Shown here: one piece after another, positions 1 through 64,000 of the stretch
Layout of the letters: each line of letters begins with the position of its first letter
Position numbering within the stretch: position 1 is the stretch's first letter
DNA from: Thalassococcus halodurans
GTDB taxonomy: Bacteria; Pseudomonadota; Alphaproteobacteria; Rhodobacterales; Rhodobacteraceae
DNA length: 64,000 nucleotides
NCBI RefSeq assembly: GCF_900108225.1
Contig: NZ_FNUZ01000002.1
Span: 622,501-686,500 of the forward strand
Reading direction: 5' to 3'
Notes under the pieces: model-generated
Seen by the model: only the letters and a program-made list of their open reading frames with translations
Database searches by the model: none
Told to the model about the DNA's origin: nothing
Program-made: the position numbers and the translations under genes

Positions 1-48
1 CCAAAAAATGAACAAACGTTCAGACACTTTCCAACGGAGGAGGAGCCG

Positions 49-1185
49 ATGGATTTTGCGCTCGGTGATGACCAGCAGGCTATTTTCGACATGGCTTATG
101 CGTTCGGTCAGGAACACATCGCACCCCATGCCCAGCAGTGGGAAAAAGACGGAACCATCCCGAAAGAGTTGTGGCCGCAACTGGCCGAACTCGGTTTTGG
201 CGGGCTGATCGTATCCGAGGAAAACGACGGCGCTGGCCTGTCGCGCCTGGACTGCACCTTGATCTTTGAGGCCCTGTCGATGGCCTGCCCGTCCGTCGCG
301 GCATTCCTGTCGATCCACAACATGTGCGCGGGCATGATCGACAAATTCGGATCGGACGAAATGAAGGCGCGTTTGCTGCCCGATGCCATCAGCATGGAAA
401 AGGTGCTGAGCTACTGTCTGACCGAACCGGGATCGGGCTCGGACGCAGCGGCTCTGAAAACCCGCGCAGACCGCACGAACGAAGGCTACACGCTGAACGG
501 CACAAAGGCGTTTATCTCGGGCGGCGGGTATTCCGATGGCTATATCTGCATGGTCCGCACCGGTGATGCGGGCCCCAAGGGCATCTCAACCGTCTATATC
601 GACGCGGGCACCGACGGCCTGAGCTATGGCGGGTTGGAAGACAAAATGGGATGGCGATCCCAGCCCACCCGTCAGGTCCAGTTCGACGACTGCAAAATTC
701 CGACCGAAAACCTTGTGGGCGAAGAAGGCATGGGCTTCCGCTATGCCATGATGGGCCTTGATGGTGGCCGCCTGAATATCTCGGCCTGTTCGCTTGGTGG
801 CGCTCAGGATGCGCTGAACCGCACCTTGGCCTATATGAGCGAACGCAAGGCCTTTGGCAAAAGCATCGACCAGTTCCAGGCTTTGCAGTTCCGATTGGCC
901 GATATGGAAATCGAAATGACCGCGGCACGTACGATGCTGCGGCAGGCGGCATGGATGGTGGACACGGGCCACCCTGAGGCCACGAAATACGCGGCGATGG
1001 CCAAGAAGTTCGTCACTGAAACAGGCAGCAAGGTTGCGGATCAATGTCTGCAATTGCATGGCGGCTATGGCTATCTGGCGGATTACGGCATCGAAAAGAT
1101 CGTGCGTGACCTACGGGTGCACCAGATCCTTGAAGGCACCAATGAAATTATGCGCATGATCGTTGCGCGCACTATGGTCGCGTGA
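49..1185 (+). CDS. Acyl-CoA dehydrogenase, isobutyryl-CoA dehydrogenase type
   Basis: This FAD-dependent flavoenzyme most likely oxidises isobutyryl-CoA to methacrylyl-CoA in valine breakdown, passing electrons to electron-transfer flavoprotein. The 378-residue length is normal for the family. The substrate/FAD-binding motif YCLTEPGSGSD lies near residue 125, and the C-terminal ILEGTNEIMR carries the usual catalytic glutamate near residue 362. The start follows a strong GGAGGAGGAG ribosome site. The assignment to isobutyryl-CoA rather than another short or branched acyl-CoA is an inference from the next gene, which encodes the hydrolase and dehydrogenase that follow in valine catabolism. The first 48 bases hold only the leader; the upstream neighbour is outside the window. 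Confidence 0.9.
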   Translation: MDFALGDDQQAIFDMAYAFGQEHIAPHAQQWEKDGTIPKELWPQLAELGFGGLIVSEENDGAGLSRLDCTLIFEALSMACPSVAAFLSIHNMCAGMIDKFGSDEMKARLLPDAISMEKVLSYCLTEPGSGSDAAALKTRADRTNEGYTLNGTKAFISGGGYSDGYICMVRTGDAGPKGISTVYIDAGTDGLSYGGLEDKMGWRSQPTRQVQFDDCKIPTENLVGEEGMGFRYAMMGLDGGRLNISACSLGGAQDALNRTLAYMSERKAFGKSIDQFQALQFRLADMEIEMTAARTMLRQAAWMVDTGHPEATKYAAMAKKFVTETGSKVADQCLQLHGGYGYLADYGIEKIVRDLRVHQILEGTNEIMRMIVARTMVA

Positions 1186-1213
1186 CCAGACCCAAGACGA
1201 ACCGGACCGATTT

Positions 1214-3136
1214 ATGACGCAAGACATCCTGATCACCACCCAAGGCCAAGCAGGTCGCATCACGCTGAACCGCCCCGACGCGCTGAACGCGCTCAGCTAT
1301 GAGATGTGCCTAGCCATCGAAGAGGCGCTACTGGCGTGGCGGCGCGATCCCGATGTGGCACTGGTGATTATTGAAGGTGCAGGAGATCGGGCGTTTTGCG
1401 CAGGCGGCGATATCTCCGAGATGTATCGCACCGGTACTGCGGGCGAATATGAATATGGCCGTCAGTTCTGGCGCGATGAATATCGCTTGAACGCTTTCAT
1501 GGCGTCATACCCGAAGCCGATCGTCAGCTTTCTGCACGGCTTCACCATGGGTGGCGGGGTTGGCGTTGGCTGCCACGGATCGCACCGGATTGTTTGTGAA
1601 ACCTCTCAGATCGCGATGCCGGAATGCGGAATCGGTTTGGTTCCAGATGTGGGCGGCACGTATCTGCTGGCCTCGGCCCCCGGACGGCTGGGCGAATACC
1701 TCGGGCTGACGGCAACGCGCATGAAGTCGGGTGACGCGATCTATGCAGGCTTTGCCGATCGCTTTGTGCCGCAGGACGAATGGGAATTGCTGAAAGCCGC
1801 GCTGATCACCACCGGTGATGTGACCGCCATTGAGGAATACAGCGCCCCTGCCCCAGAATCCGAACTGGCCAAGCGACAAGACCAGATCAACCGCTATTTC
1901 GGTGGCGAACGTTTGGGCGACATTCTGAACGGCTTTGTCGCGATGCCCAGCGACTTTGCCGATGCCAGCCTAAAGGTTCTTAAACGGAACGACCCGTTGG
2001 CCATGGGCGCGACGTTGGAAATTCTGCACCGTCTGCGCATGGGAACACCCACCATCGAAAAGGCGCTTGAGCTTGAATACCGCTTTACCCATCGCGCACA
2101 CGAAGATGGCGATTTTCTGGAAGGCATCCGTGCCGCAATCATCGACAAGGATCGCAGCCCGCAATGGACGCGCAAGCTTGAGGCGCTGCCTTTGGTGGAT
2201 GTGTCCAAGATGCTGCGCCCCATTCCCGGCATTAAGCTTCAGTTCCATCAAGAGGAGACGGCAATGAAGATCGGATTCATCGGTTTGGGCAACATGGGCG
2301 GCCATATGGCGCGCAATCTGGCCAGCGCCGGACATCAGGTGACAGGGTTCGATACAGCAGATGTGTCAATTGAGGGCGTTTCCAAAGCTGGCACCGCGGT
2401 AGAAGCCGCCAAGGGTATGGATGTGGTCATAACCATGTTGCCCAACGGCGCGATCCTACGCGCCGTGGCTGATGAAATCCTGCCGGTGATGTCTGCTGGC
2501 GCGGTATTCGCGGACTGTTCCACCGTTGACGTCGACAGCGCGCGCGCCGTTGCGGAACAAGCCCAAGCTTTGGGTGTCATGCCCGTAGATGCCCCCGTAT
2601 CCGGCGGTGTAGGCGGCGCGGATGCTGGCACGCTGACCTTTATGGTCGGCGGCAGCGCCGAGGCGTTCGACAAGACAAAGCCGCTGTTCGACATCATGGG
2701 TCAGAAGGCCGTGCATTGCGGCCCGTCGGGCAACGGGCAGGCTGCAAAAATCTGCAACAACATGATCCTTGGCGTCACCATGATCGCCACCTGCGAAGCG
2801 TTTGCATTGGCCGACAAACTGGGTCTGGACCGTCAGGCGATGTTCGACGTTGTTTCGACGTCCTCTGGCGCATCCTGGTCGATCAACGCCTACTGCCCCG
2901 CTCCGGGTGTTGGCCCGACATCGCCGTCGGACAACGACTATAAACCTGGGTTTGCCGCAGAACTGATGCTGAAGGACCTACGTCTGTCGCAGGACGCGGC
3001 ATCCAGCGCGGACGCGGATACGCCGATGGGCCAGCTTGCGGCAGAACAGTACCGCCAGTTTGTTGAAGACGAAGACGGACAGGGTCGTGACTTTTCAGCG
3101 ATGTTGCCGCGCTTTGTGTCGCGCCGACGCAGCTAA
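1214..3136 (+). CDS. Fused 3-hydroxyisobutyryl-CoA hydrolase / 3-hydroxyisobutyrate dehydrogenase
   Basis: One open frame of 640 codons carries two enzymes that act one after the other in valine degradation. Residues 1-350 are a crotonase-fold ECH_2 domain (FCAGGDISEMY, MGGGVGVGCHGSHRI, MPECGIGLVPDVGGTY), typical of 3-hydroxyisobutyryl-CoA hydrolase. Residues 351-640 are a complete 3-hydroxyisobutyrate dehydrogenase (MmsB) with the NAD motif GFIGLGNMGGHMA and the catalytic-lysine region NGQAAKICNNMI. Products would be 3-hydroxyisobutyrate and then methylmalonate semialdehyde. ATG 1214 was chosen over TTG 1163, which overlaps the dehydrogenase gene upstream. No stop separates the halves, although the joint still contains GAGGAG and an ATG at 2264, so independent translation of the second half remains possible. 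The two enzymes are normally separate proteins. Confidence 0.85.
   Translation: MTQDILITTQGQAGRITLNRPDALNALSYEMCLAIEEALLAWRRDPDVALVIIEGAGDRAFCAGGDISEMYRTGTAGEYEYGRQFWRDEYRLNAFMASYPKPIVSFLHGFTMGGGVGVGCHGSHRIVCETSQIAMPECGIGLVPDVGGTYLLASAPGRLGEYLGLTATRMKSGDAIYAGFADRFVPQDEWELLKAALITTGDVTAIEEYSAPAPESELAKRQDQINRYFGGERLGDILNGFVAMPSDFADASLKVLKRNDPLAMGATLEILHRLRMGTPTIEKALELEYRFTHRAHEDGDFLEGIRAAIIDKDRSPQWTRKLEALPLVDVSKMLRPIPGIKLQFHQEETAMKIGFIGLGNMGGHMARNLASAGHQVTGFDTADVSIEGVSKAGTAVEAAKGMDVVITMLPNGAILRAVADEILPVMSAGAVFADCSTVDVDSARAVAEQAQALGVMPVDAPVSGGVGGADAGTLTFMVGGSAEAFDKTKPLFDIMGQKAVHCGPSGNGQAAKICNNMILGVTMIATCEAFALADKLGLDRQAMFDVVSTSSGASWSINAYCPAPGVGPTSPSDNDYKPGFAAELMLKDLRLSQDAASSADADTPMGQLAAEQYRQFVEDEDGQGRDFSAMLPRFVSRRRS
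2249..2266 (+). other. Relic gene junction inside the fusion: internal ribosome site and start codon
   Basis: In the fusion frame the codons read CAA GAG GAG ACG GCA ATG. GAGGAG at 2252-2257 sits six bases before ATG 2264, where every MmsB domain feature begins. A single C to T change at 2249 would turn CAA into TAA and restore two separate genes with a normal spacer. The site may still start a free 290-residue dehydrogenase. Confidence 0.7.
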
Positions 3137-3161
3137 GGATCGGCAAGACGTCTCTTAAAAC

Positions 3162-3219
3162 ATGCGTTCACGGAAATGTGTCACCTGATTTTTTCAGGTC
3201 ATGCGTAACGTGAACGCAT
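3162..3219. repeat. Nested inverted repeat between the valine genes and cytochrome c'
   Basis: An 11-base perfect inverted repeat (ATGCGTTCACG at 3162-3172, CGTGAACGCAT at 3209-3219) encloses a second, smaller hairpin (ACCTGA at 3183-3188, TCAGGT at 3194-3199, loop of five T). It fills most of the 104-base gap. It could end the upstream transcript, although no T-run follows the outer stem, or be an operator or RNA structure for the cytochrome gene, whose start is 21 bases downstream. Confidence 0.6.
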
Positions 3220-3240
3220 AGATTGAATAGGAGACACACC

Positions 3241-3702
3241 ATGAAGGCCATTTTAACGTTTGCCACCGCCGCCTCGATCGCATTTGTAGGCAGTGCCATG
3301 GCACAGGAAGATTTTTCAGCAAATCTGAAAGCCCGTCAGGGCCAGTTCCGCATTCTGGCGATAAACCTTGGCATTCTTGGCGATATGGCCAAAGGCAAGA
3401 TGGATTACGACGCCGCAGCCGCCGAAGCAGCAGCACACAGCATCCATGGCGTTTCAATGGTGCATCAGGCCGCTCTCTGGCCCGAAGGGTCTGACAATAT
3501 GTCCATTGATGGCACGCGCGCGCTGCCCATGATTTGGGATGACTTCGCAGACTTTTCGTCTAAGTGGGATGCATTGGGAACAGCTGCCGAGAACCTCGTC
3601 TCGGTCGCGGGCACGGGGCGAGAAGCCATTGGTCCGGCGCTGGGTCAGATTGGCGGCACCTGCAAAGCCTGCCATGATACCTATCGGGCATCTGCAAACT
3701 AA
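3241..3702 (+). CDS. Cytochrome c' / c-556 family protein
   Basis: A periplasmic monohaem cytochrome of the c'/c-556 four-helix family, 153 residues. The N-terminus is a signal peptide ending near SAMA-Q at residue 21-22. The haem-binding motif CKACH lies near the C-terminus, as expected in this family and opposite to class I cytochromes. ATG 3241 is preferred to the longer upstream start because it begins the signal peptide and follows AATAGGAGA. The next gene encodes a second c-type cytochrome nine bases later, so the two are probably co-transcribed and may exchange electrons. The physiological role cannot be read from the sequence. Confidence 0.85.
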   Translation: MKAILTFATAASIAFVGSAMAQEDFSANLKARQGQFRILAINLGILGDMAKGKMDYDAAAAEAAAHSIHGVSMVHQAALWPEGSDNMSIDGTRALPMIWDDFADFSSKWDALGTAAENLVSVAGTGREAIGPALGQIGGTCKACHDTYRASAN

Positions 3703-3711
3703 ACGGTTGAT

Positions 3712-4602
3712 ATGAAAAACAAGCTTGGCATTCTGCTCGCATTGGTTGCTGTCGGCTCTGGCGTTGCGTGGGGCGTGCTACGTGCATCGCCCGTTGACGA
3801 AGACCGGTTCGCCGCACTGAGCGGCAATCCGGATAACGGACAGACCGTCTTTACCGCTGCGGGCTGTGCCTCGTGCCACCATGCACCGGACGCAGAAAAG
3901 GATGCCAAGCTGATTTTGACTGGGGGACAGAAGTTTCCCAGCGACTTTGGGACGTTCATCGCCCCCAACATATCAAGTGATCCGGTACACGGGATCGGAG
4001 GCTGGAGCCTGACCGAATTCGCAAGCGCGGTCACCAAAGGTGTGTCGCCGGACGGGGCACACTACTATCCCGCATTTCCCTACACGTCCTACACCAAAAT
4101 GACGGATCAGGACGTGGTCGACTTATGGGCGTATATGCAGACGCTTCCTGCGTCGGACGCGCCTTCGCAACCACACGAAGTCGGCTTTCCATTTAACATC
4201 CGCGCCTCTTTGGGGGGATGGAAGCTGCTATTCATGTCCGATGAATGGGTCGTGCAAAACGTGTCGACTGAAGCAGAAACCAAAGGACGTTATCTGGTCG
4301 AGGCCTTGGCACATTGCGGGGAATGCCATAGCCCGCGCAACGCGCTCGGCGGATTGGATCGCAACAATTGGTTGGCCGGTGCCCCTAATCCTGCTGGTGA
4401 CGGACGCATCCCCGCACTAACCCCCAATCAACTGGATTGGGCGAGTGAAGACATTGCCTATTATCTTGAATCCGGCTTTACGCCCGACTTTGATAGCGTC
4501 GGTGGCCATATGGTCGAAGTCGTCGATAACTTCGCAAAACTCAGCGCCGAAGATCGCACGGCGGTCGCACAGTACCTAAAGGCCCTGCCAACCGCCGATT
4601 AA
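3712..4602 (+). CDS. Dihaem c-type cytochrome
   Basis: A 296-residue exported cytochrome with two CXXCH haem sites: CASCH near residue 52 and CGECH near residue 203. The N-terminal hydrophobic stretch (about residues 4-22) can serve as an uncleaved membrane anchor or signal. The two-domain layout resembles cytochrome subunits of membrane-bound alcohol or aldehyde dehydrogenases, but no dehydrogenase partner lies nearby, so the donor is unknown. It probably forms an operon with the cytochrome c' gene just upstream. It converges on lipA, with nine bases between the two stops. Confidence 0.85.
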   Translation: MKNKLGILLALVAVGSGVAWGVLRASPVDEDRFAALSGNPDNGQTVFTAAGCASCHHAPDAEKDAKLILTGGQKFPSDFGTFIAPNISSDPVHGIGGWSLTEFASAVTKGVSPDGAHYYPAFPYTSYTKMTDQDVVDLWAYMQTLPASDAPSQPHEVGFPFNIRASLGGWKLLFMSDEWVVQNVSTEAETKGRYLVEALAHCGECHSPRNALGGLDRNNWLAGAPNPAGDGRIPALTPNQLDWASEDIAYYLESGFTPDFDSVGGHMVEVVDNFAKLSAEDRTAVAQYLKALPTAD

Positions 4603-4611
4603 TTGGCCAAA

Positions 4612-5562
4612 TCAGTTGCGCGCCAGTTTGGCCTCGCGCGCTTCCCGCAGACGGGCAAAGTCGTCGCCCGCGTGGTAAGACGAGCGCGTCAGCGGCGTTG
4701 CAGACACCATCAAGAACCCTTTGCCCCACGCGGCCTTTTCATAAGCCTCGAACTCTTCCGGCGTCACGAAACGATCAACGTGGTGGTGCTTTGGCGTCGG
4801 CTGCAGGTACTGACCGATGGTCAGGAAATCTACGTCGGCTGCTCGCATATCGTCCATCACCTGCTGAACCTGCGAACGATCCTCGCCCAAACCAACCATG
4901 ATGCCAGACTTGGTAAAGATTGACGGATCCAATTCTTTCACGCGCTGAAGCAGGCGCAAGGAATGGAAGTACCGCGCGCCGGGGCGAACACTCGGGTACA
5001 GGCCGGGCACGGTTTCAAGATTGTGGTTGAACACGTCGGGGCGTGCCTGAACCACCATTTCCAACGCGCTGTCGTCGCACTTCAGGAAGTCGGGCGTCAG
5101 GATTTCGATGGTTGTGTCGGGTGACCGATGGCGAATGGCGCGAATGGTCTGCGCGAAATGTTCCGCACCACCATCATCCAGATCGTCACGGTCAACCGAT
5201 GTGATGACCACATGGTTCAGACCCAGCTTTTGAACTGCGTCGGCAACGCGACCGGGTTCAAACACATCAAGCGCATCGGGACGACCGGTAGCCACGTTGC
5301 AGAACGTGCAGCCGCGGGTACAGATTTCGCCCATGATCATCATGGTGGCGTGGCCCTGTGACCAGCACTCGCCAACGTTCGGGCAACCCGCTTCTTCACA
5401 AACCGTGGTCAGGTTGTTGTCCCGCATAATGCGGCGCGTGTCTGCATAGGCCTTGCCGCCAGGTGCGCGTACACGAATCCAATCAGGCTTCTTGGGCTGA
5501 GCCTTATCGGGCCGATGCGCCTTTTCCGGATGACGCTGGCTTGGAATTTTCAGATCACGCAT
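4612..5562 (-). CDS. lipA: Lipoyl synthase
   Basis: Radical-SAM enzyme that inserts two sulfur atoms into octanoyl groups on the E2 subunits of 2-oxo acid dehydrogenases and on GcvH. The 316-residue protein has both iron-sulfur cluster motifs: the auxiliary cluster set in [13 protein letters not shown] and the radical-SAM set in [13 protein letters not shown]. The C-terminus [15 protein letters not shown] with its conserved serine is also typical. AAGGAG lies upstream of the start, slightly further than usual. About 190 bases separate it from the upstream same-strand gene, so it probably has its own promoter. Identification is secure. Confidence 0.97.
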
Positions 5563-5748
5563 GATCGCTTCTCAGCTCCTTAATACTTTGGAGCCATAGT
5601 AGTGCGTGGCAGAGGCGTTTGCCAGTACTTGCTTCGGCATAGCGGCCTTGCGATGAGCGCCCCCTTTCCAGAGTATCCTCTGCCCCTTGCGCTCTCGCGA
5701 CCCGTGCGGCCCGACCGCCCCGTTCGGCAGGGCCGTTTTGCTGGTTCG

Positions 5749-6882
5749 TCAGCCGATCAAGTCACCGCCATTAAACGCCTCGCGATTGTAGTGGCGATGC
5801 AGACGCATCAAAGCGATCCGCAGAACAACTTTGCCGGAACGCGCAGCAAAACCCATTTTACGTTCCGAGGTTTCAAGCCCTTCCAAAAGGCAGCAGCAGC
5901 GCAAAGCGATTTCAGATAATTCCGGCCCGAGATCTTCAAGCGCGGCAATCAGACGGCCTTTAGCCACAACAGCCCCCTTGCCTGCATCATCTTCGCCCGG
6001 AAACGCTAGAAATGCCTTGGAACCAGATGCCTCCAGTTCCGACCATTCCGCCCGATCCGGCACGGTTGCCTTGGCCAGTTCGAAATCCTCACGCAGCCTT
6101 TCGCCCGCACGCACGTGGAAATCCTTCAGATACGGATCACCGCCTTTATCCCGACGTCGCGACAGCGCCGCCAGCGGGCTTTCGGGCAGAACAAACCGTC
6201 CATTCCGCTCCAGCCCCGCTTGTAAAGCGTCAGGCAGATCAATGCTGCGGGCCCGGCGCGTATCAAAGCCCGCCTGAGACTCTGCAAAGCCACGCACTTT
6301 GTTTTCGCGTTTGGCGGTCAGCTGGTTCAAAAGGCTTCGCCCCGCAGGCGTAATCCGGTACTTCGACACCCGTCCCGTGGTGCTGCAAGCAATCCAGTCT
6401 TTCAGCGCCATGGCCTCGGCCACATCACGCTCGACCACTTGTTTTCCGAAATTGTCGGTCGCATCCGAGCCCTGCACAACCACTGCTTTTTGCATTTCAG
6501 CGGCAATTGCCAACACAGCATTGGGCTGGGCAAGCACCTGAAGGATGCGATACGCATCTTTCATCAGACGCTCTTCGCTAACAGGGTTTGCCGCGCTTTT
6601 CAGAGGGTTGACCATATCGGATTTATCCTTGGACTGATCTACGCCCTCTTCAAAATTTCCGCATTCCCCAAGACCACGCAACGCCGCATCCACCAACGGA
6701 TCGTCCCGACGCTGTTCAAGCTTGCGTACCTGCCGCAGGACTGTCGACGGATGACAGTTCTGACGTCGCGCCACAGCCCGAAGACTTTCGCCGTACTCGG
6801 TATGCGCGATATAATTTTTGGCTGCGTCAGGCACCCAATTCGGCAAGCTACGTTCCGCTTTGACAACCATTTCGATAGTCAT
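5749..6882 (-). CDS. DUF6456-type helix-turn-helix protein
   Basis: A 377-residue protein of unknown function. Residues about 30-55 (SLRAVARRQNCHPSTVLRQV) look like a helix-turn-helix, and a second winged-helix-like stretch lies near residues 110-190. The C-terminal third, around DPYLKDFHVRAGERLREDFE, matches from memory the region named DUF6456 in Rhodobacterales. A DNA-binding role is likely but unproven. The start is preceded on the minus strand by a GGGGGT ribosome site. It faces the small DUF6477-type gene at 7096 across a 213-base shared spacer, a pairing I recall as conserved in the order. Confidence 0.75.
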   Translation of the reverse strand: MTIEMVVKAERSLPNWVPDAAKNYIAHTEYGESLRAVARRQNCHPSTVLRQVRKLEQRRDDPLVDAALRGLGECGNFEEGVDQSKDKSDMVNPLKSAANPVSEERLMKDAYRILQVLAQPNAVLAIAAEMQKAVVVQGSDATDNFGKQVVERDVAEAMALKDWIACSTTGRVSKYRITPAGRSLLNQLTAKRENKVRGFAESQAGFDTRRARSIDLPDALQAGLERNGRFVLPESPLAALSRRRDKGGDPYLKDFHVRAGERLREDFELAKATVPDRAEWSELEASGSKAFLAFPGEDDAGKGAVVAKGRLIAALEDLGPELSEIALRCCCLLEGLETSERKMGFAARSGKVVLRIALMRLHRHYNREAFNGGDLIG

Positions 6883-7095
6883 GTTGACCCCCGTCTAAAT
6901 TCAATCCACAAAATTACCCACAAACTGTTATGCAACCTATGCGCGATTTTGTTACGGAAAAATTAACTGTTTCCGCTTTCTCAACGGTCGTTTCTGATAG
7001 GTAAACAATGGTGAATCCACCGTACGGTTTTACCTCGACGGCAACGCCCCGCATTCTCGTGCAAACAATGACGGCCTGAGAACACGAGGAACGTC
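6883..7095. promoter_or_regulatory. Divergent promoter region between the DUF6456 and DUF6477 genes
   Basis: This AT-richer 213-base spacer must hold the promoters for both outward-facing genes. It contains TTACCCACA (6914-6922), one mismatch from the DnaA box consensus TTATCCACA, with a weaker CAATCCACA just before it, and one GANTC methylation site (GAATC, 7013-7017). GAGGAA precedes the 7096 start. No clean -35/-10 pair stands out, and the DnaA-box reading is tentative. Confidence 0.4.
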
Positions 7096-7416
7096 ATGCA
7101 CAATCACTTTGGCAATCTGTCCAGCCTACGTCGCCCACGCCTTCTGGTACGCGCCGCGCGCATCGGAGCGGAAGAGTTTCACCGAAGCATCCACCTTCCG
7201 CGATTGCTGGGGCATTCCGACCTGAGCGACGGCGTGAAAATCCTCGATCAACTGTCGGGTCTGGAACGCGACATCGAACAGTCCCGCAAGGAAGGTGAAC
7301 TCAGCTATTCAGTCAGCCAACATGTCGATGTGCTGGCCGCTCTGTTGGCTGAGCTGAGTTTTCAACATATCAAAGAAAAAGGGCTGCACCAAGTGGCACA
7401 GCCCGAGATGGTCTAG
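7096..7416 (+). CDS. DUF6477-type small protein
   Basis: A 106-residue, largely helical, soluble protein. The opening LRRPRLLVRAARIGAEEF followed by an RLLG segment matches what I remember as DUF6477 in Rhodobacteraceae; function is unknown. The start follows GAGGAACGTC. It is divergent from the DUF6456 helix-turn-helix gene, which suggests a shared process or control. A hairpin terminator just past its stop lies inside the end of the convergent MttB-family gene. Confidence 0.7.
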   Translation: MHNHFGNLSSLRRPRLLVRAARIGAEEFHRSIHLPRLLGHSDLSDGVKILDQLSGLERDIEQSRKEGELSYSVSQHVDVLAALLAELSFQHIKEKGLHQVAQPEMV

Positions 7417-7433
7417 GAAAATCGAGCCGAGAT

Positions 7434-8981
7434 TTACGCAAAGGCGTCTGGCATAGACGCCTTTTTCTGTTCCACGTAGGCCGCCAGATTTTCAGCAATC
7501 GCCACGTCCAGCGCAGGCGGCTGATATGTGTTCAGCATGTGCTGCACCTTCTCGGCTGCCAATGTGACGGTGTCGCGGCCGCCTTCTTCGCTCCATTGCT
7601 CGAAGGGCTTGTAGTCCAACAGGTTCGACCGCCAGAACGCTTCTTTGAAGTTGCGCTGCGTGTGGTCACAGCCAAGGAAGTGGCCGCCAGGGCCAACTTC
7701 ACGGATGGCGTCCATCGCCTGCGCGTTTTCGTCTATCGAAACGCCCTTTGCCATGTGGTGCAGCGCACCCAGCTGATCGGCATCCATCACGAACTTTTCG
7801 AACGACGACACAAGGCCACCTTCAAGCCAGCCACAAGAGTGAAGCATAAAGTTCACGCCAGACAACAGCCCCATGTTCAACGAGTTCGCGCTTTCATAGC
7901 CTGCCTGCGCATCGGGAAGCTTGGAGCCACAGAAACCACCGGCGGACCGGTACGGCAGGCCAAGACGACGGGCCAATTGCCCTGCCCCATATGTGATCTG
8001 CGATGCCTCGGGCGTGCCGAATGTCGGCGCGCCCGAGTTCATGTCGATCGATGTCACAAAGGCGCCCATGATCACAGGTGCGCCGGCGCGGATCAGCTGG
8101 CTATAGGCCACACCGGCCAGCGTTTCAGCCAGAACCTGTGTCAAAGTGCCGGCCACAGATACCGGCGCCATGGCACCACCCACGATGAACGGCGACACAA
8201 TGCAGGCCTGATTGTTTTTCGCATAAACCTCAAGCGCGCCCATCATCACGTCATCGAACGTCAAGGGCGAGTTGATGTTGATCAGGCTGGTCATAACCGT
8301 GTTCTGCTGAACAAAGTCTTCACCGAACAGGATGCTACACATATCAACGCTGTCTTGCGCACGGGACGGCTCGGTCACCGACCCCATAAACGGCTTATCT
8401 GTCAGCGTCATATGCGCGAGAAGCATGTCCAGATGGCGCTTGTTCACCGGAACGTCAGTCGGTTCGCAAACTGTGCCCCCCGAGTGGTGCAGCCACTTGG
8501 ACATGTGACCCAGCTTCACGAACTTGCGGAAATCTTCGATGGTGGCATAGCGACGGCCACCGTCGATATCGCGCACGAAAGGCGGGCCATAGACCGGTGC
8601 CAGAACAAGGTTTTTGCCGCCGATCTCGACGTTGCGATCAGAATTGCGGGCGTGCTGTGTAAAGGTCGACGGCGCAGTTGCGCACAGCTTGCGGGCCAGC
8701 CCGCGCGGAATGCGCACACGATCACCGTCAACATCCGCACCCGCATCCCGCCAGCGATCAAGAGCAGCAGGGTTATTGGCAAAGACGACGCCGATCTCTT
8801 CCAGAACGGTTTCGGCGTTGTACTCGATGACTTCGATGGCTTCTTCTGTCAGCACTTCGAAGTTCGGAATGTTGCGCGTGATAAAACGCGCCACTTCGAC
8901 ATTCACTGCCGTACGTTCGGCACGACGAGCCGCGCCGCCTCCTGTTCCCCGAGAACGTCTGCGTTGCGCTACATCTGTCAT
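7434..8981 (-). CDS. Trimethylamine methyltransferase (MttB) family protein, non-pyrrolysine
   Basis: A 515-residue member of the MttB/MtgB superfamily (COG5598), cobalamin-dependent methyltransferases that take methyl groups from quaternary or tertiary amines such as glycine betaine. The frame is uninterrupted, with no in-frame amber codon where archaeal MttB carries pyrrolysine, so trimethylamine itself is an unlikely substrate. Typical stretches include SGGTVCEPTDVP, PFIVGGAMAPVSVAGTL and SAGGFCGSKLPDAQAGYE. No corrinoid protein or reductive activator is encoded nearby, so the partner must lie elsewhere. A basic, low-complexity N-terminus (RRRSRGTGGGAARRAER) precedes the barrel. The substrate cannot be read from the sequence. 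Confidence 0.85.
   Translation of the reverse strand: MTDVAQRRRSRGTGGGAARRAERTAVNVEVARFITRNIPNFEVLTEEAIEVIEYNAETVLEEIGVVFANNPAALDRWRDAGADVDGDRVRIPRGLARKLCATAPSTFTQHARNSDRNVEIGGKNLVLAPVYGPPFVRDIDGGRRYATIEDFRKFVKLGHMSKWLHHSGGTVCEPTDVPVNKRHLDMLLAHMTLTDKPFMGSVTEPSRAQDSVDMCSILFGEDFVQQNTVMTSLININSPLTFDDVMMGALEVYAKNNQACIVSPFIVGGAMAPVSVAGTLTQVLAETLAGVAYSQLIRAGAPVIMGAFVTSIDMNSGAPTFGTPEASQITYGAGQLARRLGLPYRSAGGFCGSKLPDAQAGYESANSLNMGLLSGVNFMLHSCGWLEGGLVSSFEKFVMDADQLGALHHMAKGVSIDENAQAMDAIREVGPGGHFLGCDHTQRNFKEAFWRSNLLDYKPFEQWSEEGGRDTVTLAAEKVQHMLNTYQPPALDVAIAENLAAYVEQKKASMPDAFA
7442..7467 (+). terminator. Intrinsic terminator for the DUF6477 gene, inside the MttB-family coding end
   Basis: AGGCGTC (7442-7448), loop TGGCATA, GACGCCT (7456-7462), then TTTTC. 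It ends transcription on the plus strand shortly after the 7416 stop, and its bases also encode the last residues of the opposite gene. Confidence 0.75.
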
Positions 8982-9178
8982 GCTTTGAATCCCTTGGTGT
9001 CAGGCTTTTTTCTGCGCCTTCGGCATTTTGGTAAGCCTCAATAGCCCAGCACAGCGACCATTCTTGGCCTGTTTCCGTCGTCTGAGAGTGGAAACCGACA
9101 TTTCCTTAGGCCAACGTCACTTTCCACAGGAACCAACCGCACAAAAATCACTGACTCGCCTCTTGCGCAAAATCCGGC

Positions 9179-9195
9179 CTCGGCTTAATGCCGAG
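9179..9195 (+). promoter_or_regulatory. Hairpin abutting the guaA start codon
   Basis: CTCGGC (9179-9184), loop TTAAT, GCCGAG (9190-9195), then two bases and the guaA ATG at 9198. The hairpin occupies the place where a ribosome site would lie and no Shine-Dalgarno sequence is visible, so it may limit initiation. The rest of the 216-base spacer back to the divergent MttB gene shows no other clear signal. Confidence 0.45.
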
Positions 9196-9197
9196 AC

Positions 9198-10766
9198 ATG
9201 GAAAACGCCCAGCATGACCGCCTTCTCATCATCGACTTCGGATCGCAGGTAACGCAGCTGATTGCGCGCCGCTTGCGGGAACTGAACGTCTATTGTGAAA
9301 TCCACCCTTACCAGAACGTGACCGACGCGTTTCTGGCTGACTTCGCGCCCAAAGCCGTGATCTTCTCCGGCGGCCCGGACTCGGTCACACGTGAAGGATC
9401 ACCGCGTCCGCCGAAATCGGTTTACGATCTTGGTGTTCCGATCCTGGGCATTTGCTATGGCCAGCAGGTCATGATGCACGATCTGGGCGGCAAGGTTGTG
9501 TCTGGCGAAGGCACCGCTGAATTTGGCCGCGCCTATGTGAGCCCCGCAGACGAACGCCTTTCCTTCCTGAACGGCTGGTTCATGGATGGCGACGGACGTG
9601 AACAAGTCTGGATGAGCCACGGCGACCATGTTGCTGAAATCGCACCGGGTTTCTCTGTTTACGGCACATCTCCGGGCGCACCTTTTGCCATCACGGCCGA
9701 TGTCGACCGCCGCTTCTACGCGGTGCAGTTCCACCCCGAAGTGCACCACACGCCGAACGGCAAAACGCTTTATGAAAACTTCGTTCGCGAAGCAGGCTTC
9801 TCGGGCGATTGGACCATGGGTGCCTATCGCGAAGAAGCGATCCGTAAAATCCGCGAACAGGTCGGCGACAAAAAGGTCATCTGCGGCCTGTCCGGCGGCG
9901 TTGACAGCTCGGTCGCGGCGGTTCTGATCCACGAAGCGATCGGCGATCAGCTGACATGCGTTTTCGTAGACCACGGTCTTTTGCGCCAGAACGAGGCTGA
10001 AGAAGTCGTCGCTATGTTCCGCGACAACTATAACATCCAGCTGATCCACGCGGATGAAAGCGAACTGTTCCTTGGCGAACTGGACGGTCAAAGCGATCCG
10101 GAAACCAAGCGTAAGATCATCGGTAAGCTGTTTATCGACGTGTTCCAGAAACACGCCGACACTATCGATGGCGCTGAATTCCTTGCCCAAGGAACGCTCT
10201 ATCCGGACGTGATCGAAAGCGTGTCCTTCTCTGGCGGTCCGTCGGTAACGATCAAATCGCACCACAACGTAGGCGGCTTGCCCGAGAAAATGGGCCTGAA
10301 GCTGGTCGAACCACTGCGCGAACTGTTCAAAGACGAGGTTCGCGCCCTTGGTCGTGAACTGGGCCTGCCTGACAGCTTTATCGGCCGCCACCCCTTCCCG
10401 GGACCCGGCCTTGCCATCCGCTGTCCTGGCGAGATCACACGCGAAAAACTGGAAATCTTGCGCAAAGCCGACGCGGTCTACATCGACCAAATCCGCAAGC
10501 ACGGCCTTTACGATGAAATCTGGCAGGCATTTGTCGCGATCCTTCCGGTTCGCACAGTCGGAGTCATGGGCGATGGTCGCACATACGACTACGCTTGCGC
10601 CTTACGCGCCGTGACGTCTGTCGACGGGATGACTGCGGATTATTACCCGTTCAGCCACGATTTCCTTGGCGAAACAGCCACGCGGATCATCAACGAGGTA
10701 AAAGGCATCAACCGCGTCACCTATGACGTGACCTCGAAGCCTCCGGGAACGATCGAGTGGGAGTGA
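9198..10766 (+). CDS. guaA: GMP synthase (glutamine-hydrolysing)
   Basis: Converts XMP to GMP using glutamine nitrogen and ATP, the last step of guanine nucleotide synthesis. Residues about 8-200 form the class I glutamine amidotransferase domain ([17 protein letters not shown] with the catalytic cysteine, QFHPEVHHT with the histidine). The ATP pyrophosphatase domain has the PP-loop [12 protein letters not shown] near residue 236, and the C-terminus [11 protein letters not shown] is the classic dimerisation end. Length 522 is normal. ATG 9198 is the only plausible start. It is followed 28 bases later by a DMT transporter gene, probably read through. Confidence 0.98.
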
Positions 10767-10794
10767 TCCACACTCAATCCAAAGGTCTGCTTGA

Positions 10795-11652
10795 ATGAGC
10801 AACACGGTCCGCGCCTGTCTGTGGATGATCGGGGCGATTGCCTCTTTCACGTCGATGGCGGTCGCTGGCCGCGAGGTGAGCTTTGAGCTGGACACCTTTG
10901 AAATCATGTTGTTTCGCAGCCTGATTGGCTTTGCGATCGTTGTGGGCATCCTGACGGTTACGGACCGGCTGAAGGATGTTCAGTTCAAAAAACTCGATCT
11001 TCACGTCTTTCGGAACATCGCGCATTTCACAGGCCAAAACCTGTGGTTTTACGCGATAACAGTGATCCCTTTGGCGCAGGTGTTTGCGTTGGAATTCACA
11101 TCGCCTCTTTGGGTGATTGTCCTGTCGACTGTCATTCTGGGCGAAAAGCTGACCCAGCACCGCATCATTGCGGGCATTGTCGGGTTCATCGGCATCTTGG
11201 TCGTCGCCCGCCCGTCGCCCGAGACGATCAACATAGGCATCATCACCGCCGCCTTGGCCGCAATCGGGTTCGCCCTGACAATCGTATTCACGCGCAAACT
11301 GACACGGACCGAGTCCATTTCGAGCATTCTGTTTTTCCTGACGGGTGTGCAGGCTATCCTCGGCTTGGCATTTGCCGGTTTTGATGGCGATATCGCCCTG
11401 CCCTCGGGCGAAAGCTGGCCTTGGGTTGTTCTGATTGCTGCGGCTGGTTTGCTGGCGCACTACTGTCTGACCAATGCCTTGAAACTCGCCCCGGCGACGG
11501 TCGTCATTCCTATCGACTTCACACGACTTCCCATTATCGCGATCGTGGGCATGCTTCTTTACAAAGAGCCTCTGGACCCGATGGTACTGCTAGGTGCGAC
11601 CATCATTTTCGGCGCCAATTACTACAATATCTGGCGCGAAACACGTTTGTGA
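10795..11652 (+). CDS. EamA/DMT-family transporter
   Basis: A 285-residue inner-membrane protein with ten predicted hydrophobic segments in two EamA repeats, the layout of drug/metabolite exporters. The first repeat carries LWFYAITVIPLAQVFALEF and the second LAHYCLTNALKLAPATVV, both typical. The substrate is unknown; relatives export amino acids, purines or other metabolites. It starts 28 bases after guaA. A 10-base-pair hairpin lies 20 bases past its stop. Confidence 0.9.
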   Translation: MSNTVRACLWMIGAIASFTSMAVAGREVSFELDTFEIMLFRSLIGFAIVVGILTVTDRLKDVQFKKLDLHVFRNIAHFTGQNLWFYAITVIPLAQVFALEFTSPLWVIVLSTVILGEKLTQHRIIAGIVGFIGILVVARPSPETINIGIITAALAAIGFALTIVFTRKLTRTESISSILFFLTGVQAILGLAFAGFDGDIALPSGESWPWVVLIAAAGLLAHYCLTNALKLAPATVVIPIDFTRLPIIAIVGMLLYKEPLDPMVLLGATIIFGANYYNIWRETRL

Positions 11653-11672
11653 CAAATTAGTGACGTAGCGAC

Positions 11673-11696
11673 GCTTTGTGCGGATTCGCACAAAGC
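11673..11696 (+). terminator. Perfect 10-bp hairpin after the DMT transporter gene
   Basis: GCTTTGTGCG (11673-11682), loop GATT, CGCACAAAGC (11687-11696). The stem is strong but is followed by TAACG rather than a T-run, so it may be a terminator of lower efficiency, a 3' end stabiliser, or an operator. The loop and next base form GATTC, a GANTC methylation site. Confidence 0.5.
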
Positions 11697-11704
11697 TAAC
11701 GCAG

Positions 11705-11742
11705 GGTCAAAATTGACCGATAACAAATGCGTCACCTAGACT
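11705..11742 (+). promoter_or_regulatory. Probable promoter and operator of the FadL gene
   Basis: TTGACC (11713-11718) and TAGACT (11737-11742) are spaced by 18 bases, a fair sigma-70 type match 35 bases upstream of the FadL start. TTGACC is also the right arm of GGTCAA-AA-TTGACC (11705-11718), so a dimeric regulator bound there would cover the -35 box. The regulator is unknown. Confidence 0.45.
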
Positions 11743-11776
11743 TTAGTGCAGGACAAAAGGGATGAGGAACCTTCAG

Positions 11777-13027
11777 ATGAAAAATCTGTTTTTGGGCGTA
11801 TCTGGCCTCGCGATGATGGCAAGCGTCGCATCGGCCGGTGGTCTCGACCGCTCTGGTCAGAGCGTTTCTGCGATCTTCGCAGACGATAACACAGCCAGCC
11901 TGTCGTTCGGCTATGTCGCACCCAGCATCACGGGTACAGACAGCCAAGGCGCAAGCTATGACGTTGGCAACAACTACTCGCAAATCGGCCTGAGCTACAC
12001 GAATTCGATCAACGACAAAGTGAACTACTCGGTCATCTTTGATCAGCCGTATGGCGCGGACGTTTCCTACAACACCAACCCGTTCATTTCGAACCTTGGC
12101 GGGACAGGTGCAGATCTGGACAGCCAAGCAATCAGCTTTGTTGCACGTTTCAAACTGAACGATCGCATCAGCTTCTTCGGCGGCATCAAGGGCGAAGCTG
12201 TTGAGGGCGAAGTCAGCCTGAACGGTACGTCTTACGCCAGTGCAATCGCTGTCAACGCAGTCGCTGGCGCAACGCCTGGCGTTGAGGCCGAGACACTTGG
12301 CGCAGCTTTGCAAGGTGATCCAGACGCCATCGCGGCATTGGGTGGTTTGGCAGCGGTTAGCGCACTGGGCACGGCTGTGGCCACTCAGGCCGGTACATTT
12401 CTGACGACAGGCGGCTACTCCTTCGACATGGAGAAAGACACCAAGGTTGGTTACATCTTGGGTGCGGCATACGAGATCCCCGAGATCGCGCTGCGCTTTG
12501 CTCTGACATACTCGCCCGAGATCCAGCACAAAGCAAAGACAACGGAAAACATCTTTGGTGCCGTTGTTACTGGCGACGTTGAATACGTGACACCGCAGTC
12601 TGTGAACCTTGAATTCCAGACAGGTATCGCAGCCAATACGCTTCTGACAGCTGGCTACCGCTGGACTGAATTTTCGGCTGTGGACGTTATTCCCGACGCA
12701 CTTGGTTCCGACCTTGTGAACCTTGACGACAGCCACCGCTACTCAATCGGTTTGGCGCGCCGTTACTCTGATGCGTTGGCATCCTCGATCACGCTGACGT
12801 ACGAACCCGAGGGCGAAGATAACCTCGTATCCCCGCTCGGGCCGACCAACGGTCTGTTCGGTGTCAGCATCGGCGCACTTTACTCGGAAGGCCCGCTGAA
12901 CATCTCTGGCGGTGTAAACTACACCAAGGTTGGCGATGCGCTGGCTGAAGTTGGCGGACGTGAAGCAGCGTCGTTCGAAGACAACCACGTCTGGGGCGTC
13001 GGCTTTAAGGCTGAAATGTCCTTCTAA
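11777..13027 (+). CDS. Outer membrane FadL/OmpP1 family transport protein
   Basis: A beta-barrel channel of the FadL/TodX family, which moves long-chain fatty acids or other hydrophobic compounds across the outer membrane. The 416-residue protein has a signal peptide ending at ASA near residue 20, alternating-residue strand patterns throughout, and a C-terminal strand ending WGVGFKAEMSF with the terminal phenylalanine used for barrel assembly. Residues about 155-215 form an alanine/glycine-rich insertion. ATG 11777 is preferred to 11762 because it begins the signal peptide and follows GAGGAAC. A strong terminator closes the gene. Confidence 0.88.
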   Translation: MKNLFLGVSGLAMMASVASAGGLDRSGQSVSAIFADDNTASLSFGYVAPSITGTDSQGASYDVGNNYSQIGLSYTNSINDKVNYSVIFDQPYGADVSYNTNPFISNLGGTGADLDSQAISFVARFKLNDRISFFGGIKGEAVEGEVSLNGTSYASAIAVNAVAGATPGVEAETLGAALQGDPDAIAALGGLAAVSALGTAVATQAGTFLTTGGYSFDMEKDTKVGYILGAAYEIPEIALRFALTYSPEIQHKAKTTENIFGAVVTGDVEYVTPQSVNLEFQTGIAANTLLTAGYRWTEFSAVDVIPDALGSDLVNLDDSHRYSIGLARRYSDALASSITLTYEPEGEDNLVSPLGPTNGLFGVSIGALYSEGPLNISGGVNYTKVGDALAEVGGREAASFEDNHVWGVGFKAEMSF

Positions 13028-13050
13028 TCAGGGCCTAAATGCCCGATCTA

Positions 13051-13081
13051 AAACCGTCCGGCACTGCCGGGCGGTTTTTTT
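13051..13081 (+). terminator. Intrinsic terminator after the FadL gene
   Basis: CCGTCCGGC, loop ACT, GCCGGGCGG (nine pairs with one G-T), followed by seven T. It lies 24 bases past the FadL stop. Confidence 0.92.
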
Positions 13082-13147
13082 GTTGAAGCGCCCCGCCGCT
13101 CTGACTACCCATCACGGAAGACGAAGTTCCAATTCGAAGGCCCGACC

Positions 13148-14020
13148 ATGTTGTATTCCTCTGCCAAAGAGTGGCGCGATGCCCCGCAAAAACGCATTTT
13201 GTTTTTTGCGATGTCCGGCTTGGGGAAAACCCATGTGTCTAACCTGCTGCGCGACAGTGGCAAATGGTTCCACTATTCCATCGATTACCGCATCGGAACC
13301 CGCTATATGGGCGAATACATCATCGACAACGCGAAACGCGAGGCGATGAAGGTCCCCTTCCTGCGTGATCTGCTGCGGTCGGATTCGATCTATATCGGCT
13401 CGAACATCTCGTTCGAGAACCTGACACCTGTGTCCACATATCTTGGAAAACCCGGCAATCCCGATGCCGGCGGCACCCCGATCGATGTGTACCGCACCCG
13501 TCAGGACCAGTTCGCGCGCGCCGAAGAACAGGCGCTACTGGATACAGGTTACTTCATCCAGCGCGCGCAGGACCTATACGGCTACCCGCATTTCATCTGC
13601 GACACCGGCGGTTCTATCTGTGAATGGGTCGATCCGGAAAATCCCAATGATCCGATCCTGAAACATCTGTCAGAACACTGCCTGATGGTCTGGATCAAAG
13701 GAACCGAGGACCACACCGAAGAACTGGTTCGCCGCTTTGACCGCGCACCCAAGCCGATGGCCTATCAGCCAGCGTTCTTGACACGCGTCTGGAACGATTA
13801 TCTGGACCAGAAGAACACCAAACCCGACGATGTGGACCCTGATGCCTTCATCCGCTGGACATATGCGCAGGCTCTGGCCCATCGCCAGCCACGATATGAG
13901 GCGATGGCCAACAATTGGGGCATCACCGTTCCGGCATCAGATATGGCAACTGTCACCGACGAAGCTAGCTTTGAAGATGTCATCGCAAAGGCCCTTGAGG
14001 CCAAAACAACCAACGCCTAA
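13148..14020 (+). CDS. P-loop ATPase-like protein of unknown function
   Basis: A 290-residue soluble protein. Near residue 22 the sequence LFFAMSGLGKTHVSNLL reads as a P-loop of shortened form (MSGLGKT), followed by kinase-like features such as HYSIDYRIGTRYMG. Later segments (FICDTGGSICEWVDPE, CLMVWIKGTEDHTEELV) could hold the Walker B and base-binding parts. It resembles small-molecule kinases or shikimate-kinase-like proteins, but I cannot name a substrate. Homologues are conserved in roseobacters from memory. It precedes metA by 38 bases on the same strand and is probably co-transcribed with it. Confidence 0.7.
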   Translation: MLYSSAKEWRDAPQKRILFFAMSGLGKTHVSNLLRDSGKWFHYSIDYRIGTRYMGEYIIDNAKREAMKVPFLRDLLRSDSIYIGSNISFENLTPVSTYLGKPGNPDAGGTPIDVYRTRQDQFARAEEQALLDTGYFIQRAQDLYGYPHFICDTGGSICEWVDPENPNDPILKHLSEHCLMVWIKGTEDHTEELVRRFDRAPKPMAYQPAFLTRVWNDYLDQKNTKPDDVDPDAFIRWTYAQALAHRQPRYEAMANNWGITVPASDMATVTDEASFEDVIAKALEAKTTNA

Positions 14021-14058
14021 ATCCACCTTCCTACAACTGACAATCTGGACGCATTCCC

Positions 14059-15000
14059 ATGCCAATCAAACTGCCCCGCGATCTGCCTGCCTATGACGTA
14101 CTCTCGCAAGAGGGTGTCATGGTCATGCCGGAAAGCACAGCAGGCCAGCAGGATATCCGTCCCATTCGCATCGGGTTGTTGAACCTGATGCCGAAAAAGA
14201 TTGCGACCGAAAACCAGTTCGCCCGCCTGATCGGCGCGACACCGCTTCAGATCGAGTTTTCCTTGATCCGGATGAGCGAGCACGAAACCAAGAACACCGC
14301 GGCCGAGCATATGGAAAGCTTCTACCGCCCGTTCTCGGAAGTCGAAGCCACGGGAGAAAAGTTTGACGGTCTAATCATCACAGGCGCGCCGATCGAACAT
14401 CTGGATTTTGAGGCCGTCACCTATTGGGACGAACTCAAGCGCATCTTTGACTGGACGCAGACCCACGTACATTCCACCTTCGGCGTGTGCTGGGGTGGCA
14501 TGGCGATGATCAACTATTTCCATGGCGTGAAAAAACACATCCTGGACGCCAAGGCCTTTGGCTGTATCCGTCACCGCAACTGTGATCCGGCCTCGCCCTA
14601 CCTGCGCGGATTTTCCGACGATATGGTTATTCCCGTATCGCGCTGGACCGAATTGCGCCGGGACGAGATCGAAGACGCTGGCCTGAAAATCCTGATCGAC
14701 AGCAAGGAAACCGGCCCCGCCTTGGTCGAGGATCCGGATCACCGCGCGCTCTATATCTTCAACCACTTCGAATACGACAGTGGCACATTGAAGGAAGAGT
14801 ATGATCGCGATGTCGCCGAAGGGAAGCCGATCAACATTCCGGCCAACTACTATCCTGACGATGACCCGACGCAGGCACCGCAGAACCGTTGGCGCAGTCA
14901 TGCCCATCTTTTGTATGGAAACTGGGTGTCCGAGATCTATCTGACTACCCCGTATGACATTAGCCGGATTGGGACAGATTCGACCGATCTGCGCAAATAA
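14059..15000 (+). CDS. metA: Homoserine O-acetyltransferase/O-succinyltransferase (MetA family)
   Basis: Activates homoserine for methionine synthesis by acylating its hydroxyl group. The 313-residue length and the opening [20 protein letters not shown] are characteristic. The catalytic cysteine lies in [10 protein letters not shown] near residue 142, and the histidine/glutamate pair in [10 protein letters not shown] near residue 235. MetA-fold enzymes use acetyl-CoA or succinyl-CoA depending on one active-site residue, and I do not decide between them. The 38-base gap upstream is too short for a SAM riboswitch. A lipoprotein hydrolase gene follows nine bases after the stop. Confidence 0.95.
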
Positions 15001-15009
15001 GGCGTTAGT

Positions 15010-15978
15010 ATGATTGCAAAAGCATTGATGGGCGTAATGGCCTTCGGACTCGCGGGCTGTTCATTTGTGGGGAACCGCGCGGACAGACGCGAAGCCCAAT
15101 CTCTTCAGACGTGGCCACCTGTGGGCCAGTTTGTCGAAGTTGAAGGCAAACAGGTACACGCCTTTGTTGCCGGTTCAGGACCTGATCTTGTTCTGATCCA
15201 TGGGGCCTCCGGCAACATCCGCGACTTTACCTTTCAGTTCGTCGATCGCGTCAAAGACCGCTACCGCGTGATCATCTTTGACCGCCCCGGTCTGGGCTAT
15301 TCAGACCGCGCCACCGATCAGGATGGGGCCTTTGCGAATACAGCGGAAACGCCCGCGCAACAGGCCGCCCTGCTTCACGCTGCGGCCCAAAAACTGGGGG
15401 TCGAGGACGAGATCGTTCTTGGGCATTCCTTTGGTGGCGCTGTCGCCATGGCGTGGGGTCTGAACTATGATCCTGCGGCTCTGGTAGTGGTCTCTGGTGC
15501 GACAATCCCGTGGGAAGGCGGCTTGGGCTTTCAATACCGTTTCCTTGGATCATCCATAGGCGGCGCGCTCGCCGCGCCCTTGGCGTCAGCTTACGTCAAA
15601 CAGTCCCTGATCGAACGCACCATCGAAGATATCTTTGCACCAAACCCCGTGCCCGAAGGTTATGTCGATTACATCGGCCCCGGCCTTTCGCTGACACGGA
15701 CAGCAATCCGCGCCAACGCGCGACAGGTGAATACCCTGCATGCGCAGCTGCTGGACATGGCCCCGCGCTATGAAACCATCACGATCCCTGTGGAAATCCT
15801 GCATGGACGCGCCGATGACACTGTCCCGCCCCATGTCCACGCTGAGCCGCTGCATAATCTTTTGCCCAACAGCAATCTGGTCCTGGTCGACAATCTGGGC
15901 CACATGCCCCACCACGCCGCACCGGATTACGTCGAGGCGGCAATTGACCGCGCCGCGGCACGTGCCGAATTGCGTTAA
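15010..15978 (+). CDS. Alpha/beta-hydrolase lipoprotein
   Basis: A 322-residue alpha/beta-hydrolase that appears to be exported as a lipoprotein: the N-terminus has a hydrophobic segment ending in the lipobox LAGC near residue 17. The fold is shown by the oxyanion region [10 protein letters not shown], the nucleophile elbow [10 protein letters not shown] (serine near residue 140), an acid around GRADDTVP and the histidine in NLGHMPHHA. Substrate unknown; esterase, lipase or haloperoxidase-like activities are possible. It starts nine bases after metA and ends 47 bases before ppk2, so it may belong to either unit. Confidence 0.8.
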
Positions 15979-16025
15979 GCCTTTTAACATCCCATATTAA
16001 CTGGGAACGATATAAGGACGACGCT

Positions 16026-16898
16026 GTGACCGACCTGCCTTTTGATGGCGCCATCAGCCGCTTTTACGAAGAAGACGCCCCTAAACCGATCCGCGAAGCG
16101 ATCCAGCGTGCGGACAAGGATGATGTGCTGGACGCCGACTACCCTCATTCCGAAGTTCTGAAGAAAAAGGCCTATGAAAAGGACCTGAAGAAACTTCAGA
16201 TCGAACTGGTCAAAATGCAGGCCTGGGCCAAGGAAACCGGTGAACGTGTGGCAATTGTCTTTGAGGGCCGCGATGCTGCCGGAAAAGGGGGAACAATCAA
16301 ACGCTTCCGCGAATACCTTAATCCTCGAGGGGCACGCGTTGTCGCACTCTCCAAGCCCTCGGAAACCGAACAAGGCCAATGGTATTTCCAGCGTTATATC
16401 CAACACCTGCCCACTGCCGGTGAGATCGTGTTTTTCGACCGCTCTTGGTATAACCGTGGTGTGGTTGAAAAGGTGTTCGGATTCTGCACCGACGATCAAC
16501 GCGAACATTTCTTTGCTCAGGTTGGGCATTTCGAAAAGATGCTGGTGGACGACAACATCCACCTGTTCAAATTCTGGCTGAACGTCGGGCGCGCGGAACA
16601 GCTGCGCCGCTTTATCGATCGTGAAACCGACGCCCTGAAACATTGGAAATTGTCGTGGATTGACGTTGAGGGCCTGAAAAAGTGGGACGAATACTCGGAC
16701 GCGATCAAGGAAACATTGGCCCGATCCGACCATGACGATGCGCCTTGGACCGTGATCCGATCCGACGACAAACGCCGCGCGCGGCTTGAAGCCATCCGTC
16801 ACGTTCTGAAATCCCTTGATTACAGCAACAAAGACGAAAAAGCGCTTGGCGAAGTCGACCCGACAATCATTGGGGGTGTGGACATCTGGGATGCCTAA
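16026..16898 (+). CDS. ppk2: Polyphosphate kinase 2
   Basis: Transfers phosphate between polyphosphate and nucleoside di- or monophosphates. The 290-residue protein carries the PPK2 Walker A motif [16 protein letters not shown] near residue 80, the following [16 protein letters not shown], and Walker B in [14 protein letters not shown]. It looks like a single-domain class I enzyme (NDP-phosphorylating), but the class is inferred from length only. The start is GTG at 16026. Its last eight bases (ATGCCTAA) contain the start of the TetR-family gene, implying coupled translation. Confidence 0.95.
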
Positions 16899-17508
16899 AC
16901 GCGGTTATCATCACGGCAATCTGCGTCAGGCCCTAATCGACGCGGCCCTAATCCTGATCACGGAAAAGGGCCCAACCGGCTTTACCCTGTCCGAGGCTGC
17001 CAAAAGCGCGGGCGTCACCCCTGCTGCCGTCTATCGCCACTTTGCCGGACGCGAAGACCTGATCGCCGAAGCCGCCCGTCAGGGGTATGAAATCTTTGTC
17101 GAGGTGATGGAAAAAGCATTTAACGACGGCAAGCCATCCGCATTGGCCGCCTTCGAATCCACCGGTCGCGCATACCTATGGTTCGCAAGGGAACACCCCG
17201 GCCATTACATTTCGATGTTCGAAAGCGGCATTTCCATCAATCACTCGCCGGAACTGGCAGATGTCGCCGGTCGCGCATGGGGTGTTCTGGAAAAGGCGGC
17301 AGGCAATCTCTCGCAGCACATTCCAGCTGAAAAACGTCCGCCCGCAGCCATGTTTTCCGCCCACATCTGGGCGCTCAGCCACGGGGTGGTCGAACTTTTC
17401 GCGCGGAATTCACCGGGTCGCCAATCTCCCTTCCCGCCTGAGGACTTGCTTGAAACCGGCATTGGCGTCTATCTGCGTGGGCTAGGGCTGATCCCGCAGG
17501 ACAAATAG
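16891..17508 (+). CDS. TetR-family transcriptional regulator
   Basis: A 205-residue regulator with an N-terminal helix-turn-helix ([21 protein letters not shown], ending in the usual YRHF) at about residues 28-50 and a helical ligand-binding C-terminal half. The opening [16 protein letters not shown] is typical. The ATG lies within the last codons of ppk2 in another frame (8-base overlap). A longer upstream start would lie inside ppk2 and lacks TetR character. Its targets may include ppk2, but no operator was recognised. Confidence 0.88.
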
Positions 17509-17517
17509 GCAGGCAAC

Positions 17518-18375
17518 ATGGGCAAGACGTTCTTTCTGGGCCTCGGCGGCCAGAAATGTGGTTCAAGCTGGATTCAAGCCCAACTGGCCAAGGCCGAGGG
17601 CAGCGATTTCGGGCGACTGGGCGAATATCAGGTTTGGGAACATCAGCTGGGCGGCGTTTTCGCCCGCTACAAGGTGGCCGAGCCCTCCAAGTTCGAAAAG
17701 CTGCGCACACGTCTGAAACTCTCCGTCGGCGCGCCGGAACCGGTGGCGCATCTTCGCTGGCGGCTACAATCCGATCCCAACGCCTATCTTGACTACTTTG
17801 CCGCCTTGCTTGAACAACAGGGCATAGAGCGCACTGGCGATATTACCCCCAGTTACGCCGCCCTGCCCGCCGATATGCTGGCCATGATCAGTTACGGCTT
17901 TGCCTCTCGAGGAATCGAGACCAAGGTGATTTTTTCCATGCGCGATCCGGTGGCCCGCCTGAAATCGCACTTCCGCATGGACATCCAGAAAGGCCGTATT
18001 CCGGAACCGAAAGACTTCGATGCTGCGCTGGTCGAGTTCGCGAAATCCGAAGAAGGCATGACCCGCAGCCGATACGATCTCACGCTCGCCAATATCAAAG
18101 AGGCCTTTTCCGAAGGTCAAACCCACATCTGCCTTTTCGAAGAGCTGTTCACGCCGGAAGGAATCCAAAGCCTTTCTGAATTCTCAGGCGTACCATTGGC
18201 AACGAACGCAGGCGGCACCAAGGTGAATGCGCGGCAAGGCGGATCTGACGCGTCTGAAAATGCCGCGAAAGAAATCGCAATGCATTATGCGCAGGTCTAT
18301 CAAACGGTCACACAACAATTTCCGCAGATTGAAACCCTTTGGCCGCAAGCCAAGGCCGTTCCTACCACCGCATAA
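17518..18375 (+). CDS. Sulfotransferase-family protein
   Basis: A 285-residue protein with a PAPS-binding layout: a 5'-phosphosulfate loop variant GGQKCGSSWIQAQL at the N-terminus and a 3'-phosphate region VIFSMRDPVARLKSHFRMD near residue 145. It would transfer sulfate to a carbohydrate or other acceptor in the cytoplasm. The acceptor is unknown. It starts nine bases after the TetR gene and overlaps by 14 bases at its 3' end with the convergent glycosyltransferase gene. Two more sulfotransferase-like domains occur in the 27135-34031 cluster. Confidence 0.75.
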   Translation: MGKTFFLGLGGQKCGSSWIQAQLAKAEGSDFGRLGEYQVWEHQLGGVFARYKVAEPSKFEKLRTRLKLSVGAPEPVAHLRWRLQSDPNAYLDYFAALLEQQGIERTGDITPSYAALPADMLAMISYGFASRGIETKVIFSMRDPVARLKSHFRMDIQKGRIPEPKDFDAALVEFAKSEEGMTRSRYDLTLANIKEAFSEGQTHICLFEELFTPEGIQSLSEFSGVPLATNAGGTKVNARQGGSDASENAAKEIAMHYAQVYQTVTQQFPQIETLWPQAKAVPTTA

Positions 18376-19396
18376 GACCACAGTCCAAGAACTGTTCTTC
18401 GCTTTCAAATTTTTGCGTTTCCGGCCCGACAAAGCGGCCGTCCACAGCCTCCATTTTTGAAAGCAACTCACTGTAATATCTGTATTTTGACGCACCCGAT
18501 GTATGCGCCTTCCACTCCTGTGCGCGCGCAATCTTCTCTGCAAAGCGAGCCGTGAAAACGAAGTGTCCGATCGTCAGCAAGATGCTGTCGCTAGGCGGTT
18601 GATTGCAGTAATGCGATCCAATCTGCCAGCTTGTGTTTGACCGGCGAACCAAAGGGATCTTGTGCCTTGGAGATTTCTGGAAAAGCTGTGCTTTCTTCTC
18701 ACGCCGTGACGTGAGCAGTCGTTTGAAAAAGCCGCCCTCAACACTTGGCTGAACGCCGTACTGTTCGAACAAGCGATTGGTTTTGGACAGGTTGATCAAT
18801 TCCGGATCCATCCCCTTGCGAAGGTTCACCAACGGTTCGGGCTCAAAGCATGGATAGCTTCCCAACAAGCCTTGGAAGTCTTTCGGCATCGGGCCTGCCA
18901 GACCGGAAATTGCTTCGGGAAAGAATTCGACCACTGAGGCCACTGCGCAATCCGCCGCTTCTTTGTCCATTCGATCGATTACTTGCTGGATCGATACGTC
19001 GGGCGGCAGGAACAAGAACTCATCCGCGTCAAAGTATCCGACGATCTGGTCTGGACAATACACGTGTGGAATTGCTGCCTTAAAATAGATACCAGCGCGA
19101 TCTTCGCGCCTGCTGCCGTCAGGAAATGTCACGGTTACGGGAACGCCAAAGGTCAGATGGCTGGTAAACAGCACCACATCATTCTGAGCTTCCAGAAAAG
19201 CACGCCCGCCATCACTGCTTTGGTCATCAAAAATAAGGAACTGGCTAAATCCCAATTCCCTGTAGTGGTCCAGAAACGCCGGAAGCAGGTCCATCTCGTC
19301 CTTGACGATGGCGAACATCGACACCGCATTCGTCCGGATCTTACCCGAAACGATGGTCACAAGATCAGAGACATCTTCCAGACGTAGATTCAGCAT
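18362..19396 (-). CDS. Glycosyltransferase family 2 (Glyco_tranf_2_4 type)
   Basis: A 344-residue cytoplasmic glycosyltransferase of the GT-A fold. Residues about 25-60 have FAIVKDEMDLLPAFLDHYRE and LIFDDQSSDGG, the pattern of this subfamily, and the metal-binding DxD is in YFDADEFLF near residue 125. A conserved later segment YCNQPPSDSILLTIGHF replaces the common LNHYALRS motif of the cluster paralogues. Donor and acceptor are unknown. It converges on the sulfotransferase gene, the same two families as in the larger cluster near 27-33 kb. Confidence 0.78.
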   Translation of the reverse strand: MLNLRLEDVSDLVTIVSGKIRTNAVSMFAIVKDEMDLLPAFLDHYRELGFSQFLIFDDQSSDGGRAFLEAQNDVVLFTSHLTFGVPVTVTFPDGSRREDRAGIYFKAAIPHVYCPDQIVGYFDADEFLFLPPDVSIQQVIDRMDKEAADCAVASVVEFFPEAISGLAGPMPKDFQGLLGSYPCFEPEPLVNLRKGMDPELINLSKTNRLFEQYGVQPSVEGGFFKRLLTSRREKKAQLFQKSPRHKIPLVRRSNTSWQIGSHYCNQPPSDSILLTIGHFVFTARFAEKIARAQEWKAHTSGASKYRYYSELLSKMEAVDGRFVGPETQKFESEEQFLDCGLMRW

Positions 19397-19440
19397 TCAG
19401 AACTCCGAGTTACAGAACCCTGCTTAGCGCCCCACCCGCA

Positions 19441-19470
19441 AAAGAAAAAGGCCGCCCAGACAGGCGGCCT
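19441..19470 (-). terminator. Terminator of the rplM-rpsI operon
   Basis: Read on the minus strand: AGGCCGCC, loop TGTCTG, GGCGGCCT, then TTTTC. It lies 26 bases past the rpsI stop. A shorter T-run on the plus strand gives weak bidirectional character. Confidence 0.92.
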
Positions 19471-19495
19471 TTCGGGAATTTTGAAAGCGTTAGAA

Positions 19496-19987
19496 TTAAC
19501 GCTTTGAGAACTGGAAGGAACGACGCGCTTTGCGCTTACCGAACTTCTTACGTTCAACAACACGGCTATCGCGTGTCAGGAAGCCTGCGGCTTTCAGAGC
19601 CGAGCGCAGTGCGGGATCATAGATCTGCAGCGCTTTGGAGATGCCGTGCTTGACCGCACCGGCCTGACCGGACAGGCCGCCGCCTTTTACGGTTGCCATA
19701 ACGTCGAACTGGTCTTCAACGCCTGCAACTGTGAACGGCTGGCGCAGGATCATCTGCAGAACGGGGCGTGCAAAGTACGCCTTCATTTCTTTGCCGTTTA
19801 CAACAACCTTGCCAGAGCCGGGCTTGATCCAGACACGGGCAACAGCGTCTTTACGCTTGCCTGTGGCATAGGAACGGCCCAGTTCATCACGAACGGGTTC
19901 GCGAACGATGGCGGTTTCTTCAGCAACCGGAGCAGCGCCGCCGGCAACCTGGTTCAGCTCTTCGAGCGAATTGATTTGATCAGCCAT
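19496..19987 (-). CDS. rpsI: 30S ribosomal protein S9
   Basis: Small-subunit protein of the ribosomal head whose C-terminal tail reaches the P-site tRNA. The 163-residue form has an alphaproteobacterial acidic N-terminal extension (about 35 residues) before the core [19 protein letters not shown], then [19 protein letters not shown] and the terminal [10 protein letters not shown]. It follows rplM by four bases in the conserved rplM-rpsI operon. Confidence 0.98.
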
Positions 19988-19991
19988 TTAT

Positions 19992-20450
19992 TCACACCCG
20001 GGTGTTTTTGGAGTTCATCGACTTCACGTCGAGCACTTCGGGGCTCTGGGCCTCGTGGGGGTGCTCGGCGCCCGCATAGATGCGCAGGTTTGTCAGCTGC
20101 TTGCGGGACAGACGGTTGCCGGGAAGCATACGCTTAACAGCTTGGAATACGACACGCTCGGGGTGTGCGCCTTCCAGGATCTGCTGTTTTGTGCGGGATT
20201 TGATGCCGCCGGGGTGGCCTGTGTGCCAGTAGAAGTTTTCTTCACGCTTCTTGCCGGTCAGCTGTACCTTGTCCGCGTTGACGATGATGATGTTATCACC
20301 AGTGTCCATGTGCGGTGTGAAAGACGGCTTGTGCTTGCCACGCAGACGCATAGCAACGATCGAAGCAAGACGGCCGAGAACGACGCCTTCCGCGTCGATC
20401 ACGAACCATTTCTTTTCGATTTCTGCCGGTGTTGCAGAATAGGTTTTCAT
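19992..20450 (-). CDS. rplM: 50S ribosomal protein L13
   Basis: Early-assembly protein of the large subunit. The 152-residue product starts [20 protein letters not shown] and contains [17 protein letters not shown] and [17 protein letters not shown], all characteristic. The start at 20450 is chosen over a longer frame because it gives the standard length. First gene of the rplM-rpsI operon, driven by the promoter at 20514-20541. Confidence 0.98.
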
Positions 20451-20513
20451 GGTCGGTCCTGTTTTCAAAGTGGGGCAAGCGGGAATCCACCGGCCCAAAA
20501 ATCCGATTGCGGG

Positions 20514-20541
20514 GTTATACTCGGCCCGAAAATGCAGTCAA
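20514..20541 (-). promoter_or_regulatory. Strong sigma-70 type promoter for rplM-rpsI
   Basis: On the minus strand TTGACT (plus coordinates 20536-20541) and TATAAC (20514-20519) are separated by 16 bases, close to consensus and about 65 bases upstream of the rplM start. The rest of the 159-base spacer is AT-rich and includes the interrupted repeat GGTAT-AATA-ATACC at 20590-20603, just past the MocR-family stop. Confidence 0.75.
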
Positions 20542-20609
20542 GCGGCACAAGTTCAAAATAACAAAGCAAAAACAATAGGTTAAAATTATGGTATAATAAT
20601 ACCCCAATG

Positions 20610-22034
20610 TCAGACTGCGATTCTTTCCGGTGGATTGTCCAAAAGCACTCGCAAACGCCCCATCGCCTTTTCAAAACTGGACAACGTGACCTGCGCATTG
20701 ATTGAAATTCGCACCGCATGGGGCACACGCGCGTCACGCAAAGCAAATTCATCCGCCGACCTGATTTGCACCCCTTCCGCCTCTGCGGCCTGACAAAAGG
20801 CTGCAGCCCGCCACCCTGCTGGAAGCGTCAGCCACATAAAAGGCATGTCATTGCGCCATACCAGATCATAGCCACCCAACACATTAACCCCTGCCTGAAC
20901 GTACTTGGCGAATTCGTCGCGAATCTTCTGGCTCAGTTTTGGCATTCCCGGATCACACAGAACCATTTCGGCGACGTCTGCCAACGGCCTGGCCAAACCA
21001 AAGAACCCGTGTTCCGCCACTCTGCGTAGGTCGGCAACCTTGCCACGCGGCGCGACGACAAACCCGATGCGCAAAGCAGGCGTGATGATTTTTGAAATAG
21101 ATGACACATACCAAGCCAGATCGGGCACCAGCGCGCGGTAACAAGGTTCATGCGATATCGCCATTCGGTAGCAATCGTCGTCGATAATCTGCAGGCCAAG
21201 CCGCTCGGCCACAGCTGCAATCTCCATGCGCCGCTCCATGGGGGTCGAGAGCCCCGTGGGATTGTGCATTTCCGGCGTCGTACACAGAACCTGCGCCTTA
21301 TGCTGACGGGCAAGACGCTCTAGGGCTTCGGGAATGATCCCCTTTTCGTCCATCGGAACGCTGACAACCTCGGCCCGCAACAATTCTGCCGCGCGACGGA
21401 AGCCCGGATAGGTCAGTTCTTCCAGCAAAACGACCGGCTTCGGGCCCGTCAAAATGGACTGCAAGGCCAATGAAATGCCGTTTTGCCCACCATGACACAG
21501 TACCATATCTTCGGAATTAATCGGGCCAAGGGGTACATTTTTCAACCAATGTACCACTGCTTCGCGCGCCGGTTTATACGCGGCACGAGATGGATAGTTC
21601 ATCAAATCTTCTGCGGGCCGGTCGGCCAGTCGGGCGAAGGAATCACGGATTAATGCGACCTGACCACAATCGGGAAGTTTGGGCGAAAACAAACTGACGA
21701 CTTCGGAATCCACGGGCGCATTATGACGTTCCCAATTCAGATCGCGCTTAGCGTCCCGCCCCTTAGAGACGGAACGTTTTGCATTGATATCAGCAATATA
21801 GGTTCCACGCCCCACTTCGGCGATAGCCACGCCATCATCGGTCAGGATGGTATAGGCCCGTGCAACAGTGCCCGGCGTAATATTCAACTTCCATGCAAGT
21901 TCCCGCACCGGAGGAAGCTTTTCGCCGACCTGAACCTCGCCTGCTCGAACGGCGTCGATGATCGCACGCGCAACCCCTTTGTACTTGGGTCCCGCCTCGG
22001 CACATTTTTCGAACCGCTCTAAAATTGTATCCAT
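20610..22034 (-). CDS. MocR-type regulator (GntR DNA-binding domain fused to aminotransferase fold)
   Basis: A 474-residue PLP-dependent regulator. Residues about 10-75 are a GntR winged helix (ARAIIDAVRAGEVQVGEKLPP, ITPGTVARAYTILTDDG). Residues about 110-470 are a fold-type I aminotransferase domain, with the PLP lysine in SSISKIITPALRIGF. Such proteins usually act as transcription factors sensing PLP or an amine. The true start is ATG 22034; a longer frame would run across the divergent gene. It faces a DUF1127 gene over a 121-base spacer holding two 12-base direct repeats, so that gene and the regulator itself are the likely targets. Confidence 0.88.
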   Translation of the reverse strand: MDTILERFEKCAEAGPKYKGVARAIIDAVRAGEVQVGEKLPPVRELAWKLNITPGTVARAYTILTDDGVAIAEVGRGTYIADINAKRSVSKGRDAKRDLNWERHNAPVDSEVVSLFSPKLPDCGQVALIRDSFARLADRPAEDLMNYPSRAAYKPAREAVVHWLKNVPLGPINSEDMVLCHGGQNGISLALQSILTGPKPVVLLEELTYPGFRRAAELLRAEVVSVPMDEKGIIPEALERLARQHKAQVLCTTPEMHNPTGLSTPMERRMEIAAVAERLGLQIIDDDCYRMAISHEPCYRALVPDLAWYVSSISKIITPALRIGFVVAPRGKVADLRRVAEHGFFGLARPLADVAEMVLCDPGMPKLSQKIRDEFAKYVQAGVNVLGGYDLVWRNDMPFMWLTLPAGWRAAAFCQAAEAEGVQIRSADEFALRDARVPHAVRISINAQVTLSSFEKAMGRLRVLLDNPPERIAV

Positions 22035-22067
22035 TACAATGTTTCCGTAGACGAGAGTGAAGCACGA

Positions 22068-22112
22068 TTGTATCAATATATCCGTAACAATACAGTTACA
22101 TTGTGTCAATAC
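22068..22112. promoter_or_regulatory. Probable MocR operator: two direct repeats 33 bases apart
   Basis: TTGTATCAATAT (22068-22079) and TTGTGTCAATAC (22101-22112) agree at ten of twelve positions and repeat at 33 bases, about three helical turns, which would place bound dimers on one face. Related fragments (ATTGTATC at 22024, AATACAAT at 22109) surround them. MocR regulators often bind spaced direct repeats. The shared spacer controls both the regulator and the DUF1127 gene. Confidence 0.6.
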
Positions 22113-22155
22113 AATTTCGATACACCCAGGACATCTTAATATAAGGAGTAGACCA

Positions 22156-22383
22156 ATGTCCGCGACACCACATGCAGCCCACATCGCGTTCCTCGGAGCA
22201 GAGCCTCGTCTCGCCCCTATGGCCTCTTTCGCGCTGACAGCGGCCGTGGTGATCACAAAATGGTCCCAGAACGCGCGAACCCGACGCGCGCTTGCCCAAT
22301 TGGACGGCCATTTGCTGGATGACATTGGCGTTGATCCGCGTGCTGCCCACCGGGAAGCCCGCCGGATGTTCTGGCAGGACTGA
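22156..22383 (+). CDS. DUF1127 domain-containing small protein
   Basis: A 75-residue protein with the C-terminal DUF1127 motif RALAQLDGHLLDDIGVDPRAAHREARRMFW. Members are small, arginine-rich proteins, some of which bind RNA and act in stress or phosphate/nitrogen responses in Rhodobacteraceae and Agrobacterium. ATG 22156 follows AAGGAG (22142-22147). A longer upstream start would run through the regulator spacer and is rejected. Divergent from the MocR-type gene and closed by a terminator, so it is a single-gene unit. Confidence 0.85.
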   Translation: MSATPHAAHIAFLGAEPRLAPMASFALTAAVVITKWSQNARTRRALAQLDGHLLDDIGVDPRAAHREARRMFWQD

Positions 22384-22410
22384 TCCCTGACTTGCCAGAC
22401 CTCTTCCTCT

Positions 22411-22436
22411 GGGCCGCTTCCGGGCGGCCCCTTTTT
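22411..22436 (+). terminator. Intrinsic terminator after the DUF1127 gene
   Basis: GGGCCGC (22411-22417), a short loop, GCGGCCC (22424-22430), then CTTTTT. It lies 27 bases past the stop. Confidence 0.88.
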
Positions 22437-22515
22437 GCATAAAGGCGCATCAGCCCCCTTCCCCCCGCGCCCACAAGGTTTTAAAGAGCGCGCATCTGCC
22501 AAAGGGGATGACGAC

Positions 22516-24675
22516 ATGCAGGAACCGGCCATCACGCCCGAACTGATTGATGCACACGGGATCAAACCCGACGAATACGACCGCATCCTCGAAATTATCG
22601 GACGCGAACCCACCTTCACCGAACTTGGTATTTTCTCGGCGATGTGGAACGAACACTGTTCCTACAAATCGTCCAAGATCCACCTTCGCAAGCTACCGAC
22701 GACTGGCCCGCAGGTTATCTGTGGCCCCGGCGAAAACGCAGGCGTTGTTGATATCGGTGACGGTCAGGCCGTGGTTTTCAAAATGGAAAGCCACAACCAC
22801 CCTTCATACATCGAACCCTATCAGGGCGCGGCCACAGGCGTTGGCGGCATTCTGCGTGACGTCTTCACAATGGGCGCCCGTCCGATCGCGGCGATGAACG
22901 CGCTCAGCTTTGGTGAAAAAGACCACAAGAAAACACGCCAGCTGGTTCACGGCGTCGTCGAAGGCGTTGGCGGCTACGGCAACTGCTTTGGCGTTCCGAC
23001 AGTGGGTGGTGAAGTTCGCTTCCACAATGCGTACAACGGCAACTGTCTGGTCAACGCTTTCGCAGCCGGTCTCGCGGATGCTGACAAGATTTTCTACTCC
23101 GCCGCTTCGGGCGTCGGTCGCCCCGTTGTGTACCTCGGTGCGAAAACAGGTCGTGACGGCGTTGGCGGCGCGACTATGGCATCGGCCGAATTCGACGACA
23201 CCATCGAAGAAAAGCGCCCCACCGTTCAGGTTGGTGACCCCTTCACCGAAAAACGCCTTATGGAAGCTTGCCTTGAGCTGATGCAAACCGGGGCTGTGAT
23301 TTCCATTCAGGATATGGGCGCCGCTGGTCTGACATGTTCCGCCGTGGAAATGGGTGACAAAGGCAATCTGGGCGTACGTCTGGACCTTGAGAAAGTGCCG
23401 TGCCGCGAGAACGGCATGACAGCCTACGAAATGATGCTGTCGGAAAGCCAGGAACGCATGTTGATGGTTCTGGATCCGTCGAAAGAAGCCGAGGCAAAGG
23501 CTGTTTTCGACAAATGGGACCTCGACTTTGCCATCGTTGGCGAAACCATCGCCGAAGACCGCTTCCTTATCGTCCACAACGGCGAAGTGAAAGCCGACCT
23601 GCCGCTTAAGGCCCTGTCCGGCACGGCCCCCGAATATGACCGCCCGTGGGTTCCGACACCCGCAGCAGCACCTCTGGAAGATGCGCCCAGCATCAACGCG
23701 ATTGAGGGTCTGAAAACCCTGATCTCTTCGCCGAACTACAGCTCGCGCGAATGGGTGTACGAACAGTACGACAGCCAAGTCATGGCCGACACAATGCGCC
23801 AGCCTGGCTTCGGCTCTGGCGTGATCCGCGTTCACGGCACCGACAAAAAGCTGGCCTTCACCTCTGACGTGACGCCCCGCTATGTGCGCGCGAACCCCGT
23901 TGAAGGTGGCAAACAGGCCGTCGCAGAAGCGTTCCGCAACCTCTGCGCTGTGGGCGCTAAGCCTTTGGCAACAACAGACAACCTGAACTTCGGCAACCCC
24001 GAAAAGCCCGAAATCATGGGCCAATTCGTTGGCGCACTGGACGGGATCGGTCAGGCGTGTCTGGCGCTGGATATGCCCATCGTGTCCGGTAACGTGTCGC
24101 TTTACAACGAAACCGACGGTCAGGGCATTCTACCCACGCCGACCATCGGCGCCGTTGGCCTGATCGCCGCTGATGAAGAGCCGATCCTTGGCTATGCCCG
24201 CGACGGTCATGTTGCCTTGGTTCTGGGTGAAACGGCTGGTCACCTCGGCCAGTCCGCGATCCTGTGCGAAGCGTTCGGTCGCGAAGACGGTGACGCACCT
24301 GCTGTCGATCTGGCAGCGGAACGCGCCAACGGCGAATTCATCCGCGCGAACCGCGATCTGATCCGCTCTTGCACGGACCTGTCCGATGGCGGTCTGGCAA
24401 TGGCAGCGTTCGAGATGGCAGAAGCCGCAGGCGTTGGCGTCAGCATCGATGCAGACGACACACCCACGCTCTTCGGCGAAGATCAAGGCCGCTACCTGAT
24501 CGCCTGTAACTTCGACGCGGCCGAGGAACTCATGGCACGCGCAGCGCAAGCTGGCGTGACCCTGACCCACGTCGGCAAGTTCGCAGGAACAGACATCAGC
24601 TTTGGCAAGGAAAGCGCATCGCTCGACGAACTGCGCGACCTGTATCGCGGTAGCTTTGCCAAGCATTTCGCGTAA
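22516..24675 (+). CDS. purL: Phosphoribosylformylglycinamidine synthase subunit PurL
   Basis: ATP-dependent step four of purine synthesis, converting FGAR to FGAM in complex with PurS and PurQ. The 719-residue product is the small, glutaminase-free form, so PurQ and PurS must be encoded elsewhere. Diagnostic stretches are [10 protein letters not shown] near residue 45, [20 protein letters not shown] near residue 100 and the second-half [19 protein letters not shown] 22516 is chosen over the longer frame because it matches the family start. A strong bidirectional terminator separates it from the convergent VWA gene. Confidence 0.97.
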
Positions 24676-24698
24676 CTGCCGACCAACCCAAAACAAAA

Positions 24699-24725
24699 AG
24701 CCCCGTCAAATTGGCGGGGCTTTTT
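24699..24725. terminator. Bidirectional terminator between purL and the VWA gene
   Basis: AGCCCCG (24699-24705), nine-base loop, CGGGGCT (24715-24721), with T-run downstream and A-run upstream, so it can stop transcripts of both convergent genes. Confidence 0.9.
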
Positions 24726-25988
24726 CTATTCGTTGATCATGGTCATCAGGCGGGCTTTTTCGCCCAGATCATCGGGCCGTGAAATCGCCTCGGCCAGATC
24801 GGCCAAAGACTGAATCGAATGGCTGGCGCGGAAGCTGTCGACATGGGGCAGCATCTTTCTGATACCAGCGGCCTTGGGCGCGAATCCATCCCAACGCAGC
24901 AGCGGGTTTAGCCAGATCAAACGGCGCGAAGAAAGATGCAGACGCTGCATCTCCTTTTCCAGATCCCCCTCTGGGTCACGATCCAGACCGTCAGTGATCA
25001 GAAGAACGACAGCGCCCTGTCCCATAACGCGGCGCGACCAGTCGCGGTTGAAGCTGTGTAGGCATTCGCCAATGCGCGTGCCGCCTTCCCAGTCCTGCGC
25101 CTCTGCGCCCGCCGCTTTCAGCGCCGCATCAACGTCGCGGGTCGCCAAATGGCGCGTGATGTTTGTCAGACGCGTGCCAAAGGTAAAGGCATGGACCTTG
25201 GCCCACCCCGCACCTTTCTGGTTCGCAACAGCATGCAGGAAATGCAAAACCATCCTGCTATACTGGCTCATGGAACCCGAGATATCGCAAAGGACCACTA
25301 GGTTCGGCCAACGTGGGCGCGGCTCTTTCAAGGCCAGTTTCTGTAGCTCGCCCCCTTGGCGCATCGCACCACGGATTGTGCGCCGCCAATCGGCCTGCCG
25401 CCCATGGGTGGATGCCTTGCCTCGGCGTGATTTGATTGGCTTTACCGGCAATTCCAAGTTGGCAATGATGCGTTTGGCTTCTGCCACTTCCTCAAGCGAC
25501 ATCTGTTCAAAATCCAGACTGCGCAGCTTTTCGTCCGTCGAGATCGTCTGCGAGGCATCCACCTCGATCGAAATCTCTTCCTCGCGCTCGCCGCCTTCCG
25601 GTTCAGGCATATCCGGCAGGTTATCATCCAGAAGCGCCTGCGCCGCACGCTTTTCAGCCGCGTCAGCCGCGCGTTCTTCCTGAACGCCGCGCACCGATGG
25701 CAGCATCAATGACATCATATGTTCAAGGTATCGCGGATCGCGCCAGTACAGACGGAACAGCTGCGAAAAGGTCGCGCGATGTTCAGGGCGCGTCACGAAA
25801 CAGGCATGCAGCGTCCAGTAAAAATCGCGCTTTTCGGTAAAGCCTGCGGCCTCGACCGCGCGGATCGCATCAATCACCCGCCCCGGCCCCACGGGCAGAC
25901 CCGCACGGCGTAAGGCCCGCGCAAAATGGATGATGTTTTGCGCCAGCCGCGGGTTTTCCGGCAACTCTAGGGGGATGTATTCAGGCAT
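24726..25988 (-). CDS. VWA-domain (CoxE-like) protein
   Basis: A 420-residue protein of the CoxE/VWA-containing group. The C-terminal half is a von Willebrand A domain with the MIDAS motif VVLCDISGSMSQYSR near residue 237 and VVLLITDGLDRDPEGD near residue 330. The middle is acidic and charged. Partners of MoxR ATPases of this type help insert metals or remodel oxidoreductases, as in carbon monoxide dehydrogenase maturation; no such target enzyme is encoded here. The MoxR gene lies 16 bases upstream, so the two form an operon. Confidence 0.88.
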   Translation of the reverse strand: MPEYIPLELPENPRLAQNIIHFARALRRAGLPVGPGRVIDAIRAVEAAGFTEKRDFYWTLHACFVTRPEHRATFSQLFRLYWRDPRYLEHMMSLMLPSVRGVQEERAADAAEKRAAQALLDDNLPDMPEPEGGEREEEISIEVDASQTISTDEKLRSLDFEQMSLEEVAEAKRIIANLELPVKPIKSRRGKASTHGRQADWRRTIRGAMRQGGELQKLALKEPRPRWPNLVVLCDISGSMSQYSRMVLHFLHAVANQKGAGWAKVHAFTFGTRLTNITRHLATRDVDAALKAAGAEAQDWEGGTRIGECLHSFNRDWSRRVMGQGAVVLLITDGLDRDPEGDLEKEMQRLHLSSRRLIWLNPLLRWDGFAPKAAGIRKMLPHVDSFRASHSIQSLADLAEAISRPDDLGEKARLMTMINE

Positions 25989-26004
25989 GCCCGATCAGCC
26001 CCGC

Positions 26005-26916
26005 TTAATCTGCCATTGCCAGTTGTTCGCGGGTTTCGTCCAGAATGCGTTTCGCCTCGGACCCTTGGATTTTCGCGATGTCGTCCTGATATTTCAGGAT
26101 CGCACCCAACGTGTCCGAAATCACCTCGGGCGACAGATCGATCACATCCAACGCCAGCAGGCATTTTGCCCAGTCGATGGTTTCCGCTACACCCGGTTTC
26201 TTGAACAGATCTTCGGTCCGCAGGCGCTGAACAAAGGCCACAACCTCGCGGCTTAGGTTTTCTGCAACCTCTGGCGCACGGGCGTGCAGGATTTCGACTT
26301 CGCGCGGGAAATCGGGGTAATCGACCCAGTGATACAGACAACGACGTTTCAACGCGTCATGCACTTCGCGCGTCCGGTTGGAGGTCAGGATCACAATCGG
26401 TGGCTCGGGCGCTTTTACGGTGCCGAGTTCGGGGATCGTCACCTGAAAATCAGACAGCGCCTCTAGCAAGAACGCCTCGAACGGTTCGTCCGTGCGGTCC
26501 AGTTCGTCGATCAGAAGAATAGGTGCGCCGTTTTCATCGGGGCGCATCGCTTCAAGCAACGGGCGCTCCACCAGAAATTCGTCCGAAAACAATTCGGTCT
26601 GCAAAGCCTGACGGTCGGCACCGCCAGATGCCTCTGCCGTGCGGATGGCCACCATCTGTGCCGCAAAGTTCCATTCATAAACGGCCGAAGACGCATCCAA
26701 ACCTTCATAGCACTGCAAACGGATCAGCTTGCGCCCCAGCATCGCGGCCAGTGCCTTGGCGATCTCGGTTTTACCGACGCCAGCCTCGCCCTCTAGAAAC
26801 AGCGGTCGGCCCAGTTTCAACGACAGAAAAACGACCGTCGCCAAGGCCCGCCCACAGACGTATCCGGTTTCCGACAAACGCGCCTGAACTTCATCGATGC
26901 TTGATGGAATGGTCAT
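26005..26916 (-). CDS. MoxR-family AAA+ ATPase
   Basis: A 303-residue chaperone-like ATPase. Walker A is FLEGEAGVGKTEIAKALA near residue 40, Walker B ILLIDELDRTDEPFEAFL near residue 132, and sensor 1 VILTSNRTREVHDALKRR near residue 175. It would act with the downstream VWA protein to remodel or metallate a client enzyme. The upstream gap of 218 bases to the divergent glycosyltransferase gene is unremarkable apart from a short GCGCCA/TGGCGC hairpin near 27067. Confidence 0.9.
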   Translation of the reverse strand: MTIPSSIDEVQARLSETGYVCGRALATVVFLSLKLGRPLFLEGEAGVGKTEIAKALAAMLGRKLIRLQCYEGLDASSAVYEWNFAAQMVAIRTAEASGGADRQALQTELFSDEFLVERPLLEAMRPDENGAPILLIDELDRTDEPFEAFLLEALSDFQVTIPELGTVKAPEPPIVILTSNRTREVHDALKRRCLYHWVDYPDFPREVEILHARAPEVAENLSREVVAFVQRLRTEDLFKKPGVAETIDWAKCLLALDVIDLSPEVISDTLGAILKYQDDIAKIQGSEAKRILDETREQLAMAD

Positions 26917-27134
26917 ATTTCCTCCGTAGCTTTCCCCTAGGCCTCACCCCTCAGCACGCGCGGGTCAATAGCGCATAGGTCGCATATGCCACTCTGTCGC
27001 CCCTTTGCCCGCCGTACAATTGACGCGTAAGGCCCAAGATGAGATGTTTATACAAAAGAACAAGCGCCAGACTTTGATTTGGCGCAAAAGGGCGGAACAG
27101 GATTAATGGTGAAGTTGGTAGTTTGGGGGTGGTC

Positions 27135-28166
27135 ATGCGTGTGACCGCGGTAACCTGCGTGAAAAACGAAGGTCCATTCCTTTTGGAATGGATTGCCTTC
27201 AACCGCCTGATCGGTGTGACCGATTTTCTTTTTTATTCAAACGACTGCACGGACGGCACCGATAAGCTGCTGGACGCAATGGCGGCCCGTGGTGGCGTGG
27301 TTCACCTGCCCAACCCCGCTGAAGGCCGCAATTACCAGATGGAGGCGCTAAAGGACTGCGCCCACACCGATGTGGTTAAAAATTCCGATTGGGTATGGAT
27401 CGCGGATGTTGATGAGTTCCTGAATATTCATGTGGGCGATCACACCATTCCTGCGCTGATCGAGGCTTGCGGTAATCCCAAGGCGATTTCCGTGACGTTT
27501 CAGTTTTTTGCCAGCGGCGATGTGCGCGACTACGAAGATCGCCCCGTCATCGAACAATTCACTTACAGCCATAATCCCGACCTGTGGTGCGCTGAGTCCG
27601 CGATCGAGGTCAAATCACTGACCCGCCGTGACTTCCCACTACAATACTACGGCGCGCACCGCGCCTTTTTCCGCAAAGGTCTGGCAGAAGAAAAGCGGCC
27701 CACATGGACCGACGGATCGGGCCGCAAGGTTCAGCACAAATTTCTGGTTGCCGCCAACCCGCGCCGGATTCGGAAATTTCCCGCCGCGGGCGCGCGCAAC
27801 TTTGCGACGTTGAACCACTATGCACTGCGGTCACTAGACAGCTATCTGGTTAAAAACGACCGTGGTGATGTGAACCGCGAACACCGTGCGTTCGATGATA
27901 CCTACTGGCGCGAACGGAATGACAGCGCGTGGGAGGATACATCGATCCATCGCTACCTGCCTGCCCTGAACGACGCCCTGGCAGAGCTGAAATCCGACCC
28001 GGAGATCGGCGCACTCCACGACGAATGCGTGCGCCTGCACAAAGCCAAGCGCGACGAGCTTATGGCACAAGACAGCTACCGCGAAATGTACAATCAACTT
28101 GCGTCTTTGCCGCCCTATCCACCGGGCGAGTTGGAACTGATGCAAGAACTGGGGATCGCACCATGA
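27135..28166 (+). CDS. Glycosyltransferase family 2 (Glyco_tranf_2_4 type)
   Basis: A 343-residue GT-A fold transferase. The N-terminus VTAVTCVKNEGPFLLEWIAF and FLFYSNDCTDGTDKLLD are the hallmark of the subfamily; the metal-binding DxD is in IADVDEFLNI near residue 95, and LNHYALRSLDSYLVK lies near residue 235. ATG 27135 is preferred to an upstream TTG because it begins the conserved strand and follows GGGGGTGG. It opens a run of six same-strand genes; its stop overlaps the next start (ATGA). Donor and acceptor are unknown. Confidence 0.85.
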   Translation: MRVTAVTCVKNEGPFLLEWIAFNRLIGVTDFLFYSNDCTDGTDKLLDAMAARGGVVHLPNPAEGRNYQMEALKDCAHTDVVKNSDWVWIADVDEFLNIHVGDHTIPALIEACGNPKAISVTFQFFASGDVRDYEDRPVIEQFTYSHNPDLWCAESAIEVKSLTRRDFPLQYYGAHRAFFRKGLAEEKRPTWTDGSGRKVQHKFLVAANPRRIRKFPAAGARNFATLNHYALRSLDSYLVKNDRGDVNREHRAFDDTYWRERNDSAWEDTSIHRYLPALNDALAELKSDPEIGALHDECVRLHKAKRDELMAQDSYREMYNQLASLPPYPPGELELMQELGIAP

Positions 28167-28816
28167 GCCGGTTGCGTGTGGTTAACCTAGGGCTACCTAA
28201 GTCTGGGACTACAACTTTGGGTCAAGCCCTGACACAAGCCGGCCTGCGTGTTGCGGATTGGAAGATTCGCAAAGGCCAATCTGACAAGGATGCATTGAGA
28301 GGCGAATTTGTCGCGACATGCCTTTACAGGGGATATTTCGAAAAAGGCGACCCATTAGCGATTTTGGATGAATTCGATGCGTTTACTGAAATCAGTACGA
28401 TTTCGAAGGGCCTAAACATGTGGCCACAGTTCGACTTTGGTCTTCTTTCTGAAATCGACAAGCGGCACTCAGGCGCAAAGTTTATCTTATCAATGCGTCC
28501 TGCGGAAAAAATAGTAGACTCAATGATGCGTTGGTCAAACCTAGGAACTGGGCGATTGCCAAATAATTCGGTTCCAGGCCTTCCAAAGGGATTTGGGACG
28601 AACCGCGATCAATTGGTTCGTTGGGTAAATGGTCATTACAATTTTGTGCGCAAATCGTTTGGTAGCCAAAATAACTTTCTAGAATACAGCATTGACGATC
28701 CTAAAGCGCCCAAAATTATCGGTGATTTCCTGGGGATCGAGTTGCCCTGGTGGGGGCGCAGTAACGAAAACAAAAACAGTGCGTCTGAGGGCGCGGTAAA
28801 AGGCAAAGACGAGTAG
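28163..28816 (+). CDS. Sulfotransferase-family protein, AT-richer than its neighbours
   Basis: A 217-residue cytoplasmic protein with a clear PAPS-binding loop NLGLPKSGTTTLGQAL at the N-terminus and a 3'-phosphate region FILSMRPAEKIVDSMMRW near residue 115. It should sulfate a glycan made by the neighbouring transferases. The gene overlaps the previous stop by four bases and its own stop (TAG) shares a base with the next start (GTG). Base composition differs from the flanks: positions 28561-28680 contain 50 G or C in 120, against about two thirds G+C in parts of the next gene, suggesting later acquisition. Confidence 0.82.
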   Translation: MSRLRVVNLGLPKSGTTTLGQALTQAGLRVADWKIRKGQSDKDALRGEFVATCLYRGYFEKGDPLAILDEFDAFTEISTISKGLNMWPQFDFGLLSEIDKRHSGAKFILSMRPAEKIVDSMMRWSNLGTGRLPNNSVPGLPKGFGTNRDQLVRWVNGHYNFVRKSFGSQNNFLEYSIDDPKAPKIIGDFLGIELPWWGRSNENKNSASEGAVKGKDE

Positions 28817-31197
28817 TGCGGGTTTATCTTCATATCGGGCCGGACGCGGATAGCGCAGACAGGCTACAGCGTGTTCTAGACGCGAAACGGGATCAGTTGA
28901 TCAGCAAGGGCGTGCTTTACGCCCGTTCACCTGGAGCGCGGAACCATACACGTTTGTTCATGGCCAGCAGCGATCCGGACGCCGTTGATGCGCTGCGCTT
29001 CAACCGTGGCTTCATCCTGCCTGAAAAACAGGCCCGTCTTCGTGAAGATGTCACGCAAAGCCTTGCTGCCGAGGTCGGCGCCACGCGCCCTGACGTGTTG
29101 ATCCTGTCCTGTCATCAGCTTGGTACAACTTTGATGCGCGCCACAGAACGTGCGCGTTTACAAGACATCCTGCGCCCCTTGTCGGATGACATCCGTGTCA
29201 TTGCCACTGTCGACGACCCTGCCCGCATGCTTGCCCGCCGTTATGCCGCACAAGTACTGGACGGCCGCAGCAGCGGACTTGAGGTTGAACTGGGCCTGAT
29301 CAAGAAAGACAATTGGTGGGACGGTGCCCTGTCACGCTGGCCCGGCCTACGACCCGAGGCCGGTGTTTTCCCCGAGGTGCAAGGCCCCTCGCCTTGGCTT
29401 GATCTGGCACGGCTGGTTCAGGAATGGGACAGCACGTTCGGCAAAGGCGCGACGCAGCTTGTGTCCTTCGACCGCGACCGGATGTGGACCGATGCCTTCG
29501 CCGACGATCTGAAAGCTGTCTTTGAAATTCCGCACAACTTTGGCCGCGCGGAACCTGCGGACGTGCCGCAGCAACCCTCTGCTGCGTGGCTGTCCCGAGC
29601 GCGCCGTTTTAATGATGCCGTCATACGCCTTTTGGATCGCACGGATATGATCCTCGGTCGCCCGCTGTGGCGCAAACTGGTTGGCGAAATCAAAGTGTCC
29701 GGTGATCCTATCGACGCAGGCTGTTTGAATGAAATCTCGGCCTTTTTTGCCGAAGACCTGCAGGAATTGGCTGAAAACCATCCTGATCTCCACCTCGAAC
29801 ATCTGCATCCCGATCCGGAACAGGATCGTTGGGAAGAGGCAGATCCGATGTTTGGTTTCCGCCCGACCCAGTACCTGATGGCCGCCCGTTGGCGTATCAA
29901 TCAGGCCGCAAAGCAGGAAATGGAAAGCAAAGCGCAGGCCCTGCAAGCTCTGCAATCCATGCCAGCCCATGAACAAGAAGCGGCCAGCACAACCCTGCCC
30001 CCTGTCGATGGCCTGACACCAGAGGCCGACGCGGTTATGCCCCAACTGGCCAAGGAAAAATTTGCCCAGCTTCAGGGTTCGATCTATGCGCCGCACAACA
30101 ACATCGGTCGCGTCAACGAAGAAGAGCTTGCCGCCGCATTCGAGCCTATTACGCCCCGCCAATTGCCCGAGGGCAATACCGGCAATGTGATCGTCGGCTG
30201 CATGAAGAACGAAGCGCCCTATATCATTGAATGGGTCGCCTACCACCGCGCCATGGGCGTTGATAACTTCCTGATCTACACCAACGGATGCGAGGACGGG
30301 ACGACAGAAATCCTTGATCGCCTGCAGGAAATGGGCGTGCTCCAGCACCGTTTGAACGACGACTGGAAAGGCAATTCACCCCAGCAATACGCGCTGAACC
30401 GGTCGTTGAAAGAACCGGTGATCATGAACGCCGAGTGGATCGCGCATATCGACGTGGATGAGTTCATCAACGTCCGCTGCGGCAACGGCACCCTTCAGGA
30501 TTTCTTTGAACGCGTTCCAGATGCCACCAATGTTGCGATGACATGGCGGCTGTTCGGGCACAACGGCGTGACAAAACTGGCCGATGAATTTGTCATCGAA
30601 CAGTTTGATACCTGCGCCCCGAAATTCTGCCCCAAGCCGCACACCGTCTGGGGCTATAAAACGATGTACAAGAACATCGGCGCCTACCAGAAAATCAGCT
30701 GCCATCGCCCGAACAAACTGAACGAAGGCTTTGATACAAAAGTAAAATGGGTCAATGGATCCGGTCTGGACATGACTGGCGAAGCGATCAACAACGGCTG
30801 GCGGTCGTCCAAGAAATCCATCGGGTATGATCTGCTTCAACTTAACCACTATGCGCTGCGCTCTGCTGAAAGCTTCCTTGTGAAACGCCAGCGTGGTCGC
30901 GCCCTGCATGTCGATCGGTCCATCGGTTTGAACTACTGGATCCGCATGGATTGGACGGACTTCAAAGACATCACCATCAAACGCAACGTGCCCCGTCTGC
31001 GGGCCGAATACGATCGTTTGATGCAAGATGAGACGCTACGCAAATGGCATGAAACAGGTGTCGCGTGGCATCGTGCCAAGGCTGATGAACTGCACGGAAT
31101 GCCCGAATTTGAAGAACTGTATCAGCAGGCTTTGTCGCTGAAACTGACAGAAACCGAACGCGTCGCGTATGCTCTGGCATTGGATTTGGAAAGTTAA
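28816..31197 (+). CDS. Degenerate sulfotransferase-like domain fused to a GT2 glycosyltransferase
   Basis: A 793-residue two-domain protein. Residues about 1-330 resemble sulfotransferases of the 'HIGPHKTGTT' type, but the P-loop reads LHIGPDADSADRLQ, without the lysine and threonines that bind PAPS; the later IRVIATVDDPARMLARRY matches the 3'-phosphate strand-helix. Residues about 455-790 are a Glyco_tranf_2_4 domain (VIVGCMKNEAPYIIEWVAYH, FLIYTNGCEDGTTEIL, HIDVDEFINV, LNHYALRSAESFLVKRQRG). A linker of about 100 residues, partly charged, joins them. The start is GTG overlapping the previous stop. The first domain may be a non-catalytic binding module. Confidence 0.75.
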   Translation: MRVYLHIGPDADSADRLQRVLDAKRDQLISKGVLYARSPGARNHTRLFMASSDPDAVDALRFNRGFILPEKQARLREDVTQSLAAEVGATRPDVLILSCHQLGTTLMRATERARLQDILRPLSDDIRVIATVDDPARMLARRYAAQVLDGRSSGLEVELGLIKKDNWWDGALSRWPGLRPEAGVFPEVQGPSPWLDLARLVQEWDSTFGKGATQLVSFDRDRMWTDAFADDLKAVFEIPHNFGRAEPADVPQQPSAAWLSRARRFNDAVIRLLDRTDMILGRPLWRKLVGEIKVSGDPIDAGCLNEISAFFAEDLQELAENHPDLHLEHLHPDPEQDRWEEADPMFGFRPTQYLMAARWRINQAAKQEMESKAQALQALQSMPAHEQEAASTTLPPVDGLTPEADAVMPQLAKEKFAQLQGSIYAPHNNIGRVNEEELAAAFEPITPRQLPEGNTGNVIVGCMKNEAPYIIEWVAYHRAMGVDNFLIYTNGCEDGTTEILDRLQEMGVLQHRLNDDWKGNSPQQYALNRSLKEPVIMNAEWIAHIDVDEFINVRCGNGTLQDFFERVPDATNVAMTWRLFGHNGVTKLADEFVIEQFDTCAPKFCPKPHTVWGYKTMYKNIGAYQKISCHRPNKLNEGFDTKVKWVNGSGLDMTGEAINNGWRSSKKSIGYDLLQLNHYALRSAESFLVKRQRGRALHVDRSIGLNYWIRMDWTDFKDITIKRNVPRLRAEYDRLMQDETLRKWHETGVAWHRAKADELHGMPEFEELYQQALSLKLTETERVAYALALDLES

Positions 31198-31198
31198 G

Positions 31199-31891
31199 AT
31201 GCCCGAGGCCGCAAGCCATACTGATGTGATTAAAGCCGCTGGATTTCTGTTTCCGAACGACCCGCGTTTTATTTCGGTCCGGATCGCCAAGCGGCTCGAA
31301 CGTGGTGGCTATGAAGAACACGAAGCAAATGCTGTACGTCAGGTTCTGCGTCGAGGGGATCGCGTGCTCGAATTAGGTGGCGGCATTGGCTTTATCTCAT
31401 CCCTGATCGGCACATCCCGCCCCCCGTCAGAGTTTCATGTTTATGAGGGCAATCCCCAGCTGGTTCCATATATCCGTCAGGTTCACGCGCTGAATGGTCT
31501 GGACAACATCAATGTCCACAACACGCTTTTGTCTGTCGACGCCACAGACGACGTTGCCTTTTACCTGCGTGAGGATTTTTTGGGCTCTTCAATGGATCGC
31601 GACAATGATCCGGACACGATCATTGACACCGTGATGGTGCCTCAAAAACCGTTCTCTGACGTTATTGAAACGCTGCAACCGACCTTCCTTGTGTGCGACA
31701 TCGAAGGCGCTGAAAGCACGATTTTACCATCTGCGGACCTGTCATGTCTGCGAGCCGCTGTTGTAGAGCTTCATCCACAATGGACCGGTCAGAACGGTGT
31801 TCAGGCCGTCTTTGATGCCTTCCAAAACGCAGGCTTGACCTACTTTGCCCGCACATCACACGGCAAAGTCGTTACATTCAAGAAGCGGTGA
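31199..31891 (+). CDS. FkbM-family methyltransferase
   Basis: A 230-residue SAM-dependent methyltransferase. The SAM motif VLELGGGIGFISSLIG is near residue 57, the acidic residue of motif II is in EFHVYEGNPQLVPYI, and the FkbM-type FLVCDIEGAESTIL near residue 170 and AVVELHPQW follow. FkbM enzymes usually methylate sugar hydroxyls. ATG 31199 starts one base after the upstream stop; the next gene starts seven bases after its stop. It probably methylates the glycan handled by the adjacent glycosyltransferases. Confidence 0.85.
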   Translation: MPEAASHTDVIKAAGFLFPNDPRFISVRIAKRLERGGYEEHEANAVRQVLRRGDRVLELGGGIGFISSLIGTSRPPSEFHVYEGNPQLVPYIRQVHALNGLDNINVHNTLLSVDATDDVAFYLREDFLGSSMDRDNDPDTIIDTVMVPQKPFSDVIETLQPTFLVCDIEGAESTILPSADLSCLRAAVVELHPQWTGQNGVQAVFDAFQNAGLTYFARTSHGKVVTFKKR

Positions 31892-31898
31892 TAACCAA

Positions 31899-32966
31899 AT
31901 GAAAATACTCGCGATTCTTTGCGTTCGAAACGAAGGAGCCTTCCTGCTGGACTGGCTGGCGCACACACTGGCGTCCGGCGTGACGCATGTGTTGGCCTAT
32001 TCAAACGACTGCGACGATGGCACCGACCTGATGCTTGATCGGCTATCAGAGGTCGCGCCGGTCACACACCTGCGCAACCCTGGGCCCTATGATCAGGGCG
32101 GCATTCAATTCACTGCCCTAAAGGACGCCGCCAAGCAGAAATTGGTCAAAGAGGCCGACTGGATTCTTCCGCTGGATGTGGATGAGTTCATCAACGTCCA
32201 TGTCGGCAACCGCACCCTGCCCGATCTGATCAACGCGCTGCCTGACGCCACGGCAATCACGCTGACGTGGCGGTTGTTCGGGAACAACGGACAAGCGCGA
32301 TATCACGATCAGCCGGTGCCACATCGGTTTGCCAAAGCCGCGCCTAAAATCCTGTACTGGCCATGGCGCGCGTCGATGTTCAAAACGCTTTACAAGAACG
32401 ACGGCACCTATGGAAAACCGGGCGTCCATCGCCCCCGTTCCCCCAACGACAACAAGATCAGCCAAGCCCGCTGGTTTGATGGCCACGGGCGCGAGCTCGA
32501 CGCGCTGTTCCAGACAAAACGAATCTTTTCGACCTTTGGGCAAGACAACTACGGTCTGGCCCAGCTTAACCACTATCCCTTGGGCGACATGGAAAGTTAC
32601 GTGCTCAAGGCCTATCGCGGCCGCGCTGTGCATTCCGACCATTTGCTGGGGTTGGATTACTGGGTGGAACGCAATTTCAACGTCGAAGAAGATCAGACCA
32701 TCCGACAATTGGACCCGCTTGTGGCAAAGTTCCGCGCAGAGTTCGCGAAGGACAGTCAATTGGCGGAACTTCACGATAAATCAGTAGCTTGGCGCAAAGA
32801 GACATTCGACAAGCTGATGTTGGAGGAACCCTACCGAGCGCTATTCGGTCGCCTTCTCATGACGCCCCCGACACAGCCGGTTCCCCTGAATGCCGCGCGC
32901 TTTCTTTCCAGCTATGGCAACCGCGCTCGGGAATTGGCCCTCCAAAATCCTGATCAAAAACCCTAA
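31899..32966 (+). CDS. Glycosyltransferase family 2 (Glyco_tranf_2_4 type)
   Basis: A 355-residue GT-A fold transferase and a close relative of the 27135 gene and of the C-terminal domain at 28816. Shared features are ILCVRNEGAFLLDWLAHTL, LAYSNDCDDGTDLMLD, the DxD in PLDVDEFINVHVGNRTL near residue 97, and AQLNHYPLGDMESYVLKAYRGRA near residue 225. ATG 31899 lies seven bases after the FkbM stop. A 96-base gap without clear terminator follows before the next gene. Confidence 0.85.
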   Translation: MKILAILCVRNEGAFLLDWLAHTLASGVTHVLAYSNDCDDGTDLMLDRLSEVAPVTHLRNPGPYDQGGIQFTALKDAAKQKLVKEADWILPLDVDEFINVHVGNRTLPDLINALPDATAITLTWRLFGNNGQARYHDQPVPHRFAKAAPKILYWPWRASMFKTLYKNDGTYGKPGVHRPRSPNDNKISQARWFDGHGRELDALFQTKRIFSTFGQDNYGLAQLNHYPLGDMESYVLKAYRGRAVHSDHLLGLDYWVERNFNVEEDQTIRQLDPLVAKFRAEFAKDSQLAELHDKSVAWRKETFDKLMLEEPYRALFGRLLMTPPTQPVPLNAARFLSSYGNRARELALQNPDQKP

Positions 32967-33062
32967 ATCTCCTACGATACGGCTCAATTTTGCCTAAATG
33001 CGCTGGAATACGTTTGGAAAATATGCGCCTGAAATGGGCCACGGATCGAGGATACGCAGACA

Positions 33063-34031
33063 ATGCAGGACATTTCTGACCTGATTGATGATGATTTGCC
33101 CGAGCTGTCCTACAAGGACTGGCGCGGTCGTATGCGTGCCATCGGCGATGTCCATGGTTTCTACGAAGAACTCGGTCCAGCCCATCACGGCTTGTTTGTC
33201 GAAGACGGCGATACGCTGCTTGTGACGTTCGAAAGCTTCGCGGGCATCCAGACCCTTTCAAACGATGGTATGCCGCTTGGTTACCAGATGGTTCAATCCG
33301 AAGGCTGGTCGCATCTGGCGGTCGTGTCGAAATCCGACACATGGTTCCGCGCGCCCGAGGTCTATGGCTTTTTCGACCAACTCAGCGACGACGGTTTCTT
33401 TGACGAATTCGATAAGGTCGTCTTCTACGGCGCAGGCCCCTGCGGATACGCAGCCGCGGCGTTTTCCGTGTCCGCACCGGGCGCACGTGTTCTGGCGCTC
33501 CAGCCTCAGGCCACGCTTGATCCGCGCGTTAGTGAATGGGACGAGCGTTTCACAGAGCAACGCCGGATGTCCTTCACGGACCGCTATGGCTATGCCCCCG
33601 ACATGCTGGATGCGGCGCAACAGGCCTATGTGCTTTATGACCCGCGCGAACATCTGGACGCGGTGCATTCGGCCCTGTTCAATCGCAGCAATGTCAAACG
33701 CTTCCGGATGCCGTTCATGGGCGCAGCTTTGCAATCCGACATTATCGATCTGGACCTGCTAGAGCCTTTGCTGGTCGCCGTTGCCAGCGATACGCTGACG
33801 GACCTCAGCTTTGCCAAAATGCTGCGCGCGCGCCGAGATCACGTGCCCTATTTGATGAAACTGCTCGCCAAGCTGGACGCCGACGGGCGCGAAGGCCTTG
33901 CCCTGATGCTGTGCGAAAACGTGGTGCCACGCCATCCGGTTCGCCGGTTCCGCCGCCGCCTGCGCACGCTGCGCCTTACCGATGGCGATGAAACCGAAAC
34001 GGACACACAGTCCGCTACCTACGCCGACTGA
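33063..34031 (+). CDS. Protein of unknown function with nucleophile-elbow-like motif
   Basis: A 322-residue soluble protein that I cannot name. The central VVFYGAGPCGYAAAAFS near residue 120-137 resembles an alpha/beta-hydrolase nucleophile elbow with cysteine in place of serine, and is followed by strand-loop ARVLALQPQATLDPRVSEWDERF. The C-terminal 60 residues are arginine-rich and then acidic. I recall homologues labelled as phosphoadenosine-phosphosulfate reductase, but none of the cysteine/PAPS motifs of that enzyme is visible. As the last gene of the glycan cluster it may process the same product. It ends 17 bases inside the convergent membrane-protein gene. Confidence 0.6.
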   Translation: MQDISDLIDDDLPELSYKDWRGRMRAIGDVHGFYEELGPAHHGLFVEDGDTLLVTFESFAGIQTLSNDGMPLGYQMVQSEGWSHLAVVSKSDTWFRAPEVYGFFDQLSDDGFFDEFDKVVFYGAGPCGYAAAAFSVSAPGARVLALQPQATLDPRVSEWDERFTEQRRMSFTDRYGYAPDMLDAAQQAYVLYDPREHLDAVHSALFNRSNVKRFRMPFMGAALQSDIIDLDLLEPLLVAVASDTLTDLSFAKMLRARRDHVPYLMKLLAKLDADGREGLALMLCENVVPRHPVRRFRRRLRTLRLTDGDETETDTQSATYAD

Positions 34032-34290
34032 CCAACGCGTCGCGGATCGGGGCCTGAAAGTAGCCAATCAATCCGCAGATCAACATCAAGATCATTGGTG
34101 TGGGCATCGTCAGAAAGCTCAGGATCAGCGCGGCCAACCCCATCGTGACGCAAAACGCGATCAACCTGCGGCCCGCTTCGTCGGGCAGCCGTTCCTCATC
34201 CAGATACCGATGCAGAAATTCTGTAACCCGTGGTTGCACGGGCACGACCGCCGCACCGGCCAGAACTGACAAAACAATGGTCAACAACAT
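34015..34290 (-). CDS. Small inner-membrane protein
   Basis: A 91-residue protein with two or three hydrophobic stretches: [18 protein letters not shown] at the N-terminus, and [18 protein letters not shown] plus [15 protein letters not shown] in the C-terminal half, separated by a charged loop. No known domain. The start at 34290 lies inside a much longer frame that is otherwise antisense to pyrC and pyrE and is not real. It is divergent from pyrC and overlaps the end of the convergent upstream gene by 17 bases. Confidence 0.65.
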
Positions 34291-34407
34291 CGCAAACCTA
34301 CCTTCGCTTTCGCGGTGATGTTGCCTGATGTCGGAACCAAGGTAAACATGGACAAGGGCACAGAATGCCTCTGGCCCCGCGTCACACCTCGTGCTAACCG
34401 CACAATT

Positions 34408-35448
34408 ATGACCGACATGCTGACACTCCGCCGCCCCGACGACTGGCACCTGCACCTGCGCGATGGCGCAATGCTCAAGGCCGTTCTGCCTGAAACCGCA
34501 CGCCATTTCAGCCGTGCGATCATCATGCCGAACCTTGTGCCGCCCGTTGTGACATCCACAGACGCAGCCGCCTATCGCGACCGCATTCTGGCGGCCCTGC
34601 CCGATGGCATGACGTTCGAGCCGCTGATGACACTCTATCTGACCGAGAACACGGATCCCAAGGATGTGGCAGCCGCCCATGCCTCTGGCCTGATCAAGGC
34701 GGTCAAGCTTTACCCCGCGGGTGCCACGACGAACTCGGCCTCGGGCGTCACGAATTTCGAAAACGTCCGCGCGGTGCTTGAGAAAATGGCCGAGATCGGC
34801 CTGCCCCTGTGTGTGCATGGCGAAGTGACGACACATGACGTCGATATCTTTGACCGCGAAGCTGTGTTTATCGACACTGTTCTGGATCCGCTGCGGAAAA
34901 GCACACCAGGACTGCGCGTGGTCATGGAACACATCACAACACGCCAAGGCGTGGAATATGCCCGTTCCGGCGGCGACGATCTGGGCGCGACGATCACCAC
35001 GCACCACTTGGTCATCAACCGTAACCACATTCTGGTTGGCGGCATCAAACCGCATTACTACTGCCTGCCCGTCGCCAAGCGCGAAGAGCATCGCTTGGCC
35101 CTGCGCGACGCCGCAACATCGGGTGAAGGTCGCTTCTTCCTTGGCACCGACAGCGCGCCGCATCCCGACGATGCGAAGGAAAGCGCTTGTGGCTGCGCGG
35201 GCTGCTTTACAGCAACCAACACCATGTCGATCCTTGCCGAAGTGTTTGAACAGGACGGTGCGCTGGACAAGCTTGAGGCCTTCACATCGCTGAACGGCCC
35301 TGCGTTCTACGGACTGCCTGCGAACACCGACACCATCACCCTGACCAAGGGCGATGCCGTCACCTACCCCGAAAAAATCCAGACTGGCGAGGCCGAAGTG
35401 ACCGTCTTCGACCCCGCCATGCCGCTGCACTGGCGCGTCAACGCCTGA
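34408..35448 (+). CDS. pyrC: Dihydroorotase (PyrC type)
   Basis: Zinc enzyme closing carbamoyl aspartate to dihydroorotate in pyrimidine synthesis. The 346-residue class II form starts [20 protein letters not shown], including the metal-binding HxH; the carboxylated lysine is in [17 protein letters not shown] near residue 100, and [16 protein letters not shown] carries the late aspartate. ATG 34408 gives the family-standard N-terminus; ATG 34348 upstream, after AAGG, would add 20 residues. pyrE follows 27 bases later, so the two share an operon. Confidence 0.96.
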
Positions 35449-35475
35449 CCCTGCGATCCAAAGAAAGGTACACTG

Positions 35476-36153
35476 ATGATCCCGACCAGCTTTCCCACCA
35501 AAGAGGAAATCGCCCGCCTGTCCGCGCGGATGTTGTTGGAAATCGGTGCTGTGAACTTCCGTCCGGAAGATCCGTTCATTCTGGCGTCCGGTCTGCCTTC
35601 GGCGACCTATATCGACTGCCGCAAGCTGATCTCGTTCCCGCGTATCCGCTCGACCCTGATGGATTTCCTGACAGTCACCGTGATGCGCGACGCGGGTTTT
35701 GAAGCGTTCGACAACATCGCAGGTGGCGAAACAGCGGGCATTCCCTTTGCCGCACTGGTGGCCGAACGCATGGCGCTGCCCATGACCTACGTTCGTAAAA
35801 AGCCTAAAGGCTACGGCAGAAACGCCCGCATCGAAGGTGCGATGACAGAAGGCCAGCGGGTTCTGCTGGTCGAAGACCTGACCACTGACGGCGGCTCCAA
35901 GATCAGCTTTGTAGACGCGATCCGCGACACTGGCGCGTCTTGCGCGCATACTGCTGTGATCTTCTACTACGGAATTTTCCCGGAAACCGAAAAGACGCTG
36001 GGCGATCATGGCGTGACGCTGCACCACCTCTGCACGTGGTGGGACGTGCTGGAAGCCGCGCGCGAAATGGGCAGCTTCGACGAATCGACATTAGCCGAAG
36101 TGGAAAAATTCCTGCGCGATCCGCGCGAATGGCAGGCAGCACACGCAGTCTGA
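35476..36153 (+). CDS. pyrE: Orotate phosphoribosyltransferase
   Basis: Joins orotate with PRPP to form OMP, the step after dihydroorotate oxidation. The 225-residue protein has the PRPP-binding motif [14 protein letters not shown] near residue 133, preceded by [19 protein letters not shown], typical of the group found in Rhodobacterales. GAAAGG upstream supports the start. It is the second gene of the pyrC-pyrE unit, followed by a strong hairpin and then dnaB. Confidence 0.95.
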
Positions 36154-36164
36154 CAAAACGCGCC

Positions 36165-36215
36165 AAAAAATGCTGCACTGCAGTCAGCACGAACATGCTG
36201 ACTGCACCTGCGGCA
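36165..36215 (-). terminator. Long hairpin with a U-tract only on the minus strand, between pyrE and dnaB
   Basis: GCAGTCAGCA (36180-36189), loop CGAACA, TGCTGACTGC (36196-36205) is a perfect ten-pair stem, extended after a small bulge by TGCTGCA (36171-36177) against TGCGGCA (36209-36215). AAAAAA at 36165-36170 becomes UUUUUU right after the stem on a minus-strand transcript; on the plus strand only CTTTC follows. Thus it best fits a terminator for minus-strand RNA, though no minus gene lies here. It may also end pyrE transcription less efficiently. Confidence 0.6.
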
Positions 36216-36278
36216 CTTTCTAAATCTTGACGAAGTAGCCACCCGTACCGCAATATAGTGTGGTGTTTCTGGCCGTTC

Positions 36279-36299
36279 GATATCCCCAAGATATCCACA
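36279..36299 (+). promoter_or_regulatory. Repeated GATATCC with a DnaA-box-like site upstream of dnaB
   Basis: GATATCC occurs at 36279-36285 and 36290-36296, eleven bases apart, and the second runs into ATATCCACA (36291-36299), one mismatch from the DnaA box TTATCCACA. A possible -35 TTGACG lies at 36226-36231. The site is 81 bases before the dnaB start and could mediate DnaA control of the helicase gene; this is tentative. Confidence 0.35.
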
Positions 36300-36379
36300 G
36301 GAATATACCGTTTGCGTCACAGGGCATGGCTGTTCTATGCCCCACAGACCGGCAAAAATACGAACGAAACGAGGGGCAG

Positions 36380-37867
36380 ATGAACGAGATAGCGGCTTTC
36401 AATCCAACCGGGGCCGAAATCCAATCGCCTGATACGATGCCTCATTCCATCGAGGCTGAACAACAGCTCTTGGGCGCTATCCTGACCAACAACGACGTCT
36501 ATGACCGTGTTGCGTCGATCATCAGCGAAAAGCATTTCTACGACCCCGTTCACGCCCGCATTTTTGAAATTGCGGCGGCACGTATCGCCAAAAACAACCT
36601 TGCGTCGCCCGTAACGCTCAAGGCGTTTATGGAAGACGACGAAGGCCTGAAAGAACTGGGCGGCGCGGCCTATCTTGCGCGTCTGGCCGGTGCAGCTGTG
36701 TCGTCATTCGCGGTACGCGATTACGCCCAGATGATCTACGATCTGGCGATCCGCCGAGAACTGATCGCCCTCGGCCGTGAAATCGCAGACAAAGCCGCGC
36801 GTGTCGAAGTGGCGTCAGAGCCTAAAGACCAGATCGTTCAAGCGGAACAGTCGCTGTACAAACTGGCAGAACAAGGCAAGTCAGATTCCGGTTTCGTTAG
36901 TTTTCTCAAGGCTGTAACAGGCGCGGTTAACGTTGCCAACGCCGCCTACCAGCGGGAAGGCAAGCTGTCCGGCATTTCGACCGGACTGGTTGATCTGGAC
37001 GCGAAGCTGGGTGGTCTGAACCCCTCTGACCTTCTGATCCTCGCGGGTCGTCCGTCGATGGGTAAAACCTCGCTTGCGACCAACATCGCGTACAATATCG
37101 CCAAGGCCTACAAGAAAGGCATCCGCCCCGACGGCACCGAAGGCGCTATTCAGGGCGGCGTCGTTGGCTTTTACTCGCTCGAAATGAGCTCTGAGCAGTT
37201 GGCCGCACGTATCCTGTCCGAAGCGTCCGAGATTTCGTCCCACAAAATCCGTCAGGGTGACATGGAAGAAGATGAATTCCGCCGCTTTGTTGAGGCTGCG
37301 AAGAAACTCGAATCCTGCCCGCTTTATATCGACGACACGCCCGCCCTGCCCATCGCTCAGCTGGCCGCCCGTGCACGCCGTCTGAAACGGACCCATGGCC
37401 TTGACGTTTTGATCGTCGACTACCTTCAGCTGGTGCGCGGTATGTCCGACAACCGTGTGCAAGAGATCGGCGAAATCTCGATGGGCCTGAAGGCGATCGC
37501 CAAGGAACTGAACATCCCAGTGGTTGCCCTGTCCCAGCTTAGCCGTACGGTTGAAAGCCGCGACGATAAACGCCCGCAGCTGTCCGACCTTCGTGAATCG
37601 GGCTCGATCGAACAGGATGCGGACGCCGTTATGTTCGTGTTCCGCGAAGAATATTACGTGGAACGGGAAAAGCCGTCTGATGATAACCTTGAAGCAATGG
37701 CCGTCTGGCAAGACAAGATGTCCCGTCTGCACGGCAAGGCCGAGGTGATCATCGGCAAACAGCGTCACGGTCCGATTGGGACAGTCGAACTGTCGTTCGA
37801 AAGCCAGTTCACACGCTTTGGCAACCTTGCGAAAGCCTGGCAGAACAACGCCGTCGAAGAATACTAA
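36380..37867 (+). CDS. dnaB: Replicative DNA helicase
   Basis: Hexameric 5'-3' helicase that unwinds DNA at the replication fork. The 495-residue protein has the N-terminal primase-interaction domain (MPHSIEAEQQLLGAIL), the RecA-like domain with Walker A ILAGRPSMGKTSLAT near residue 222, Walker B LDVLIVDYLQLV, and the C-terminal LSDLRESGSIEQDADAV. ATG 36380 follows GAGGGGC; a longer frame upstream crosses the regulatory spacer. No intein is present. Confidence 0.97.
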   Translation: MNEIAAFNPTGAEIQSPDTMPHSIEAEQQLLGAILTNNDVYDRVASIISEKHFYDPVHARIFEIAAARIAKNNLASPVTLKAFMEDDEGLKELGGAAYLARLAGAAVSSFAVRDYAQMIYDLAIRRELIALGREIADKAARVEVASEPKDQIVQAEQSLYKLAEQGKSDSGFVSFLKAVTGAVNVANAAYQREGKLSGISTGLVDLDAKLGGLNPSDLLILAGRPSMGKTSLATNIAYNIAKAYKKGIRPDGTEGAIQGGVVGFYSLEMSSEQLAARILSEASEISSHKIRQGDMEEDEFRRFVEAAKKLESCPLYIDDTPALPIAQLAARARRLKRTHGLDVLIVDYLQLVRGMSDNRVQEIGEISMGLKAIAKELNIPVVALSQLSRTVESRDDKRPQLSDLRESGSIEQDADAVMFVFREEYYVEREKPSDDNLEAMAVWQDKMSRLHGKAEVIIGKQRHGPIGTVELSFESQFTRFGNLAKAWQNNAVEEY

Positions 37868-37948
37868 CAGACGCACCCCGCGTCATAATGCGTCGTATCT
37901 GCTGCGTTTTTCCCTTGACCTGTTCTTAAGGCAAGGCAAAGAAAACGC

Positions 37949-38986
37949 ATGGCTCAATCTACTCTTACTATCGATCTGAACGCGCTTCGCACCAACTGGC
38001 GCAACCTGAACAGCAAAACCGCCTGCGAAACCGCGGTGGTGGTCAAAGCCGATTCATACGGCCTTGGCGCTGGAAAAGTGTCCCAGATGCTGGCCCAGAT
38101 CGGCGTCCGCAAATTCTTTGTCGCCTTGGCAGAAGAAGGCGTCGCCCTGCGTCAGGCTCTGGGTGACGGCCCTGAAATCTGCGTCTTTTCCGGACATATG
38201 AACGGCGACGCCGAGAAAATCAGCGGCGCGCGCCTGACCCCGATGATCAACAGCCTTGATCAGATGCTTTTGCACATAGAAACGCTGCCCGGTCATCCGT
38301 TCGGCGTTCAGTTGGACACAGGCATGAACCGGCTGGGCATGGAGCCTGCCGAATGGTCCGCGCTGCGCGAGATCGCGTTGGGCCAGAACCCGGAACTGGT
38401 CATGAGTCATCTGGCCTGCGCCGATGAACCCGACCACCCGATGAACGCGCAACAACTGCGCGTTTTCAAAGAGATGACCCATGATGTTGACGCACCTCGG
38501 TCGCTGTCGGCGACGGGTGGTATACTGTTGGGGCCGGACTATCACTTTGACCTGTGCCGCCCTGGCATCGGCCTTTACGGCGGTCTGCCCTTCGTCGATG
38601 CGCAACCCGTCGCGTCGCTGGACATTCCGGTCATTCAAGTGCGCACCGTTGAAGAAGGTGAATCCGTTGGCTACGGCAACACATGGATCGCTGAACAGCC
38701 CACCTATGTGGCCACTATTGCGGCGGGCTACGCCGACGGGATCATTCGTGCAATGGGCCCCAAGGCCTATGTCTATGCGGGGGAACAGCGCTGCAAAATC
38801 CTTGGGCGCATTTCCATGGACCTGATCGCAGTAGACGTCACAAACGTCGCCGAGATGCCTGAAACAGTCGAATTGCTGGGTCGTCACCAATCCGTTGATA
38901 CCTTGGCCGATGCGGCCGGAACCATCGGATACGAAATCCTTACGTCTTTGGGCGCACGATACGACAGACACTACATCGACGGCTGA
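37949..38986 (+). CDS. alr: Alanine racemase
   Basis: PLP enzyme that makes D-alanine for peptidoglycan. The 345-residue protein has the PLP lysine in [15 protein letters not shown] near residue 35, RLGM in the middle, and the second-domain catalytic tyrosine in [14 protein letters not shown] near residue 240, with [13 protein letters not shown] near the end. AAGGCAAGG sequences precede the ATG. An 81-base gap separates it from dnaB. Confidence 0.95.
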
Positions 38987-39060
38987 TTTCCGCCCCGCTT
39001 GTTGAAGCCAGCGCAACGGGATGCCATCTAAATAGCAACCCGCTGCAAATCGAGGAACGC

Positions 39061-39456
39061 ATGCAGTCATTTTTTGAACCGAACTACAGCGTCCTGACGT
39101 TCTTGTTCTTCAAAAAGTTTGTATTTTTCCAAATACTTCTTTTGCTTTCCTTGTTTCGGATATTCACGTCGCAGGCAAAGGCAAGGTTGGTGTCTTTCCT
39201 CGTCTTTTTACTGGCATCGTGGGCGCTGATCACCCTGTTTGCACCCAGTCTGGGATGGTATGGGCTGCCACTGGGTCGTCAAACGGCGCTTCTACTTGGA
39301 CTGCAGAACGGAATGCTGGCGCCTGTGGGGCTTTCCTTGATCTTTGCCGCAACGGCCTTCGTGCCCAAAGTGAAACGGCGGACAATCGACTGGTTGCATA
39401 TCGCTTTGGTTCTGGCGCTTTTCGCGACATGGGGGGCAACCTTTGTCGATTGGTAA
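39061..39456 (+). CDS. Integral membrane protein of unknown function
   Basis: A 131-residue hydrophobic protein with four likely membrane segments (around residues 15-35, 43-62, 77-100 and 110-128) and short charged loops such as SQAKARL and PKVKRRTID. No family recognised. GAGGAAC lies before the ATG. Its last 14 bases overlap the start of the PqiA-like gene, suggesting coupled translation and a joint role at the membrane. Confidence 0.7.
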   Translation: MQSFFEPNYSVLTFLFFKKFVFFQILLLLSLFRIFTSQAKARLVSFLVFLLASWALITLFAPSLGWYGLPLGRQTALLLGLQNGMLAPVGLSLIFAATAFVPKVKRRTIDWLHIALVLALFATWGATFVDW

Positions 39457-39901
39457 GATCAGGCTGGCAGCCATTATCCTGATTGCGGTGCTCTACCCCA
39501 TATCGTGGTTCGCCCCTTTGGCCCGCGCCGGATTGCTCCCGCTCTTCAGCTTGTCAGAAATCAGCGTCATGTCCGGCATCCGGTCATTGATCGAAACGGA
39601 TATCTTCCTTGCTGTCCTTGTGGCGCTATTCGCTCTGGTCGCCCCCGTTCTAAAGCTGATCGGTCTGGCGTTGAACGAGCTTTCCACGCTTCCCAACCGC
39701 GTGACCAAATCGATCACTTTCGCGGGCCGTGTCGCAATGGCGGATGTTTTCCTGATTGCCGTCTACATCACGCTGTCAAAAGGCATCGGAGTGGGACGGA
39801 TCGAAACCGCATGGGGCCTTTATTTATTTACGTTTTGCATATTGGCTTCGATGTTTGTCGGGCACTGGCAAAAAACCTCGAAAGCTGACCACAGCGTGTA
39901 A
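39443..39901 (+). CDS. Paraquat-inducible protein A-like membrane protein
   Basis: A 152-residue protein resembling a single PqiA domain. It has four hydrophobic segments and the typical spacing GIRSLIETDIFLAVLVALFALVAP, with NRVTKSITFAGRVAMADVF like the PqiA segment before the fourth helix, here split for length. PqiA-type proteins work with MCE proteins in envelope lipid transport; none is encoded here. The best start is TTG 39443, giving a charged N-terminus before the first helix; it overlaps the upstream gene by 14 bases. Confidence 0.65.
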   Translation: MSIGKIRLAAIILIAVLYPISWFAPLARAGLLPLFSLSEISVMSGIRSLIETDIFLAVLVALFALVAPVLKLIGLALNELSTLPNRVTKSITFAGRVAMADVFLIAVYITLSKGIGVGRIETAWGLYLFTFCILASMFVGHWQKTSKADHSV

Positions 39902-39959
39902 GTGCCGACGCCACAAAGCCGCGTCTTGCGGCGCACCCATCTTTGCGCCAAAAGCGGGT

Positions 39960-41327
39960 ATGGCAAAAGTTTCCGCTCTGTTCGTTTGCACCGCCTGTGG
40001 TGCAAGTAGTTCCAAATGGTCCGGCCGCTGCGAGGCGTGCGGGGAATGGAATACAATTCAAGAAGAGGCCCCGCTGTCGGCTGGACCCAGTTCCAAATCT
40101 CTAGGCCGCGCCAAGGGGCGCACCGTTCCCCTAAGCGATCTGTCCAGCAAGGAAACACCACCGCCGCGTACCGCCAGCGGCCTGTCTGAACTGGACCGCG
40201 TGCTTGGTGGCGGGTTGGTTCCGTCCAGCGCCATTCTTGTCGGCGGCGACCCGGGCATTGGTAAATCCACGTTGCTGCTTCAGGCGGCGGCCCAATTTGC
40301 GCAGGCCGGTCTGAAGGTCGTCTATGCCAGCGGCGAAGAGGCCAGCGCGCAGGTTCGTATGCGCGCGCAGCGGCTTGGGTTGGCGGATTCAACCGTCAAA
40401 CTGGCGGCCGAAACCAATCTGCGCGATATCTTGACCACGCTTGAGGCCGAACAGCCCGATCTGGTCATCATCGATTCAATCCAGACTATGTGGGTCGACA
40501 ACGTTGATAGCGCACCGGGCAGCGTGTCTCAGGTCCGCGCATCGGCGCACGAACTGACGACCTTCGCCAAGCGCCGGAATGTTTCTGTTATCATGGTCGG
40601 CCACGTCACCAAAGAGGGCCAGATCGCGGGCCCGCGTGTTGTGGAACACATGGTTGATACGGTTCTTTATTTCGAAGGCGAACGCGGCCATCAGTTCCGT
40701 ATCCTTCGCGCCGTGAAAAACCGCTTTGGTCCCGCGGACGAAATCGGTGTGTTCGAGATGACCGGCGCCGGTCTGGCAGAGGTGGTGAACCCCTCTGCCC
40801 TGTTCCTGTCCGAACGCGCCCAACCCAGCCCCGGTTCTGTCGTTTTCAGCGGCATTGAAGGCACGCGGCCTGTTCTTTGCGAACTGCAGGCGCTGGTCGC
40901 CCCCAGTCCCCATTCCCAACCCCGACGCGCGGTCGTTGGTTGGGACGGCAGCCGGCTTTCGATGATTTTGGCGGTGCTTGAGGCGCGCTGTGGCATTCCG
41001 TTTGCCGGATTGGACGTTTACCTGAACGTCGCAGGCGGCATGAAAATTTCAGAACCCGCCGCTGATCTTGCCGTCGCCGCAGCCCTTTTGTCGGCCCGAG
41101 AGGACAGCGCCCTACCCGCAGAAACCGTGGTTTTCGGGGAAATAAGTCTCAGTGGGGCGCTCAGACCCGTGTCACAAACCGAAAACAGGTTGAAAGAGGC
41201 GCAGAAACTTGGTTTCACCACCGCAATCGTGCCATCTGGAGGCAAAGCCGCAGATGCGTCGGGCATGTCACTGGTCCAGACTGCGGACCTGACAAGCTTT
41301 GTAGGTGAAGTATTCGGCGCTGGTTAA
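39960..41327 (+). CDS. radA: DNA repair protein RadA
   Basis: ATPase that drives branch migration in recombination repair. The 455-residue protein starts with the C4 zinc finger (CTACGA and CEACGEW within the first 30 residues), has Walker A VGGDPGIGKSTLLLQ near residue 97, the RadA-specific KNRFG in AVKNRFGPADEIGVF near residue 258, and a Lon-protease-like C-terminal domain. ATG 39960 gives the standard start; a longer frame runs back into the PqiA-like gene. cvpA follows 32 bases later. Confidence 0.97.
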   Translation: MAKVSALFVCTACGASSSKWSGRCEACGEWNTIQEEAPLSAGPSSKSLGRAKGRTVPLSDLSSKETPPPRTASGLSELDRVLGGGLVPSSAILVGGDPGIGKSTLLLQAAAQFAQAGLKVVYASGEEASAQVRMRAQRLGLADSTVKLAAETNLRDILTTLEAEQPDLVIIDSIQTMWVDNVDSAPGSVSQVRASAHELTTFAKRRNVSVIMVGHVTKEGQIAGPRVVEHMVDTVLYFEGERGHQFRILRAVKNRFGPADEIGVFEMTGAGLAEVVNPSALFLSERAQPSPGSVVFSGIEGTRPVLCELQALVAPSPHSQPRRAVVGWDGSRLSMILAVLEARCGIPFAGLDVYLNVAGGMKISEPAADLAVAAALLSAREDSALPAETVVFGEISLSGALRPVSQTENRLKEAQKLGFTTAIVPSGGKAADASGMSLVQTADLTSFVGEVFGAG

Positions 41328-41359
41328 GTGGCCAAAACGTAAAGAGAAGGCATAAAACC

Positions 41360-41932
41360 ATGGAAGGTTTTACAGCAGTAGACGCGGTTGTTGCCGTCGT
41401 TATCGTTCTTTCGGCGCTTCTGGCGTACTCGCGTGGCCTCGTGCGGGAATCGCTTGCGATCCTTGGCTGGATCGCGGCTGCGTTTCTGGCCTTTCTGTTC
41501 GCGCCTCAGGTGCAACCGATCGTCAAAGAACTGCCTGTCGTCGGCGAATTCCTGTCAGACAGCTGTGAACTGTCGATCATCGCGGCTTTCGCAACGGTCT
41601 TTGCCGCGGCTCTGATCGTTGTTTCACTGTTCACACCGGTCTTCTCAAGCCTCGTCCAGCGCTCTGTTCTGGGCGGGTTGGATCAGGGCCTTGGCTTTCT
41701 GTTCGGCGTCGCACGCGGCATCCTTTTGGTGGCCATCGCGTTCTTCGTCTATGAAACAGTCATTACGTCGCAGGACATTGCGATGATCGAAGACAGCCGC
41801 TCTGCCGCTGTCTTCAGCCAGTTCACCGACAAGATCGAAGAACAGAACCCCGATCAGGCTCTTGGCTGGATCACCACACAATATGAACAACTTGTAGGCG
41901 TTTGCGAAGCACCCGCAGGCACCGACGGCTAA
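41360..41932 (+). CDS. cvpA: CvpA-family membrane protein
   Basis: A 190-residue inner-membrane protein with four hydrophobic segments and the opening MEGFTAVDAVVAVVIVLSA, then AYSRGLVRESLAILGWIAA, which marks the CvpA/colicin V production family. Function is uncertain; it is often linked to purF, as here, and to envelope stress tolerance. AGAGAAGG precedes the ATG. A clear terminator separates it from purF. Confidence 0.92.
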   Translation: MEGFTAVDAVVAVVIVLSALLAYSRGLVRESLAILGWIAAAFLAFLFAPQVQPIVKELPVVGEFLSDSCELSIIAAFATVFAAALIVVSLFTPVFSSLVQRSVLGGLDQGLGFLFGVARGILLVAIAFFVYETVITSQDIAMIEDSRSAAVFSQFTDKIEEQNPDQALGWITTQYEQLVGVCEAPAGTDG

Positions 41933-41947
41933 AACCAACGATCACAA

Positions 41948-41977
41948 CGCCCGCCACCTCGGCGGGCGATTTCTTTT
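41948..41977 (+). terminator. Intrinsic terminator between cvpA and purF
   Basis: CGCCCGCC (41948-41955), loop ACCTC, GGCGGGCG (41961-41968), then ATTTCTTTT. It follows the cvpA stop by 15 bases. Confidence 0.88.
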
Positions 41978-42057
41978 GTGATCGTTTCGTGACACGACGG
42001 CAATCAGCCCTTATGAGGGCGGTAAAGATGCACCTAACTGGATTCGGAGCTGCCTTG

Positions 42058-43530
42058 ATGGATCCCCAAATGCCCCCCGCTCACCCGTTTGATGACGACA
42101 AACTGAAAGAGGAGTGCGGAATTTTCGGGTGCGTCGGCGTTGCCGATGCTGCGAACTTTGTGGCGCTTGGCCTGCATGCCTTGCAACACCGTGGTCAGGA
42201 AGCAGGCGGTATCGTCAGCCATGACCCCGAACAGGGTTTCAATTCTGCCCGCCGGTTTGGCTATGTCCGCGATAACTTTACATCGCAGTCCCTGATGAAA
42301 ACGCTGCCCGGCGAACTGGCTATCGGCCACGTGCGCTATTCCACAGCCGGTTCAAAGGGTCAGACACAAATCCGCGACGTGCAGCCGTTCTTTGGCGAAT
42401 TCTCGATGGGTGGCGCGGCGATCGCGCACAACGGCAACATCACAAACGCCGATGCCCTGCGCCGTGAGCTGATTGAGCGTGGTTCGATCTTCCAGTCGTC
42501 GTCCGACAGTGAATGCATCATCCACCTGATGGCCCGTTCGCTGCAGCGCAACATCCCCAGCCGGATGGAAGACGCACTGCGCCGTGTCGAAGGCGCGTTT
42601 TCGGTCATCGCGATGACCCGCACCAAGCTGATCGGTGTGCGTGACCCGCTGGGCGTGCGCCCGCTGGTACTGGGTAAAATCGGTGACGGCTATGCGCTGG
42701 CATCGGAAACCTGCGCGCTGGACATCATCGGCGCGACGTTCGTGCGTGAAATCGAACCCGGCGAGATGGTTGTCATCACAGCGGAAAAAGGCGTGGAAAG
42801 CAGCCACCCCTTCCGCCCGCAGCCGTCCAAGTTCTGCATCTTTGAACATGTCTATTTCTCGCGTCCTGACTCGATCATCGGCGGTCGCTCGGTCTATGAG
42901 ACACGCCGTCAGATCGGCGTGGAACTGGCCCGCGAAGCACCGGTCGAGGCCGATCTGGTCTGCCCCGTCCCTGACAGCGGCACGCCCGCAGCCATCGGTT
43001 TCGCGCATGAAAGCGGCATTCCCTACGGCATGGGCATTGTCCGGAACCAGTACATGGGCCGGACCTTCATCGAACCTACGGAACAGATCCGTAACATGGG
43101 TGTGCGTCTGAAGCTGAACGTCAACCGCGCCCTGATCGAAGGCAAGCGTGTGATCCTTGTGGACGACTCGGTCGTGCGCGGCACCACCAGCCGCAAGATC
43201 AAGGAAATGATCCTTGATGCCGGCGCGGCTGAGGTCCACTTCCGTATTGCGTCCCCGCCCACGGCGTGGCCGTGCTTCTACGGTGTGGACACGCCCCAGC
43301 GCGAAAAGCTGCTGGCGGCCACCATGTCCGAGGATGAAATGCGCGACCACCTTCAGGTGGACAGCCTGCGCTTTATCTCGCTCGACGGTCTGTATCGTGC
43401 GGTTGGTGAAGCCGAAGGCCGTAACGCCAAATGCCCGCAGTATTGCGACGCCTGTTTCTCGGGCGAATATCCTGTCACACCGGCGGATATGATCGAAAAG
43501 GGCTTCAAAATGAAAACAGCCGCCGAATAA
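42058..43530 (+). CDS. purF: Amidophosphoribosyltransferase
   Basis: First committed step of purine synthesis: glutamine plus PRPP gives phosphoribosylamine. A short leader precedes the catalytic cysteine in KEECGIFGCVG, which is probably exposed by processing. The glutaminase domain has LQHRGQEAGGIVS and GHVRYSTAGS; the phosphoribosyltransferase domain has VILVDDSVVRGTTSRK near residue 365. ATG 42058 (490 residues) is preferred to 42028 because GGAG lies eight bases before it. The usual cvpA-purF order is kept, though a terminator intervenes. Confidence 0.95.
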   Translation: MDPQMPPAHPFDDDKLKEECGIFGCVGVADAANFVALGLHALQHRGQEAGGIVSHDPEQGFNSARRFGYVRDNFTSQSLMKTLPGELAIGHVRYSTAGSKGQTQIRDVQPFFGEFSMGGAAIAHNGNITNADALRRELIERGSIFQSSSDSECIIHLMARSLQRNIPSRMEDALRRVEGAFSVIAMTRTKLIGVRDPLGVRPLVLGKIGDGYALASETCALDIIGATFVREIEPGEMVVITAEKGVESSHPFRPQPSKFCIFEHVYFSRPDSIIGGRSVYETRRQIGVELAREAPVEADLVCPVPDSGTPAAIGFAHESGIPYGMGIVRNQYMGRTFIEPTEQIRNMGVRLKLNVNRALIEGKRVILVDDSVVRGTTSRKIKEMILDAGAAEVHFRIASPPTAWPCFYGVDTPQREKLLAATMSEDEMRDHLQVDSLRFISLDGLYRAVGEAEGRNAKCPQYCDACFSGEYPVTPADMIEKGFKMKTAAE

Positions 43531-43576
43531 GGCGGCTGACCGGCCCACAGCGGGCTAAGCCAAGTCAGGACACCCT

Positions 43577-44146
43577 ATGAACCTTCTTGATCTGGACGCC
43601 CGCTGGAAACGCTTCAACGACGAAAGCCGCACCTGCCCGTGCTGTGACCGCCAGTTCAATGGCGTCTTCGACATCGGCTTTGACCATCCCGACACGTGGC
43701 CACACGCCAGCCTGCGTGATGCAGGCGCGGACGAAGTGGTTGTCGGCGATGACAAGCTGGGTACTGACCTGTGCCGTCACGGCGAATACCGTTACATCCG
43801 TTGCGTTCTGCCGCTTCCGATCCGTGGCTCGGATGAAGTGTTCAACTTCGGCGTCTGGGGCAGCGTCCATCCTGACAGTTTCTACGCGTACATCGATTAC
43901 GCGATGGGCGAAAACGACGGGTTCGAAGGCTGCTTTGCGTGGTTGATGAACACCCTGCCCGGTTTTGAAGACGAAGACACCGTTCCCTGTAATCTGATCC
44001 CCGGTGAAGACGGGATGCGTCCCAGCCTGTTTGCGCAGGAGGGCGCGCTGGCCGAGGCTCAGAAGAACGGTATTTCGTTTGACGATCTGCTGGATATCTA
44101 CGCGGCGTCGGGCAACGATATCCGCCCGCATCTCAGCGCAGACTAA
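43577..44146 (+). CDS. DUF2199-domain protein
   Basis: A 189-residue soluble protein of unknown function. CPCCDRQF near residue 20 looks like part of a metal site, followed by the DUF2199 pattern with CRHGEYRYIRCVLPLPIRG and FNFGVWGSVHPDSFYAY. It lies 46 bases after purF on the same strand and could be read through from it. No link to purine synthesis can be inferred from the sequence alone. Confidence 0.78.
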   Translation: MNLLDLDARWKRFNDESRTCPCCDRQFNGVFDIGFDHPDTWPHASLRDAGADEVVVGDDKLGTDLCRHGEYRYIRCVLPLPIRGSDEVFNFGVWGSVHPDSFYAYIDYAMGENDGFEGCFAWLMNTLPGFEDEDTVPCNLIPGEDGMRPSLFAQEGALAEAQKNGISFDDLLDIYAASGNDIRPHLSAD

Positions 44147-44264
44147 CGCGACGTTTGTTACAATCGATCACAGGCCACCGCGTGCCACTCACATCGCCGC
44201 CAGCCCCCTTTCATCACAAACCAATCGCGGTCACCTTCTTCGTAATTCACTGAAGGAGACGACC

Positions 44265-44726
44265 ATGACCACCCTGACCCGCCGCGCGTCGCTTGGCTTG
44301 ATGTTGGCCACACCTGCCCTGATCCTTGCCGCCCGCCCCGCCTTTGCCCGCGAACCCGACATCTACCAAGAAGGTGGCATCGCCATCGACGGATCAGACG
44401 CTGTGGCCTACTTTGACGGCAATGGCCCTGTAGCAGGAAACCCCGCCCACCAAATCAATTGGAACGGTGCCATCTGGCAGTTTGCCAGCGCGACCAATGC
44501 TGACACCTTCCAAGCAGACCCGACCGCATACGCCCCCCAGTTCGGCGGCTATTGCGCCTATGCGGCCTCACTAGGATACCTCGCGCCGACAATGCCCGAG
44601 GCGTGGACGCTGTACGACGGTAAGCTATACCTGAACGCCAATCTGCGCGCCCGCGACCTCTGGCTTCAGGACGTTCCCGGCAACATCGCCAAGGGCGAAG
44701 CGAACTGGCCCGGTATTCTGGGCTAA
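44265..44726 (+). CDS. Exported YHS-domain protein
   Basis: A 153-residue periplasmic protein. The N-terminus has TRRASLGLML, a twin-arginine-like motif, and a signal peptide ending at AFA near residue 28. The mature part is one YHS domain (IDGSDAVAYFDGNGPVAG, INWNGAIWQFASATNADTF, YGGYC-like FGGYCAYAAS), a fold often associated with metal binding or copper resistance. GAAGGAG lies six bases before ATG 44265. The longer upstream frame is not supported. Neighbours give no clear partner. Confidence 0.85.
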   Translation: MTTLTRRASLGLMLATPALILAARPAFAREPDIYQEGGIAIDGSDAVAYFDGNGPVAGNPAHQINWNGAIWQFASATNADTFQADPTAYAPQFGGYCAYAASLGYLAPTMPEAWTLYDGKLYLNANLRARDLWLQDVPGNIAKGEANWPGILG

Positions 44727-44776
44727 TCCGCGCACGACACAGGACCATACTTGACCTTTCAGCGCGCAAGCGGCAC

Positions 44777-45424
44777 ATGCAGCGCATGACACAGATTGCG
44801 CTTATCACCGGTGCGTCCCGTGGCCTTGGCTTTGCCCTGGCCGAGGCGCTTGCCCCTGAATACCACATCGTCGCCGTCGGCCGGACCGTTGGCGGACTGG
44901 AAGATCTGGACGACCGGATCAAAGCCAAAGGCGGCGATGCAACGCTGGCCCCGATGGACGTGACCAACCGCGATGCGATGGCACAGCTGTGCCGCTCTGT
45001 GTTTGACCGTTGGGGCGGCGCAAAACTGTGGATCCACACCGCGATCCACGCGGCCCCCTTGGCCCCCGCCGATCATCTTGACCAGAAAGATTGGGACAAG
45101 TCGGTAAACACCAATGTCACGGCAATGGGCCACCTTATCCCCTTCATCGCGCCGCTGATCGGGCCGGAAGGCACAGCCGTGTTTTTCGACGACACCCACG
45201 CGGGCGAAAAGTTCTTTGGCCACTACGGAGCAACCAAAGCCGCGCAAATGGCACTGGTCCGCAGCTGGCAGTCCGAAACGGAAAAAATCGGCCCCAAGGT
45301 AAAGATCCTTTCGCCCGGTCCGTTGCGCACGGCGACCCGTGGTCGCTTCTTCCCCGGCGAAGACAAAGACGCACTACCGCTACCGAAAGATGTGGCCGCA
45401 GAACTTCTGCAACAAATCATCTGA
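44777..45424 (+). CDS. Short-chain dehydrogenase/reductase
   Basis: A 215-residue NAD(P)-dependent oxidoreductase. The nucleotide motif TGASRGLGFALAEAL is near residue 11; the catalytic tyrosine and lysine are in GHYGATKAAQMAL near residue 153, and an NVTAMGHLIPF segment replaces the usual NNAG-type helix region. Later LSPGPLRTATRGRFFPGED is common in the family. Substrate unknown. ATG 44786 is an alternative start three codons later; neither has a clear ribosome site. Confidence 0.85.
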   Translation: MQRMTQIALITGASRGLGFALAEALAPEYHIVAVGRTVGGLEDLDDRIKAKGGDATLAPMDVTNRDAMAQLCRSVFDRWGGAKLWIHTAIHAAPLAPADHLDQKDWDKSVNTNVTAMGHLIPFIAPLIGPEGTAVFFDDTHAGEKFFGHYGATKAAQMALVRSWQSETEKIGPKVKILSPGPLRTATRGRFFPGEDKDALPLPKDVAAELLQQII

Positions 45425-45496
45425 TAGCAAAGCCTTGCCGCGCTTGCCCCGCGTTCCGTGTTTGCCTATTCAGGTCGAAAGGCAAAGGCGGAACGT

Positions 45497-46282
45497 ATGC
45501 GCATTCTCATTACCAATGACGACGGGATCAATGCACCGGGCCTGAAAACCCTGCACGCGATCGCAACCGAACTTGCAGGCGAAAAGGGCGAGGTCTGGAC
45601 AGTCGCACCGGCGTTCGAACAATCCGGCGTCGGGCATTGTGTCAGCTACAGCCATCCGTTCATGATCAGTCAGTTGGATGATCGTCGCTTTGCCGCCGAA
45701 GGCAGCCCCGCCGATTGCGTTCTAGCCGGCGTCCATGACGTTCTGAAAAACAAGACCATTGATCTGGTCCTTTCCGGCGTGAACCGCGGCAACAACTCGG
45801 CCGAAAATGCGTTGTATTCCGGCACCTTGGGTGGCGCTTTGGAAGCAGCATTACAGGGCCTGCCCGCGATTGCGCTGTCGCAATATTACGGCCCCGACAA
45901 CGTCAATCTGGACGATCCGTTCGAGGCCGCAGCACAGCACGGCGCCGATGTCATTCGCAAAATTCTGGATTTCGGATTTGGTGACGCTGAGGGTTATAAG
46001 CTGTTCTACAACGTCAACTTCCCACCCGTGCCCGCCGATCAGGTCAAAGGCACCCAAGTCGTGCGGCAGGGTCTGCGCAAGGGCACCGGTTTTTCTGTTG
46101 AGCCGCACATCTCGCCCACGGGCCGTCGATACATGTGGATCCGTGGCGGCGACCAGCGGCGCACCACAGGGCATAAGACAGACGCGCAGGCCAATCTGGA
46201 CGGTTACATCAGCGTCACGCCCATGCAGGCCGATTTTACCGCGCATCACACGCTCGACGATCTGGAAAGCCATTTCTCATGA
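45497..46282 (+). CDS. surE: 5'/3'-nucleotidase SurE
   Basis: Divalent-metal phosphatase acting on nucleoside monophosphates, linked to stationary-phase survival. The 261-residue protein starts [16 protein letters not shown], whose DD pair binds the metal; the serine/asparagine partners are in [11 protein letters not shown] and [23 protein letters not shown] 45497 is the family start. Its stop overlaps the pcm start by four bases (ATGA), the classic surE-pcm-nlpD arrangement. Confidence 0.97.
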
Positions 46283-46923
46283 CGATCGACGCGGAACGCA
46301 AAATGCAGTTTCTCTTTGCGCTCCGCTCAAAGGGGGTCACAAACAGCGCTGTGCTGAACGCGATGGAGAAGATCGATCGCCTGCCCTTTATCCGGCACTA
46401 TTTCACCGACCGCGCGTATGAAGACATGCCGTTGCCAATTGCCTGCGGCCAGACGATTTCGCAGCCCTCTGTCGTAGGGTTAATGACGCAGGCCTTGGAT
46501 ATCTCGCCGCGTGACAAGGTGCTCGAGGTCGGGACAGGCTCTGGCTATCAGGCCGCAATCCTAAGCCAGCTGGCGCGGCGCGTTTATACCGTTGACCGGC
46601 ACGCCCGCCTTGTCCGTGAAGCACGCGAGGTTTTCGACGAATTGGGATTGGTGAACATCACCGCCTTTGCTGCCGACGGAAGCTTTGGCCTGCCGGATCA
46701 GGCGCCGTTCGACCGTATTATTGTGACCGCAGCCGCAGAAGACCCGCCGGGCCCCCTATTGGCGCAGCTTAAGATCGGCGGTATCATGGTTGTACCCGTG
46801 GGCCAGTCGGACGCTGTGCAAAGCCTGATTAAGGTGACGCGCACGGAAACCGGCTATGACTATGATGAACTGCGCGCCGTGCGGTTTGTCCCACTACTTG
46901 AGGGGATGGGCAAAGAAAGCTAA
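46279..46923 (+). CDS. pcm: Protein-L-isoaspartate O-methyltransferase
   Basis: Methylates L-isoaspartyl residues in aged proteins so that they revert to aspartate. The 214-residue protein has [21 protein letters not shown] near residue 55, split here by the SAM motif [15 protein letters not shown] near residue 80, and [16 protein letters not shown] near residue 150. Translation is probably coupled to surE by the four-base overlap. nlpD follows 57 bases later. Confidence 0.96.
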
Positions 46924-46980
46924 TCCTTCTTTGAACTACCAGACGTTCCGGCAACAAGGGGCGCAGTTGAGGATATCGAG

Positions 46981-48168
46981 ATGACAGTGACAAACCGATC
47001 ATTTTTGCGTCTGAACGCCAGACTGGGTGCGGCGGCACTTGCCCTGACCACAGTGGCCGCTTGTGAAGGCCCGATGGATCTTGACCTGCGTGGTCGTTTG
47101 GGTGGCCCCGTCGACACCGCAAGCGCCGCAGCGAACGCAACAGCGCCCAAACCCAAACCCGATGCGAACGGTGTTATTTCCTACCCCAGCTATCAGGTCG
47201 CAGTCGCCCGTCGCGGCGACACGCTTTCCACGCTGGCGGATCGCGTCGGCGCGGATGTGAACGAACTGGCCCGGTTCAACGGCATCAAGGAATTCGATCC
47301 CCTTCGCGCAGGCGAAATCGTCGCCCTGCCCACGCGGGTCGCCGCACAGGACACCGCCCCGATCAAACCGGCGGGCAACATCGACATCACAACACTTGCA
47401 GGCAACGCCATTGATCAGGCCGCGCCAACGCCTGGCCAGACCACTGCCACAACTACGGGTGGCGTTGAACCGATCCGACATCAGGTCCAGCGCGGTGAAA
47501 CGGCATTCACCATTGCACGGCTTTACAACGTGACGCCCCGCGCGCTGGCGGACTGGAACAGCCTGGATCGAAACTATTCGATCCGTGAAGGCCAATATCT
47601 GCTGATCCCCGTTACCTACGCTGCAGAAGAGCGTGTGATCGAGCCCGCCACCACGACACCCGGCACTGGCAGCCCGACCCCGACGCCGCCGTCGGCATCG
47701 AAACCGCTGCCGCCCGCAGACACAACGGCCGCAGCGACCCAACCTGCAGAAACGACAACCGCAGCCAAGCCTGCCGAACCTGTCGCTGACGTGGGCACAA
47801 CAACGACTGCCTCTTCGGCCAGCCGCCCGATGCAAATCCCTGTCCAAGGGTCGATCATTCGCGATTACGCAAAGGGCAAGAACGATGGCATCGATATTGC
47901 CGCGCCTGCTGGCACAGCCGTAAAGGCCGCCGAGTCCGGCACAGTCGCCGCGATCACCACAAACACCGAAGGCGTTCCGATCCTTGTGATCAAACACTCC
48001 AACAACCTGCTGACCGTCTACACCCACATTGATGGCATCACGGTCAAAAAAGGTGACACCGTCAAACGCGGCGAAACCATCGGCAAGGTGCGCGCAGGCG
48101 ATCCGGCGCGGATGCACTTCGAAGTACGGGACGGCTTCGACAGCGTTGATCCCAACGACTACATCTAA
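46981..48168 (+). CDS. nlpD: NlpD-like LysM/M23 lipoprotein
   Basis: A 395-residue envelope lipoprotein (lipobox near AAC at residue 28). Two LysM peptidoglycan-binding repeats lie near residues 60-118 (RRGDTLSTLADRVG) and 160-210 (QRGETAFTIARLYN), then a proline/threonine/alanine-rich linker, then an M23/LytM domain from about residue 290. In that domain the first zinc ligand is lost (KNDGIDIAAPAG has no histidine before G) while MHFEVR keeps the last, as in amidase-activating NlpD proteins without hydrolytic activity. Part of the surE-pcm-nlpD block. Confidence 0.9.
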   Translation: MTVTNRSFLRLNARLGAAALALTTVAACEGPMDLDLRGRLGGPVDTASAAANATAPKPKPDANGVISYPSYQVAVARRGDTLSTLADRVGADVNELARFNGIKEFDPLRAGEIVALPTRVAAQDTAPIKPAGNIDITTLAGNAIDQAAPTPGQTTATTTGGVEPIRHQVQRGETAFTIARLYNVTPRALADWNSLDRNYSIREGQYLLIPVTYAAEERVIEPATTTPGTGSPTPTPPSASKPLPPADTTAAATQPAETTTAAKPAEPVADVGTTTTASSASRPMQIPVQGSIIRDYAKGKNDGIDIAAPAGTAVKAAESGTVAAITTNTEGVPILVIKHSNNLLTVYTHIDGITVKKGDTVKRGETIGKVRAGDPARMHFEVRDGFDSVDPNDYI

Positions 48169-48205
48169 CGCCCGTTGGACGGCGCAAAGCAGCGGTCAGG
48201 GACCG

Positions 48206-48574
48206 TTACTTTGAAGAGACAAAGACCCGGCTGGAAACTTGGATCGAGTTTTTGGACGGGTCTTTTGCATTGGCAAAGCAGTAGCCATCCGCTTGAAATA
48301 TTTTGCCAAAAGCCAATCCGTCCTGCTTTGCCTTCGCGACAAAGGCAGGCACATCTTCGACGTCGAACACCAGCTTGATCAGAACCTGCCCTTCTTTCTG
48401 GCCTGTCGACGCAGGATGTAACAAAATCCCCAGCCCGCTGCTTGGGTGAACAAGTTCGACGATGCGGTCGCCCTCATTGTGGATCACATCAAAGCCGAAA
48501 TACCTTTGATAGAAGGCTTCCAACTCGGCCATTTTGTGTCTGTATATCACGACACGTCCAAAGGCAGCCGACAT
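48206..48574 (-). CDS. VOC-family (glyoxalase-like) protein
   Basis: A 122-residue protein of one vicinal-oxygen-chelate domain: MAELEAFYQRYFGFDV near residue 14, HPSSGLGILLHP in the middle, and DGYCFANAKDPSKNSIQV at the end. VOC proteins include lyases, dioxygenases and resistance proteins; the substrate is unknown. GGGAG lies before the start at 48574. It converges on nlpD and stands alone, with 65 bases to the DUF815 gene upstream on the same strand. Confidence 0.82.
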   Translation of the reverse strand: MSAAFGRVVIYRHKMAELEAFYQRYFGFDVIHNEGDRIVELVHPSSGLGILLHPASTGQKEGQVLIKLVFDVEDVPAFVAKAKQDGLAFGKIFQADGYCFANAKDPSKNSIQVSSRVFVSSK

Positions 48575-48639
48575 GGAATTCTCCCTCACCGAAGTTATCG
48601 GTGATAAGGCCACATCAGCAAACGCAACGCAAATAAAGC

Positions 48640-49485
48640 TTAGCCCAGCTTAACGCCCTTGCGACCGGCCAGATCGGTAAAGAACTGCCATGCTACACGG
48701 CCAGATCGCGATCCGCGCGTTGCCTGCCACTCAATGGCCTCGGCCCGCAGTTCATCCGCATCCACTTTGACGCCATAGGCATCACAGTAGCCGTCGATCA
48801 TCGCCAGATATTCATCCTGCGTGCAAGGATGGAAGCCCAGCCAAAGACCAAAACGGTCAGACAGGGAAACCTTTTCTTCCACCGCTTCGCCTGGATTGAT
48901 GGCAGAGGACCGTTCGTTTTCGATCATATCGCGCGGCATCAGATGGCGGCGGTTGGATGTGGCATAGAACAGCACGTTCTCGGGCCGCCCTTCGATCCCG
49001 CCATCCAGCACGGCCTTCAGGCTCTTGTAGTGCTGGTCGTCGTGCGAGAATGACAGGTCATCGCAAAACAGCAAAAAGCGGTAGGGCGCACCGCGCAGAT
49101 GGTTCAACAGGCGCGACACGGACGGTAGGTCTTCGCGCTGCAGTTCGACCATTTTCAGATCATAACCTTCGGCCTGAACGGCCGCGTGCACCGCCTTAAC
49201 CACCGAAGATTTCCCCATCCCGCGCGATCCCCAAAGAAGCGCGTTGTTGGCGGGCAGCCCCTTGGCGAACTGGCGTGTGTTTTCCAAGAGCGTATCACGG
49301 GTGCGATCAATGCCGACAAGCAGCTTCAGATCAATGCGCGACACCTCGGGCACAGGCTCCAGACGATCTGGCGACACATGCCAGACAAACGCGTCGGCGG
49401 CGTCAAAGTCAGGTGTGCTCAGCGGGGCCGGCGCGAGGCGCTCTAGCGCCTCGGCAATGCGGATCATCGGATCAGTGTCAGTCAT
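48640..49485 (-). CDS. DUF815-family ATPase
   Basis: A 281-residue P-loop ATPase. Walker A is LLWGSRGMGKSSVVKAVHA near residue 85, Walker B RFLLFCDDLSFSHDD near residue 135, and TSNRRHLMPRDMIEN near residue 185 is typical of DUF815/COG2607. The client is unknown. Its start codon overlaps the tatC stop by one base, so it is translated with the Tat operon; from memory the tatC-DUF815 neighbourhood recurs in Rhodobacterales. Confidence 0.88.
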   Translation of the reverse strand: MTDTDPMIRIAEALERLAPAPLSTPDFDAADAFVWHVSPDRLEPVPEVSRIDLKLLVGIDRTRDTLLENTRQFAKGLPANNALLWGSRGMGKSSVVKAVHAAVQAEGYDLKMVELQREDLPSVSRLLNHLRGAPYRFLLFCDDLSFSHDDQHYKSLKAVLDGGIEGRPENVLFYATSNRRHLMPRDMIENERSSAINPGEAVEEKVSLSDRFGLWLGFHPCTQDEYLAMIDGYCDAYGVKVDADELRAEAIEWQATRGSRSGRVAWQFFTDLAGRKGVKLG

Positions 49486-50393
49486 CAGGATTTGCTGTCT
49501 TCGGATTTCTCGGAAACTTCGACGTCAGCCTCTTCGTCTTCGTCGTCAAAGATTTCGTCGTCATCTTCGACCCAAAGGCCCTGTGCCCGCAAATCCGCTT
49601 CGCGCTTTCGTTCGACGCGACGCACAAGGAAGATCGACACTTCGTAGAGGCCATAGACCACAACGAACAGGATGATTTGGGTAATGACGTCCGGCGGTGT
49701 GACCAATGCGGCCAGCACCAGAATGGCGACCACGGCGTATTTGCGCACATCGCCCAGCCCCTTGGAGCTAACCAGACCCGCCTTACCCATCAGTGTCAGC
49801 AGAACCGGCAGTTGGAAACACAGGCCGAAAGCCACGATGAACTTAACTGTCAGGTTCAGGTATTCCTGCGCAGATCCTTGGAAGACCACAGACAGCGGCG
49901 CTGCATTCTGACCACCTTCGACGCTTTCACCACCGGTTCCGAACTGCTGGAAGCCGAGGAAGAAGTCATAGGCCAATGGCGTTACGACATAAAACGCAAA
50001 GGCCGCGCCCAGCATGAACATGAAGGGCGACGCTACCAGAAACGGCAGGAATGCACCCTTTTCGGACTTGTACAATCCCGGCGCAACAAAGCGCCACAAC
50101 TGGTTGGCAATCAACGGAAAAGACAGCATGAAGCCGCCAAGAAGCGACACTTTGATCGCAACAAAGAAGCCTTCCTGCGGCGAGATAAAGATCAGGTCAC
50201 AGTCCTGACCACGTTCGGCCAGAACCTGACACAATGGCGCGGTCAGGAAGTTGAAGATCGGCGTCGCGACGGTAAAGCAGATCACCATACCGATCAGGAA
50301 ATAGACCACACAGCGGATCAACCGCGTACGCAATTCGGCCAGATGTTCAATCAGCGGGGCCGAAGAGTCCTCGATCTCGTCTAGTGCGCTCAT
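49485..50393 (-). CDS. tatC: Sec-independent protein translocase TatC
   Basis: Core membrane subunit of the twin-arginine translocase, which recognises RR signal peptides and exports folded proteins. The 302-residue protein has six hydrophobic segments, the opening [21 protein letters not shown]-type E-L-R motif (EHLAELR near residue 18) and [17 protein letters not shown]. The last 45 residues are highly acidic, an extension beyond the usual length of about 250. It overlaps tatB by four bases. Confidence 0.95.
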
Positions 50394-50830
50394 GCCTCGT
50401 CCTTCTTGGTGGCCGCTTCCTCAAGCTCGGCAGCCTTTTGCAACGCGGCATCGGCCTCGGCCTGCCGTTTTTCGGCTTCCTTGCGGGCTGTCGTTGCTTC
50501 GATCTTTTTGCGCAGGTCGTCCTTTTCAGGCGCTTTCGGCGCATCGGGCTTGTCCGGATCGAAATCGGTCAGATCACGGGCCGCATCCTTAACGCTGTCC
50601 ATTGCCGAACCCAGCGGATTTGTCGCCGACTTCAGGGTCTTGGTCACGTCGCTGACGCCAGCTTCGTTGGCGGCATCGTTCATTGCGCGCGAAAACTCGC
50701 GCGCCATACCTTTGGCCTTACCCATGAACCGCCCCATATTGCGGAACAGCACAGGCAAATCCTTGGGGCCGACCACAATCAGCGCCACAATGCCAACGAC
50801 CAGCAGCTCGGTCCAGCCCATCCCAAACAT
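50390..50830 (-). CDS. tatB: Sec-independent protein translocase TatB
   Basis: Second Tat receptor subunit, 146 residues: one N-terminal membrane helix ([20 protein letters not shown], with the polar GxxE pattern), the hinge GPKDLP and an amphipathic helix, then a charged, lysine/glutamate/alanine-rich tail predicted to be helical. Placed between tatA (six bases upstream) and tatC (four-base overlap), giving transcription order tatA-tatB-tatC. Confidence 0.93.
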
Positions 50831-50836
50831 GGCGGA

Positions 50837-51058
50837 TTAGACCTTGTCTTTTTCGGTCTCGGATTCCGGTGTCACGTCTTTTGCGGACTCGGCATTGTCG
50901 TCTTCCAGTTCCTTGGCACCGTCGCTTACGCCCTTTTTGAACGCAGTGATGCCTTTGCCCACTTCACCCATCAGGCCGGAAATCTTGCCACGGCCGAACA
51001 GCACAAGCACGACAACGGCGATCAGCAGAAGGCCGGGAAGACCAATATTGTTGAGCAT
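50837..51058 (-). CDS. tatA: Sec-independent protein translocase TatA
   Basis: Pore-forming Tat subunit, 73 residues: a membrane helix ([18 protein letters not shown]), the hinge [17 protein letters not shown], and an acidic tail. The start at 51058 is preceded on the minus strand by GGGAGA; a longer frame upstream lacks Tat features. First gene of tatABC. The promoter should lie in the 192-base divergent gap before the WYL-type regulator; no clear -35/-10 pair was seen. Confidence 0.93.
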
Positions 51059-51250
51059 TTCATTTCTCCCAAAACTGCAGGCCGTGCCTGCGATATCCTC
51101 AATAGTTCTAGCCACAACCCGCCCCCTCGGAAAGCGGCAAAAGCACCGGAATTGCGCTGTTAGCGTCGGAATTTCCAACTAATTACTGCCATAAACTTGT
51201 CAGTTGTCAGGTTTTTGTCAGTATAGGCGAAAATGACATGAGAATCAGGG

Positions 51251-51925
51251 ATGAAACGCACAGACCGCCTGTACACACTGATGACCCGCCTGAAAGACGG
51301 CGGCCTGCATCGCGCCGAAGACCTTGCCACCGAATTGGGCGTGTCCTTGCGCACCATATATCGTGACATGGACACGCTGGCGGCGTCTGGCGTGCCGGTC
51401 GAAGGCGAACGGGGGTTGGGTTATACCGCGCGTGCGACGATCACCTTGCCGCCGATGAACCTAACAGACGCAGAGCTTGAAGCGCTGCACATCGGTCTGG
51501 CAGCTGTTGCTGCATCTGACATGCCAGAACAGGCCGACGCTGCGCGGACGCTGGCCAGCAAGATGGATGCGGTTCTGCCCGAAGACGCAGGCATGGCCGC
51601 CCGCAGCTTCGGTTTTGCCACCTATCCGTTTTCAGAAGCAGCACAGGGCTTTAGGCACATGCCCGCGATCCGCGCAGCCCTGCGTGCGCGACAAAAACTG
51701 CGGCTGACGTTCCTGGACGACACCAAACCCCATGATGTGCGGCCGTTGCACATGGATTATTGGGGGCGCATCTGGACCTGCATTGCGTGGGACGAAACCG
51801 ATGGCGCATTCAGCAGCTTCCGGATTGATCGTGTCGATACCCTGCGTCCTTTGCCCGGGTTGTTCGTTGATGAACCGGGGAAGAGCCTGAAAGACTATCA
51901 AGCGCTTGAAAACGCGAAACCTTAG
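51251..51925 (+). CDS. WYL-domain transcriptional regulator (YafY type)
   Basis: A 224-residue regulator. Residues about 1-55 are an HTH_11 winged helix (RAEDLATELGVSLRTIYRDM), and residues about 140-205 a WYL-type ligand domain (RARQKLRLTFLDD, DYWGRIWTCIAWDETDGAFSSFRIDRV). The ligand is unknown. Its stop overlaps that of the convergent LysR gene by a few bases. It is divergent from tatABC, but a link to export is not implied. Confidence 0.87.
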   Translation: MKRTDRLYTLMTRLKDGGLHRAEDLATELGVSLRTIYRDMDTLAASGVPVEGERGLGYTARATITLPPMNLTDAELEALHIGLAAVAASDMPEQADAARTLASKMDAVLPEDAGMAARSFGFATYPFSEAAQGFRHMPAIRAALRARQKLRLTFLDDTKPHDVRPLHMDYWGRIWTCIAWDETDGAFSSFRIDRVDTLRPLPGLFVDEPGKSLKDYQALENAKP

Positions 51926-52860
51926 GTTGGTAGCGCCATGTCCATGGACCGGCACAGGTCAAAAACCTGCTGGCGCATCCATCGCGCAAACGGCGCATTG
52001 TCAGACCGGCTATGCCAAATGCCGACAATCTGAACGACGTCCATCGGCATGGGGGCTTTGAAGATCCGCAAATCGTAAGAGTTTTTGAATTCCACTGCCA
52101 ATTGCGCCGGAATAAGCGCGATCAGATCACTGCCCCGCACGACCCTGCATACGCCGGAAAACACCTGAACCGTCATCGCAACATTCCGCGACCGCCCGAT
52201 TTTCGCAAGCGCGGCATCCCCCATCGCCGACAGCTGGCCTTCGGGTGAAAACAGGACATGCGGCATAGCGCAAAACCGGTCGATAGGAATTTCGCTGAAG
52301 TCTTCCAGATCAGCCACACCCGGGTTACTGCCCCGCGCAATCACGACAAAGGGCGACCGGAACAATGGTTCGCGGCTGATCCAACTGGGCAAGTCACAAT
52401 CGGGGATCAGGGCTAGATCCGCGTCATATCGTTCAAGACTGGCAAGATAGTCGTCCGGCACAAGATCCACCAATTGCGCCCGCACCTTTGGCGCAGTGCG
52501 CGTCAGCAGATCCCCCAAATTCGGCATCAGCAATTCGGCAAAGAAATCTGAGCCGGAGATTTTGAAATGCCCTTCTGCCTTTTCGGGATCAAAAGCATCC
52601 GCTTTGGACAGAAGCAGTTCAATCCTGTTCAGTTCATCCTGCACCCCATGCCGCAGGTTTTCGGCAAAATCCGTGGGCACCAGCCGATTGCCCTGCCGAA
52701 CAAACAGGGGATCATCCAAAGCATGACGCAACCGAGACAAGGACGAAGACACCGCAGGCTGGGAAAGTCCAAGCCGTGCGCTGGCTTTCACAGTGCTTCC
52801 TTCGCGGAACAAAGCATCAAGAACACGTAACAAATTCAGATCAAAGGTCGCGAAATTCAT
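51922..52860 (-). CDS. LysR-family transcriptional regulator
   Basis: A 312-residue regulator with the N-terminal winged helix NLLRVLDALFREGSTVKASA and LGLSQPAVSSSLSRLRHAL at residues about 9-50, and a periplasmic-binding-like effector domain from about residue 90. It belongs to the NodD/NahR-like branch judging from the opening FDLNLLRVLDAL and DPLFVRQG. It diverges from the cupin-membrane-GST operon, which it presumably controls; an inverted repeat CGGTAA-N4-TTACCG lies in the spacer. Confidence 0.92.
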   Translation of the reverse strand: MNFATFDLNLLRVLDALFREGSTVKASARLGLSQPAVSSSLSRLRHALDDPLFVRQGNRLVPTDFAENLRHGVQDELNRIELLLSKADAFDPEKAEGHFKISGSDFFAELLMPNLGDLLTRTAPKVRAQLVDLVPDDYLASLERYDADLALIPDCDLPSWISREPLFRSPFVVIARGSNPGVADLEDFSEIPIDRFCAMPHVLFSPEGQLSAMGDAALAKIGRSRNVAMTVQVFSGVCRVVRGSDLIALIPAQLAVEFKNSYDLRIFKAPMPMDVVQIVGIWHSRSDNAPFARWMRQQVFDLCRSMDMALPT

Positions 52861-52909
52861 CGGGCTGATAGATATTATATAAATTACAGATTTGCCTTAT
52901 ATCATGAAC

Positions 52910-52925
52910 CGGTAATACCTTACCG
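52910..52925. promoter_or_regulatory. Inverted repeat in the LysR-cupin spacer
   Basis: CGGTAA (52910-52915), TACC, TTACCG (52920-52925): a perfect six-base dyad with a four-base spacer, 47 bases before the cupin start and 50 from the LysR start. The neighbouring ATTATATAA at 52874 is a likely promoter element. The size fits a regulator dimer site, but no T-N11-A LysR box was established. Confidence 0.45.
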
Positions 52926-52972
52926 TCAACGGAAGCGCTTTCGTTTCGACCTGTGCATTTAAAGGTGAAACG

Positions 52973-53416
52973 ATGAAAGACACACATAATCAAGACGCCC
53001 CGCTGACATGGCTGGGCGTTACATACCAAACAATTTTGTCACCAAAGGCCACCAATGGCGCGATGTCGATTGTGGCATCCACCTCGCCCGTTGATAGCGG
53101 ACCGCCACGGCATATCCATCACGCAGAAGACGAAACCTTTGTGGTGCTTTCCGGTACGTGCCGTATCTGGCTTGAAGGGCAGGAATTTGACCTGACCGCC
53201 GGACAAAGCGCCTTTATCCCACGTGGGAAAGAGCACACCTTCAAGGTTATCGGGCAAGAGCCCTGCCGCAAGCTGATCATTCTGACGCCCGGCGGTTTTG
53301 AAGGTTTTTTCGCGGACATGGCCGAAGGTCAGTTCGCAATCCCAGACGACATGCCCGCCATCGATGCATCTGCGGCGCGGCACAATATGACCTTCACAGG
53401 TCCACCTTTAGATTAA
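52973..53416 (+). CDS. Cupin-domain protein
   Basis: A 147-residue single-cupin protein. The first metal-binding motif is GPPRHIHHAEDETFVVLSG near residue 45 and the second GQSAFIPRGKEHTF near residue 85, so a metal site of two or three histidines plus a glutamate is intact. Quercetinase-like or sugar-binding cupins look alike, and the substrate is unknown. First gene of a three-gene unit controlled from the divergent LysR gene. Confidence 0.85.
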   Translation: MKDTHNQDAPLTWLGVTYQTILSPKATNGAMSIVASTSPVDSGPPRHIHHAEDETFVVLSGTCRIWLEGQEFDLTAGQSAFIPRGKEHTFKVIGQEPCRKLIILTPGGFEGFFADMAEGQFAIPDDMPAIDASAARHNMTFTGPPLD

Positions 53417-53432
53417 AAACAGGGACAAAAAC

Positions 53433-53804
53433 ATGAAACAGATTGCATCCTACTTTTACATTCTCGCCGCTCTCTCGGCATTGTGCGGCATGGCTTGGGG
53501 CATCCAAATGTCCGCATCAGGCGACCACCTTCTTTCACCTGCACATGGTCATTTGAACCTGCTGGGCTTTGTCGCGATGGCCGTGTTCGGCACATACTAC
53601 GCGCTATCCCCCGCAGCCGCGCAATCCCGCATCGCTACCATACATCTTGTGCTGGCCGTTCTGTCAGTGGTCGTGCTGATCCCTGGCATCGTGTTTGCGA
53701 TCACCGGTCAGGGCGAAGTGCTAGCCAAGATAGGATCGATCCTTGCCGTTGTGTCGATGCTGATCTTCACCTTTGTGGTCGCCAAACACCGCATTCCAGC
53801 CTGA
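53433..53804 (+). CDS. Four-helix membrane protein with HGH motif
   Basis: A 123-residue membrane protein with four hydrophobic segments. The second segment starts SPAHGHLNLLGFVAMAVFG, a histidine pattern resembling the haem-binding helix of cytochrome oxidase subunit I or NorB-like small proteins. Whether haem is bound is unknown. It lies 16 bases after the cupin gene and 37 before the GST gene. Confidence 0.75.
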   Translation: MKQIASYFYILAALSALCGMAWGIQMSASGDHLLSPAHGHLNLLGFVAMAVFGTYYALSPAAAQSRIATIHLVLAVLSVVVLIPGIVFAITGQGEVLAKIGSILAVVSMLIFTFVVAKHRIPA

Positions 53805-53841
53805 ATAAGCAGGCAGACGGAGATTTGAGGAAAGCAATGCT

Positions 53842-54642
53842 ATGACAGACAAATTTATCGTCTACCACATCCCCGTTTGCCCGTTTTCCCAACGCCTTGA
53901 GATTATGTTGGAGTTGAAAGGACAGCGCGATGCCGTTGAGTTTCGCGTTGTCGACATCACCAAACCCCGCGATCCAGAGCTTCTTGCCAAAACGCGGGGC
54001 ACAACCGCCCTGCCCGTTCTGGAAACCCCTGACGGACAGATCGTAAAGGAAAGTCTGGTGATCCTACGGTTTCTGGACGAGGCACTGTCAGGTCCATCCC
54101 TACGCCGAAGCGATCCGCTAGAGCACGCAATTGAGTCCATGCTGGTCGCAAAGGAAGGCCCCTTTACCATGGCGGGCTATCTGTTCGTCATGAATCAGAA
54201 CAAAGACCAGCGCAGTGAACATGAGGCCAAAATGCTGGGTCTCTATCGCGAACTGAACGGCTTTCTGCTTGAACACAATCCGCATGGGACGTTTCTGTTC
54301 GATGACTTCGGGTTGGCCGAAACCGTCTTTACGCCGATGTTCCAACGATTCTGGTTTCTCGATTATTTCGAAGACTTTGCCCTGCCCGACGGTCCCGATT
54401 TTGCCCGTGTCCGCATCTGGCAGGATGCCTGCATCGAACATCCTGCGGCCCATCAAGTCACCTACGATCAAATCGTGAAGCTGTACTATGACTACGCCTT
54501 AGGCGCAGGAAACGGTGCATTGGTCGACGGCCGAAAACTGTCCAGCTTTGTGTTCGAACCAGATTGGCGCGAACGCCCGATGCCGCCGAAAGACAAATAC
54601 GTCGGCACGGCCAGTGACACAGAATTGGGTTTAATTGCCTGA
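53842..54642 (+). CDS. Glutathione S-transferase-like protein
   Basis: A 266-residue soluble protein. Residues 1-80 are a thioredoxin-fold GST N-domain with CPFSQRLEIMLELKG near residue 12 and TTALPVLETPDGQIVKESL (cis-proline) near residue 55; the rest is a helical C-domain. The CPxS site is similar to that of glutaredoxin-like or omega/beta GSTs. Last gene of the LysR-controlled unit; its stop lies within a terminator hairpin shared with the convergent ABC gene end. Confidence 0.85.
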   Translation: MTDKFIVYHIPVCPFSQRLEIMLELKGQRDAVEFRVVDITKPRDPELLAKTRGTTALPVLETPDGQIVKESLVILRFLDEALSGPSLRRSDPLEHAIESMLVAKEGPFTMAGYLFVMNQNKDQRSEHEAKMLGLYRELNGFLLEHNPHGTFLFDDFGLAETVFTPMFQRFWFLDYFEDFALPDGPDFARVRIWQDACIEHPAAHQVTYDQIVKLYYDYALGAGNGALVDGRKLSSFVFEPDWRERPMPPKDKYVGTASDTELGLIA

Positions 54643-54657
54643 TCTTCAGGCCTTTTT
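54637..54657 (+). terminator. Intrinsic terminator at the end of the GST gene
   Basis: GCCTGA (54637-54642, including the GST stop), loop TCT, TCAGGC (54646-54651), then CTTTTT. It also covers the last codons and stop of the opposite ABC gene. Confidence 0.8.
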
Positions 54658-55734
54658 CTGCGGAAACACAAAACAACGGTCCCGACGCACCGTCAGCCAA
54701 AGCGGCGTTCCCGGCTTGGGCAGGAACACATTTGGCACTGTCGCTTTCAAAACCTCGTTGTTGTAGTCCATCCGGAACTCAACAAGGCTTTCAGATCCCA
54801 TGAAACGCGCGCGTTCGACGATGCCGCGGGCGGGCGTGCCCTGTGCAGCTGTCGGCAATGGCCCACGACCACCGCGATCGAAATCGATGCCCACATGTTG
54901 GGGTCTAAAGACAATATCCACCCGTCCGCCATCGGGCACGCCCGGCGCAAGGAACTGGCCAAAGGGCGTTTCGGTCAAAGCGCCGCGAACTTCACCTTCT
55001 AGCACGTTGATATCGCTGAAAAATGAGACTGCCGCGCGATCAACTGGCGCGTTATAGATATTGTAAGGCGCTCCACGCTGAACAATCTTGCCGCCGCGCA
55101 TCAATGCGATTTCATCGGCCATACGCATCGCTTCTTCGGGTTCATGCGTGACCAGCAGAACACTGGTGCCTTCTTCCTTCAATAGCGCTAGTGTCTCGTC
55201 CCGAATGCCATCACGCAGACGGTTGTCCAAACCGGAAAACGGTTCATCCATCAGCATAACACGGGGCTTGGGTGCCAATGCGCGGGCCAAAGCCACACGT
55301 TGCTGTTCCCCGCCGGACAATTCATGCGGAAAGGCATCAATGTGATGCATCAGACCGACGCGACCCAACAGGGTCTCAACCCGCTTGCGCTGCTCGGCCT
55401 TGGGACCGTTCAGGCCAAAGGCCACGTTTTCAGCGACGCTAAGGTGGGGAAACAGCGCGAAGTCCTGAAACATCAGGCCAATCGAGCGTTGCTCGGGGGG
55501 GATATGGTGCTGATTGTCGCTGATCAGCGCCCCATCCAGATAAATCTCGCCTTCGTCCTGCGTATCGACGCCCGCAATCATCCGCAGCGTGGTCGATTTC
55601 CCGCAGCCCGACGGCCCCAAAAGACAGGTGACATGGCCCGGCAGGATGGACAAAGACACATCATCAACGACGGTTTTGCCTTCAAACCGACGCGTCAGAT
55701 TTCGGATTTCAAGACGGGGTTTGGGGGCGCTCAC
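54646..55734 (-). CDS. ABC transporter ATPase, Fbp/Pot-like
   Basis: A 362-residue ATPase of the spermidine/putrescine/iron(III) subgroup: Walker A LLGPSGCGKSTTLRMIAG near residue 41, signature LSGGEQQRVALARAL near residue 140, Walker B RVMLMDEPFSGLD, and a C-terminal TOBE-like domain (about residues 250-355) that binds or senses ligand. IYLDGALISDNQHHIPPEQR fits the iron(III) branch. No permease or binding protein gene is adjacent, so the partners are elsewhere or shared. It converges on the GST gene. Confidence 0.88.
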   Translation of the reverse strand: MSAPKPRLEIRNLTRRFEGKTVVDDVSLSILPGHVTCLLGPSGCGKSTTLRMIAGVDTQDEGEIYLDGALISDNQHHIPPEQRSIGLMFQDFALFPHLSVAENVAFGLNGPKAEQRKRVETLLGRVGLMHHIDAFPHELSGGEQQRVALARALAPKPRVMLMDEPFSGLDNRLRDGIRDETLALLKEEGTSVLLVTHEPEEAMRMADEIALMRGGKIVQRGAPYNIYNAPVDRAAVSFFSDINVLEGEVRGALTETPFGQFLAPGVPDGGRVDIVFRPQHVGIDFDRGGRGPLPTAAQGTPARGIVERARFMGSESLVEFRMDYNNEVLKATVPNVFLPKPGTPLWLTVRRDRCFVFPQKKA

Positions 55735-55810
55735 GTCTGAACCTCAGATATAACCGATGGAATTTATCAGCTTTTATATGCGCCTATCAGCGCAAACACA
55801 GCTTCGCAAG

Positions 55811-56362
55811 TCAAAGCGCTGAATTTGCCATCGCTTTTGCCAGTCGTGGAAGGCGCGCCTTTTTCAGCAAAGGCCTGAGTTCCCAAGCCTCTCCGGACAG
55901 GCGGCGGGCTTCGGACAGGACAGATTGACACACGGCCAGAACGCCTTCGGGATCAGTCTGGGCGATGCCCAACAGGAATGCGTCGGGGTCGGCACGGCTG
56001 ACCCCTTCTTCCGACAACGTGTTTCTTGGAAAGTCACTGGCGTTCATGGTCAGGATGATATCCGCCGAACCGGATATCGCCGCCGCCAGAACGTGCAGAT
56101 CGTTTTTATCCGGTAACCACAAACGCGCCTCAAGCGACGGGTTCCATGTCACCTCGGCATTCGGCCAGTCGCGACGGATCATTGCGATTTCCGATCGTGC
56201 CTGCGCCTCTCCATTGGGGCCCAGTTTGCGGGCCGCGCGTGCCCATTCTTCTAGGATACGCGCGGACCATAGCGGCGTGAACGCCCCTGTTTTTGCAACA
56301 CCCAAAATGACCTCACGCATAACCGTGGGATACAAAACACAGGTGTCGATCAGGACCTTCAC
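55811..56362 (-). CDS. PIN-domain protein (RSP_2648 type)
   Basis: A 183-residue PIN-fold protein, putative RNase. The acidic residues expected at the active site are seen in VLIDTCVLYP (aspartate 6), ILEEWARAARKL, and LPDKNDLHVLAAA, with NASDFP in the middle. No small antitoxin gene lies next to it, so it is not a canonical VapC-type pair. It starts four bases after the upstream rRNA methyltransferase stop, and I recall this pair as conserved in Rhodobacterales, suggesting an RNA-processing role. Confidence 0.78.
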   Translation of the reverse strand: MKVLIDTCVLYPTVMREVILGVAKTGAFTPLWSARILEEWARAARKLGPNGEAQARSEIAMIRRDWPNAEVTWNPSLEARLWLPDKNDLHVLAAAISGSADIILTMNASDFPRNTLSEEGVSRADPDAFLLGIAQTDPEGVLAVCQSVLSEARRLSGEAWELRPLLKKARLPRLAKAMANSAL

Positions 56363-56366
56363 GGTG

Positions 56367-57584
56367 TTACAGCCGGAAGACCAACGACTTCAGATAGCCG
56401 GACTCTGCCAGTTGCGGCATCAGCGGGTGATCGGGGCCAGCCTGACCGGTGTGGATCAATTGCGCACGGCGCCCTGCCCGACCGATGCCGCGAAGGCAGG
56501 CACCGGTAAAGGCGCTGAGGTCTGCGGCATGGGAACAGGAACACAGCACCAGATAGCCGTTTTCCTCAACCAAGCCCGACGCCAGACGCGCGATACGTTC
56601 GTAGGCACGAAGCCCCGCATCCAAAGCCGGTTTCGCCGGAGCAAAGGCCGGCGGATCACAGATCACCAGACCGAATTTTTCACCAGCCTCATTCAGCGCG
56701 GAAAGCGCGTCGAAAGCATCGCCCTGACGCGCCTCAAACCGATCCGACATGCCGCTGGCCTCGGCCCCTTTTGCCGCCAGTTCAAGCGCAGCCGCCGATC
56801 CATCCACGCAAAGCGCGGAGGTCGCGCCGCCAGCCAGAGCAGCCAGACCGAACCCACCAACGTGCGAGAAGACGTCAAGAACACGCTGACCATCTGCCAG
56901 ACGTGCGGCAAAGCCATGGTTCGGGCGTTGATCGTAGAACAGACCGGTCTTTTGCCCGCCGGACAGATCGGCAAAATACGTCGCGCCGTTCATGACAACA
57001 GGCAGCGGCCCCTCAGGCATCGAACCAACCAGAACCTTATCTTCGTTGTCCAGCCCTTCAAGCTGACGACCACGGCCGCCTGCGTTCTTGATGACGTTCT
57101 TCACGCCTGTGACATCAACCAAGGCATCTGTCAGTTGCTGTAACAAAACATCCGCCCACGCCGCATTGGGCTGGATCACCGCCGTGTCACCGAACCGGTC
57201 GATGATAACACCGGGCAGTTCATCCGCTTCTGCATGAACCAGACGGTAGAACGGCGCATCAAACAGGCGTTCACGCAAGGTAAGCGCTTTGTCCAATCGG
57301 GTTGCAAACCAAGCCCGATCCGGCACGTCCCGTGTGTCACGGTCCAGAACGCGGCAAACGATCTTGGAGTTCGGGTTCACAGTAACGAGCGCGATTTCCT
57401 TGCGCTCGTTATCCTCAAGAACAGCAATCGTGCCTGCGGGCATTTTGCTGGTGCGCCGGTCCAGTACCATTTCGTTGGCATAGACCCAAGGAAAGCCGCG
57501 GCGGATCGCGCGGGCATTGGCCTTGGGCTTAAGGCGGACAACGGGAAGGTCTGATGCGGGCAAAGAAGAAGGGGGCTGTGTCAT
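56367..57584 (-). CDS. Class I SAM-dependent rRNA methyltransferase, RlmI-like
   Basis: A 405-residue enzyme that probably makes 5-methylcytosine in 23S rRNA. The N-terminal PUA-like domain (residues about 10-85, RRGFPWVYANEMV) is followed by an EEHEA-type domain and the Rossmann methyltransferase with VLDVFSHVGGFGLAALAGG near residue 225. Catalytic features are CDPPAFAPAK near residue 310 and the cysteine in LVLCSCSHAADLSAF. It is co-transcribed with the PIN gene four bases downstream. Confidence 0.88.
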   Translation of the reverse strand: MTQPPSSLPASDLPVVRLKPKANARAIRRGFPWVYANEMVLDRRTSKMPAGTIAVLEDNERKEIALVTVNPNSKIVCRVLDRDTRDVPDRAWFATRLDKALTLRERLFDAPFYRLVHAEADELPGVIIDRFGDTAVIQPNAAWADVLLQQLTDALVDVTGVKNVIKNAGGRGRQLEGLDNEDKVLVGSMPEGPLPVVMNGATYFADLSGGQKTGLFYDQRPNHGFAARLADGQRVLDVFSHVGGFGLAALAGGATSALCVDGSAAALELAAKGAEASGMSDRFEARQGDAFDALSALNEAGEKFGLVICDPPAFAPAKPALDAGLRAYERIARLASGLVEENGYLVLCSCSHAADLSAFTGACLRGIGRAGRRAQLIHTGQAGPDHPLMPQLAESGYLKSLVFRL

Positions 57585-57625
57585 ACAGCCCCCTTATATC
57601 GGGTCAGAGCCATTTAAAAGCGGTC

Positions 57626-58309
57626 TTAAAGAGCGCCCGGCTGATTTTGTACCAGACCGACAGTCGAAGTGCTCAGTACCTGATCCGGTGTCAGCTCTTC
57701 CTGGAAGACGCGCGCCAGATGCTGGGTGATGCGGTATTTCTGTGTGTGACCACGGCTTTCCGCCTCGATCGCACGAACCCCACCGAACCCTTTCAGATCA
57801 GCTTTGACTGTTTTGTTGTTCAGCAACGTCTGGCCAGTGACCGCGTGACGGATGGTCAGATCAAAGGTGATGCTGTGAACGCCACCGACGGTGTAGCGGG
57901 TCTTTTCTGTCAGGCTGTGGAAACGCTTGACGGTCACTTCAACGGCCACCGGAACGTCACCTGTCAGCTTGCTGCTGGACAAACGCAGGCTGTCTTGGAA
58001 GATCGCGCGCACCTGTTCATAACGGTTGCCCAGCGGGTCACCGCGCCAAACGATGTCACCCAGCGGGTAGTACATGTTCGCCTCGGACACGCGCAGGCTT
58101 GTCGGAACGTCGACTTTGAAATCGACGATGCGAACGACCGGTGCGGTCGCGGCCTGAACATCCGCTTCGACAGCGGCAGTTGTTTCTACCGGGGCGAATG
58201 CAGGGCCGGCTGCGATGCCGGTGCCGCCACGGGTTGCTGTATCGGCTGCACCACAGGCGGACAGCGCGGCCATCAGGCCCAGCACACAGATTTTCTTTAC
58301 GATCGACAT
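57626..58309 (-). CDS. Lipoprotein, DUF6778-like
   Basis: A 227-residue protein with a signal peptide ending in the lipobox LSAC near residue 19, so it should be anchored in the envelope. The mature part has an alternating pattern (VDVPTSLRVSEANMYYPLGDIVWRG and a later VTVKRFHSLTEKTRYTVGG, here split) like small beta-rich envelope lipoproteins. From memory it matches the family DUF6778; function unknown. It diverges from edd across a 276-base spacer. No other gene is seen in that spacer. Confidence 0.72.
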   Translation of the reverse strand: MSIVKKICVLGLMAALSACGAADTATRGGTGIAAGPAFAPVETTAAVEADVQAATAPVVRIVDFKVDVPTSLRVSEANMYYPLGDIVWRGDPLGNRYEQVRAIFQDSLRLSSSKLTGDVPVAVEVTVKRFHSLTEKTRYTVGGVHSITFDLTIRHAVTGQTLLNNKTVKADLKGFGGVRAIEAESRGHTQKYRITQHLARVFQEELTPDQVLSTSTVGLVQNQPGAL

Positions 58310-58527
58310 AACAATGTCCCCATAAGAGATATTTCGTATCTTTCGATAATTCGCTTCAAATTGAGGCGCGAATTTGGCTTAGCCCTGACGAAAGAACGAT
58401 TTATCGTGGCCGGTGAGTCCGGATTTGACACATTTCACATTCCACAAATCCGTTCCGAACGTCGCGAAACCTGCCGAAACATGCTCCTTATACTAGGCGG
58501 TTTAAATTTTCGGCTTTTGGGTTTACT

Positions 58528-58539
58528 GTTAGCGCTAAC
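58528..58539. promoter_or_regulatory. Perfect 12-bp palindrome upstream of edd
   Basis: GTTAGCGCTAAC is its own reverse complement, 47 bases before the edd start and downstream of a possible -10 box TATACT (58489-58494). Its size and central CG match operators of LacI-family repressors, which control sugar genes in Rhodobacterales. The repressor is not encoded in the window. A consensus-like TTGACA (58425-58430) lies further upstream. Confidence 0.55.
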
Positions 58540-58585
58540 CGAAGTATGACGCCCCTAAACGTCGCAACCGGATAGGTCGCCAGCT

Positions 58586-60391
58586 ATGACTGTTAACCCC
58601 ACAATCGCCAAAGTTACCGAACGGATCGAAAAACGGTCCGAGAAAATGCGCGCCACATATCTTGATCGTATGCGCCGCGCCGCCGAAGAAGGCCCCCGCC
58701 GCGCGCATCTGACCTGTGGCAACCAGGCCCACGCATACGCCGCGATGGGCGATGACAAATCTGCCCTTGCGGATGCGAAGGCCCCGAACATCGGGATTGT
58801 CACCGCCTACAACGATATGCTGTCCGCGCATCAGCCGTTTGAAACCTACCCAGCCCAAATCCGCGAAGCTGCCCGCCTGAAAGGCGCAACCGCGCAGGTC
58901 GCCGGTGGCGTGCCAGCAATGTGTGATGGCGTGACACAAGGTCAGGTCGGCATGGAACTGTCGCTGTTTTCCCGCGACGTGATTGCACTGGCCGCGGGCG
59001 TGTCCCTGTCCCACAATGTTTATGACTCGGCTTTGTATCTGGGCGTTTGCGATAAAATCGTGCCCGGTCTGGTCATTGCTGCCGCCACATTCGGTTACAT
59101 CCCCGGCATCTTCCTGCCTGCGGGTCCGATGACATCCGGCCTGCCCAACGATCAAAAAGCCAAGGTCCGCCAGCAGTTCGCAACCGGCGAAGTAGGCCGT
59201 GACAAGCTGATGGAGGCCGAGATGGCCTCTTACCACGGTCCGGGCACGTGCACGTTCTACGGCACGGCAAACTCGAACCAGATGTTGATGGAGTTCATGG
59301 GTCTGCACCTGCCCGGTGCGTCTTTTGTGAACCCCAACACCCCGCTGCGCGACGCGCTGACCAAGGCAGGCACGGAACGCGCGCTGGAAATCACCGCGCT
59401 TGGCAATGACTACCGCCCTGTCAGCGACATTCTGGATGCCAAGGCATTCGTGAACGGCTTGGTTGGTCTGATGGCAACCGGTGGGTCCACCAACCTTGTG
59501 CTGCACCTGCCCGCCATGGCCCGCGCTGCCGGTATCGCGCTGGAACTGGAAGATTTCGACGATATCTCAAACGTCACACCGCTGATGGCCAAGGTTTATC
59601 CGAACGGTCTGGCCGACGTGAACCACTTCCACGCTGCTGGCGGCCTGTCCTACATGATCGGCGATCTGCTGTCCGAGGGCCTGTTGCACAACGACGTGAA
59701 AACCGTCGCCGGTGACGGCCTGTCGCTTTACACCAAAGAGCCGAAGCTGAAAGACGGCGAACTGGTCTATGAAGACGGCGACGGCAAAAGCCAGAACGAC
59801 AAGATCCTGCGTTCTGCCTCTGATCCGTTCCAGCCGACAGGTGGCCTGAAACAGCTGTACGGCAACCTTGGTCACGGCATGATGAAAATCTCGGCCGTCG
59901 CTCCTGAACGTCATGTGATCGAGGCAAAGGCGCGTATCTTCCACGATCAGGAAGACGTGAAAACAGCCTTCAAAAATGGCGAATTCACAGACGACACCGT
60001 TGTTGTTGTCCGTTTCCAAGGCCCGCAAGCCAACGGGATGCCGGAACTGCATTCGCTGACACCGACGCTGGCTGTTCTGCAGGATCGCGGTTTGAAAGTG
60101 GCCCTTGTCACTGATGGCCGTATGTCCGGCGCGTCCGGCAAGGTGCCTTCGGCCATCCACATTTCGCCCGAAGCCGCCGCAGGTGGCCCGCTGGCGCGGG
60201 TTCGTGATGGTGACATCATTCGCGTCGACGCTGTGAAAGGCGAAATCACCTGTCTGGCCGAAGATTTTGACAGCCGCGCGCCTGTGTCAGCAAACCTGTC
60301 TGACAACGGCCACGGCGTTGGCCGCGAGTTGTTTGAGGTGTTCCGCCGCAATGTTGGCCTTGCCTCGAACGGCGCGGGCGTCGTCGTCTAA
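58586..60391 (+). CDS. edd: 6-phosphogluconate dehydratase
   Basis: First Entner-Doudoroff step: 6-phosphogluconate to KDPG, using a 4Fe-4S cluster. The 601-residue length is standard. Characteristic segments are [17 protein letters not shown] near residue 70, [11 protein letters not shown] and [20 protein letters not shown], with the cluster cysteines in PAMCDG, GTCTF and the ACDKI-like [25 protein letters not shown] near residue 515 is the DHAD-family signature. eda starts 28 bases after the stop. A possible LacI-type operator lies upstream. Confidence 0.97.
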
Positions 60392-60418
60392 TTGCACAAT
60401 ACATTTGGGACAGAACCT

Positions 60419-61066
60419 ATGATCACCCCTCAGGAAGCAAGCAAACGTAACGAAGAACTGTGCCGTCTGGCGCCGATCATCCCCGTGCTGGTCGTCGAAG
60501 ACGCCAGCAAGGCCCGCCCCTTGGCCGAGGCACTGGTCGCAGGCGGGCTGCCCGTTCTGGAAGTGACACTGCGCACCGACGCCGCGCTGGATGTGATCCG
60601 CGAGATGGCCAAGGTCGAAGGTGGCCGCGTCGGCGCGGGTACATTGCTGACCAAAGCCGATGTGGACGCAGCCGTTGCCGCGGGTGCAACTTTTGGCGTG
60701 TCCCCCGGTGCCACAGACGCGATCCTGACCGCATGTGAAGAGGCAGGCCTGCCCCTGCTGCCCGGTGCGGCAACGTCGTCCGAAGTGATGCGCCTTCTGG
60801 AACGTGGCTATACCGTTCAGAAGTTCTTCCCTGCCGAAGCCAACGGCGGTGCACCCGCACTGAAAGCCATCGGCGCCCCGCTACCGCAAGTCAAATTCTG
60901 TCCGACCGGTGGCGTGTCGCTGAAAAACGCCAATGACTACTTGTCGCTGTCCAACACGCTTTGTGCAGGCGGCAGCTGGGTTGCGCCCGCCAATCTGGTC
61001 GCTGCTGGCGACTGGAAAGCCATTGAGGAACTGGCCCGCGAAGCGGCGAGCCTGCCCGTTTCCTGA
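60419..61066 (+). CDS. eda: KDPG aldolase
   Basis: Second Entner-Doudoroff enzyme, splitting KDPG to pyruvate and glyceraldehyde 3-phosphate. The 215-residue protein has the Schiff-base lysine in GYTVQKFFPAEANGG near residue 144, the catalytic glutamate in LPVLEVTLRTDAA, and FCPTGGVSLKNANDY for phosphate binding. ATG 60419 is the family start. Its stop codon TGA is joined directly to the stop of the opposite small gene, giving the palindrome TGATCA. Confidence 0.96.
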   Translation: MITPQEASKRNEELCRLAPIIPVLVVEDASKARPLAEALVAGGLPVLEVTLRTDAALDVIREMAKVEGGRVGAGTLLTKADVDAAVAAGATFGVSPGATDAILTACEEAGLPLLPGAATSSEVMRLLERGYTVQKFFPAEANGGAPALKAIGAPLPQVKFCPTGGVSLKNANDYLSLSNTLCAGGSWVAPANLVAAGDWKAIEELAREAASLPVS

Positions 61067-61333
61067 TCAGTTCCGCGGTCTGCTGCGCCACCCGCCACGG
61101 CGGCGTGGCGCCTGCATGCCGCCCAATCCTTCGCGCAGCACTTGCGTCATCGGATGATCGTCCTGCCCATGGCGCTCAATCAACTGTTTGATCAGATCGC
61201 CTGTGTCACTGTCCACAGGATGGCTTAAGGCCCAGTCCATGAAAATCGTACGGCAATCCTCGATGGAAATGCCTTCGATTGCGTAGCTTTCCGCGATCAA
61301 TCCGCGCGGATCTACTGTGTCGCCTTTGTTCAT
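61067..61333 (-). CDS. Small conserved protein downstream of glnE
   Basis: An 88-residue soluble protein without recognised domain. The first 60 residues are acidic and helical (GLIAESYAIEGISIEDC, FMDWALSHPVDSDTGDLIKQL), and the last 20 are arginine/glycine-rich (QAPRRRGGWRSRPRN). It starts three bases after the glnE stop, with GAGGG in the glnE end as ribosome site, so it is translationally coupled to glnE. Function unknown. Confidence 0.65.
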   Translation of the reverse strand: MNKGDTVDPRGLIAESYAIEGISIEDCRTIFMDWALSHPVDSDTGDLIKQLIERHGQDDHPMTQVLREGLGGMQAPRRRGGWRSRPRN

Positions 61334-61336
61334 GCC

Positions 61337-64000
61337 CTAGCCCTCTGCCGCTTGCAGTGATTGATCAATCATCTGCGCCGCTGTTTCAACTGCCACTCTT
61401 AGTGTTGCTTCGAGTTCTTGGAAATCAGAAGCACCCGCCAGACGGCACAAGAACTGCGCCGAGCTTTCCGCGATCTGCTCGGGATCAATCTGCTCGCCGT
61501 TCAAAAGCTTTGCCCCACACTGAAGGGCCCACAGTTTCTTATAGGTCTCGGCCAGATGCTGGGACGTGTCCGGATCAAGCCATCCGCACTCAGCCGCTGA
61601 TTTCAGCGACAAGGCCACGTTGGCGGGCGGCGCGCCAGTGCACAACAACGCGCCAGCCTGGGATAGCAGTTCGATCTCTTGCATCTTGCCGCGCCCGATC
61701 TTGAAGTCCCAGATACCGCCATCGCCTTTTGCCTGAGCGATGCGATCACGCATGTCGGACACTTCTTTCAGCACCTTTGCGCGGTCTTGCGACTGCGACA
61801 GCAGCTCATCGCGGAAGGCCATCACCTCTTGGCCAAGCGCCACCTCGCCAGCAACGGCACGCGCGCGGGTCAGCGCCAGATGTTCCCACAACCACGCCTG
61901 ATTTTGCTGATAGTCTTTGAACGACGTCAGGCTGGTCGCCACGGGCCCCTGATTACCGGAAGGGCGCAGGCGCATATCGATTTCGTAAATCCGCCCTTCG
62001 GACATCGGCGCAGTGACCGCCGTGACCAAGGCCTGCGTGAGGCGCGCGTAATAGGGTCGAACGCTCAGGGGTTTCGGCCCATCGGACATCTCGGCCCCAT
62101 CCGCATCGTAAATCACGATCACATCCAGATCGGAGCGTGCATGCATTTGCCCTGCCCCTAGGCTGCCCATGCCGATCACAGTTGCGCCCTTACCCGGCGG
62201 TGGGCCGTATTTGCGGGCAAATTCGGCCACGACAACGGGCCACAGACTGGAAAGCGTTGCTTCGGCCAGTTCCGCGTATTGCGTCGCGGCCTCTGTTGCG
62301 GTGATCAACCCGCGTAGCAAATGCACGCCGATCCGGAAATGCCATTCCTTCCCGTGACGGCGCGACGCGTCGAGTTTGCGTTCGTAATCCTTTTCGCTCT
62401 CCAACGCCTCGGTCAGATCAGCGGTTAGTTTTTCCACACCGACCCAAGGCGCAAAGAAATCGCCGCCCAGAACCGCGTCAAACACGCGGGCGTTTTGCGA
62501 CAGATAACGCGCCAGTTCAGGCGACATGGTCACAATATCGATCAACAGATCCACAAGCTGGGGGTTGGCCTCGAACAGGGAAAACAGCTGAACACCAGCA
62601 GGCAGCCCAGCAAGAAAGCCGTCAAAAGCCACCAACGCCTCATCCGGACGCGCGGAGGCTTTCAATCGCCGCACGATGTCGGGCCGCAAGCGTTCGAAAA
62701 TTTCGGTCGCACGCGATGACCGCATAGCGGGATAGCTTGGCCAGCGGGCAATCAGATTTTCACCGAAGGTATCCTCGTCTTCATCGGGCTTTGCAGCCGT
62801 CGGATCAGGCGCGAAAAAGCTTTCAGTTAGGGTGTGAACCTCTTCCAATCGCTGGGAAATATCCCTCTTCATGTCATCCACATTCAGACCGGACAAAGCC
62901 GCCAAACGCTCAAACCCGTCAGGTGAACGCGGCAGATCGTGGGTCTGGGCATCTTGGATCATCTGTACCCGGTGTTCGACCTCGCGGTGCGCGCGGTAGT
63001 GTTCGATCAACTTGTCCGAGGCGTCTTCGGGCACCCAGCCCTTGGCAGTCAGAACGCGCAGGCCGTCGACCGTGCCCCTGACCCGCAAATCGGGATCACG
63101 CCCACCCGAGATCAACTGGCGCGTCTGGGTAAAGAATTCGATCTCGCGGATACCGCCACGGCCCAATTTCATATTGTGGCCGTCCAGCGTGATCGGTCCG
63201 CCCAGCCCTTTGTGTTCGCGGATTTTCAGGCGCATATCGTGGGCGTCCTGAATAGCCGCGAAATCCAGATGACGGCGCCAGACGAACGGGCGGATGGTGT
63301 TCAGGAACTGTTCACCTGCCTTGATATCCCCCGCAGCCGCCCGCGCCTTGATGTAGGCGGCACGTTCCCATGTCCGCCCAAGGCTTTCATAATAATGCTC
63401 GGCCGCGTCCATCGACACGCAAACAGGCGTCACCGCCGGATCGGGGCGCAGTCGAAGGTCCGTGCGGAACACATAGCCTTCGGCTGTCAGATCGTTCAGC
63501 ATCTTGGACATGTTGCGCGTGGCTTTTATCAGACCTGCACGGGCATCAAGAAAATCGTCTCGGTCAAAGCGGGTTTCATCGAACAGGCAGATCAGGTCGA
63601 TGTCCGAGGAATAGTTAAGTTCCCCTGCCCCCATTTTGCCCATGGCTAAGGCCACGAGCCCTGCCCCGACGCCGATGTCATCCTCAGTCGCACCCGGGAT
63701 TTTACCGCGCCGGATTTCGGCCCCGACAGTCGCCTCGATCGCCAGTTGGACGGCCAGATCGGCAAAGTCCGACAAGGCACCTGTGACCTGCTCCAACTGC
63801 CAAGCGCCGGACAAATCCGCCAATGCGGTCAACAGCGCCACACGCCGTTTCGCAATCCGCAGATCGGCGGCACGTTTATCAACAGGCCCTTCCCGAAGCG
63901 CGGCAAAGACAGCGGGCAAAGCGCCATCCAGATCATCCAGCGCGCTTTCCAGCCAGTCCGCTTCTTTCACAATCAACCCGTGCAAATAGGGGCTGGACCC
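61337..64000 (-). CDS. glnE: Bifunctional glutamine-synthetase adenylyltransferase/deadenylyltransferase (5' end beyond window)
   Basis: Controls glutamine synthetase by adding or removing AMP in response to PII. The frame is open at the right edge: codons before the first in-window start read GSSPYLHGLIVKE, a conserved GlnE segment, so about 45 N-terminal residues are missing. The first nucleotidyltransferase domain has MGKMGAGELNYSSDIDLICL; the second has IGMGSLGAGQMHARSDLDVIVIYD, where the usual GxDDD-like acidic pair is kept. A GlnD/PII linker region separates them. The downstream small gene is coupled to it. Confidence 0.95.
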   Translation of the reverse strand, partial: GSSPYLHGLIVKEADWLESALDDLDGALPAVFAALREGPVDKRAADLRIAKRRVALLTALADLSGAWQLEQVTGALSDFADLAVQLAIEATVGAEIRRGKIPGATEDDIGVGAGLVALAMGKMGAGELNYSSDIDLICLFDETRFDRDDFLDARAGLIKATRNMSKMLNDLTAEGYVFRTDLRLRPDPAVTPVCVSMDAAEHYYESLGRTWERAAYIKARAAAGDIKAGEQFLNTIRPFVWRRHLDFAAIQDAHDMRLKIREHKGLGGPITLDGHNMKLGRGGIREIEFFTQTRQLISGGRDPDLRVRGTVDGLRVLTAKGWVPEDASDKLIEHYRAHREVEHRVQMIQDAQTHDLPRSPDGFERLAALSGLNVDDMKRDISQRLEEVHTLTESFFAPDPTAAKPDEDEDTFGENLIARWPSYPAMRSSRATEIFERLRPDIVRRLKASARPDEALVAFDGFLAGLPAGVQLFSLFEANPQLVDLLIDIVTMSPELARYLSQNARVFDAVLGGDFFAPWVGVEKLTADLTEALESEKDYERKLDASRRHGKEWHFRIGVHLLRGLITATEAATQYAELAEATLSSLWPVVVAEFARKYGPPPGKGATVIGMGSLGAGQMHARSDLDVIVIYDADGAEMSDGPKPLSVRPYYARLTQALVTAVTAPMSEGRIYEIDMRLRPSGNQGPVATSLTSFKDYQQNQAWLWEHLALTRARAVAGEVALGQEVMAFRDELLSQSQDRAKVLKEVSDMRDRIAQAKGDGGIWDFKIGRGKMQEIELLSQAGALLCTGAPPANVALSLKSAAECGWLDPDTSQHLAETYKKLWALQCGAKLLNGEQIDPEQIAESSAQFLCRLAGASDFQELEATLRVAVETAAQMIDQSLQAAEG

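Follow-up and report, generated by a model that had tools for sequence, protein, structure and literature searches.

Organization of the locus

The window, i.e., the whole analyzed stretch of 64,000 nt from Thalassococcus halodurans, contains six open reading frames on the forward strand that occupy positions 27135–34031 and are designated g1 to g6. Adjacent frames overlap by 4 and 1 bases or are separated by gaps of 1, 7, and 96 bases. The coordinates were checked in the window, and all genes, positions, overlaps, and gaps listed in an earlier sequence-only reading were reproduced from the open reading frames. On the left, the cluster is bordered by a coxE-like VWA gene and a moxR-like AAA gene (24726–26916, reverse strand), which were assigned with Pfam, are divergent from the cluster, and recur in nearly all orthologous loci. 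The right border consists of pyrC, pyrE, and dnaB (34315–37867, forward strand), which were recognized from the ORF translations and recur in most orthologous loci. Scans for promoters and terminators gave hardly more matches than were obtained with shuffled sequence.

It had also been claimed that the locus contains neither a polymerase nor a flippase. This was borne out, as Pfam detected neither of them in the locus, neither recurred as an extra gene in the loci compared, and nothing of the Wzx/Wzy type was present. In addition, none of the six proteins has a transmembrane stretch, and no lipid-acceptor domain was found among them with Pfam and NCBIfam. A further PF13704 glycosyltransferase-like gene is located about 9 kb away (18362–19396, reverse strand); it is not a close paralogue of the glycosyltransferases of the cluster.

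Genes with intact catalytic motifs

Three glycosyltransferase domains are encoded by g1 (27135–28166, 343 aa, GT2_4/GT92-like), by the C-terminal part of g3 (aa 446–793, 30151–31197, GT2_4/GT92-like), and by g5 (31899–32966, 355 aa, GT2_4). Their PF13704/PF01697 scores of 70.9, 81.4, and 76.7 bits, respectively, are all above the cut-off. The acidic metal-binding motif DVDEF is present in all three, at aa 91–95 of g1 and aa 93–97 of g5, and at least 95% of 55 g1 homologues retain it. In these scores and in this motif, the three domains resemble known PF13704/GT92 glycosyltransferases, from which they differ in that the central one is joined to a putative pseudo-sulfotransferase domain. With mutual identities of 31–38% they are paralogues, in agreement with the sequence-only reading. 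The central domain is the most conserved glycosyltransferase of the set (median pairwise identity 76%), and g5 stays paired with g6 in reduced loci.

The g2 gene (28163–28816, 217 aa) encodes a PAPS-dependent sulfotransferase according to both its profile match (PF17784, 34.7 bits, cut-off 22.8) and its P-loop PKSGTTT at aa 12–18. The 5′-PSB motif K-x-G-T-T is intact, and at least 95% of 51 homologues have K13, G15, and T16–T18. APS kinase is encoded in the genome. For g4 (31199–31891, 230 aa), the match to FkbM-type methyltransferases is weak and just above both cut-offs (PF05050, 24.0 with a cut-off of 22.7; TIGR01444, 40.9 bits with a cut-off of 37.7). The SAM-binding glycine motif GxGxG, which lies in LELGGGIGF, is conserved in its homologues, and the profile match together with this motif identifies g4 as an FkbM-type SAM methyltransferase. 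All families that had been named from the letters, i.e., three glycosyltransferase domains, a sulfotransferase, and an FkbM methyltransferase, were therefore found above the Pfam or NCBIfam cut-offs, the last one barely.

The two decorating genes are not present everywhere. Among 49 loci with g2, g3, g5, and g6, only 33 also contain g4, and g2 is missing from a few loci. Hence, g4 is dispensable, which had been overlooked when the set was described as a unit, while the intact motifs and the co-inheritance of its members stood. Since one in three loci lacks g4 and a few lack g2, the putative methyl and sulfate marks would not be essential.

A possible pseudo-sulfotransferase in the N-terminal half of g3

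In the g3 frame (28816–31197), an N-terminal domain (about aa 1–365, 28816–29910), termed g3N, was missed in the earlier gene inventory. None of the Pfam sulfotransferase families matched residues 1–365 across 54 members, and searching PDB sequences with profiles gave nothing convincing for g3N or for g6. The fold assignments for these two modules rest on AlphaFold, Foldseek, and hhalign. The AlphaFold model of g3N has a pLDDT of 95.5, and its best fold match in the PDB is a sulfotransferase (3rnl, E 7e-4), a weak match with TM values of 0.36/0.49. The sulfotransferase domains of human TPST2, curacin, and NDST also rank high, amid other P-loop proteins. An hhalign comparison of g3N with an intact roseobacter sulfotransferase covered 201 columns (E 1e-5, probability 82%) with the degraded motif in register. 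At this site, the intact enzyme reads HIGSPKTGTTALQ, and the g3N domains of the clusters read HIGPDxxxxxRLQ or similar; in the window, HIGPDADSADR is found where HIGxxKTGTT is expected. Nearly all g3N homologues have other residues in place of the PAPS P-loop, with one partial exception (locus L090), and they share no conserved substitute. Thus, the predicted fold and the homology of g3N are those of a sulfotransferase, but the 5′-PSB P-loop is absent. The N-terminal half of g3 is therefore probably a conserved pseudo-sulfotransferase.

A possible pseudo-alpha/beta-hydrolase encoded by g6

The g6 gene (33063–34031) had been listed as encoding an unknown protein. Indeed, no Pfam or NCBIfam family matched it above the cut-off, but a predicted fold had been overlooked. 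The AlphaFold model (pLDDT 88.9) yielded 367 PDB matches at E values up to 0.001, and almost all of the 50 matches listed are alpha/beta hydrolases. They include carboxylesterases and the capsule O-acetyltransferase of Neisseria meningitidis serogroup A (6yuo; TM 0.43 by query and 0.55 by target). In contrast to 6yuo and the alpha/beta-hydrolase esterases, g6 lacks the nucleophilic serine and the catalytic histidine, and Gly125 and Ala221 are found at these positions. Both residues are lost in all 52 members of the cluster-site clade, whereas paralogues elsewhere in the genomes retain GxSMGG and a later GH. Across 69 g6-type proteins, serine and histidine are either kept together or lost together, and the loss maps to one branch with a support of 100/100. 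The acid residue Asp193 and a strict GAGPCGYAA elbow are kept in the window-like clade. Cys127 within this elbow was considered as a new nucleophile and rejected, as its position is wrong and its conservation does not extend to the wider clade. In summary, the modeled fold and the tree suggest that g6 is a conserved pseudo-alpha/beta-hydrolase.

Some of the relatives that keep serine and histidine form fusions with an intact sulfotransferase (L038) or with a capsular-type glycosyltransferase (L043, L045, L032). Others are plasmid-encoded next to genes for FkbM, GT2, or a sulfatase. In L038 (10559–12499), the sulfotransferase looks intact (HIGSPKTGTT) and is joined to the g6-type hydrolase domain. 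On plasmid pP78_c of Phaeobacter inhibens P78 (L167, 6671–13355), an intact g6-type hydrolase occurs together with glycosyltransferases and an FkbM methyltransferase. This module has its mix of families (GT, g6-like hydrolase, FkbM, GT2), placed side by side, in common with the cluster, but its g6-like protein keeps serine and histidine, it is plasmid-borne with another gene order, and no PF17784 sulfotransferase is annotated beside the g6-like gene. In L169 (5563–12906), three g6-type genes with both residues adjoin genes for a sulfatase and a formylglycine-generating enzyme. Relatives in this region (11974–12906, Thioclava plasmid p2) are publicly annotated as phosphoadenosine phosphosulfate reductase. 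This name is misleading and looks wrong, because neither Pfam nor NCBIfam detected such a domain in g6 at E values up to 1.

Distribution and gene order

The comparison was based on 36 stretches around g6 relatives in genomes of the family and on 80 named loci, and gene presence was determined by tblastn. Among the 80 named loci, 32 have the complete set in this order, and a further 16 have all genes but g4. Cultured marine strains with the complete set include Roseobacter sp. SK209-2-6 and Pseudooceanicola batsensis HTCC2597. As g6 served as the anchor in finding the named loci, clusters without g6 are under-counted in these numbers; a few exist (L159, L160). The cluster lies between moxR/coxE and, usually, pyrC, pyrE, and dnaB in dozens of genera, and no other gene was repeatedly found within the cluster in the loci compared. 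The co-occurrence in other genomes that the sequence-only reading had proposed as a check was thus found. Reduced forms in front of pyrC consist of g5 and g6 or of g6 alone. Since some genomes have only g6 next to pyrC and a few genomes with the cluster lack g6, this gene may have an independent role. In Salipiger (L069, L073, L083, L121) and at some other loci, the cluster stays beside moxR with pyrC out of reach; in these Salipiger loci, pyrC is not found within 10 kb downstream, and therefore, the right border is rearranged.

Of 396 genomes of the Rhodobacteraceae, 105 have a single orthologue of the central glycosyltransferase, and in a class-wide genome sample, all of its matches were confined to this family. 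The most widespread gene of the set is g6, relatives of which occur in 115 of 150 family genomes. The nearest relative is a Thalassococcus halodurans MAG. We propose that the operon is vertically maintained on the chromosome in the Rhodobacteraceae. Phage origin was rejected, as the only matches were one distant PHROG methyltransferase and Prevotella-phage glycosyltransferases at 23% identity. A defence system was rejected as well, because the PADLOC matches represented only generic ATPase or methyltransferase parts.

Selection and a local replacement of alleles

For eight close pairs, dN/dS values were 0.03–0.15 for g6 and 0.04–0.35 for g3N. By this measure, both modules are under purifying selection, and they are not decaying, as these values are in the range of the adjoining enzymes. 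When the window was compared with its nearest congener, the Thalassococcus MAG, the nucleotide identity was only 59–77% for g2 and 75–80% for g4, against a background of 92–98%, and the synonymous divergence of both genes was saturated or high. The divergent stretches relative to L066 are 28190–28790 (g2) and 31380–31890 (most of g4). This pattern looks like allele replacement by recombination. Swapping of the decorating genes as cassettes was rejected as a general rule, since no identity jump was seen in other close pairs from several genera, and thus, the putative g2/g4 replacement is a local event and not a property of the system.

Proposed function and alternatives

We hypothesize, with a probability of about 0.6, that the operon builds and decorates one cytosolic glycan, with g3N and g6 as binding or scaffold modules that have lost their chemistry. 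The related transferases g1, g3 (C-terminal half), and g5 would add sugars, g2 would transfer sulfate from PAPS onto the glycan, and g4, where present, would methylate it with SAM. Sulfation and methylation of a cytosolic glycan fit because the motifs of these five domains are intact and APS kinase is encoded. As the catalytic residues of the two remaining modules are gone, they may be helpers rather than catalysts, which would most likely bind the glycan or partner enzymes and thereby confer acceptor specificity or stabilize a complex. Once completed, the glycan would be handed over to machinery for export or ligation whose genes lie elsewhere, and its destination would most likely be a cell-surface polysaccharide or glycolipid. 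This reading is favored by the ordered conservation of the genes at one site, the lack of transmembrane stretches, the purifying selection on g3N and g6, the capsule O-acetyltransferase among the fold neighbors of g6, and the company of the g6 relatives with intact residues (sulfotransferase, capsular-type glycosyltransferase, FkbM, GT2, and sulfatase genes); counting against it are the lack of a polymerase, flippase, or export gene at the locus, the loci without g4 or g2, the solitary occurrence or loss of g6 in some genomes, and the marginal FkbM assignment of g4. The designation as a glycan-modification cluster held with regard to co-inheritance and intact motifs, but had overlooked the catalytic loss in g3N and g6. 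Tentatively, the two dead enzymes, with g6 as a free pseudo-O-acyl-hydrolase, could descend from active enzymes of the same glycan pathways and set the specificity of the decorating complex as glycan-reading or scaffold parts.

Several other explanations were weighed. A chance neighborhood of six unrelated genes might be suggested by the lack of g4 and, rarely, g2 in some loci and by the solitary occurrence of g6. However, it was refuted by synteny, with 32 complete loci and 16 loci without g4 in common order and site among 80, tight spacing, and no other recurring insert, and its probability is negligible. The locus could also be a dedicated flagellin glycosylation island, with its glycosyltransferases, sulfotransferase, and methyltransferase assembling a glycan on flagellin itself within the cytosol; FkbM methyltransferases are known from flagellin islands. 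Soluble glycosyltransferases that work without membrane anchors or a flippase would suit such protein glycosylation, but 16 of the 105 cluster-positive genomes have no flagellin match, the presence of the cluster is not associated with that of flagellin (odds ratio 1.66, p 0.12), and the locus does not adjoin flagellar genes. Flagellin as the sole target is thus disfavored, and the flagellin explanation as a whole is improbable.

A lipid or the lipopolysaccharide core could be decorated instead of a repeat-unit polysaccharide, in which case a few sulfated and methylated sugars would be transferred onto this membrane-bound acceptor. The three glycosyltransferases, few in number, and the lack of a polymerase or flippase that recurs at or next to the locus would be in agreement with this, whereas the set contains no membrane-associated glycosyltransferase and no detectable lipid-acceptor domain; we regard this option as rather unlikely. 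Lastly, g6 and g3N could have acquired a different chemistry or could now bind a small-molecule signal, e.g., sensing of PAPS or acyl-CoA for the regulation of the glycosyltransferases. The retained Asp193 and elbow of g6 and the purifying selection on both modules are compatible with a switch. Against it, the cysteine of GAGPCG is off the nucleophile position and variable in the wider clade, and nothing conserved has taken the place of the g3N P-loop, so this explanation is unlikely. The construction and decoration of a cytosolic glycan is the preferred reading.

Relation to known systems and implications

Sulfated polysaccharides are known from the capsular cluster of Vibrio sp. KMM 8419 (PMC11641403) and the exopolysaccharide of Salipiger mucosus (PMC2953402). 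Such clusters resemble the present locus in the joint presence of glycosyltransferases and a sulfotransferase, and Salipiger species carry the present cluster. In contrast to sulfated capsular or exopolysaccharide clusters, it lacks genes for a polymerase, a flippase, export, and sugar nucleotides and contains two catalytically degraded modules, and unlike a variable capsule locus, it resides at a fixed address among housekeeping genes. Nothing directly describing a system with this exact gene set was found in the open-access literature, in accord with the sequence-only reading. As far as this literature was searched, the locus would represent an undescribed glycan-decorating cluster in which the retention of two dead enzyme modules is unusual.

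Roseobacters are abundant among the colonizers of marine surfaces, and the central transferase is present in about a quarter of the sampled genomes of the family, while no paper on the locus was found in the open-access literature. With g3N and g6, bacteria would provide a clear example of sulfotransferase and hydrolase folds that are catalytically dead and yet kept within a glycan pathway. If a sulfated and methylated surface glycan is made, the locus would offer a fixed, testable target for studies of attachment, interaction with algae, and phage receptors.
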